The notes beneath the pieces were generated by a model. That model searched no databases. It worked only from the letters and a program-made list of their open reading frames with translations, and had not been told where the DNA came from. Positions 1 through 29,065 of a stretch of 29,065 bases of DNA are shown one piece after another; the first letter of the stretch is position 1; every line of letters starts with the position of its first letter. The translations under genes were made by a program, and so were the position numbers. Location of the stretch: the IMG/VR virus record IMGVR_UViG_3300032224_000094, positions 1 to 29,065 of that record; one strand, written 5' to 3'. The stretch is from a virus.

Positions 1-474
1 ATAACGCTCGTATGGCTCAACTTCTGGGCTGTCAAAGCGCTTGATCTCGCAGTGCGCTAATAATATAGATGCCATGCCGTTATTACGCAGCTCGTTTAAT
101 GAGTCAAGGATTTTGCGCCAGTAATCAGCTGCAATCACTGCGCCCTTGCCGTAAACCAAATCTTTAGCGTCATACTTGGTATTCACATCTTCCCAGATCA
201 AATTATCCAACCAATCTAAACTGTCGATCACCACAGTGCCAAATTCATGCTCGCCTTTGAGTGAGTCAAGCGCCTCAACCACATCTGTATATTTGGTGGC
301 CAATGGGAAGTGATCTGCTTCTAATTTGCCTAAACCATCTTCGGTCAGGATAAATACAGGGTTAGGTGCGCTTGCACCAAAAGTTGTCTTACCCAAGCCA
401 TGCGGACCGTAGAGCATAATCCGTGGTGGGAGTAAATCGGTATTGCGTTTGATTGCTGATAGATTGATAGCCAT
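1..474 (-). CDS. Sak4/RecA-like phage ATPase (partial, C-terminus outside window)
   Basis: Reading leftward from ATG at 474, the frame stays open for 158 codons to the window edge. A P-loop, GPHGLGKTT, lies at about residues 23-31 (Walker A), followed by a Walker-B-like hydrophobic stretch ending in acid, TVVIDSLDWL, near residues 80-89, and then SILLAHCEIKRF. This arrangement matches the phage ATP-binding proteins of the Sak4 type (AAA_24), RecA-core proteins that assist single-strand annealing and recombination-dependent replication. The start is supported by AGGA about 10 bases upstream and by the preceding tiny ORF ending just before it. It is the last visible gene of the leftward early operon. 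Other RecA-fold phage ATPases cannot be excluded because the C-terminus is missing. Confidence 0.8.
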   Translation of the reverse strand, partial: MAINLSAIKRNTDLLPPRIMLYGPHGLGKTTFGASAPNPVFILTEDGLGKLEADHFPLATKYTDVVEALDSLKGEHEFGTVVIDSLDWLDNLIWEDVNTKYDAKDLVYGKGAVIAADYWRKILDSLNELRNNGMASILLAHCEIKRFDSPEVEPYERY

Positions 475-476
475 GA

Positions 477-560
477 TTACATTCCTATAATGTTAAAAAG
501 ATAAATTATAAAAGCCAATACACATACTGCTACTACTAATTTATCGCCGAGATTATTCAT
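477..560 (-). CDS. 27-aa single-span membrane peptide
   Basis: A short frame between the 125-aa gene and the Sak4-like gene encodes MNNLGDKLVVAVCVLAFIIY followed by LFNIIGM. Residues 8-25 form one uninterrupted hydrophobic segment after a short polar N-terminus, so it would be a bitopic membrane peptide. Its ATG overlaps the last codons and stop of the upstream gene by 8 bases, with GGAG about 6-9 bases upstream inside that gene, and its stop lies 2 bases before the next ATG. The placement in an otherwise gap-free operon and the ribosome binding site argue that it is translated. Function is unknown; no family was recognised. Chance openness of such a short frame remains possible. Confidence 0.5.
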   Translation of the reverse strand: MNNLGDKLVVAVCVLAFIIYLFNIIGM

Positions 561-930
561 GGTCGTGATCTCCAAATTCTTCAATGAATTCTGCCAATGC
601 TTGCACGTAGTCTTTCTCATATATCTTATTGACTATGGCCAGGCGCAGATTTTCGCGGGTAATATTTATGTGCTTCATAAAATCGCGCGTCTCCATCGAC
701 AATGCAGCAAACATGGTTTGGTAGGCGATGGTGTCGCTATAACCAGAGATAAAATCTTCCAAGTCAAAGTGCTCAACACCATCTGAGTCAATGTAAAATC
801 CGGTGCGGAATATTTCATTAGTGATTTGACTGAGTGCAATGGTTTCGCATTCTTCATTAAGATCAGTGCGCTGATCTTCATCGCCGTGTAGGTTGTCATA
901 TCTGCCTGCGGCTGGGTGATGATATTTCAT
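553..930 (-). CDS. hypothetical acidic early protein, 125 aa
   Basis: I do not recognise this protein. It is rich in Asp, Glu and His, predicted mostly helical in its C-terminal half, with an acidic tail ending FGDHDHE and an acidic patch HGDEDQRTDLNEEC near residues 15-28. No signal peptide or membrane span is visible. The start at 930 has a strong GGAGG about 8 bases upstream, and the upstream 46-aa gene ends in TAATG overlapping this ATG, so translation is probably coupled. It belongs to the leftward operon that ends in a recombination ATPase, suggesting an early role around DNA metabolism or host takeover, which is inference only. Confidence 0.75.
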   Translation of the reverse strand: MKYHHPAAGRYDNLHGDEDQRTDLNEECETIALSQITNEIFRTGFYIDSDGVEHFDLEDFISGYSDTIAYQTMFAALSMETRDFMKHINITRENLRLAIVNKIYEKDYVQALAEFIEEFGDHDHE

Positions 931-1070
931 TACATTGCCTCCACTTTTTCAATTTGCCAGTTAAGGGCTAATGCACGAAGATTTGCATTAGACATTGAAG
1001 TGTGAAATTCAATGTTACGAAATTCTTTTTTTAGTAATTTGCTGTAAACGTAAAAAGTAACTTTAAGCAT
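930..1070 (-). CDS. hypothetical small early protein, 46 aa
   Basis: First gene of the leftward operon, too short for common ORF cut-offs. It starts at ATG 1070 with GGAG 7 bases upstream and encodes a 46-residue protein beginning MLKVTFYVYSKLLKKEFRNI and ending in QIEKVEAM. The N-terminal beta-like segment and the basic KKEFRN stretch suggest a small soluble, possibly nucleic-acid-binding protein, but no family was recognised. Its stop codon TAA overlaps the ATG of the following 125-aa gene by one base, and that gene's GGAGG lies within its last codons. The 54-base leader between the promoter and this gene is the only untranslated leader of the operon. Confidence 0.6.
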   Translation of the reverse strand: MLKVTFYVYSKLLKKEFRNIEFHTSMSNANLRALALNWQIEKVEAM

Positions 1071-1079
1071 TTTGATTCT

Positions 1080-1090
1080 CCAAAGTTTGG
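1080..1090. promoter_or_regulatory. 11-bp inverted repeat overlapping the 46-aa gene's ribosome binding site
   Basis: CCAAAGTTTGG is a perfect inverted repeat around one central base, and two of its bases lie in the GGAG used by the leftward 46-aa gene. The loop is too small for an RNA hairpin, so if functional it is more likely a protein binding site. Next to it, 1091-1106 carries tandem GGTC steps. Chance occurrence is possible. Confidence 0.25.
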
Positions 1091-1123
1091 TAGGTCGGTC
1101 GGTTGTTGCTTGCTACGGAACAG

Positions 1124-1152
1124 ATATTATCTATCTATTTACACCGTGTCAA
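1124..1152 (-). promoter_or_regulatory. sigma70-type promoter for the leftward early operon
   Basis: On the minus strand TTGACA (1152-1147) is followed by exactly 17 bases and then TAATAT (1129-1124): a perfect -35, a 5/6 -10 and an ideal spacer. It points at the 46-aa gene, whose start lies about 54 bases downstream of the -10. This is the best sigma70 match noticed in the window and fits early transcription by host RNA polymerase. Confidence 0.75.
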
Positions 1153-1165
1153 CACCTAAATGCAA

Positions 1166-1181
1166 AATAATTATAATTATT
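1166..1181. promoter_or_regulatory. 16-bp perfect AT-only palindrome between divergent units
   Basis: AATAATTATAATTATT is a perfect palindrome lying 13 bases upstream of the leftward -35 box and about 50 bases before the rightward HTH gene. The position between divergent genes, next to a gene for a small DNA-binding protein, suggests an operator. No convincing rightward -35/-10 pair was found. AT richness makes chance palindromes more likely. Confidence 0.35.
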
Positions 1182-1230
1182 ATAAAATAATTTGTGCTAA
1201 CATTAACATCTTGTCAATAAGGGGAATATT

Positions 1231-1404
1231 GTGTATATACAGATCACTGAGGCGGCTAAAAGGCTAGATTTGTCCAGAACATGGACATATAAATTAATTG
1301 CAGAGGGAAAAATCCACACGATCCGTATGGGCGGCTACCATTTCGTGATTGATGATAAGGATTTTAAAAGGCTCGTTAAAGAGAGAAAAAAGGGGGCAAA
1401 GTGA
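1231..1404 (+). CDS. small helix-turn-helix DNA-binding protein (excisionase-like fold), 57 aa
   Basis: Starts at GTG 1231 with AAGGGG six bases upstream and encodes a 57-residue protein. Residues 5-29 (ITEAAKRLDLSRTWTYKLIA and following) form the winged-helix/HTH_17 pattern seen in phage excisionase-like and MerR-like regulators: Thr-Glu-Ala-Ala, a turn after DLS, and a recognition helix around YKLIAEGKI. The sequence RMGGYHFVIDDKDF is the usual wing, and the tail is Lys/Arg-rich. No integrase is visible here, so a regulator of the following genes or of the divergent promoter is more likely than a true excisionase. Its TGA overlaps the methyltransferase GTG (GTGA) and touches ATG 1405. Confidence 0.7.
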   Translation: MYIQITEAAKRLDLSRTWTYKLIAEGKIHTIRMGGYHFVIDDKDFKRLVKERKKGAK

Positions 1405-2312
1405 ATGAGTTGGCTCTTTTCGCAGGCGCTGGTGGAGGAATACTCGGAGGACATTTGCTTGGATGGCGAACAGTCTGTGCAGTTGAATGGGAACAATACC
1501 CAGCAAGCGTATTGTGCGCCAGACAAAATGACGGGATTCTCCCGACTTTCCCGATTTGGGATGACATACAAACCTTTGACGGAAAACCGTGGCGAGGAAT
1601 TGTTGACGTTGTATCTGGCGGATTTCCCTGCCAAGACATCAGTGCAGCGGGGGGGGGGGCGGGAATCGAAGGCGAGCGAAGCGGAATGTGGCGAGAAATG
1701 GCGCGGGTGGTTGACGAAGTTCGACCAAAATACGTCTTTGTGGAAAACAGCCCAATGCTCACTTCTAGGGGACTCGGAACAGTTCTTGGAGACTTGGCCA
1801 CGATGGGGTTTGATGCGAAATGGGGAGTGTTATCAGCGGCAGACGTTGGCGCACCTCACAGGCGTGATCGAATGTGGATTCTCGCCAGACAACGTGACAA
1901 CATTTCACACACCGATGACAACTGGCTTAGATGGGGGCAGCAATGGGCGCAAAGCATTGAAAAAGAAGCAAGAAATAATACCGACTCCTACCAGTTCGGT
2001 GGGCGGAGCAAATCACAACAGCCCATCCACACTAGCAGGCAAACGATGGGCAATGAATCTATCGGGTTATGCACAGAAATATCCGACACCGACAGCACAC
2101 AATGCCAAAGAAACAAATGCACCGAGCGAAGCACTGAGAAACGAACCATCATTGGCAAGCATTGCTGGTGGGAAATTGAACCCAACGTGGGTCGAGTGGC
2201 TGATGGGGTGGCCGCTAGGATGGACAGACTTAAAGCAATTGGAAATGGGCAAGTATCACTCGTGGCTTCAACAGCATGGAAAATCTTAGGAGGAAATAAT
2301 GATGTCAGATAA
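1401..2312 (+). CDS. DNA cytosine-5 methyltransferase (Dcm-like, solitary)
   Basis: Transfers a methyl group from S-adenosylmethionine to cytosine C5, probably protecting phage DNA from host restriction; no restriction enzyme is nearby. C5-methyltransferase motifs appear in order: motif I LFAGAGGGILGG (6-17), motif IV GGFPCQDIS with catalytic Cys77, motif VI VFVENSPM (112-119), motif VIII GAPHRRDRMW (150-159) and motif X LKAIGNGQV (277-285). At 303 aa it is short, with only about 100 residues between motifs VIII and X for target recognition. GTG 1401 is the only upstream start: an in-frame stop lies at 1377 and motif I begins at residue 6. The frame is shadowed throughout by a second ORF in the +1 frame. 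An 11-G tract encodes residues 83-87 (AGGGA). Confidence 0.9.
   Translation: MNELALFAGAGGGILGGHLLGWRTVCAVEWEQYPASVLCARQNDGILPTFPIWDDIQTFDGKPWRGIVDVVSGGFPCQDISAAGGGAGIEGERSGMWREMARVVDEVRPKYVFVENSPMLTSRGLGTVLGDLATMGFDAKWGVLSAADVGAPHRRDRMWILARQRDNISHTDDNWLRWGQQWAQSIEKEARNNTDSYQFGGRSKSQQPIHTSRQTMGNESIGLCTEISDTDSTQCQRNKCTERSTEKRTIIGKHCWWEIEPNVGRVADGVAARMDRLKAIGNGQVSLVASTAWKILGGNNDVR
1405..2289 (+). CDS. 294-aa ORF overprinted on the methyltransferase gene (+1 frame)
   Basis: Nested entirely within the methyltransferase gene, this frame is open for 294 codons from ATG 1405 to TAG 2289. The shared AGGGGG (1391-1396) lies 8 bases before this ATG but only 4 before the methyltransferase GTG. The protein looks real rather than random: MSWLFSQALVEEYSEDICLD at the start, FSRLSRFGMTYKPLT near residue 46, PRWGLMRNGECYQRQT in the middle, PTP-containing spacers, and LNPTWVEWLMGWPLGWTDLK near the end. 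I recall the Trp-rich terminal motif and similar N-termini from phage proteins of unknown function next to or within cytosine methyltransferases; I could not verify this. Function is unknown. The alternative is an accidental open frame, which the length and motifs make less likely. Confidence 0.6.
   Translation: MSWLFSQALVEEYSEDICLDGEQSVQLNGNNTQQAYCAPDKMTGFSRLSRFGMTYKPLTENRGEELLTLYLADFPAKTSVQRGGGRESKASEAECGEKWRGWLTKFDQNTSLWKTAQCSLLGDSEQFLETWPRWGLMRNGECYQRQTLAHLTGVIECGFSPDNVTTFHTPMTTGLDGGSNGRKALKKKQEIIPTPTSSVGGANHNSPSTLAGKRWAMNLSGYAQKYPTPTAHNAKETNAPSEALRNEPSLASIAGGKLNPTWVEWLMGWPLGWTDLKQLEMGKYHSWLQQHGKS
1649..1659 (+). repeat. 11-G homopolymer within both overlapping frames
   Basis: Eleven consecutive G residues interrupt otherwise mixed sequence. 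In the methyltransferase frame they encode part of AAGGGAG between motif IV and the GERSGMW segment; in the +1 frame they encode RGGGR. Motifs on both sides are in register in each frame, so the length of 11 keeps both proteins intact. The tract is long enough to invite replication or transcription slippage. Confidence 0.9.
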
Positions 2313-4404
2313 CGTAGTTGAGCTGCACCCAAAAATAATACTAGACTCAGCGCTCAAATACGCAAGTCAGGGATACCGTATTCTGCCACTGCATAGCATC
2401 AAGGGCGGCATATGCACGTGTGGCAATCAGTCGTGCAAGTCACCAGGCAAGCACCCATTAACTCAACGTGGGGCTAATGAGGCATCCAGTGACGAGATAC
2501 AGATTAAGGGTTGGTGGTCACAGTGGCCAACAGCCAATATTGGTATTGCGATGGGCGATCACGGCACAATTGCGCTTGATGTCGATACTCGCAATAACGG
2601 CCATCTCACCTGGGAGTCAATACTGCAAGCCAATGGGCAGTTACCTGAGACTGCCACACAGCGCACAGGCAATGGCTGGCATTATTTATTTGTGATTGAT
2701 GAGAAGCTCATGCCTAAGATAAAGGGCAAGTTAGGGCAGGGGATAGATGTTAAGGCTAATGGTTATATTGTGGCAGAACCGAGTATCCACCATTCAGGGC
2801 GCAGATACTCATGGGATGATGGATTAGACCTGCTGCAAGGGTTTAATCCGAGTCGTGCGCCAGTATGGTTAGAGCAGATGCTATGTGATAGTGCGACCAG
2901 TGCGCCTAGCACTGCGAGTCTGGGCAATATTACTCTGCCGGTGCAGCTTACTGAGGCGGCATCGGCGCTTGAGCATTTAGACGCAAATGATTATAACCAG
3001 TGGATCGAGGCTGGCATGGCGCTACATGCCACAGGTCTTGGCGATCTGGCATACCAGGTCTGGGTTGATTGGTCAGTTGAATCGCCTAAATTCGACCATA
3101 AAGACCAGAGGCGCAGGTGGATGTCGTTTCGCACAGATAAGGGCGGCGTGTCGATAAAGACCATATTTGCTCGCGCTCAGGCGGTCGGGTGGGTAAATCC
3201 ACTGTCGGTAAAGCAGAGCCAGGAGGAGAAATTGACACCAGATCAGCATCCATTTGCAAATTACCTGCCATATGCACTTGGCAAATTAGAACCAGATGAG
3301 TTTATTTTTGACGATATATTAATTGCAGGCGTGACGTTATTGGCTGGGTTTACTGGCATTGGTAAAACTACAGCGCTTGTGCCATTAATGGCCAGAGCAG
3401 CGCATTTATGCTCAGATGCAGAAAATATACGTCCAATATTGCGGCGCAAGGTAATTTATGTCAGTGAGGACCCTAAACAGGTGGTTAGAGTTTTAACGTC
3501 AATGCGGATCGCTGGGCATTTAACCGCAAGTGACCAAGAATTAGCAGAGTGGTTTAAGATTGTGCCTGCCAAGCGTATGGATGCGGAATCCATAGTTAAG
3601 GTGCGCGAGGCTTATGAAAAGCTCAGTCATCGCAATATTGATCCAATAAGCGGTATTTATCACGACACCAAACCGGTTGTTGTTTTGGATACATCTAATG
3701 CTACCATTGAGTTAGAAAATGAGTCAGATAATAGCGAAGTGGGTAAGGCGGTCGCTACATTAAAGAGCGAGCTGGGCGGCATTCCGTTAATTATTGTGGC
3801 GCATTTGGCTAAAACTCTTAAGAAAGCAGATATATCCGATATGACAAGTCGGGGGGCAGGCGCTTGGGAAGGTGACGTAAACCAGGTTCTTTATATGACT
3901 AAAGAGGATGACGGGGCGCGGTGGCTTGATGTATCGCAAGCCAAGCACAGATTTGTGGCCGTAGCCGATGGAATTGTATTTAGGTCTTATAATACGGAAA
4001 TTAAGGGTAAAGATTTATTAGGGCGGGATAAAAATGTATTTATGATGCACTGCCAGCCAGAGATGATTGAGAAAGGCGGCAGGAAAGCTATGCAGGATGC
4101 CTCAAAACGGGCAGCAGAGCAGAGCAAGGCAAATGCCGAGCAGATTATACGATCAGCCAAAAGAAATAGCGTATTGTCAATATTAGGCGGGTTGCGTGGT
4201 GATGAGTATAAAACCAAGAACGAGGTATCCGATGAGCTTGGCGGGCATAAGCGGCATAATTTTGATTTAATTGACGAGATGTTGAATGCCGGTGATATTG
4301 AGCTGTTTACGCCCATTAGTAAGCGGGCTAGGCAGCATGTTAATGGTTACCGATTGGCGGGTAGTGGCGCTAGAAGTTATCAGGCTAATAGTAATGGCGA
4401 ATAA
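2299..4404 (+). CDS. bifunctional primase-polymerase / RepA-like helicase ATPase
   Basis: A 701-aa replication protein. Residues 15-195 are a PrimPol (AEP) domain: Cys residues 39, 41 and 46 followed by SPGKHP form the usual zinc-binding insertion, ALDVD at 92-96 gives the catalytic DxD, and GNGWHYLF at 124-131 gives the conserved His. Residues 222-300 resemble a PriCT-type linker (ALEHLDANDYNQWIEAGMAL). Residues 335-560 are a RepA/AAA_25-type hexameric ATPase with Walker A GFTGIGKTT (350-358), Walker B VVVLDTSNA (460-468) and sensor-like IIVAHLAK (498-505). The C-terminus resembles a winged helix. The start has AGGAGG (2288-2293) five bases before ATG and overlaps the methyltransferase end by 14 bases. 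It should prime and unwind DNA, probably acting at the repeat cluster just downstream. Confidence 0.9.
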   Translation: MMSDNVVELHPKIILDSALKYASQGYRILPLHSIKGGICTCGNQSCKSPGKHPLTQRGANEASSDEIQIKGWWSQWPTANIGIAMGDHGTIALDVDTRNNGHLTWESILQANGQLPETATQRTGNGWHYLFVIDEKLMPKIKGKLGQGIDVKANGYIVAEPSIHHSGRRYSWDDGLDLLQGFNPSRAPVWLEQMLCDSATSAPSTASLGNITLPVQLTEAASALEHLDANDYNQWIEAGMALHATGLGDLAYQVWVDWSVESPKFDHKDQRRRWMSFRTDKGGVSIKTIFARAQAVGWVNPLSVKQSQEEKLTPDQHPFANYLPYALGKLEPDEFIFDDILIAGVTLLAGFTGIGKTTALVPLMARAAHLCSDAENIRPILRRKVIYVSEDPKQVVRVLTSMRIAGHLTASDQELAEWFKIVPAKRMDAESIVKVREAYEKLSHRNIDPISGIYHDTKPVVVLDTSNATIELENESDNSEVGKAVATLKSELGGIPLIIVAHLAKTLKKADISDMTSRGAGAWEGDVNQVLYMTKEDDGARWLDVSQAKHRFVAVADGIVFRSYNTEIKGKDLLGRDKNVFMMHCQPEMIEKGGRKAMQDASKRAAEQSKANAEQIIRSAKRNSVLSILGGLRGDEYKTKNEVSDELGGHKRHNFDLIDEMLNAGDIELFTPISKRARQHVNGYRLAGSGARSYQANSNGE

Positions 4405-4415
4405 GGTTAGGATTC

Positions 4416-4595
4416 TGAACCGCATTGAACCGCATGGATATTTTAAGCGGTTTTTCATGCGGTTCAGTTTATGCGGTTCACCTAAAGGTATGAACCGCTT
4501 GAACCGCATGAACCGCATCATTTATGTGATGCAGTTCACGTCTATGCGCAGTTGCAAGAACCGCTTTGAACCGCATTGAACCGCATGAACCGCTT
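4416..4595. repeat. iteron-like cluster of about eleven TGAACCGCAT/TT 10-mers; candidate replication origin
   Basis: The non-coding gap 4405-4626 is filled by a 10-bp repeat. Direct copies start at 4416, 4426, 4491, 4500, 4509, 4567, 4577 and 4586, with a shorter GAACCGCTT at 4558; inverted copies (ATGCGGTTCA) start at 4457 and 4471, with a degenerate one at 4529. Neighbouring copies are spaced 9-10 bp, about one helical turn. Inverted pairs around 4481-4490 can also form a hairpin. An AT-only palindrome, ATTAAATTTAAT, at 4598-4609 flanks the array. Position directly after the primase-helicase gene and the iteron layout suggest an origin; a regulator-binding array is the alternative. Confidence 0.7.
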
Positions 4596-4626
4596 GAATT
4601 AAATTTAATGGAAAAAGGGCAATATT

Positions 4627-4920
4627 ATGCGTAGAGCAGCCAGGACAGATGCAAATCAAACTCAAGTCATTATTGCGCTGAGGGCGGCAGGTGCGACAGT
4701 GCAGAGTTTGTCGGCTGTGGGTGACGGAGTGCCTGATCTATTGGTTGGCTACAAGGGAGTTACTTATCTGCTTGAGGTTAAAGACGGTAACAAAGTGCCG
4801 AGTAAGCGAATGCTCACGCCAGATCAGATTGAGTGGCATGAGCGGTGGATGGGCGGCACACTGGCGGTAGTTGAACACCCAGATGCAGCGCTTAGGTTAA
4901 TTGGTGCAATAAATGCTTGA
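4627..4920 (+). CDS. VRR-NUC-type PD-(D/E)XK nuclease, 97 aa
   Basis: A short stand-alone nuclease of the VRR-NUC/Holliday-junction-resolvase-like group. The catalytic core is visible: GDGVPDLLVGYKG with Asp37, then TYLLEVKDG with Glu50 and Lys52, the PD-(D/E)XK signature, followed by LTPDQIEWHERW, the usual C-terminal helix of phage members. The N-terminus MRRAARTDANQTQVIIALRA supplies the first helix. Enzymes of this class cut branched or flapped DNA and may resolve replication or recombination intermediates before packaging. It directly follows the repeat cluster and has AAAGGG about 8 bases before the ATG. Family assignment is good; the exact substrate is inferred. Confidence 0.8.
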   Translation: MRRAARTDANQTQVIIALRAAGATVQSLSAVGDGVPDLLVGYKGVTYLLEVKDGNKVPSKRMLTPDQIEWHERWMGGTLAVVEHPDAALRLIGAINA

Positions 4921-4945
4921 CGCTATGATTTATTGGGATTAACAT
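4917..4945 (+). promoter_or_regulatory. candidate sigma70 promoter before the ferritin-like and structural genes
   Basis: TTGACG (4917-4922, 5/6 of the -35 consensus) is followed by 17 bases and TAACAT (4940-4945, 4/6 of the -10). It begins in the end of the nuclease gene and would start transcription about 20 bases before the ferritin-like gene. It may feed the long rightward late operon. Moderate match only. Confidence 0.4.
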
Positions 4946-4960
4946 TAAATTTAACCCAAT
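4932..4960. promoter_or_regulatory. inverted repeat overlapping the candidate promoter
   Basis: ATTGGGATTAA (4932-4942) and TTAACCCAAT (4951-4960) form an inverted repeat with one bulged base and an 8-base centre. It covers the -10 box and start point of the candidate promoter, as an operator would. As RNA it could be a weak hairpin followed by TTTT, so a leaky terminator of the upstream unit is an alternative. Confidence 0.4.
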
Positions 4961-4973
4961 TTTAGGGGATTTT

Positions 4974-5342
4974 ATGGCATCGCAAAAAGATAATGCTGCC
5001 ACTTTCGTGGCGGTATTGCTGCATTCAAGCACAAATACACACTTTATGCACCTGCAAACGACTAGTTATGCAAGGCATGTGGCGTTGAATGACTACTATG
5101 ATCGTATCATTGAGCTGGCTGACAAATGGGCTGAAGCGTATCAGGGATGTTATGAGGTCATTGACAAGTATCCGTCTGACTTTCATTTGGCGCGTGATCC
5201 AGTGGCATACATTGAGAAAATTAAAGATTTTGTGGATACGATCCGCAAAGTGTTGCCTGACGAGACTCAGTTACAAAATATCGTGGATGAGATTGCAGAA
5301 TTGATTGATTCCACATTGTATAAGTTAAAGACGTTTAAATAA
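4974..5342 (+). CDS. ferritin-like (DUF5856/Dps-like) phage protein, 122 aa
   Basis: Residues 10-58 contain VAVLLHSSTNTHFMHLQTTSYARHVAL... and ELADKWAEAYQG, the pattern I recall from phage DUF5856 proteins, which have a ferritin/Dps-like helical fold. Potential metal ligands include His17, His23, His26, His35, Glu47, Asp50 and Glu54. The C-terminal half (DETQLQNIVDEIAELIDSTL) is a second long helix. Length matches the family, shorter than bacterial Dps. The role in phages is not established; metal handling or a structural function in virion or DNA protection are guesses. AGGGGA six bases upstream supports the start, and the 56-aa gene follows after 2 bases. Confidence 0.7.
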   Translation: MASQKDNAATFVAVLLHSSTNTHFMHLQTTSYARHVALNDYYDRIIELADKWAEAYQGCYEVIDKYPSDFHLARDPVAYIEKIKDFVDTIRKVLPDETQLQNIVDEIAELIDSTLYKLKTFK

Positions 5343-5344
5343 TT

Positions 5345-5515
5345 ATGCCAAGCACATCTAAAAAGCAAGAGCGGTTTATGCAAGCAGCAGCGCATAATCC
5401 TAAATTTGCTAAAGATGCAGGTATTCCGGTGTCAGTAGCGCAAGATTATGTTGCGGCTGATAAGGCTAAGAAAATGAGCGAGGTTCTTGCTCGCGTCAAT
5501 CGCAAAGAGCGATAA
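5345..5515 (+). CDS. small basic DUF3008-like protein, 56 aa
   Basis: A short frame between the ferritin-like gene and the small terminase encodes a 56-residue Lys-rich protein beginning MPSTSKKQERFMQAAAHNPK, with GIPVSVAQDYVAADKAKKM after it. The pattern (basic start with SKKQ..FM, a GIP..VA.DY..ADK core) resembles small phage and bacterial proteins I recall as DUF3008; the family name is uncertain. Function is unknown. A 10-bp tandem duplication, AAAGAGCGAT twice, spans its stop codon and supplies the AAGAG ribosome binding site of the next gene. Confidence 0.65.
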   Translation: MPSTSKKQERFMQAAAHNPKFAKDAGIPVSVAQDYVAADKAKKMSEVLARVNRKER

Positions 5516-5526
5516 AGAGCGATAAC

Positions 5527-5799
5527 ATGGCTAAAGGACTAAAAACAGGTGGTGGCTCACGTAAGGGTAAACCTAATCAGACTACCCAAGACGTAAGGAA
5601 TGCTATTGCGCTAATCGCGCAGAATAACATTGGAAACTTTGAGCTTTGGCTGGCTCAGACGGCAGAGAAAGACCCGTGTAAAGCAGCCGATCTGTATTTG
5701 AGGGCAATTGAGTATCATATACCCAAGCTCGCACGAGCTGAGGTTACCGGTCCAAATGAAGGTCCGGTTGAGCTGGTGATCCGATGGTCAGACGAGTAG
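5527..5799 (+). CDS. probable terminase small subunit, 90 aa
   Basis: A 90-aa protein directly upstream of the large terminase, overlapping it by 16 bases. It starts with a Gly/Lys-rich segment (MAKGLKTGGGSRKGKPNQTT) typical of phage small terminase-like proteins, then a helical central part (QDVRNAIALIAQNNIGNFEL), and KAADLYLRAIEYHIPKLARA, a motif I recall from many phage proteins in this position. Small terminases recognise the packaging site and hand DNA to the motor. It is shorter than classical small subunits and no clear HTH is visible, so the call rests mainly on position and motif memory. Confidence 0.65.
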   Translation: MAKGLKTGGGSRKGKPNQTTQDVRNAIALIAQNNIGNFELWLAQTAEKDPCKAADLYLRAIEYHIPKLARAEVTGPNEGPVELVIRWSDE

Positions 5800-7121
5800 T
5801 CACGCTACCTTACGTGCCGAGAGGCGCGTTCAAAGCGTTTCACAAGCGCCCACACAGATGGGCGTGTCTTGTCGCTCACAGGCGAGCAGGTAAGACCGTA
5901 GCAGCTATTAATGACATTGTGAGGGCAGCAGCGCTCTGCAAGTCGGCTATGCCGTTATTTGGTTATGTTGCGCCATATCGCAGCCAAGCTAAAGCAGTCG
6001 TGTGGGATTATCTTAAGCGTTATGCCGAACCGTTAATCAAAGTCAGCAATGAGTCTGAATTGCAAATCGAGCTAACTAATGGCTCGCGCATTAAGCTGTT
6101 TGGCGCAGACAATGCAGACGCAATGCGCGGCTTGGGCTTTGATGGCCTTTATTTGGATGAATACGGCGACTTTAAGCCAAGTATATGGGGAAACATCCTG
6201 CGGCCTGCATTGAGTGACAAACAGGGGTGGTGCGTTTTTGGCGGCACACCAAAGGGCAAGAATCAGTTTTGGCAGATATATCAAACGGCATCAAAGTCAC
6301 CAGACGAATGGTTCTTGCTGCGCTTACCGGCAAGCACTAGCGGTCTGTTGCCGGAGTCAGAGCTTGCGGCAGCTCGCGCACAGTTGAGCGAGGATCAATA
6401 CCTGCAAGAGATGGAATGCTCGTTTGAGGCTGCGATCTTGGGCGCATTCTATGGCACAGAGATGCGTGAGGCTACTGAGCAGGGTAGGATAACGCCAATT
6501 GAGTATGATACAAGTCTACCAGTGCATACAGCCTGGGACTTGGGCTTTCGTGACGATACCGCAATTTGGTGGTATCAGGTCATTCGAGGCGAGCTGCACA
6601 TACTTGAATACTACGGCGTGTCGGGCGCAAATATCAGCGATCTGGCTGCGGTCATCAAGTCTAAGCCATATAAGTATGGCAAACACTATTTACCGCACGA
6701 TGCGCGGGCTAAGACATTAGCGGCAGCCGGTAAGTCAGTGATAGAGCAGTTGGCTGAATATCTTGGCATCAATAACATGGCCATCGTGCCTGATCTTGGT
6801 GTGCAAGACGGCATCCAAGCAGTGCGGCAGGTGTTGCCTCGTTGTTGGTTTGATGCGGTCAAATGCGAAGATGGCATTGAGGCGCTCAGGCAGTATCAGC
6901 GCGAGTATGACGAGGACAAAAAGGCATTTAGGGATAGACCAAGGCATGATTGGTGCAGTCACCCAGCAGACGCTTTTAGAATGTTAGCGGTGGCGTGGCG
7001 CTTAGAACCTACAGTGAAAGCGCCTAATGTAATCAAACCGTTGATGGTTGGTTCACAAAACGAAGTTACTTTAAATGATATGTGGGCATCCCACAAAACA
7101 ACTAGGAGTGCAAGATTATGA
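5784..7121 (+). CDS. terminase large subunit (packaging ATPase/nuclease)
   Basis: A 445-aa packaging motor. The N-terminal ATPase shows Walker A AHRRAGKT (31-38), an adenine-pocket-type segment YVAPYRSQAK (61-70), Walker B LYLDEYGD (122-129) with the catalytic acid, and coupling motif GGTPKGKN (153-160). The C-terminal RNase-H-like nuclease shows HTAWDLGFRDDTA (248-260), HYLPHDARAK (301-310) and HDWCSHPADAFRM (388-400), supplying the metal-binding aspartates. Length is normal for compact large terminases. It translocates DNA into the prohead through the portal and cuts it at the end of packaging. The ATG lies inside the end of the small subunit gene, and its stop overlaps the next gene by ATGA. 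Confidence 0.95.
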   Translation: MVRRVVTLPYVPRGAFKAFHKRPHRWACLVAHRRAGKTVAAINDIVRAAALCKSAMPLFGYVAPYRSQAKAVVWDYLKRYAEPLIKVSNESELQIELTNGSRIKLFGADNADAMRGLGFDGLYLDEYGDFKPSIWGNILRPALSDKQGWCVFGGTPKGKNQFWQIYQTASKSPDEWFLLRLPASTSGLLPESELAAARAQLSEDQYLQEMECSFEAAILGAFYGTEMREATEQGRITPIEYDTSLPVHTAWDLGFRDDTAIWWYQVIRGELHILEYYGVSGANISDLAAVIKSKPYKYGKHYLPHDARAKTLAAAGKSVIEQLAEYLGINNMAIVPDLGVQDGIQAVRQVLPRCWFDAVKCEDGIEALRQYQREYDEDKKAFRDRPRHDWCSHPADAFRMLAVAWRLEPTVKAPNVIKPLMVGSQNEVTLNDMWASHKTTRSARL

Positions 7122-7438
7122 GCGGCGTATCTAATCCCTATCGTTATTTTTATGAACATGTTGCAGCATCACAATCAGCGCAGGTATTAGGGCCGACAGG
7201 CGCAGTTGGTGACTATCTGCATCGCATTGTCTGCACAGTTACAACTGGCGCAACTGGTAATGTTGTAATTGTTGATGGCACTGGTGCTGGCATTCTTACT
7301 CATACCGTTCTTCCGGCAAGCGCGTCTGTAGTGCCTGGCGTATACAACATTGAATTAAATGCGGTATCGGCTAATGGCGCTTGGAAGATTACCACCGGCG
7401 CAGGCGTTGAAGTGATGGCTGTCGGGATATTCTCGTAA
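7118..7438 (+). CDS. small beta-rich putative virion protein, 106 aa
   Basis: Conserved-looking phage protein of unknown function, starting within the terminase stop (ATGA). After MSGVSNPYRYFYEHVAASQS it is rich in Gly, Ala, Thr and Val in an alternating pattern (GDYLHRIVCTVTTGATGNVV), suggesting a single beta-sandwich domain. No Cys cluster, signal peptide or membrane span is visible. I recall similar proteins (VAASQTAQVLG.TGA.GD.LHR) encoded among structural genes of podovirus-like phages, so a minor head or decoration protein is plausible, but nothing in the sequence proves it. Confidence 0.7.
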   Translation: MSGVSNPYRYFYEHVAASQSAQVLGPTGAVGDYLHRIVCTVTTGATGNVVIVDGTGAGILTHTVLPASASVVPGVYNIELNAVSANGAWKITTGAGVEVMAVGIFS

Positions 7439-7440
7439 TC

Positions 7441-7602
7441 ATGGCCACCAAAGCTGGTTTGTATGCAAATATCCTCGCCAAGCAAGAGCGCATAAAAGCC
7501 GGTTCTGGTGAGAAGATGCGTAAACCTGGTGATCCTGGTGCGCCTACAGCTCAGGCATTCAAAGAGTCAGCCAAGACAGCTAAGAAGGATAACGAGAAAT
7601 GA
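7441..7602 (+). CDS. small basic conserved phage protein, 53 aa
   Basis: A 53-aa frame starting 2 bases after the previous stop and ending in ATGA overlap with the next gene. The sequence begins MATKAGLYANILAKQERIKA and continues GSGEKMRKPGDPGAPTAQAF. The LYANI.AK..RI..GSGEKMRKPG pattern is one I recall from small proteins near terminase genes in podoviruses and cyanophages. It is strongly basic and predicted helical at both ends. Function unknown; tight coupling on both sides shows it is a genuine member of the operon. Confidence 0.7.
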   Translation: MATKAGLYANILAKQERIKAGSGEKMRKPGDPGAPTAQAFKESAKTAKKDNEK

Positions 7603-7886
7603 GCGCAGCGTGGACTAGAAAAGAAGGCAAGAATCCGTCCGGTGGCTTAAATGCTAAGGGCAGAGCAAGCTACAAGGCTGAGACGGGCGGCGAATTAAAG
7701 CCACCGGTTAAAGCTGGTGACAATCCTCGCCGAGCTTCGTTTCTTGCGCGAATGGGCAACATGCCTGGTCCGATGGAAAAGAACGGCAAGCCAACACGGT
7801 TAGCGTTAGCGTTGAAAGCATGGGGTGCGTCTAGCAAAGAAGATGCTCGCGCTAAGGCTCATGCAATCTCAGCGAGAAATAAGTAA
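7599..7886 (+). CDS. conserved small basic phage protein (DUF6321-like), 95 aa
   Basis: Begins MSAAWTRKEGKNPSGGLNAK and contains LKPPVKAGDNPRRASFLARM and KPTRLALALKAWGASS. These segments match a conserved phage family that I recall as DUF6321, often encoded close to terminase genes; the number is from memory and should be checked. The protein is highly basic with little hydrophobic core in the first half, suggesting DNA or nucleoprotein contact. It starts inside the stop of the preceding 53-aa gene, and a 10-codon mini-ORF links it to the portal gene. Confidence 0.75.
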   Translation: MSAAWTRKEGKNPSGGLNAKGRASYKAETGGELKPPVKAGDNPRRASFLARMGNMPGPMEKNGKPTRLALALKAWGASSKEDARAKAHAISARNK

Positions 7887-7918
7887 TGCCGATTAACCAA
7901 TTAATTATTAGGCAATAA
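7886..7918 (+). CDS. 10-codon mini-ORF bridging to the portal gene
   Basis: The upstream stop TAA overlaps an ATG (TAATG) that opens a 10-codon frame, MPINQLIIRQ, ending in TAA one base before the portal ATG (TAACATG). No separate ribosome binding site is visible. It would carry a ribosome across the gap and let it restart at the portal gene. Very short, so chance is a real alternative. Confidence 0.25.
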   Translation: MPINQLIIRQ

Positions 7919-7919
7919 C

Positions 7920-10220
7920 ATGGAACAGACTAGCACTGGTGTGCAGAAATGGCTCAATGTCGTTAATGCTTATGACAATGAGTTTAAAAAGTGGGAAGCT
8001 AGATCACAAAAGATCGTCAAGCGCTATCGTGATGACAATCGCAGCTCGCACACAAACGAGACAGCTAAATTTAATATTCTGTGGTCGAACGTGCAGACGC
8101 TTATACCTGCTGTTTACGCCAAGCTGCCTAAGGCTGACGTATCACGCCGGTTTGGTGACAATGATCCAGTAGGCCGTGTGGCTGGGCAATTGATTGAGCG
8201 GGCGCTTGACTTTGAGATTGAGCATTACCCAGACTTTCGCAGCACTATGCGTCATGCGGTCGAGGATCGTTTCTTGGGCGGTCGTGGCACTGCGTGGGTG
8301 CGGTATGAACCACATGTCACTGAGCAGGATGTGCCAGAGGATGGTTTGCAGGTCACTGAGGACATTGACGAGGTAGATCAAGATGGTAAGCCACAGACTG
8401 CGTTGGGTGCGACTGCGGGCGAGGTTGCACCGCAAGAACAGATCGAGTATGAGTGTGCGCCGACTGATTATGTGCATTGGAAGGATTTTGGGCATTCTGT
8501 TGCCAGAACCTGGGAAGAAGTAACGTGCGTGTGGCGTTGGGTATACATGACGAAAGAGGCTCTAGTTGAGCGTTTTGGCGAGGAAATGGCCAAGACATTA
8601 CCGCTAGACTCAAATCCAGATACACAAACTACGTATGGCCAAAATACTAAAGAGCGCACCAGAGCTAAAATATGCGAGCTGTGGGATAAAGAATCGGGCA
8701 AGGTTTACTGGTTTAGTAAGAATCATGCAAGCATTATTGATGAGCGTGATGATCCGTTAGGCGTGGAGGGATTCTTTCCTTGCGGCAAACCGTTATACAG
8801 CACGACCACTAGCGATACATTAATTCCAGTACCGGACTTTGTTCTATATCAAGATCAAGCCAATGAGCTAGATATTCTTAGTGATCGGATTGATGGTTTA
8901 GTCAAAGCACTGCGGGTTCGCGGTGTGTATGACGCAAGCCAGCCTGCATTGCAGCGCTTATTGACTGAGGGCGACAACAATACGTTGATTCCAGTTGATA
9001 AATGGATGGCATTCAGTGAAAAGGGCGGGTTAAAAGGCAGCATTGATATCTTGCCAATCGACCAGCTTGCCGAGGCGTTGATGCAATGTTACCGCGCTCG
9101 CACCGAGATCAAGCAGCAAATCTACGAAATCACTGGGATTAGTGACATTATCCGAGGTGCATCGCTTGCAAGTGAGACTGCAACTGCACAACAAATTAAA
9201 GGCCAGTATGCAGGTCTGCGACTTCGCTCGATGCAAGAGGATGTGGCGCTATTTGCCAGTGAACTTATTAGATTAAAAGCGCAAGTTATTTGTTCTAAAT
9301 TCCAGCCACAGACAATACTAAGCTATGCTGCGGCACAGCAGATGCAGCCTGCCGATCAGCAAATGATACCGCAAGCGTTGCAGCTTATTAAAGACAAGCC
9401 ACTGCGTAATTTTAGGATTGAGGTTGCTGCTGACTCATTGGTGCAGATTGATGAGGCGCAAACTAAGCGCGACCGGATGGAGTTTATTCAAGCATTTGGT
9501 GGCTTTATGCGTGAGGCGCTACCGGTTGCACAATCAAGCCCAGAGATGACACCAATGTTGGTGGAAGTCATGAAATTTGGCATCTCGGCATTCAAGCAAT
9601 CCAAGCCAATCGAGGGCGCACTAGATGCAGCGCTTGACCAGCTAAAGAAAGCGCAAGCCAATCCGCAGCCTAAGCCAAACCCAGAGGCTGAGAAGATTAA
9701 AGCACAACAAGCTAGTGAGCAGGCGCGTATGCAGGCAGATGGTCAGATCGCACAGATGCGTATGCAAGCTGATACCCAAGCCACACAAATCAAGATACAA
9801 GCAGAGGCGCAGCTTGAGCAAATGAAGGCTCAGAATACAGCGCAGATTGAGGCTCAGAAACAACAGCACGAGCAGCAATTAAAAGAAATGGAGATCAGAT
9901 CACGGCAAGATATGGAAAAATGGAAGGCAGAGCTTGATGCGGCCACTAAGATTATGGTTGCTCGGATCGGTGCTAATCCTGGTCTTGATCTGCCAATGAT
10001 CGAGGCGCAACAAGCGGCATCTGAGAAGATCAGTGCAGAGCTTGGCGATCATGTAACTAATGCAATTCACCGTATGGCTGATATGCAAAACAATATGCAA
10101 AATATGCATGGCGAGACAATGGATAAGATTGGCACAGCGATGCAGATGTTAGCAGCGCCCAAGCGTGTGGTGCGCGGCGCAGACGGTAAAGTGATCGGCG
10201 TAGAGGTGCATCATGGTTAA
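7920..10220 (+). CDS. portal protein (P22-like, with long C-terminal coiled coil)
   Basis: A 766-aa portal that forms the dodecameric channel at the capsid vertex, docking the terminase and the tail adaptor. The N-terminal half shows typical portal sequence: KRYRDDNRSSHTNETAKFNI, LPKADVSRRFGDNDPVGRVA, a clip/wing region with TAWVRYEP, and PVPDFVLYQDQANELDILSD with GITSGISDII-like ITGISDIIRGAS near residue 403. Residues about 585-680 are a Gln/Met/Ala-rich heptad-like helix (QIAQMRMQADTQATQIKIQA), corresponding to the long barrel helix of P22-type portals. It ends VIGVEVHHG. Length fits P22-type portals. The next gene starts within its last codons. Confidence 0.9.
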   Translation: MEQTSTGVQKWLNVVNAYDNEFKKWEARSQKIVKRYRDDNRSSHTNETAKFNILWSNVQTLIPAVYAKLPKADVSRRFGDNDPVGRVAGQLIERALDFEIEHYPDFRSTMRHAVEDRFLGGRGTAWVRYEPHVTEQDVPEDGLQVTEDIDEVDQDGKPQTALGATAGEVAPQEQIEYECAPTDYVHWKDFGHSVARTWEEVTCVWRWVYMTKEALVERFGEEMAKTLPLDSNPDTQTTYGQNTKERTRAKICELWDKESGKVYWFSKNHASIIDERDDPLGVEGFFPCGKPLYSTTTSDTLIPVPDFVLYQDQANELDILSDRIDGLVKALRVRGVYDASQPALQRLLTEGDNNTLIPVDKWMAFSEKGGLKGSIDILPIDQLAEALMQCYRARTEIKQQIYEITGISDIIRGASLASETATAQQIKGQYAGLRLRSMQEDVALFASELIRLKAQVICSKFQPQTILSYAAAQQMQPADQQMIPQALQLIKDKPLRNFRIEVAADSLVQIDEAQTKRDRMEFIQAFGGFMREALPVAQSSPEMTPMLVEVMKFGISAFKQSKPIEGALDAALDQLKKAQANPQPKPNPEAEKIKAQQASEQARMQADGQIAQMRMQADTQATQIKIQAEAQLEQMKAQNTAQIEAQKQQHEQQLKEMEIRSRQDMEKWKAELDAATKIMVARIGANPGLDLPMIEAQQAASEKISAELGDHVTNAIHRMADMQNNMQNMHGETMDKIGTAMQMLAAPKRVVRGADGKVIGVEVHHG

Positions 10221-10404
10221 TACAACTAAAGGCGAGATGGATGAAGCGCTGCTAGAAAAGCGCGAAGGTGAATTTGAAGATGATAACGAGCGCACCACAT
10301 GGGTGGAATATTGGACATGTGGCGAAATGGTGCATCGGTCGGTGCATGTAACTTTAAAAAAAGCAGTAGTGTCAACAACTGAGATCGGGGGCTTCAATGG
10401 CTAA
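10213..10404 (+). CDS. hypothetical acidic protein, 63 aa
   Basis: A short protein overlapping the portal end by 8 bases and the next gene by 8 bases, which supports translation. The first half is acidic and helical (GEMDEALLEKREGEFEDDNE), the second contains WVEYWTCGEMVHRSVHVTLK and looks like a small beta unit. No family recognised. It opens the cassette of structural genes inserted between portal and scaffold. Confidence 0.65.
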   Translation: MVNTTKGEMDEALLEKREGEFEDDNERTTWVEYWTCGEMVHRSVHVTLKKAVVSTTEIGGFNG

Positions 10405-10852
10405 TAGTCAAGCAATGTGTACGAGTTTTAAAACTGAGATATTAAGCGGCATTCATGCGTTTGGCACAAGCGTTATTCGGGCATCTACAGCAGCCGATAC
10501 GCTTAAGGCAGCTTTATACCTTGCTAGTGCTAGTCAGGGCGCAGGAACGACAGCTTATGCCGTTACAGGCGAGGTTAGCGGCACTAATTACAGTGCAGGC
10601 GGTATTACCGTAACCAATGCGACAGCGCCAACTAGTAGCGGCACAACTGCATATTGGACACCAAGCGCGAGTTTTAGTTGGACTAACGTCACGCTGTCTA
10701 CGTCATTTGACTGCGCGTTGGTTTATAACTCAACGCAAAGCAATAAAGCAATCTCAGTGCATACGTTTGGCGCTCAGACTGTTACGGCAGGCAATTTCAC
10801 GCTAACAATGCCGACAAACGATGCAACTAACGCACTGGTAAGAATTGCTTAA
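10397..10852 (+). CDS. putative beta-rich virion protein, 151 aa
   Basis: Starts MANSQAMCTSFKTEILSGIH and is dominated by Ala, Thr, Ser and Gly in alternating beta-strand patterns (TSSGTTAYWTPSASFSWTNV), ending FTLTMPTNDATNALVRIA. I recall close relatives annotated only as hypothetical in phage structural clusters. The composition and lack of catalytic motifs suggest a structural or fibre-associated protein. Its stop overlaps the start of an 11-codon mini-ORF leading to the tail fibre gene. Function not known. Confidence 0.7.
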   Translation: MANSQAMCTSFKTEILSGIHAFGTSVIRASTAADTLKAALYLASASQGAGTTAYAVTGEVSGTNYSAGGITVTNATAPTSSGTTAYWTPSASFSWTNVTLSTSFDCALVYNSTQSNKAISVHTFGAQTVTAGNFTLTMPTNDATNALVRIA

Positions 10853-10887
10853 TGGCACAAGGCGCTTGTCAACCATCTAAAGGGTAA
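10852..10887 (+). CDS. 11-codon mini-ORF bridging to the tail fibre gene
   Basis: TAATG joins the previous stop to an 11-codon frame MAQGACQPSKG, whose TAA lies 3 bases before the tail fibre ATG. The AAAGGG near its end serves as the next gene's ribosome binding site. The arrangement repeats that at 7886-7918. It may be a coupling device rather than a functional peptide. Confidence 0.25.
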   Translation: MAQGACQPSKG

Positions 10888-10890
10888 ATC

Positions 10891-12378
10891 ATGGCATTTG
10901 TATTACAAAACAGAAACCAAGAAACAACCACCACAACAGGCACTGGCACAATTACGCTTGCTGGTGCTGTTGCTGGGTTTCAATCTTTTGCCACGGTTGG
11001 TAACGGGAATACAACTTATTATTGTATTACTAGCGGCTCTGCATGGGAAGTTGGTCTTGGTACGTATTCTAGTGCTGGGCCTACACTTGCTAGAACCACT
11101 ATTTATTCAAATTCTTTAGGTACTACAGCAGCTATATCCTTAACAGGCACTTCTAACGTATTCGTTACTTTACCGGCGGAACAAATACTTGGTAATGGTA
11201 AATTTTTGCAGTGGCAAAGCGTTCAAACTTCTAATTTTACTGCTGTAAGTGGGTACGCTTATCCGGTTAATACAACAAGTGGGGCGATTACAGTAACCCT
11301 ACCAGCAAGCCCAAACATAGGAGATGTTGTTCAATTAACAGATTATGCAGGAACATTTGCTACTAATAATTTAACAATTAGCCCTAATGGGTCAAAAATA
11401 GACGGCTCTAGTTCTAGCGTACAAATTATTACTAACAGACAATCCATAGCACTTGTTTACATAGATGCTACTCAAGGTTGGATTCCGTATTCTGGCTTTA
11501 ACACATCAACGCCAGGCTACACTTATTCTGCTAGTTATTTGATTGCTGCGGGTGGCGGTGGAGGAGGGTATTGGGATGGCGGTGGAGGTGGTGCAGGTGG
11601 TGTTGTATCCGGCACAACTACATTTATTAGTAATAATACGTATTCTGTTACTGTCGGCGCAGGTGGGTCTGGTGCAACAAGTGGTGGTATTGGGACTAAT
11701 GGTGGCAATTCAACAGTTACAGGATTGACTGCGGCTGTTGGCGGTGGTTTTGGTGGTAGTAATGGTATTGCAGGGACTATTGGTGCTGGTGGTTCTGGTG
11801 GTGGTGGATACGGTGCGGCTACTACAACAGGCGGTAGTGGAACATCAGGACAAGGAAGTGCTGGCGGTAATGGTCAACCGTTGGCGGGCGGAGGCCCGTC
11901 TTACGGTGCGGGTGGGGGTGGTGGTTTTGGTGCGGTTGGTGGTAATGGTACATCAGCTGTGGGCGGTGCAGGAGGCGTTGGCGTAGTTACTACTTTAATT
12001 ACTACAACACAGGCAACATCAGCATCAGTTGGACAAGTTGTATCTACATCTGTTTATTTTGCAGGTGGGGGTGGGGCTGGTATCAATGACACAACAGGAA
12101 CTGTTGGTGCGGGTGGTAGCGGTGGTGGTGGAGCTGGCAGTAAATCTGGTGTAGCTCCAACCGCAGGCTCTGCAAATAGTGGTGGTGGTGGCGGCGGCGG
12201 TGGTGGTAACGGTGGCGGGGCACAACAATCAGGCGCTAATGGTGGCTCAGGATGTGTAATTTTATCTATTCCTACTGCATATTACTCTGGCACATATACT
12301 GGCTCTCCAACTGTAGTTACTAACGGTTCAAATACTGTATTAATATTTAAATCATCTACAGGGAGTTACACGGCATGA
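10891..12378 (+). CDS. tail fibre / receptor-binding protein with glycine-rich domain
   Basis: A 495-aa fibre protein. The N-terminal 100 residues (FVLQNRNQETTTTTGTGTIT, SGSAWEVGLGTYSSAG, FVTLPAEQ) form a module I recall at the start of many phage fibres. Residues 115-215 are a beta module with ITVTLPASPNIGDVVQLTDY. Residues about 218-452 are extremely Gly-rich (AAGGGGGGYWDGGGGGAGG and repeated VGAGGSGA, GGGG runs), the type predicted to pack as polyglycine-II helices in Gly-rich phage adhesins such as T-even gp38. The tail SGCVILSIPTAYYSGTY is a usual closing motif. It should contact the host surface. Its place between portal and scaffold, far from the other tail genes, is unusual. Confidence 0.85.
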   Translation: MAFVLQNRNQETTTTTGTGTITLAGAVAGFQSFATVGNGNTTYYCITSGSAWEVGLGTYSSAGPTLARTTIYSNSLGTTAAISLTGTSNVFVTLPAEQILGNGKFLQWQSVQTSNFTAVSGYAYPVNTTSGAITVTLPASPNIGDVVQLTDYAGTFATNNLTISPNGSKIDGSSSSVQIITNRQSIALVYIDATQGWIPYSGFNTSTPGYTYSASYLIAAGGGGGGYWDGGGGGAGGVVSGTTTFISNNTYSVTVGAGGSGATSGGIGTNGGNSTVTGLTAAVGGGFGGSNGIAGTIGAGGSGGGGYGAATTTGGSGTSGQGSAGGNGQPLAGGGPSYGAGGGGGFGAVGGNGTSAVGGAGGVGVVTTLITTTQATSASVGQVVSTSVYFAGGGGAGINDTTGTVGAGGSGGGGAGSKSGVAPTAGSANSGGGGGGGGGNGGGAQQSGANGGSGCVILSIPTAYYSGTYTGSPTVVTNGSNTVLIFKSSTGSYTA

Positions 12379-12674
12379 GTCATTATGCTAAAGTTTTTAA
12401 TGGCATTGTAGTTAATGTAATTTGCGCCGAAGAAGATTTTTTTACTAACGGTCATTTTATAGATACAAGCCCAGGCACTTGGATTCAGACTTCGTATAAC
12501 ACTCGTGGTGGCGTTCACGCTACTGGTGGCGATCCGCTGCGTAAAAACTATGCTGGGATTGGATTTACTTATGACGCAGTTAGAGATGCGTTTATTCCAC
12601 CAAAACCAGATGATTTTTATGTATTAAACGATGAAACTTGTTTATGGGAACCTTTAATAGAAATTGATAAATAA
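12375..12674 (+). CDS. fibre-associated conserved protein, 99 aa
   Basis: Starts in the fibre stop (ATGA) and ends one base into the following gene (TAATG). The sequence contains MSHYAKVFNGIVVNVICAEE, WIQTSYNTRGGVHATGGDPL and RKNYAGIGFTYDAVRDAFIP followed by PP and a Trp near the end. I recall this family (AKV..GIV..VI.AE, YAGIGY.YD...D.FI.P) from many phages, where it is often encoded by fibre genes and sometimes called tail fibre assembly-like. A chaperone or accessory role for the adjacent Gly-rich fibre is inference from position. Confidence 0.7.
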   Translation: MSHYAKVFNGIVVNVICAEEDFFTNGHFIDTSPGTWIQTSYNTRGGVHATGGDPLRKNYAGIGFTYDAVRDAFIPPKPDDFYVLNDETCLWEPLIEIDK

Positions 12675-13408
12675 TGTTAGGTTTATACCCATTAAGCGGT
12701 GCGCCTTTAGGGTCTTCTGGAGATGCTAATCCTATTGTTAGCACTATAAGCGGCAATCAAGCTACAGGTTCGGCAGGTACACTTACAAGCGAAAATAGCA
12801 ATTCAATTACCGGCAACCAGGCAATTGGCGCGGTTGGCACAGCTACAGCCAATATTATTATTGCGCTCACTGGTGTAGAGGCAACAGGACAGGTTGGCAC
12901 TGAGGGCGAGGCGGTCACTGTAGCGCTTACAGGAGTGCAGGCTACTGGTGCGGTAGGTAGTGTTGGCGTTAATGTTGTGGCAGCACTTACAGGCGTTGAG
13001 GCTACCGGCGCGGTTGGTAGTGTTAATGTTAGCGCTGATATCGTGGTGGCGCTCACAGGCGTTGAGGCAACAGGGCAGGTCGGCACTCTTACGGTAGCAG
13101 CCCAGCCAATCATTGTGATTGACGATACGCACGATGGTGACTTTTTAGGTAAGAAATTTGCAGAGGAACAAGCGCGGGCAGCCAAGCGGCGCGAAGCAAT
13201 ATTAAATGCCTACGAGATAGTAGTGGAAGGCAGACCAGAGTTTGCCGAAGAAATAGCAGAACCGTTTACGCAGTTGGTTGTAGATCAGCAGGAAATGCCG
13301 GTAAAGCAGATTGATTATGACGCTCTTTTTGCCGATCTCGACAGGGTTGAGGCAATTTGGAGTAATTACATTGACTTGGATGACGAGGAAATATTGGCCT
13401 TATTATGA
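12674..13408 (+). CDS. putative structural protein with six 20-aa repeats, 244 aa
   Basis: The first 140 residues are built from six repeats beginning at residues 25, 45, 65, 85, 105 and 127 with consensus LTGVEATGQVGT (variants ISGNQATGSAGT, ITGNQAIGAVGT). The spacing is exactly 20 residues except the last, suggesting a regular beta-solenoid or stacked beta structure. The rest is different: an acidic helical region with AEEQARAAKRREAILNAYEI and a C-terminus DLDDEEILALL. I recall short phage proteins beginning MLGLYPLSGAP with similar repeats in structural modules. No function can be assigned; fibre or head surface structure is plausible. Confidence 0.7.
   Translation: MLGLYPLSGAPLGSSGDANPIVSTISGNQATGSAGTLTSENSNSITGNQAIGAVGTATANIIIALTGVEATGQVGTEGEAVTVALTGVQATGAVGSVGVNVVAALTGVEATGAVGSVNVSADIVVALTGVEATGQVGTLTVAAQPIIVIDDTHDGDFLGKKFAEEQARAAKRREAILNAYEIVVEGRPEFAEEIAEPFTQLVVDQQEMPVKQIDYDALFADLDRVEAIWSNYIDLDDEEILALL
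12746..13090 (+). repeat. in-frame repeats of about 60 bp encoding LTGVEATG units
   Basis: Six coding repeats at 60-bp spacing, the last at 66 bp, share cores such as ctcacaggcgttgaggc. Units three to six are closer to each other than to the first two, as expected from expansion by duplication. The opposite-strand open frame here is a by-product of the repetition. Confidence 0.8.
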
Positions 13409-13734
13409 GAAAATCTTGGATATACAGAGATGGCGAAGCTATCGAGTTAGATGGTCACACGCCCACCACTGAGCTGCATTACGTAATGCCAGATATTCAA
13501 CCATATCAAAGCATGGCAGACGGCAGCATGATTACTAGCAGATCGCATCATCGGGCGCATTTAAGGGCGCACAATTGCATTGAGATTGGAAACGAGAAGA
13601 TGGAAACTCGACCGACTCAAATTAAAGACAGCAGACGGGAAGTGTTGCGCGAACAACTCGCGGGAATGACGCACAGCCAGGCTAATAAAATCCTCACAAA
13701 GCTGCGTGATGATCTTCGTTTTAATCGTAAATAA
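13405..13734 (+). CDS. conserved protein upstream of scaffold, 109 aa
   Basis: Overlaps the previous gene by 4 bases. It contains MRKSWIYRDGEAIELDGHTP, HYVMPDIQPYQSMADGSMIT and SRSHHRAHLRAHNCIEIGNE, then a basic helical tail (QANKILTKLRDDLRFNRK). I recall this pattern (W.YRDG, MPDIQPYKSM.DGSMI.SRS.HR.HL) from conserved phage proteins encoded just before scaffold genes, including members read as hypothetical virion morphogenesis proteins. The His-rich HHRAHLRAHNCIEIG segment might bind metal, which is inference. Function unknown. Confidence 0.75.
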   Translation: MRKSWIYRDGEAIELDGHTPTTELHYVMPDIQPYQSMADGSMITSRSHHRAHLRAHNCIEIGNEKMETRPTQIKDSRREVLREQLAGMTHSQANKILTKLRDDLRFNRK

Positions 13735-13755
13735 CCCCCACAGGGAGAAATACAA

Positions 13756-14757
13756 ATGTCTGAACAATTAAATGAAATTGCACCATTAGCTGAATCACCC
13801 GATGCTAGACGCGAATTGCTGTCTCAACAATTTGATGAGATCGCAGAGAATCCACCAGATGTAAGGCCAGAGCAGGAAGAACGAGTTAGAGCGCCAGACG
13901 GTAAATTTGCGCCTAGACAAGCTCAAGAGCAGCAAGAAACTCAAGACGCTGCCGAAGAACCAGTATGGTCGCGCCCACCAGCATCGTGGAAAAAAGATTA
14001 TCACGAGGTTTGGAAAACTGCCGATCCTAAATTGCGTGAATATGCCTGGAAGCGCGAAGAAGAAATGAAGTCTGGAATCTCATCCGTAATTGGGAGAGCT
14101 GAGTTTGCCGATCAAATACAGGAAGTGATTACGCCATTTGAAAACACAATTCGTGGGCTTGGATTGCAGCCTAAAGATGCGATAAAAGCGCTACTTGAGG
14201 CCGACCATTCACTGCGATATAGCACACCACAAGAAAAAGTGCAATTATTTAGTAGACTTGCACAACAATATGGTGTAAATTTAGGACAAATCGAGCAAAG
14301 CCCACAGCAAAACCCGATTGATCCGACTATTTATGCACTTCAAAATGAGCTGAATAAAGTTCGTGGCGAGGTAATGACATGGAAGGAACAGCAGGAACAG
14401 GTGCAAAATCAGTCTTTATTGGGCGAAATAAACCAATTTGCTCAAAAAGCTGAGTATTTTGAGGAAGCTCGACCGGTGATGGTGCAACTGCTACAAAGCG
14501 GTGTTGCACAAACACTGGAAGATGCGTACGAAAAAGCAATACGCCTCGACTCTAATCTATTTGATACTGTTCAACAAAGCCGACAAGCTGAATTGGATGC
14601 TGAGAAAAGATCAAGAGCTGACAAGGCTGCGAAATCAGCCAGGGCGGCTGCGGTTAGCGTTAGAAGCTCTACACCCGGAGTGGTCACGGCTACCAAAGCG
14701 CAAGACAGACGTGCATTGTTGGCAGAGCAATTTGATGCCATCGGTTCGCGTTTTTGA
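13756..14757 (+). CDS. scaffolding protein, 333 aa
   Basis: A highly charged, Gln/Glu-rich, helical protein just upstream of the capsid gene, the normal place and composition for a phage scaffold. It includes RAPDGKFAPRQAQEQQETQD, WSRPPASWKKDYHEVWKTAD, and long helices with coiled-coil character around residues 190-225 and 265-300. It should guide capsid assembly and leave before or during packaging. The N-terminal RRELLSQQFDEIAENP (residues 19-34) and C-terminal RRALLAEQFDAIGSRF (318-333) are near copies of one motif. AGGGAG is eight bases before ATG. No protease domain is visible. Confidence 0.8.
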   Translation: MSEQLNEIAPLAESPDARRELLSQQFDEIAENPPDVRPEQEERVRAPDGKFAPRQAQEQQETQDAAEEPVWSRPPASWKKDYHEVWKTADPKLREYAWKREEEMKSGISSVIGRAEFADQIQEVITPFENTIRGLGLQPKDAIKALLEADHSLRYSTPQEKVQLFSRLAQQYGVNLGQIEQSPQQNPIDPTIYALQNELNKVRGEVMTWKEQQEQVQNQSLLGEINQFAQKAEYFEEARPVMVQLLQSGVAQTLEDAYEKAIRLDSNLFDTVQQSRQAELDAEKRSRADKAAKSARAAAVSVRSSTPGVVTATKAQDRRALLAEQFDAIGSRF

Positions 14758-14783
14758 TCTCAAACTGATAAGGAGTATTAATT

Positions 14784-15785
14784 ATGGCATTTGCCAATAG
14801 CTCTATCAGCGACATCATTGCGACTAACATACAAAGCCGTAGTGGTGAATTAGCTGATAACGTAACAAATAATAATGCTTTACTGCGCCGACTCAAAGAG
14901 CGTGGCAATGTAAAGACTTTCTCAGGCGGTAACGTAATCCTCCAAGAGATTATGTATAACGACACCACTACCAATAACACGAATTCATATTCTGGTTATG
15001 AAGTATTGAATGTCAGCCAAAACAGCCCAATCAGCTCTGCTCAATTTAGCATCACGCAATATGCTGCTGCTGTGTCGATCTCTGGCTTAGAAATGATCCA
15101 GAATAGCGGCAAAGAAGCAATCATTGACTTGCTAGATGGTCGTATGAATGTTGCTGAAGCTCAGTTAGCTAACCGTTTAGGTAGCGATATCTATTTGGAT
15201 GGCACTGGCAATAGCGGAAAAAACATCACCGGTTTGGCTGCTGCTGTGCCTGATAGTCCAAGCACTGGCACATACGGCGGTATCAATCGCGCTACCTGGT
15301 CATTCTGGCGCTCGGTTGCATACTCAGGCGTAACCAATGGTGGTGCTGCTACTACTGCATCCAACATCCAGCAATACATGGACTCAATCGCAGTTCAATT
15401 GATTCGTGGAACGGACAAGCCCGACTTGATCGTTGCTGACAATAACTACTACCGTTTGTATCTGCAATCATTGCAGTCAATTCAGCGTATCTCTGATTCT
15501 GGCTCAAGCATGGCAGGCGCAGGCTTTGCATCGTTGAAATACTACGGCGCAGGTATGGCTTCAGACGTTGTGCTAGACGGTGGTATCGGTTCTGCCGCTA
15601 CTGCTAATCACATGTGGTTCTTGAATACTAAATATATATTCTTCAGACCGCACGTTGATCGCAACTTTGTGCCTATCGGTGGCGAACGTCAAGCAATCAA
15701 CCAAGACGCTATTGTTAAGCTAATTGGCTGGGCTGGTAATCTTTGCTCATCTGGTCCGCAATTTAGCGGCGTTTTGATAGCCTAA
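14784..15785 (+). CDS. major capsid protein, 333 aa
   Basis: Follows the scaffold after 26 bases with AAGGAG before ATG. The sequence has hallmarks of HK97-fold capsid proteins: a long N-terminal helix with LADNVTNNNALLRRLKERGN, KTFSGGNVILQEIMYNDTTT (N-arm/E-loop), a spine-helix-like SGLEMIQNSGKEAIIDLLDGRMNVAEAQ region, a central domain with KPDLIVADNNYYRLYLQSLQ and YGAGMASDVVLDGGIG, and a closing WFLNTKYIFFRPHVDRNFVP. This is the common capsid layout in podovirus-like phages with separate scaffold. No maturation protease or prohead cleavage site can be defined. Confidence 0.85.
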   Translation: MAFANSSISDIIATNIQSRSGELADNVTNNNALLRRLKERGNVKTFSGGNVILQEIMYNDTTTNNTNSYSGYEVLNVSQNSPISSAQFSITQYAAAVSISGLEMIQNSGKEAIIDLLDGRMNVAEAQLANRLGSDIYLDGTGNSGKNITGLAAAVPDSPSTGTYGGINRATWSFWRSVAYSGVTNGGAATTASNIQQYMDSIAVQLIRGTDKPDLIVADNNYYRLYLQSLQSIQRISDSGSSMAGAGFASLKYYGAGMASDVVLDGGIGSAATANHMWFLNTKYIFFRPHVDRNFVPIGGERQAINQDAIVKLIGWAGNLCSSGPQFSGVLIA

Positions 15786-15798
15786 GGAGAAATTTAAA

Positions 15799-16332
15799 AT
15801 GGCTTATACTTTTGATGACAACAAAGCAGGCTTACTACAGATCAATCAAACTGATTCTGGCGTAACGATGGCGAATGGCACTTCAGCTATTCCCACCCCA
15901 CCTGCTGTTTTAGGGCAAATTGAACGTGCTTTTGATCCTACCTACGGCGCAGGTGAGTTTATTCTGCTCGTTGGTGTTGCAAGCACTACAGTTGGCTCGT
16001 TAGTAACCTACGATGGCACGACCTATCAAACCACATTGTGCGCTACTACTAGCGCTCAGGCTCGCCCAGTTGCTATTGCGATGTCTGCTAACACTGCTGG
16101 TTTGTTTGGTTGGTATCAGATTGAAGGCACTGCGGTTGTGAACAAATCTACAAGTAGCAATTTTGCACCTACTGTTGCATTTGGTGTGAAATCTACTGGT
16201 AAAGTTGGCGCAACAGGTTCGGGCAAAGAGATTCTTGGCGCTCGCACTGCTAATGCTGCGACTGTTGCCTCTGCGACCACTACGGTCAATGTCGTAATCA
16301 ATCGCCCACATCTGCAAGGTCGTATCACCTAA
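15799..16332 (+). CDS. probable head decoration protein, 177 aa
   Basis: Encoded 13 bases after the capsid gene with AAGGAG in between. It starts MAYTFDDNKAGLLQINQTDS and is beta-rich with repeated small-residue strands (FILLVGVASTTVGSLVTYDG, ATTSAQARPVAIAMSANTAG). Position immediately after the capsid gene and the composition suggest a decoration or head-stabilising protein, as in many phages. No enzyme motif is present. Direct proof would need virion proteomics; I do not name a family. Confidence 0.65.
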   Translation: MAYTFDDNKAGLLQINQTDSGVTMANGTSAIPTPPAVLGQIERAFDPTYGAGEFILLVGVASTTVGSLVTYDGTTYQTTLCATTSAQARPVAIAMSANTAGLFGWYQIEGTAVVNKSTSSNFAPTVAFGVKSTGKVGATGSGKEILGARTANAATVASATTTVNVVINRPHLQGRIT

Positions 16333-16340
16333 TCAGTGAA

Positions 16341-16376
16341 AGGAGATGGCGGGAGAGAAATCTCTCGCCTCTTTTT
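16341..16376 (+). promoter_or_regulatory. ribosome binding site separated from its start by a terminator-like hairpin
   Basis: AGGAG lies at 16341-16345, 31 bases before the next ATG (16377), too far for normal initiation. Between them GGCG...AGAG (16348-16357) pairs with CTCTCGCC (16362-16369), leaving a 2-base bulge and an AAAT loop. Folding would leave about 9 unpaired bases between AGGAG and ATG. The hairpin is followed by TCTTTTT, so it also has the shape of a Rho-independent terminator for the capsid transcript. Both roles are possible. Confidence 0.55.
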
Positions 16377-17678
16377 ATGGACATAGAAATCATCTGCAAT
16401 ACTGATGACGCGGAATTATTTGGCAATATTCGATTAAATTCTCGTAGTTGTCAGAAATGGATTAAAGAATTGCCAGCGCATGACGGTCACGCAGTGATTG
16501 TTGGCGGCGGTCCATCTGTTGCAGATTATCTACCAATTATTGAAAAGCGGCGCAAATTAGGGCAAAAGATATTTGCACTTAATGGCGCGGCTAAGTTCTT
16601 GAATCGTCACGGCATTGTGCCTGACTATCAAATTATACTTGACGCACGACCAGGTAATGTTGATTTGATTGGCGATGCTAAAGAATATTTATTCTCAAGC
16701 CAGTGTCACCCATCATTGTTTAATGACGAAGATAATATTACTACATGGCATCCAGCGATGGATAATATGGAAGATCACCTGCCAAATCACGATCAGGAAT
16801 ACGCCTTAATCGGCGGTGGCACGACTGTTGGGCTATCAAGCATGTGTCTTGCGTACACAATGGGCTATCGCAAGCTGCACCTATTTGGCTATGATTGTTC
16901 GCACAGACATACAATGGGACATGCGTATAAGCAGCCAATGAATGACAGCGATGTATTAGTTAAAGTTACTGTTGATGGAAAAGTGTTTACCAGCTCGCTT
17001 ACAATGGCCAGGCAAGCTGAGTTATTTCCTACTGTATGCAATAACCTAATTGATTTAGGTTGCATCATTACCGTTGACGCTACTGGATTAATTATGGAGG
17101 TTGTGCGAAAAATGCGCGAGCGCCCAGATTTAATGCCAGAGCAAGAAAAATATCAAAAGATGTGGGATATACCTGCGTATCGTAATATGTCACCAGGTGA
17201 ATTAATTGCTGATTATTTTGTAGAATTAGCTAAAATAGACTGCAATGATAAAGTAATTGATTTTGGCTGCGGCACTGGTCGCGGTAGCAAGCGCATACAC
17301 GAATTAGCAAAATGCAATATTCAGATGGTTGATTTCTCTGATAATTGCTTAGATAAAGATATTAAATTTAAATTAACTGTTGCAGATTTAACGCAGCCTA
17401 TTGATTTAAAAGCAGATGTTGGTTATTGCACAGATGTAATGGAACATATACCGACAGACGATGTTGATGCAGTTATTAAAAATATTATGCAGTGTGTTGA
17501 TCGCGCATTCTTTCAGATTAGTTTATTGCCAGATCATATGGGGCAATTAATTGGTCAGCATTTGCATGTTTCAGTATTTCCATATGAATGGTGGGCAAGC
17601 AAGTTCTGTGATTATAAATTGATATTCTCAAGTCATAACACAGAAAATGCAATTTTCTACGTTAAAAAGGAGAAGTAA
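16377..17678 (+). CDS. DUF115/MptE-like domain fused to SAM-dependent methyltransferase, 433 aa
   Basis: Two enzymes in one chain. Residues 37-190 resemble the DUF115/MptE-like family: HAVIVGGGPSVAD (38-50), KIFALNGAAKFLNRHGIVPD (64-83), ALIGGGTTVGLSS (143-155) and LHLFGYDCS (167-175). The family includes pterin kinase-like and glycosyl/pseudaminic-acid-transfer-like proteins. Residues 270-430 are a class I methyltransferase: motif I VIDFGCGTGRGS (293-304), VDFSDN (318-323) and CTDVMEHIP (351-359). The substrate is unknown; virion or host-surface glycan modification is inference from the capsid-module position. The second half is AT-rich with ATT/TTA codons. Initiation probably depends on the upstream hairpin. 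Confidence 0.75.
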   Translation: MDIEIICNTDDAELFGNIRLNSRSCQKWIKELPAHDGHAVIVGGGPSVADYLPIIEKRRKLGQKIFALNGAAKFLNRHGIVPDYQIILDARPGNVDLIGDAKEYLFSSQCHPSLFNDEDNITTWHPAMDNMEDHLPNHDQEYALIGGGTTVGLSSMCLAYTMGYRKLHLFGYDCSHRHTMGHAYKQPMNDSDVLVKVTVDGKVFTSSLTMARQAELFPTVCNNLIDLGCIITVDATGLIMEVVRKMRERPDLMPEQEKYQKMWDIPAYRNMSPGELIADYFVELAKIDCNDKVIDFGCGTGRGSKRIHELAKCNIQMVDFSDNCLDKDIKFKLTVADLTQPIDLKADVGYCTDVMEHIPTDDVDAVIKNIMQCVDRAFFQISLLPDHMGQLIGQHLHVSVFPYEWWASKFCDYKLIFSSHNTENAIFYVKKEK

Positions 17679-17680
17679 AA

Positions 17681-18040
17681 ATGGCAATTCCATCGAGAGT
17701 TCAAGCATCCGGCAATTCAGGTTTAGCAACAACTAGCATCTGTGGCGATGGCGCTACTGCATTAGTTGCTGTTGGTAGCACGATTGCTGACGCACTACAA
17801 TTATCCGCAGTCTGGAATACACTCACCACCAGTTCTGCATCGACTGGCGTTATTTTGCCACCAACTGAAGTAGGTGCAATGATTGGTTTGCGTAATGATT
17901 CTGGTCAAACAATTACTGTTTACCCAAAATCAGGATCAACCATCAATGCAGGCGCAAGCACACTGTCTGTAGCTACCGCTAAAACTGTGATCTTGTTTGC
18001 TACATCTGCTACGACCTGGGCTTCTGTTTTAACAGCTTAA
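17681..18040 (+). CDS. small beta-rich virion-type protein, 119 aa
   Basis: Starts 2 bases after the fusion gene, with AAGGAG inside that gene's last codons. It is rich in Ala, Thr, Ser and Val (VASG-like start MAIPSRVQASGNSGLATTSI, then TEVGAMIGLRNDSGQTITVY). The segment GLRNDSGQTITVYPKSG followed by INAGASTLSVATAKT resembles small beta proteins in phage structural clusters. A minor head or fibre-related role is plausible. A strong hairpin lies just downstream. Confidence 0.65.
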   Translation: MAIPSRVQASGNSGLATTSICGDGATALVAVGSTIADALQLSAVWNTLTTSSASTGVILPPTEVGAMIGLRNDSGQTITVYPKSGSTINAGASTLSVATAKTVILFATSATTWASVLTA

Positions 18041-18052
18041 TGATTTAAACTG

Positions 18053-18092
18053 ATCGCTCTCACCCTACACGGTGGGAGTGATTTGTATTGTA
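18053..18092 (+). terminator. strong hairpin, possible Rho-independent terminator or processing site
   Basis: ATCGCTCTCACC (18053-18064) pairs with GGTGGGAGTGAT (18071-18082) over 12 base pairs including two G-U pairs, with loop CTACAC. The following TTGTATTGTA is U-rich but interrupted, so termination may be partial. It lies in the only gap of this stretch and upstream of the next ribosome binding site. Confidence 0.5.
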
Positions 18093-18116
18093 ATCCAATC
18101 CCCACAGGAGAAAATT

Positions 18117-18644
18117 ATGCTAGACAGCGATGTTAATAATGCAGATGCAGCTTTGTTTGTTGAGTTTTATTTATATGACAAAGAACCATACAAAAATATG
18201 CCGTTCATTCGGATTATGATGCCTGGTGATTCTACAAACGTGGTTGAGCAGCTTGTAAGAGATCATCACAAAGAGCGTTTTGCTAGGCAATGGTTGCATT
18301 ATCAAATGTCGCAGTCAGATGGACCAGTTATAGGCACACCGTTGAACCAATGGCATATTGACCAGCCAGAGGAGTTTAGCAGCGCTCAAATGGCTGAATT
18401 GCAGATATTGAAATTTCAGAGCGTAGAGCAGGTTGCTACCGCGTCTGATAGTCAATTGCAGCGCGTAGGCATGGGTGCAATGGGATTGCGTGAACGTGCG
18501 CGAGCTTATATAACAAGCAGAAATCAGTCTGAAAATACTACAGAATTATCGGAAACTAAAAAGAAATTGCAGGAATTAGAAGCGCAAATGGCAATGATTT
18601 TAGAAAATCAGCGCAAGCCAGGGCGGCCCCGTAAAGAGGTGTAA
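18117..18644 (+). CDS. conserved hypothetical virion-module protein, 175 aa
   Basis: The start chosen is ATG 18117 with AGGAG seven bases upstream; the longer frame from GTG 18072 would begin inside the hairpin and is unlikely. The N-terminal half is acidic with FVEFYLYDKEPYKNMPFIRI and RDHHKERFARQWLHYQMSQS; the C-terminal half is helical, including a coiled-coil-like LSETKKKLQELEAQMAMILE and a terminal KPGRPRKEV that resembles an AT-hook. I do not recognise a family name, though similar proteins sit near head-tail genes in podoviruses. The basic tail may touch DNA, which is inference. Confidence 0.7.
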   Translation: MLDSDVNNADAALFVEFYLYDKEPYKNMPFIRIMMPGDSTNVVEQLVRDHHKERFARQWLHYQMSQSDGPVIGTPLNQWHIDQPEEFSSAQMAELQILKFQSVEQVATASDSQLQRVGMGAMGLRERARAYITSRNQSENTTELSETKKKLQELEAQMAMILENQRKPGRPRKEV

Positions 18645-18646
18645 AT

Positions 18647-19558
18647 ATGTCGAGCACGATGCTTGAGTTAGTGCAGCAGGTTACGAATGAGCTAGGGGTT
18701 TCGACCCCTGCCTCAGTTGCAGGAAATACAAATCAAGACGTAATTCAAATATTGGCGCTAATGAATGCCGCAGGTTATGAGTTTTTGCGGCGGCATCCGT
18801 GGCGAGCATTAACAAAGCAAAATGCTTTTTACACTGAGTATCTAACAACTACGGGCAACTGGACAACTGCCTCTCGTGTTATTACGGGCATCCCAAGCAC
18901 AACAGGGTTAGATACAACCTATCAAGCAGTCGGCACTGGTATTAACCAGAATACGTTTATTGAGTCTGTTGATTCGTCAACTCAAGTTACGTTAAATCAA
19001 AACTTTGCACAAGCCGGTGGCACTAACGCTACTGTGTATTTTCAGAAAATGAAATACAGCTTGCCAAGCGATTACGAGGCATTAGTGCCTCGCACTATGT
19101 GGGATAAGTCTAAACATTGGGAAATGCTAGGCCCAGAGGATGCACAACAGTGGGAATGGTTATTATCTGGTTATATCTCGACCGGTCCGCGTATACGGTG
19201 GCGCTTGCTGGGTAATTACTTTCAGATATGGCCAGGTAATAGCACTGATGAATATTTAGGTTTTGAGTATCGCAGCAAAGGCTGGGCAAATGCCGCAAAT
19301 GGCACAGTTAAAAACAGTTTTACTGTTGATACAGATACAACTATGTATCCAGATCGCTTGATGGTTTTGGCTACCAAGCTAAAATACTTCCAAGCTAAAG
19401 GCTTTGACACCACTGCGCTATATCGTGATTATCTCTATGAGTTAGAGGCTGCGATGGCGCTCGATATGTCTAGCGCTAATCTGAGCTTTGCACCAAGACC
19501 TGGCACTGTTTTAATCGGTTACGACAACATACCGGATTCGGGATATGGTCCAAATTAA
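18647..19558 (+). CDS. head-tail adaptor protein, 303 aa
   Basis: Begins MSSTMLELVQQVTNELGVST and contains DVIQILALMNAAGYEFLRRH with PW following, the typical opening of podovirus adaptor (head-to-tail gateway) proteins. A middle beta insertion (TASRVITGIPSTTGLDTTYQ through FQKMKYSLPSDYEALVPRTM) and a closing helical part (PDRLMVLATKLKYFQAKGFD, YRDYLYELEAAMA) fit the SU10/P22 gp4-like adaptor architecture that docks under the portal. The start is 2 bases after the previous stop. The nozzle gene begins inside its end (14-base overlap). Confidence 0.75.
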   Translation: MSSTMLELVQQVTNELGVSTPASVAGNTNQDVIQILALMNAAGYEFLRRHPWRALTKQNAFYTEYLTTTGNWTTASRVITGIPSTTGLDTTYQAVGTGINQNTFIESVDSSTQVTLNQNFAQAGGTNATVYFQKMKYSLPSDYEALVPRTMWDKSKHWEMLGPEDAQQWEWLLSGYISTGPRIRWRLLGNYFQIWPGNSTDEYLGFEYRSKGWANAANGTVKNSFTVDTDTTMYPDRLMVLATKLKYFQAKGFDTTALYRDYLYELEAAMALDMSSANLSFAPRPGTVLIGYDNIPDSGYGPN

Positions 19559-21104
19559 TCAACTGGTGCAGGGCAATGCAGCCAATGTGCAGTCTGTGCC
19601 TGCACCAGTTGGCGGTTGGAATGCGCGAGACTCAATTAGTAACATGGACCCGATGGATGCGGTCACGTTGACTAATTTCTTTCCGACTGCATCTAATGTT
19701 GTATTACGTGGTGGATACACTAAGTGGGCTACCGGAATGACCGGTCAGGTTCAAACGGTCATTAATTACTCTACCGGCACAACTGACAAACTATACGGAT
19801 TTGCAGACGGAAAAATCTATGATGTGACAAGCTCTGGTGCTGTAGGCGCTGCATTGGTCACAGGATTGACTAATAACAAATGGGAACATATTAACGTCAC
19901 CACTGCCGCAGGAAGTTACCTATACATCGTTAATGGCGTAGATAAACCATTATTGTTTAATGGCACAACTTGGGCGCCAATTGACGGCTCATCTGCCATA
20001 CCGATCACCGGTGTGACTACAACATCATTAGATAATATTTCGCTATTTAAAAATCGCGTGTGGTTTATTGAGAAAAACACGCTAAAAGCATGGTATTTGC
20101 CGACCGGTGCAGTTGGTGGTGCAGCCAATTATATTGATATGTCAGCGATCGCTAAATACGGCGGTTATTTGGTTGATTTGGATACGTGGACTCTTGATGC
20201 AGGTTATGGCGTTGACGATAATCTAGTATTTGTTACGTCAAATGGCGAGGTTATTGTTTGGTCAGGCACTGATCCTTCTAGTGCGTCAACTTGGGCGCTA
20301 ATTGGCGTTTGGAAGCTAGGCTCACCAATTGGCAAGCGCTGTATGCTGAAATACGGCGGCGATTTACTGCTGATTACTTATGATGGTTTAATGCCATTGG
20401 CAGGCTCGCTACAAAGCTCTAGGCTTGATCCGCGAGTGTCTTTGAGTAACAAGATACAAGGCGCTATCACCGCAGCCACTACGCAATACGGTGACTCGTT
20501 TGGATGGGAAATTCTCTATTCAGCCAAGAATAACGCACTGTGGATTAATGTGCCAGTTGCCGAAGGGCAGCAACAACAATACGTAATGAACAACATAACC
20601 AAGTCTTGGTGCAATTTCTCAGGTTGGAATGCCAATTGTTGGGAAACATTTAGCGATGATCCATTTTTTGGCGGCGATGGCTATGTTGGTCGCGCATGGA
20701 ATTCTACTTATATTGACGATGTAAACAATATTCAAACCAATACGCTGCAAGCATTTAATTATTATGGATCGCGTGGCGTTAAGAAGTATTTTACACGCGG
20801 CAGACCTAATTTATTTACTAATGGCGCACCGGCTGTATTTGTAGGCATGAATGTTGATTTTGATACTCAGCCTGCTACGTCATCGTTATCATTCTCGCCT
20901 AGTTCTGTTGGGTTGTGGGATGGCGCAACTAGCAAATGGGATACAGCCAACTGGGGATCGGCGCTATCCATTACAAATAACTGGCAAGGGATCACAGGTA
21001 TTGGGTATTGTGGTGGAGTTAATTTAATATCACAAAGCCAGGGTATACAAATAGAATGGGCATCGACTGACGTAGTATTTCAAGTCGGATGGGCTGGAAT
21101 ATAA
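19545..21104 (+). CDS. tail nozzle / stabilisation protein, 519 aa
   Basis: Follows the adaptor by overlap. The start (VPAPVGGWNARDSISNMDPM) with DAVTLTNFFPTASNVVLRGG is the characteristic opening of podovirus nozzle-type proteins that extend the short tail tube. The body shows repeated beta blade-like segments (KLYGFADGKIYDVTSSGAVG, YLYIVNGVDKPLLFNGTTWA, NRVWFIEKNTLKAWYLPTGA, LVFVTSNGEVIVWSGTDPSS), in keeping with a beta-propeller as in P22 gp10 and T7 gp12-like nozzles. It would seal and then guide DNA release. The GNAT-like gene starts within its last codons. Confidence 0.75.
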   Translation: MVQINQLVQGNAANVQSVPAPVGGWNARDSISNMDPMDAVTLTNFFPTASNVVLRGGYTKWATGMTGQVQTVINYSTGTTDKLYGFADGKIYDVTSSGAVGAALVTGLTNNKWEHINVTTAAGSYLYIVNGVDKPLLFNGTTWAPIDGSSAIPITGVTTTSLDNISLFKNRVWFIEKNTLKAWYLPTGAVGGAANYIDMSAIAKYGGYLVDLDTWTLDAGYGVDDNLVFVTSNGEVIVWSGTDPSSASTWALIGVWKLGSPIGKRCMLKYGGDLLLITYDGLMPLAGSLQSSRLDPRVSLSNKIQGAITAATTQYGDSFGWEILYSAKNNALWINVPVAEGQQQQYVMNNITKSWCNFSGWNANCWETFSDDPFFGGDGYVGRAWNSTYIDDVNNIQTNTLQAFNYYGSRGVKKYFTRGRPNLFTNGAPAVFVGMNVDFDTQPATSSLSFSPSSVGLWDGATSKWDTANWGSALSITNNWQGITGIGYCGGVNLISQSQGIQIEWASTDVVFQVGWAGI

Positions 21105-21532
21105 TATTTAGCGCTGAGATTGGGCATTGGGTGGCGCATCAGAATAGTGGCGGCTACCATGAGGCTCAATCTCAGGCGCTAGGATTGGTGAAAAATGGTG
21201 AAATAGTAGCAGGCGTTATATATGAGAATTGGAATAAAAAGAGTATTTTTTGTCATATCGCAATAACTGGCAGAATGACGGCGCAATATCTAGCAATAAT
21301 ATTTGATTATCCGTTTAATCAGTGTGGCGTAGATAAGATTGTTGTGCCGGTAGTTAACGATAATGCAAAAAGTATTAAATTAGTTGAGAATATGGGTTTT
21401 AGTGAAGAATGTAGATTGCGCGATGCAAGCCCCACAGGTGACATCATTTTCTACACATTATTGCGTAAAAATTGCAGGTTCTTAGAGGGTAAATATCATG
21501 GGAAAATCAGTATCAGCGCCACCAACACCTGA
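21089..21532 (+). CDS. GNAT-like acetyltransferase fold protein in the tail module, 147 aa
   Basis: Overlaps the nozzle gene by 16 bases and the next gene by 35 bases. The central part (VKNGEIVAGVIYENWNKKSI, HIAITGRMTAQYLAIIFDYP) and KIVVPVVNDNAKSIKLVENM with GF follow the strand order and the N-x-x-S-x-x-L-x-x-x-x-G-F signature of GNAT N-acetyltransferases. The canonical Q/R-x-x-G-x-G/A acetyl-CoA loop is not clear, so catalysis is uncertain. Such genes recur between tail genes of podoviruses. A virion-borne modifier or a non-enzymatic structural use are both possible. Confidence 0.7.
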   Translation: MGWNIIFSAEIGHWVAHQNSGGYHEAQSQALGLVKNGEIVAGVIYENWNKKSIFCHIAITGRMTAQYLAIIFDYPFNQCGVDKIVVPVVNDNAKSIKLVENMGFSEECRLRDASPTGDIIFYTLLRKNCRFLEGKYHGKISISATNT

Positions 21533-23300
21533 TTATGCTGGTGCAGCTAGAGAGCAAGGCGCTGCTAACGTAGAATCAGCGCGGGCATCGGCTAAATTAA
21601 GCAATCCAAACATATACGGTCCGTTGGGCAGTCAAACTGTTAGTTATGGAAATCCAGTATTTGACCAAACTGCTTATAATAAAGCAATGGCTAATTTTCA
21701 AGCTAAAATGCCTATTCTTCCAGGTGGAGAAGGATACGATGAAAAAGTATTTGAAGATTATCAAAGTAAAGCACCAACAAAATCTGAATTTACTACAGGT
21801 GATTCTGATGTTCCCACTATTACTCAAACACTTACGCCAGATGCACAAGCTACATTAGAAGCACAGCAGCGTGTGCAAAGACAATTAGCTAATTTAGGTG
21901 AGCAAGGTATTGGCACTGCACAAAGCGTATTAGGGCAAGCATTTAATCCTAATTTACCTGGCATCCAGACTTCACTAGGTAATTATGGCCAAGTTGCACA
22001 AACACCGGATTTAAGCCAATACGGTCAGGCAGGTAATGCACCGCAAGCAGGACAATTGGCAGAGACTCCAGATTTAAGTCAGTATGGTCAAGCCGGTGGT
22101 GGCCCACAAGCAGGCATGTATGGTTTTGCAGGTGGCGGTCCGCGAGCAGGGCAATACGGTCTAGCACAAGGTGCGCTCAATACTGCCAATATTGCCGCTA
22201 TGCCAGTAAATGCAGGCACAACCGGCCAGCAGGCTATATTGTCTCGTTTAGCGCCACAGATTGAGCGCTCACAGGAAGCTACGCGGCAGAGATTGGCTAA
22301 TCAAGGTTTAGTGCCAGGCACTCAGGCGTATCAAACTGCTATGATTGAAGAAAATCAACGCGGCAATGATCTTTATACGCAAGCTGCATTGCAAGGTCTT
22401 AATCTTGACATTGGTGCTAATGCTCAAGGTTTTGGTCAAGCTCTGCAATCTGGTCAATTTGGCAATCAAGCAGTGGCTCAAAACTTTGGTCAAGGGCAAG
22501 CTGCTCAACAGATGCGTAATGCTGCAATGGCGCAAAACTTTGGGCAGGGCGTGACATCACAGCAATTAGGTAATCAATCTGTATTGCAGAATCAACAAGC
22601 CGGATTAGCACAGCAGCAAGCTGATATGGCTCGCCAACAACAGTTATTTGGTCAAGGCGTGACATCCACGCAATTGGGCAATCAAGCTATATCGCAGAAT
22701 CAGCAGGCAGCATTGGCGCAACAACAAGCGCAAAATGCGGCACAATTACAACAATATAATCAAGCATTGGGTGGCGCACAATTTGGCAATACTGCACAAT
22801 CTCAGAGCTTGCAACAACAATTAGCATTGCGTAATCAACCATTAAATGAAATTACCGGATTGATGTCTGGATCGCAAATTAATATGCCGCAATTTCAAGG
22901 ATATCAAGGTCAAACTATTGCACCTGCACCTATATTTGCAGGCGCTCAAGCGGCAGGTCAGAATGCTATGCAGAATTATGGAATACAGCAATCAGCGGCT
23001 AACGCAGGCACGTCTGGGTTATTTGGTCTTGCCGGTGCAGGCGCTGGCGCTTTAGGCACAATGGGATCAACTAGTGCTGGTCAGGCTGCATTAGCTTCAA
23101 TATTTTCTTCAGATCGTAGATTAAAATCTAATATTGTAAGAGTTGGCGATCATCCATTAGGTATAGGTATATATGAATACGATATATTTGGTGAAAGGCA
23201 GCGCGGTGTAATGGCAGATGAAGTTGAAAAAGTAATGCCAGACGCAGTATTAGAACATCCAAGTGGTTACAAGATGGTTAATTATGGGAAATTATTATGA
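21498..23300 (+). CDS. Gln-rich virion protein with C-terminal S74 (intramolecular chaperone) domain, 600 aa
   Basis: Starts 35 bases before the GNAT gene ends. The middle (about residues 170-460) carries Gln/Gly-rich repeats such as DLSQYGQAG, NFGQG and QQLGNQSVLQNQQAGLAQQQ. Residues 536-600 are a peptidase-S74-type domain beginning SDRRLKSNI; Ser538 and Lys543 have the five-residue spacing of the Ser-Lys dyad reported for endosialidase chaperones. The domain ends at GYKMVNYGKLL and lacks the usual C-terminal coiled coil, so cleavage competence is uncertain. The position points to an internal or tail-needle-like virion protein rather than a fibre. Overlaps the next gene by 4 bases. Confidence 0.75.
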   Translation: MGKSVSAPPTPDYAGAAREQGAANVESARASAKLSNPNIYGPLGSQTVSYGNPVFDQTAYNKAMANFQAKMPILPGGEGYDEKVFEDYQSKAPTKSEFTTGDSDVPTITQTLTPDAQATLEAQQRVQRQLANLGEQGIGTAQSVLGQAFNPNLPGIQTSLGNYGQVAQTPDLSQYGQAGNAPQAGQLAETPDLSQYGQAGGGPQAGMYGFAGGGPRAGQYGLAQGALNTANIAAMPVNAGTTGQQAILSRLAPQIERSQEATRQRLANQGLVPGTQAYQTAMIEENQRGNDLYTQAALQGLNLDIGANAQGFGQALQSGQFGNQAVAQNFGQGQAAQQMRNAAMAQNFGQGVTSQQLGNQSVLQNQQAGLAQQQADMARQQQLFGQGVTSTQLGNQAISQNQQAALAQQQAQNAAQLQQYNQALGGAQFGNTAQSQSLQQQLALRNQPLNEITGLMSGSQINMPQFQGYQGQTIAPAPIFAGAQAAGQNAMQNYGIQQSAANAGTSGLFGLAGAGAGALGTMGSTSAGQAALASIFSSDRRLKSNIVRVGDHPLGIGIYEYDIFGERQRGVMADEVEKVMPDAVLEHPSGYKMVNYGKLL

Positions 23301-23545
23301 ACCAATTTTATAACGCAATGCCAGAAACACCACAGCAAGCTGCTAAACGTCAACAATTAGCGGCAATGCTGCAACAACAAATGATTTTGCCAGATCAAAA
23401 TGTGCAGATGCCTGCTACGTCATCAACTACCGATCAATTTAAACAAATGGGTATGGATTGGTTAAAAAGTCAATTAAAACCTGGCGCTCAAAATGCTAAT
23501 CTTGGTGGATTTCCATTTGAAGGCAATACTACAAATATCGGATAG
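23297..23545 (+). CDS. small Gln-rich hypothetical protein, 82 aa
   Basis: Starts within the preceding stop (ATGA). The sequence is rich in Gln and Met (TPQQAAKRQQLAAMLQQQMI) with FKQMGMDWLKSQLKPGAQ in the second half. No domain recognised. Composition resembles the Gln-rich repeats of the preceding virion protein and the start of the following one, so it may be a small structural or ejection component. Coupled translation on the upstream side supports it. Confidence 0.65.
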   Translation: MNQFYNAMPETPQQAAKRQQLAAMLQQQMILPDQNVQMPATSSTTDQFKQMGMDWLKSQLKPGAQNANLGGFPFEGNTTNIG

Positions 23546-23554
23546 AGGTAGATC

Positions 23555-25339
23555 ATGGCAGAATATAATTTTAATATACAAGACCCGTATGCAGCTCAAG
23601 CTGCTGATATTGCTCGCCGTCAGAAAATGGCTGAGATTATGCAAGCTCAAGCATTACAGCCTATTGAGAAATTCAGCTATAACGGCATAGAGGCACGTAT
23701 TAGTCCATATCAAGGATTGGCTAAGATGTTGCAGGCGTATATGGGCGGTAGAGGCCAGGCTGCTGCTTTGGAAGAACAGAAAGCATTGGGTGAGAAAGTC
23801 AGATCAGAGCAACAAGGCCAGATCAAAGACTTTATGAGTGCTATGACAGGCACACCAGAAACTACTGTTAGCACTGGTCCTATAGCGCCAGAATTAATGA
23901 CCGAAGAAAGAATGCCATTTACAACAGACAAGATAATACCTGCAGTTGCGCCTGATCGCCAGAAAGCACTTGCGCTTGCATTGCAGTCATCTAGTCCAAT
24001 GCTGCAAAGTGCAGGTGGTTCATTATTGACTTCAATATTGCCTAAAACACCTAAATGGCAAGCATCCACCAAATTTAATGATAAAGGTGAAGAAATACAT
24101 GGGTTTGTTGATATTAATTCACCACAACCAGAAGATACATTTAGAGCATCAAGCACTAAACCTGCTGCTTTAGTTCCAGTTACTACTACTGATGCAAATG
24201 GTAGACCAGTGCAAAAATTTGTTAATGCTCGTACAGTATCTGGAGAAGGTATTCCCAAACCATTGGAAGGATTCTACGGCGAATTGGAACAAATGGGCGT
24301 TGATCTTAATAGCCCACAAGTTAAATCAGTTCTTAATAGTTATGTTGCCGGTAAATCTGGAAATGTAACAGCAAAAGACGCAGTAGATTTTCAAATTAAA
24401 TTGGCTAATTTAGGTCTTTCATCACAAAGAGCTGCATACGAAGTGCCAGGCGGCGGCGCTGCTATGCCTAATATACCTAAGCCATTTAATTTGTTTGATA
24501 TGAATAGACCACCTAGCGCGGCTGCACCACAAAGCAATATGCCGCCAGCAATGCCTGCTCAGATGCCTAATCAAGCGCCTGCTCAAATGCCGGCGCAACC
24601 ACCGGCAGCTAAATTGGCTAATGCGTTAAGAAATGCGCCAGTTACGACTGCACCTACCGCTGCGCCTGCTGTTATTCCTAATGCTGCGCCAGTTAGGGCA
24701 AATATTCCTAATGTTGCGTCTACTGCTGCACCTGTTGCTGCGCCTGCTACTCCTATACCTGGTGGTTTTGATGTATCAAAACTATCGCCAAAAGATAGAA
24801 ACGAATTATTAAAACATCAAATTATAGATGACGGCAAACCATTAACTGAATTTCAAGGCAAAGCTACTGGATATGCCGCAAGAATGTTGCAAGCAAATGA
24901 TATATTGTCATCAATAGGTCAAAATGGAAGAATTCAACCAGGTGAAATAAAGAGAACATTACTTGGTATTCCGTTAGTAGGTAATTTTCTAGGAAGGCAA
25001 GCAAATTTTACTCAAAGCGAAGCGCAACAACAAATAGAGCAAGCACAACTTAATTTTGTAAATGCTCTTTTACGCCAAGAATCTGGTGCAAGCATTCAAT
25101 CGCCAGAATTTGAATCTGCTACTAGACAATATTTTCCACAACCAGGTGATAAAGACTTAGTTTTAAAACAAAAAGCTCAAAATAGAGCAGTTGCAATTAA
25201 AGCATTAGAAATTGAAGCTGGTCCAGGATTGCAAAGAATGCAAAAAGCGCAAAAATTAGATAATGACGCTTTAACATGGGCTAATGCAAATCCTAATGAT
25301 CCCAGATCGGCTGCAATTAAACAAAAATTAGGTCAATAA
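23555..25339 (+). CDS. probable internal virion/ejection protein, 594 aa
   Basis: A large protein of unknown family in the position of podovirus ejection proteins. The N-terminus (YNFNIQDPYAAQAADIARRQ) is helical with Gln-rich stretches; residues about 315-400 are a Pro/Ala/Met linker (PPAMPAQMPNQAPAQMPAQP and ATPIPGG); the C-terminal 190 residues are helical, including FTQSEAQQQIEQAQLNFVNA with LLRQESGASIQSPEFESA and YFPQPGDKDLVLKQKAQNR. I recall the LLR.ESGAAI...E...YFP.PGD segment from phage structural proteins. No lysozyme or transglycosylase motif was seen. Starts with GAGGTAG before ATG; the next gene begins 2 bases after its stop. Confidence 0.65.
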   Translation: MAEYNFNIQDPYAAQAADIARRQKMAEIMQAQALQPIEKFSYNGIEARISPYQGLAKMLQAYMGGRGQAAALEEQKALGEKVRSEQQGQIKDFMSAMTGTPETTVSTGPIAPELMTEERMPFTTDKIIPAVAPDRQKALALALQSSSPMLQSAGGSLLTSILPKTPKWQASTKFNDKGEEIHGFVDINSPQPEDTFRASSTKPAALVPVTTTDANGRPVQKFVNARTVSGEGIPKPLEGFYGELEQMGVDLNSPQVKSVLNSYVAGKSGNVTAKDAVDFQIKLANLGLSSQRAAYEVPGGGAAMPNIPKPFNLFDMNRPPSAAAPQSNMPPAMPAQMPNQAPAQMPAQPPAAKLANALRNAPVTTAPTAAPAVIPNAAPVRANIPNVASTAAPVAAPATPIPGGFDVSKLSPKDRNELLKHQIIDDGKPLTEFQGKATGYAARMLQANDILSSIGQNGRIQPGEIKRTLLGIPLVGNFLGRQANFTQSEAQQQIEQAQLNFVNALLRQESGASIQSPEFESATRQYFPQPGDKDLVLKQKAQNRAVAIKALEIEAGPGLQRMQKAQKLDNDALTWANANPNDPRSAAIKQKLGQ

Positions 25340-25341
25340 TC

Positions 25342-27390
25342 ATGGCTCAAAATAATTTTAATCCTGATTTATATTTGCAATCAAGCGCCTCTAGTTCTGG
25401 TTTTGATCCTGATGAGTATTTAAAATCAAAACCAAAAACTGAAACTATATTAAGCACTCAAGAAAATAAACAGCCAGAATCAGCAGCCATGCAGCAAGGG
25501 CGTGAGTTATCGCCTGCTGCTAGAGCTACTATTGGCACAATGCAAGGTCCGACATTTAACTTTATGGATGAGTTATCGGGGCTTGCTAATATGTATGGCA
25601 AAACAGTCGCGCCACAGATGGCATTTCCACCAAATAAGCAGCAAGCGCCAGTAGTAGACGCAGTTAATGCCTATACTGAAGGGCGGGATGTTGCGCGTGG
25701 TGCAACTAAACAATTTGAGCAAGATTATCCTATTGGCTCTGTTATAGCGCAAGGCGTAAGTAGTTTACCGACAATGCTTGTGCCTGGTCTTGGCGCTACT
25801 AATATGACAAGCAAAGCGGGTAAAATTGCTACATTACTTGACCAATTAAAAAATGCCTCATGGCTAGGCGCTAAGACTGGCGCAATTGGGGGCGCAGGTG
25901 GTTCTGAGGCTGATACCATTGCCGGTCTTGCTGGTGATGTGGCTAAAGGCGCGGCAATTAGCGGCACTATTGCACCGTTAGGCACTGCTGTTGGTCGTTC
26001 AGTTGGCGCTGTTGGTTCGCAAATTGGTCAACGGTTCTCACCAGAATCTGTGCAAAATGCAACTCGTCAGAAATTGGCAGAGTATTTATATAGAGACATA
26101 AGACCAGGCACTGTATTTGAGCAGGCTAATACTTTAAGCACACCAGCAGAAAAAGCCAGTGTTAGATTAAACAGATTAGGACCAGAGGCTACCATTGCAG
26201 ATGTTGGTGGTGAAAGCACTCGGCGCTTATTAGATATATTAGCAACAGTGCCAGGTAAAGCTAAATCAATGGTTGATAGAGAAATTAAATCTAGGCAAGA
26301 TAATCGCGCTAACAGAATTATGAGCGCAGCAGATCAAGCATTAGGCACTCAAAATATGGGTTATTCATCCACAATAACTGGATTGGAAACTGCTCAAAAA
26401 GCTGCTGCTGCACCATTTTATGACGCATTAAAAGATGTATCAGTTAAAGTTGATGATAATCTATACGCTCTATTGCAAAGAGCGCCAGAGGCTCATAAAG
26501 CAGCAGAAAAACTGGCCAGAACGGAAGGAAAAATACCAATTGATTTGTCTAAGTTAAAACCTGGCGATGATGTGCCATTTGATGCAATTGATACAATGAA
26601 GAAAACATTGTGGCAGCTTGCTGAAAGTGAAAAGCCAAATTTTAAGGCTACTGCTCAAAGTAATGCTTACAATGATTTAAGAACAGCATTAACTAAAAAA
26701 ATGGATGAATTATCGCCTAAAGATAAATCAGGGAATTCTATTTATAAATTAGCTAGGGATTCTTTTTCTGGTCCTGCTGAATTAATTAGCGCAGTTGAAA
26801 AAGGTAGGAAAGCATTAAGCACAGATATTATTGATTTAACTGATCTAGTTAAAGGCATGAGCGCAAGTGAATTAGAGGCATTTAGAGTTGGTGCATTGCA
26901 ATCATTACGTGATAAATCAGGAAGTATGCCTGGGCAAACACAATTGCTAAATCAATTTAGAGAAAAGAAAACAGGCGATAGATTAAGGCAGATATTTAAT
27001 AATGATTATCGCCAATTTGCAGCTTCATTGGCAAAAGAAGCAGAGCTTAAAAAGTTAGAATCAGTTGGCAGAGGTTCTAAAAGTGCCGAACGTGGTTTTG
27101 CTGCTGATGATTTATCTGCCACTGCCGATGCTGTTGATACTGCTGTAAAAGCTACTACTGGCGGTGTATCTGGTGCTATAAAAGGTGTTTCTAATATTTG
27201 GAGTCGTGTGCAAATGCCAGAGCAGACGCGCAATAAATTGGCAGAGCTGTTATTAACTAAAGGACCGAAAGCTCAATTAGAATTAAGCGATCTTGAGACA
27301 TTTATTAAGCAAATGAATGCTGCTAAAGCAAAACAAGCTGCGGCGGCTGCGGCAGTAGGTCAGTCTGCTGGTTCACAATTTTCTAAATAA
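25342..27390 (+). CDS. probable ejection protein with glycine-rich membrane-active segment, 682 aa
   Basis: The N-terminus carries two short motifs, FNPDLYL (residues 6-12) and FDPDEYL (21-27), a doublet I recall from phage internal virion proteins. Residues about 130-228 alternate Gly, Ala and hydrophobic residues (GAKTGAIGGAGGSEADTIAG, GAAISGTIAPLGTAVGRSVG) in a glycine-zipper style that could insert into membrane. The rest is helical and charged, with QNATRQKLAEYLYRDIRPGT and STRRLLDILATVPGKAKSMV. Ejection proteins form a channel for DNA entry across the host envelope; that role is inferred from position and composition. No catalytic motif found. Starts 2 bases after the previous stop. Confidence 0.65.
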   Translation: MAQNNFNPDLYLQSSASSSGFDPDEYLKSKPKTETILSTQENKQPESAAMQQGRELSPAARATIGTMQGPTFNFMDELSGLANMYGKTVAPQMAFPPNKQQAPVVDAVNAYTEGRDVARGATKQFEQDYPIGSVIAQGVSSLPTMLVPGLGATNMTSKAGKIATLLDQLKNASWLGAKTGAIGGAGGSEADTIAGLAGDVAKGAAISGTIAPLGTAVGRSVGAVGSQIGQRFSPESVQNATRQKLAEYLYRDIRPGTVFEQANTLSTPAEKASVRLNRLGPEATIADVGGESTRRLLDILATVPGKAKSMVDREIKSRQDNRANRIMSAADQALGTQNMGYSSTITGLETAQKAAAAPFYDALKDVSVKVDDNLYALLQRAPEAHKAAEKLARTEGKIPIDLSKLKPGDDVPFDAIDTMKKTLWQLAESEKPNFKATAQSNAYNDLRTALTKKMDELSPKDKSGNSIYKLARDSFSGPAELISAVEKGRKALSTDIIDLTDLVKGMSASELEAFRVGALQSLRDKSGSMPGQTQLLNQFREKKTGDRLRQIFNNDYRQFAASLAKEAELKKLESVGRGSKSAERGFAADDLSATADAVDTAVKATTGGVSGAIKGVSNIWSRVQMPEQTRNKLAELLLTKGPKAQLELSDLETFIKQMNAAKAKQAAAAAAVGQSAGSQFSK

Positions 27391-27402
27391 TAGGAATCTA
27401 TC

Positions 27403-28548
27403 ATGTCATACAATGGAAGCGGCGTATTCAACATCAACACAGCAGGTCAACCAGTAGTCACTGGCACAGTAATCAGCTCGACTGCATTTAACGCACTAAC
27501 TGCCGATCTTGCAACTGGTCTTACTACTGCGCTCACTAAAGACGGGCAGACCACACCGACTGCTAATATTAAATTGGGTGGATTTAAGCTCACTGGAATT
27601 GGTGTTGCAACCACATCTGGCGATGCGTTGAGTTATGGCCAGGCTGCAACTGTTAGCACACTGACTAACTCTGCGTTGACATCTGGGCGTGTGACTTATG
27701 CCACCACAGGCGGGCTTTTAACTGACTCAGCCAATTTAACATTTAACGGAACAACATTAACTGCAGGTACTATTGGTGGGTATACTTTAAGCGGCACAAT
27801 AGCAGGCGGTGGCAATCAGATTAATAACGTCATCATAGGAACATCAACACCACTAGCAGGTTCATTTACTTCCATTACAGGCACAAGTCTTCAAGTAAGT
27901 GCTGCAACTCCAGTAGTTACGGTAACAGGCACAAGCACAAATGCATCTAGTCAAGATTTCACAAGTAATGGCGCGGCACAAAGAACAACTATTGGTGTAG
28001 AGCGAAGCACAGGCGGTGGATTGTTTATAGGTTCGAGTGCGTATGCGGCTGTATTTGGTTCTGCGGGTGCAAGTAATTGTCAATTTGCAACAAGTAATAA
28101 TATAAGAATGAGCATTGATACGTCAGGTATAGTAACCATGAATGCTTATGGTGCAGGTGCGGCTACATTTAGTGCTTCTGGCGTTATTTCTTCTGTTTCA
28201 GATGAAACATGGAAAATTAAAGATGGCTCGCCTGTTAATCCAGATGAAATGCTTAAAAAATTAAAACCCGGATATTGGTATTACAATGACGAAAAGAAAG
28301 AAATTTTTGGTAAAGATAGACAGTTAGGGTTTTATGCTCAAAATGTAAACGAATCTATAGGTAAAGAAGCCGCACCAATTCCCGAAACGTATATAGTTAA
28401 AGATGAAGATGGGAACGAAAAATCTATTTCTAAACCGTGGGGTTATTATGACAGATCAGTTTTAGCTGTAACTGTAATGTCTTTGCAAAAAGCATTAAAT
28501 ACTATTGAAGAATTAACTGCTCGACTAACAGCATTGGAATCTAAATAA
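27403..28548 (+). CDS. tail fibre/spike with C-terminal S74 chaperone domain, 381 aa
   Basis: The N-terminal part (MSYNGSGVFNINTAGQPVVT, ISSTAFNALTADLATGLTTA, PTANIKLGGFKLTGIG) is an attachment module I recall in many phage fibres. A beta-rich shaft rich in Thr, Gly and Ser follows. Residues 266-381 form an S74 intramolecular chaperone: SDETWKIKDGSPVNPDEMLK with Ser266 and Lys271 at the dyad spacing, then QLGFYAQNV and a terminal coiled coil (VTVMSLQKALNTIEELTARL). Such domains trimerise the fibre and then cleave off. The gene sits between ejection proteins and the lysis genes. AGGA lies before the ATG; the next start overlaps its stop (TAATG). Confidence 0.85.
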   Translation: MSYNGSGVFNINTAGQPVVTGTVISSTAFNALTADLATGLTTALTKDGQTTPTANIKLGGFKLTGIGVATTSGDALSYGQAATVSTLTNSALTSGRVTYATTGGLLTDSANLTFNGTTLTAGTIGGYTLSGTIAGGGNQINNVIIGTSTPLAGSFTSITGTSLQVSAATPVVTVTGTSTNASSQDFTSNGAAQRTTIGVERSTGGGLFIGSSAYAAVFGSAGASNCQFATSNNIRMSIDTSGIVTMNAYGAGAATFSASGVISSVSDETWKIKDGSPVNPDEMLKKLKPGYWYYNDEKKEIFGKDRQLGFYAQNVNESIGKEAAPIPETYIVKDEDGNEKSISKPWGYYDRSVLAVTVMSLQKALNTIEELTARLTALESK

Positions 28549-28730
28549 TGGCAACCATTGCGCAGGTTGAGGCTAAAGTTGATGGTCATATTGATGTTTG
28601 CGCCGTTCGATACGAAAGTATTGAGAAAGAGATGCGCGGCGTGAATGCTAGGCTCAAGCGTATCGAGCATATCTATATCGGTTCTGCTGCTGCCATCATT
28701 TTATTGTTGCTTAAATTGGTGATTAGATGA
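28548..28730 (+). CDS. XhlA-type holin candidate, 60 aa
   Basis: A 60-aa protein with an amphipathic, charged N-terminal helix (VEAKVDGHIDVCAVRYESIE followed by KEMRGVNARLKRIEH) and one hydrophobic segment at residues about 43-59 (IYIGSAAAIILLLLKLVI). This is the layout of XhlA/hemolysin-type and other small phage holins or holin accessory proteins. Its ATG shares a base with the fibre stop and its own stop overlaps the next membrane protein gene (ATGA), as in lysis cassettes. An endolysin is not in the window, so the role is inferred. Confidence 0.65.
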   Translation: MATIAQVEAKVDGHIDVCAVRYESIEKEMRGVNARLKRIEHIYIGSAAAIILLLLKLVIR

Positions 28731-29065
28731 CTATTGCTAAACCTAAAGCAAAGCGCCCACCACGTAAGCCAGTGGTAAGGTCTGAGATCAAAACGCAATC
28801 TAGCATGGTGGATAAAGCAATTGATTTGATTAAGTGGGTGGACTCACCATTTAAACTGCTAGAGGTTGTGATACTGGTCACGCTGTTTGGTTTGGGATAT
28901 TTTGCTTGGGATTCTCGACAAGTAATTCTTAATGCTATTGTCAGTCATGAGAAACTGCCACAGCTAAAAGAGCGCGACATAATGATCCCTATAGCCGAGT
29001 CATTGCAGAAAGATTTAGAAGCAACAACTGTGGTCGTGCATAAAGTCAATCTTGTAACCAATAGC
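28727..29065 (+). CDS. membrane protein of the lysis region (partial, C-terminus outside window)
   Basis: Open from ATG 28727 for 113 codons to the window edge. A strongly basic N-terminus (MTIAKPKAKRPPRKPVVRSE) precedes one membrane segment at residues about 45-61 (LLEVVILVTLFGLGYFAW), then a charged region (SHEKLPQLKERDIMIPIAES). The positive-inside rule predicts a cytoplasmic N-terminus and an outside C-terminal domain. Position right after the holin candidate suggests a lysis role such as a second holin, antiholin or spanin component, but no family was recognised and the C-terminus is missing. Confidence 0.65.
   Translation, partial: MTIAKPKAKRPPRKPVVRSEIKTQSSMVDKAIDLIKWVDSPFKLLEVVILVTLFGLGYFAWDSRQVILNAIVSHEKLPQLKERDIMIPIAESLQKDLEATTVVVHKVNLVTNS

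Follow-up and report, generated by a model that had tools for sequence, protein, structure and literature searches.

A gene nested in the +1 frame of a phage C5 cytosine methyltransferase gene is probably the target-recognition half of the enzyme

C5 methyltransferases recognise DNA through a variable target-recognition domain (TRD), which is followed by motif IX. In the M.EcoHK31I system the small gene is reportedly nested within the large gene in a different frame, and the EcoHK31I beta chain is said to be about 176 aa long; the M.AquI genes are consecutive, not nested. As summarised in PMC3404938 from Lee, Kam and Shaw 1995, the larger chain of M.EcoHK31I (YGGCCR) carries motifs I-VIII and X, and the smaller chain motif IX. 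M.AquI consists of two chains that form one enzyme, the small chain holding half of the variable region together with motifs IX-X (PMC3404938). A literature search for nested methyltransferase genes found only this EcoHK31I/AquI line. Temperate phages of Bacillus encode multispecific C5 methyltransferases with several TRDs in a row, which are thought to be protective against many restriction systems (PMC12707154).

We analysed a virus record of 29,065 bases over its full length (the window), in which a C5 methyltransferase gene (alpha) contains a second open reading frame (beta) in its +1 frame. The beta ORF lies wholly inside the alpha ORF and spans 294 of its 303 codons. The remainder of the record is tailed-phage-like, with a terminase, a portal, a major head protein and an amidase, and a second methyltransferase-like protein (phrog_24759) is encoded among the structural genes at 16377-17678. 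The features of the locus are as follows.

1231-1404, plus strand: small excisionase/HTH-like ORF (phrog_66), whose TGA stop overlaps the alpha GTG and abuts the beta ATG
1381-1407, plus strand: shared translation start region, with a G-rich Shine-Dalgarno-like run, the alpha GTG (1401), a TGA (1402-1404) and the beta ATG (1405)
1401-2312, plus strand: alpha chain, C5 cytosine methyltransferase, 303 aa, GTG start, with motifs I-VIII and X and without motif IX
1405-2289, plus strand: putative beta chain, nested +1-frame gene, 294 aa, ATG start (phrog_1008)
1413-1439, plus strand: alpha motif I (ALFAGAGGG), from the alpha alignment
1617-1637, plus strand: alpha motif IV, catalytic GGFPCQD, from the alpha alignment
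1743-1754, plus strand: alpha motif VI (ENSP), from the alpha alignment
1854-1883, plus strand: alpha motif VIII (PHRRDRMWIL), from the alpha alignment
1885-2160, plus strand: alpha linker, stop-free and neutral in the alpha frame, from the alpha alignment and selection statistics
1903-1977, plus strand: beta module M0 (FHTPMTTGLDGGSNGRKALKKKQEI), from module clustering
1978-2079, plus strand: beta PTP module 2 (IPTPTSSVGGANHNSPSTLAGKRWAMNLSGYAQK), from module clustering
2080-2175, plus strand: beta PTP module 3, cluster M1 (YPTPTAHNAKETNAPSEALRNEPSLASIAGGK), from module clustering
2176-2223, plus strand: beta motif-IX-like sequence (LNPTWVEWLMGWPLGW), from pattern and position and an M.HhaI probe
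2226-2264, plus strand: alpha motif X (RLKAIGNGQVSLV), from alignment and selection, directly downstream of the beta motif-IX-like sequence in the DNA

Alpha was readily assigned (PF00145, 9.8e-33; phrog_363, 1.8e-68), and its alignment shows motifs I, IV (PCQ), VI (ENV/ENS), VIII and X in order. Beta matched phrog_1008 (2.1e-29) and otherwise only a few smaller PHROGs, whose "DNA methyltransferase" label is an annotation and not a test. Beta belongs to no family in Pfam, NCBIfam, PADLOC or the PDB: searches of the PDB with beta and with a beta profile found nothing, and a Pfam scan of 92 betas gave only noise. Both ORFs, together with the +1-frame motifs FSRLSRFGMT, PRWGLMRNG and LNPTWVEWLMGWPLGW, are exactly as a first reading of the sequence had described them.

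Like M.EcoHK31I, the locus combines an alpha chain bearing motifs I-VIII and X with a second gene nested in another frame. Unlike in M.EcoHK31I, beta here spans nearly all of alpha and has a modular variable region, no restriction partner was seen at this locus, and selection places the probable TRD in beta, whereas that of M.EcoHK31I was predicted in the large chain (PMC3404938). As in M.AquI, the catalytic motifs and the motif-IX-like sequence are on separate chains, but motif X is on alpha, whereas in M.AquI it accompanies motif IX on the small chain. The multispecific enzymes of Bacillus phages share with this locus the presence of serial modules in a phage methyltransferase, although those enzymes are single chains with TRDs in the catalytic frame and the modules here are on the other chain and frame. 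By the described division of motifs, rather than by comparison with EcoHK31I sequences, the locus is most likely a variant of the M.EcoHK31I-type split methyltransferase.

A search of viral contigs with beta returned at least 598 relatives, and both frames are open at full length in nearly all of the best 80 of these (49-61% beta identity). The nested arrangement is not unique to this phage and is common to hundreds of viral contigs. When 80 loci were fetched by alpha alone, to remove choice by beta, the +1 frame was free of internal stops in 78, while the other two, apparently copies of one sequence, share a stop at codon 33; permutation of synonymous codons with the alpha protein kept predicts 3-8 +1 stops per gene. 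In the window, the alpha segment holds two +1 stops versus 7.3 expected by codon permutation, one being the TGA that immediately precedes the beta ATG and the other the terminal stop of beta itself. Among 12 representatives with mutual nucleotide identity below 80%, no internal +1 stop was observed versus 65 expected. A GC effect was considered as the cause of the open +1 frame and rejected: the alpha genes have 46-59% GC, yet 11-28 stops in the +2 frame.

Single-base differences between independent locus pairs were then classed by their effect on each frame. With an assumed transition weight of 2 and pairs drawn from environmental contigs, the +1 frame gave a dNN/dNS of 0.13 (0.11-0.15) and a dSN/dSS of 0.29, compared with 2.9 and 0.95 in the +2 control frame, and with 2.2 and 1.5 in the +1 frame of flanking genes from the same locus pairs (a small set of 17 gene pairs). 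Synonymous changes that create a +1 stop numbered 0 in the methyltransferase versus 37 in the flanking controls. An MM1-type gene, used as an additional control, showed no constraint on either flank of its nested ORF. These sequence statistics indicate that the same DNA carries two genuine coding frames and that beta is a real gene.

Constraint was also resolved by region, in a beta-based alignment of 72 pairs. Alpha is constrained over motifs I-VIII (dNN/dSN 0.02-0.11) and again at motif X, and is neutral at 1885-2160 (dNN/dSN 1.07 and 2.05; dNS/dSS 1.6 and 1.4); in a 47-sequence alignment, no conserved residue was found in alpha between motif VIII and WW..EP. Beta is moderately constrained over alpha motifs I-VIII, with its codons 1-150 under selection, and shows its strongest constraint at 1885-2240 (dNN/dNS 0.05-0.09). 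Its last ~15 codons (2240-2290) appear free by dSN/dSS (2.05), dNN/dNS being imprecise there. Beta is most constrained exactly where alpha is neutral, in the interval from motif VIII to motif X. The earlier note had proposed two genuine coding frames, a +1 ORF whose length is conserved across divergent phages and purifying selection in both frames; many stops in the +1 frame of homologous methyltransferases would have spoken against it. Its expectations were borne out (0 internal +1 stops versus 65 expected; dNN/dNS of 0.13 versus 2.2 in flanking controls; 78 of 80 alpha-selected loci open and only two with an internal stop; selection in both frames from the frame-wise substitution classes), and its impression that +1 codons 200-294 are at least as protein-like as alpha agrees with constraint on beta and not on alpha there.

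The start region provides a further line of evidence. The beta ATG is 4 nt after the alpha GTG, behind a purine-rich run, and the start context xTGAATGAGTTGGCTC is conserved. In seven loci (L004, L014, L027, L032, L052, L072 and L081) the beta N-terminus M[SAT]WL[IM]S is formed anew ~27 nt farther upstream, with the pattern "MSWL.S.AL" in this subclass; these loci have a different alpha N-terminal extension, and the upstream beta start is encoded by new sequence. Since the beta start is re-created over a different alpha peptide, the beta N-terminus is selected independently of alpha. Reinitiation at the stop of the excisionase-like ORF could feed both the alpha and the beta starts.

Motif IX was absent from alpha in the 47-sequence alignment. 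The beta sequence LNPTWVEWLMGWPLGW resembles the C5 motif IX of M.HhaI, RKLTPRECARVMGYPDSYK (PDB), and only 2 nt separate it from alpha motif X in the DNA. The best window for an M.HhaI motif IX probe was this LMG site in 85 of 92 betas and in none of 47 alphas, while an MM1 motif IX probe found the site in only 21 of the 92 betas. The site has an invariant E, and LMGW in A2. Profile-profile comparison of beta with single-chain methyltransferases by HHalign was not significant. By pattern and position, we consider the end of beta likely to be motif IX. The last PTPT in the window beta is 29-31 residues before this site. Single-chain enzymes have a "TL" consensus motif, with P(STCA)PT, at a distance of 10-50 residues ahead of motif IX (PMC2413257), and the comparison of the two spacings offers a lead.

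Ahead of the putative motif IX, betas carry a row of one to five segments of 25-50 residues, each opening with a PTP-like motif. With module boundaries set by a simple pattern, 101 betas yielded 21 recurring module clusters, arranged in over 50 different orders. In 441 of 534 pairs whose backbones are 90-99.5% identical, one or more modules are unrelated; between the window and locus L090, for example, the backbone is 98% identical and all modules after the first differ. The PTP modules are therefore serial and exchangeable between betas. Exchange of this kind is typical for specificity domains and suggests that the PTP modules are cassettes for target recognition, lying in a different frame from the catalytic chain.

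We propose, with a probability of roughly 0.83, that the two frames together encode a single C5 cytosine methyltransferase of two chains, in which beta is the target-recognition subunit. Alpha has neither a TRD nor motif IX, and beta appears to provide the two in matching DNA order, so beta would be half of the enzyme. Alpha (frame 0) would supply motifs I-VIII, the core for AdoMet binding and catalysis, as well as motif X at its C-terminus; the stretch of alpha between VIII and X would serve no purpose except to remain open. Beta (+1) would supply the target-recognition region and motif IX, placed in the DNA as in a single-chain enzyme. Both chains would be translated from neighbouring starts on one mRNA and assembled into the active enzyme, the interchangeable PTP modules would set the methylated sequence or sequences, and the phage may in this way pre-methylate its own DNA against host restriction. 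Several findings count against this proposal, namely nonsense codons in the alpha of several relatives with an intact beta, the TRD predicted in the larger subunit of M.EcoHK31I (PMC3404938), unlike its placement in beta, the non-significant profile-profile comparison and the low yield of the MM1 motif IX probe. AlphaFold2 models, too, were poor both for beta alone (92 sequences; pLDDT 52, pTM 0.20) and for alpha (47 sequences; 54.9). It also seems fairly probable, at lower confidence, that beta is a trans-acting specificity subunit with a role like that of HsdS in type I systems, its cassettes shuffled between phages and readable in two frames, and that part of the catalytic chain only hosts the other frame.

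Related arrangements were found beyond the viral contigs. A genome scan with beta patterns returned 80 loci from bacteria, among them Proteobacteria and Verrucomicrobia. Alpha has a nonsense codon with beta intact in L192, L216, L220 and L241 (conserved parts) and in L197, L240, L031 and L068 (linker); these interrupted alphas are possibly decaying prophages, or alpha may work in pieces. In Paenibacillus phage Diva, gp50 lies in gp49 and is annotated "g49 internal gene" (L087:2636-3340 and 2452-3504); like beta, it ends in a motif-IX-like sequence, LNPDWVECLMGFPIGWTD, and has PTP-like modules, and from its sequence it looks like a beta chain. Streptococcus phage MM1 has an ORF annotated "C5 methyltransferase beta subunit" inside its methyltransferase gene (L170:1499-1924 inside 1348-2505). 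Unlike at the present locus, the MM1 alpha keeps its own motif IX, and the nested ORF is short and without motif IX. This MM1-type nested +1 ORF (codons ~48-190; L170 and L252-L330) is stop-free in 70 of 74 genes, with 6.3 stops expected in each, and its dNN/dNS is 0.36 inside versus 1.6 downstream. Against the beta profile it scores a median of 24 bits versus 6 for codon-shuffled genes, with overlapping maxima. An older overprinted segment may predate the alpha/beta split.

The earlier note had suggested that the +1 protein may be a partner modulating methylation or acting against host defence; the data point instead to beta as the half of the enzyme with the TRD and motif IX. We nevertheless considered that beta is a real but separate protein, a regulator or counter-defence factor that overprints the methyltransferase without being its subunit. 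Its N-terminal half resembles no known domain, no profile match to methyltransferase small domains was significant, and a constrained nested +1 ORF, lacking motif IX, is likewise present in single-chain enzymes of the MM1 type. However, the TRD and motif IX missing in alpha appear to be supplied by beta at the matching place, beta was never found without alpha (all 80 bacterial loci found by beta alone have alpha in the -1 frame), and M.EcoHK31I provides a precedent; we regard a separate protein as improbable.

Programmed ribosomal frameshifting, by which one chain would run from alpha motifs I-VIII into the beta TRD and motif IX and on to motif X, the beta ATG being incidental, appears less probable still. 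The DNA order of motifs I-VIII, TRD, IX and X is indeed that of a single-chain enzyme, but two shifts would be needed, inspection of the junctions revealed no slippery site, the beta start and N-terminus are conserved and re-created upstream, and beta codons 1-150 are under selection. A run of about ten G (1649-1661) was rejected as a slippery site, being in the alpha frame on both sides and not conserved in relatives, which encode AGKGAG there. The run may stem from slippage or from an error in sequencing, but neither frame is interrupted by it. That the +1 ORF is an untranslated by-product, held open by alpha conservation and codon bias, is hardly credible: alpha homology does force some +1 similarity (the median score of codon-shuffled MM1-type genes against the beta profile is 6 bits), but it is contradicted by codon permutation, by the selection statistics and their same-locus controls, by the peak of constraint in the neutral interval of alpha and by the re-creation of the beta N-terminus.

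The locus provides a clear natural example of two overlapping genes, both of full length, with constraint passing from one to the other along the sequence. The protein sequence of the alpha linker is apparently retained only because its DNA is used in another frame. With beta as the probable target-recognition subunit, the shuffled modules make the link from module to methylated motif directly testable. Annotation treats hundreds of phage and prophage methyltransferases as complete single genes while their specificity half is apparently hidden in the other frame, and such methyltransferases, when predicted, cloned or tested without beta, would be inactive or misread enzymes.
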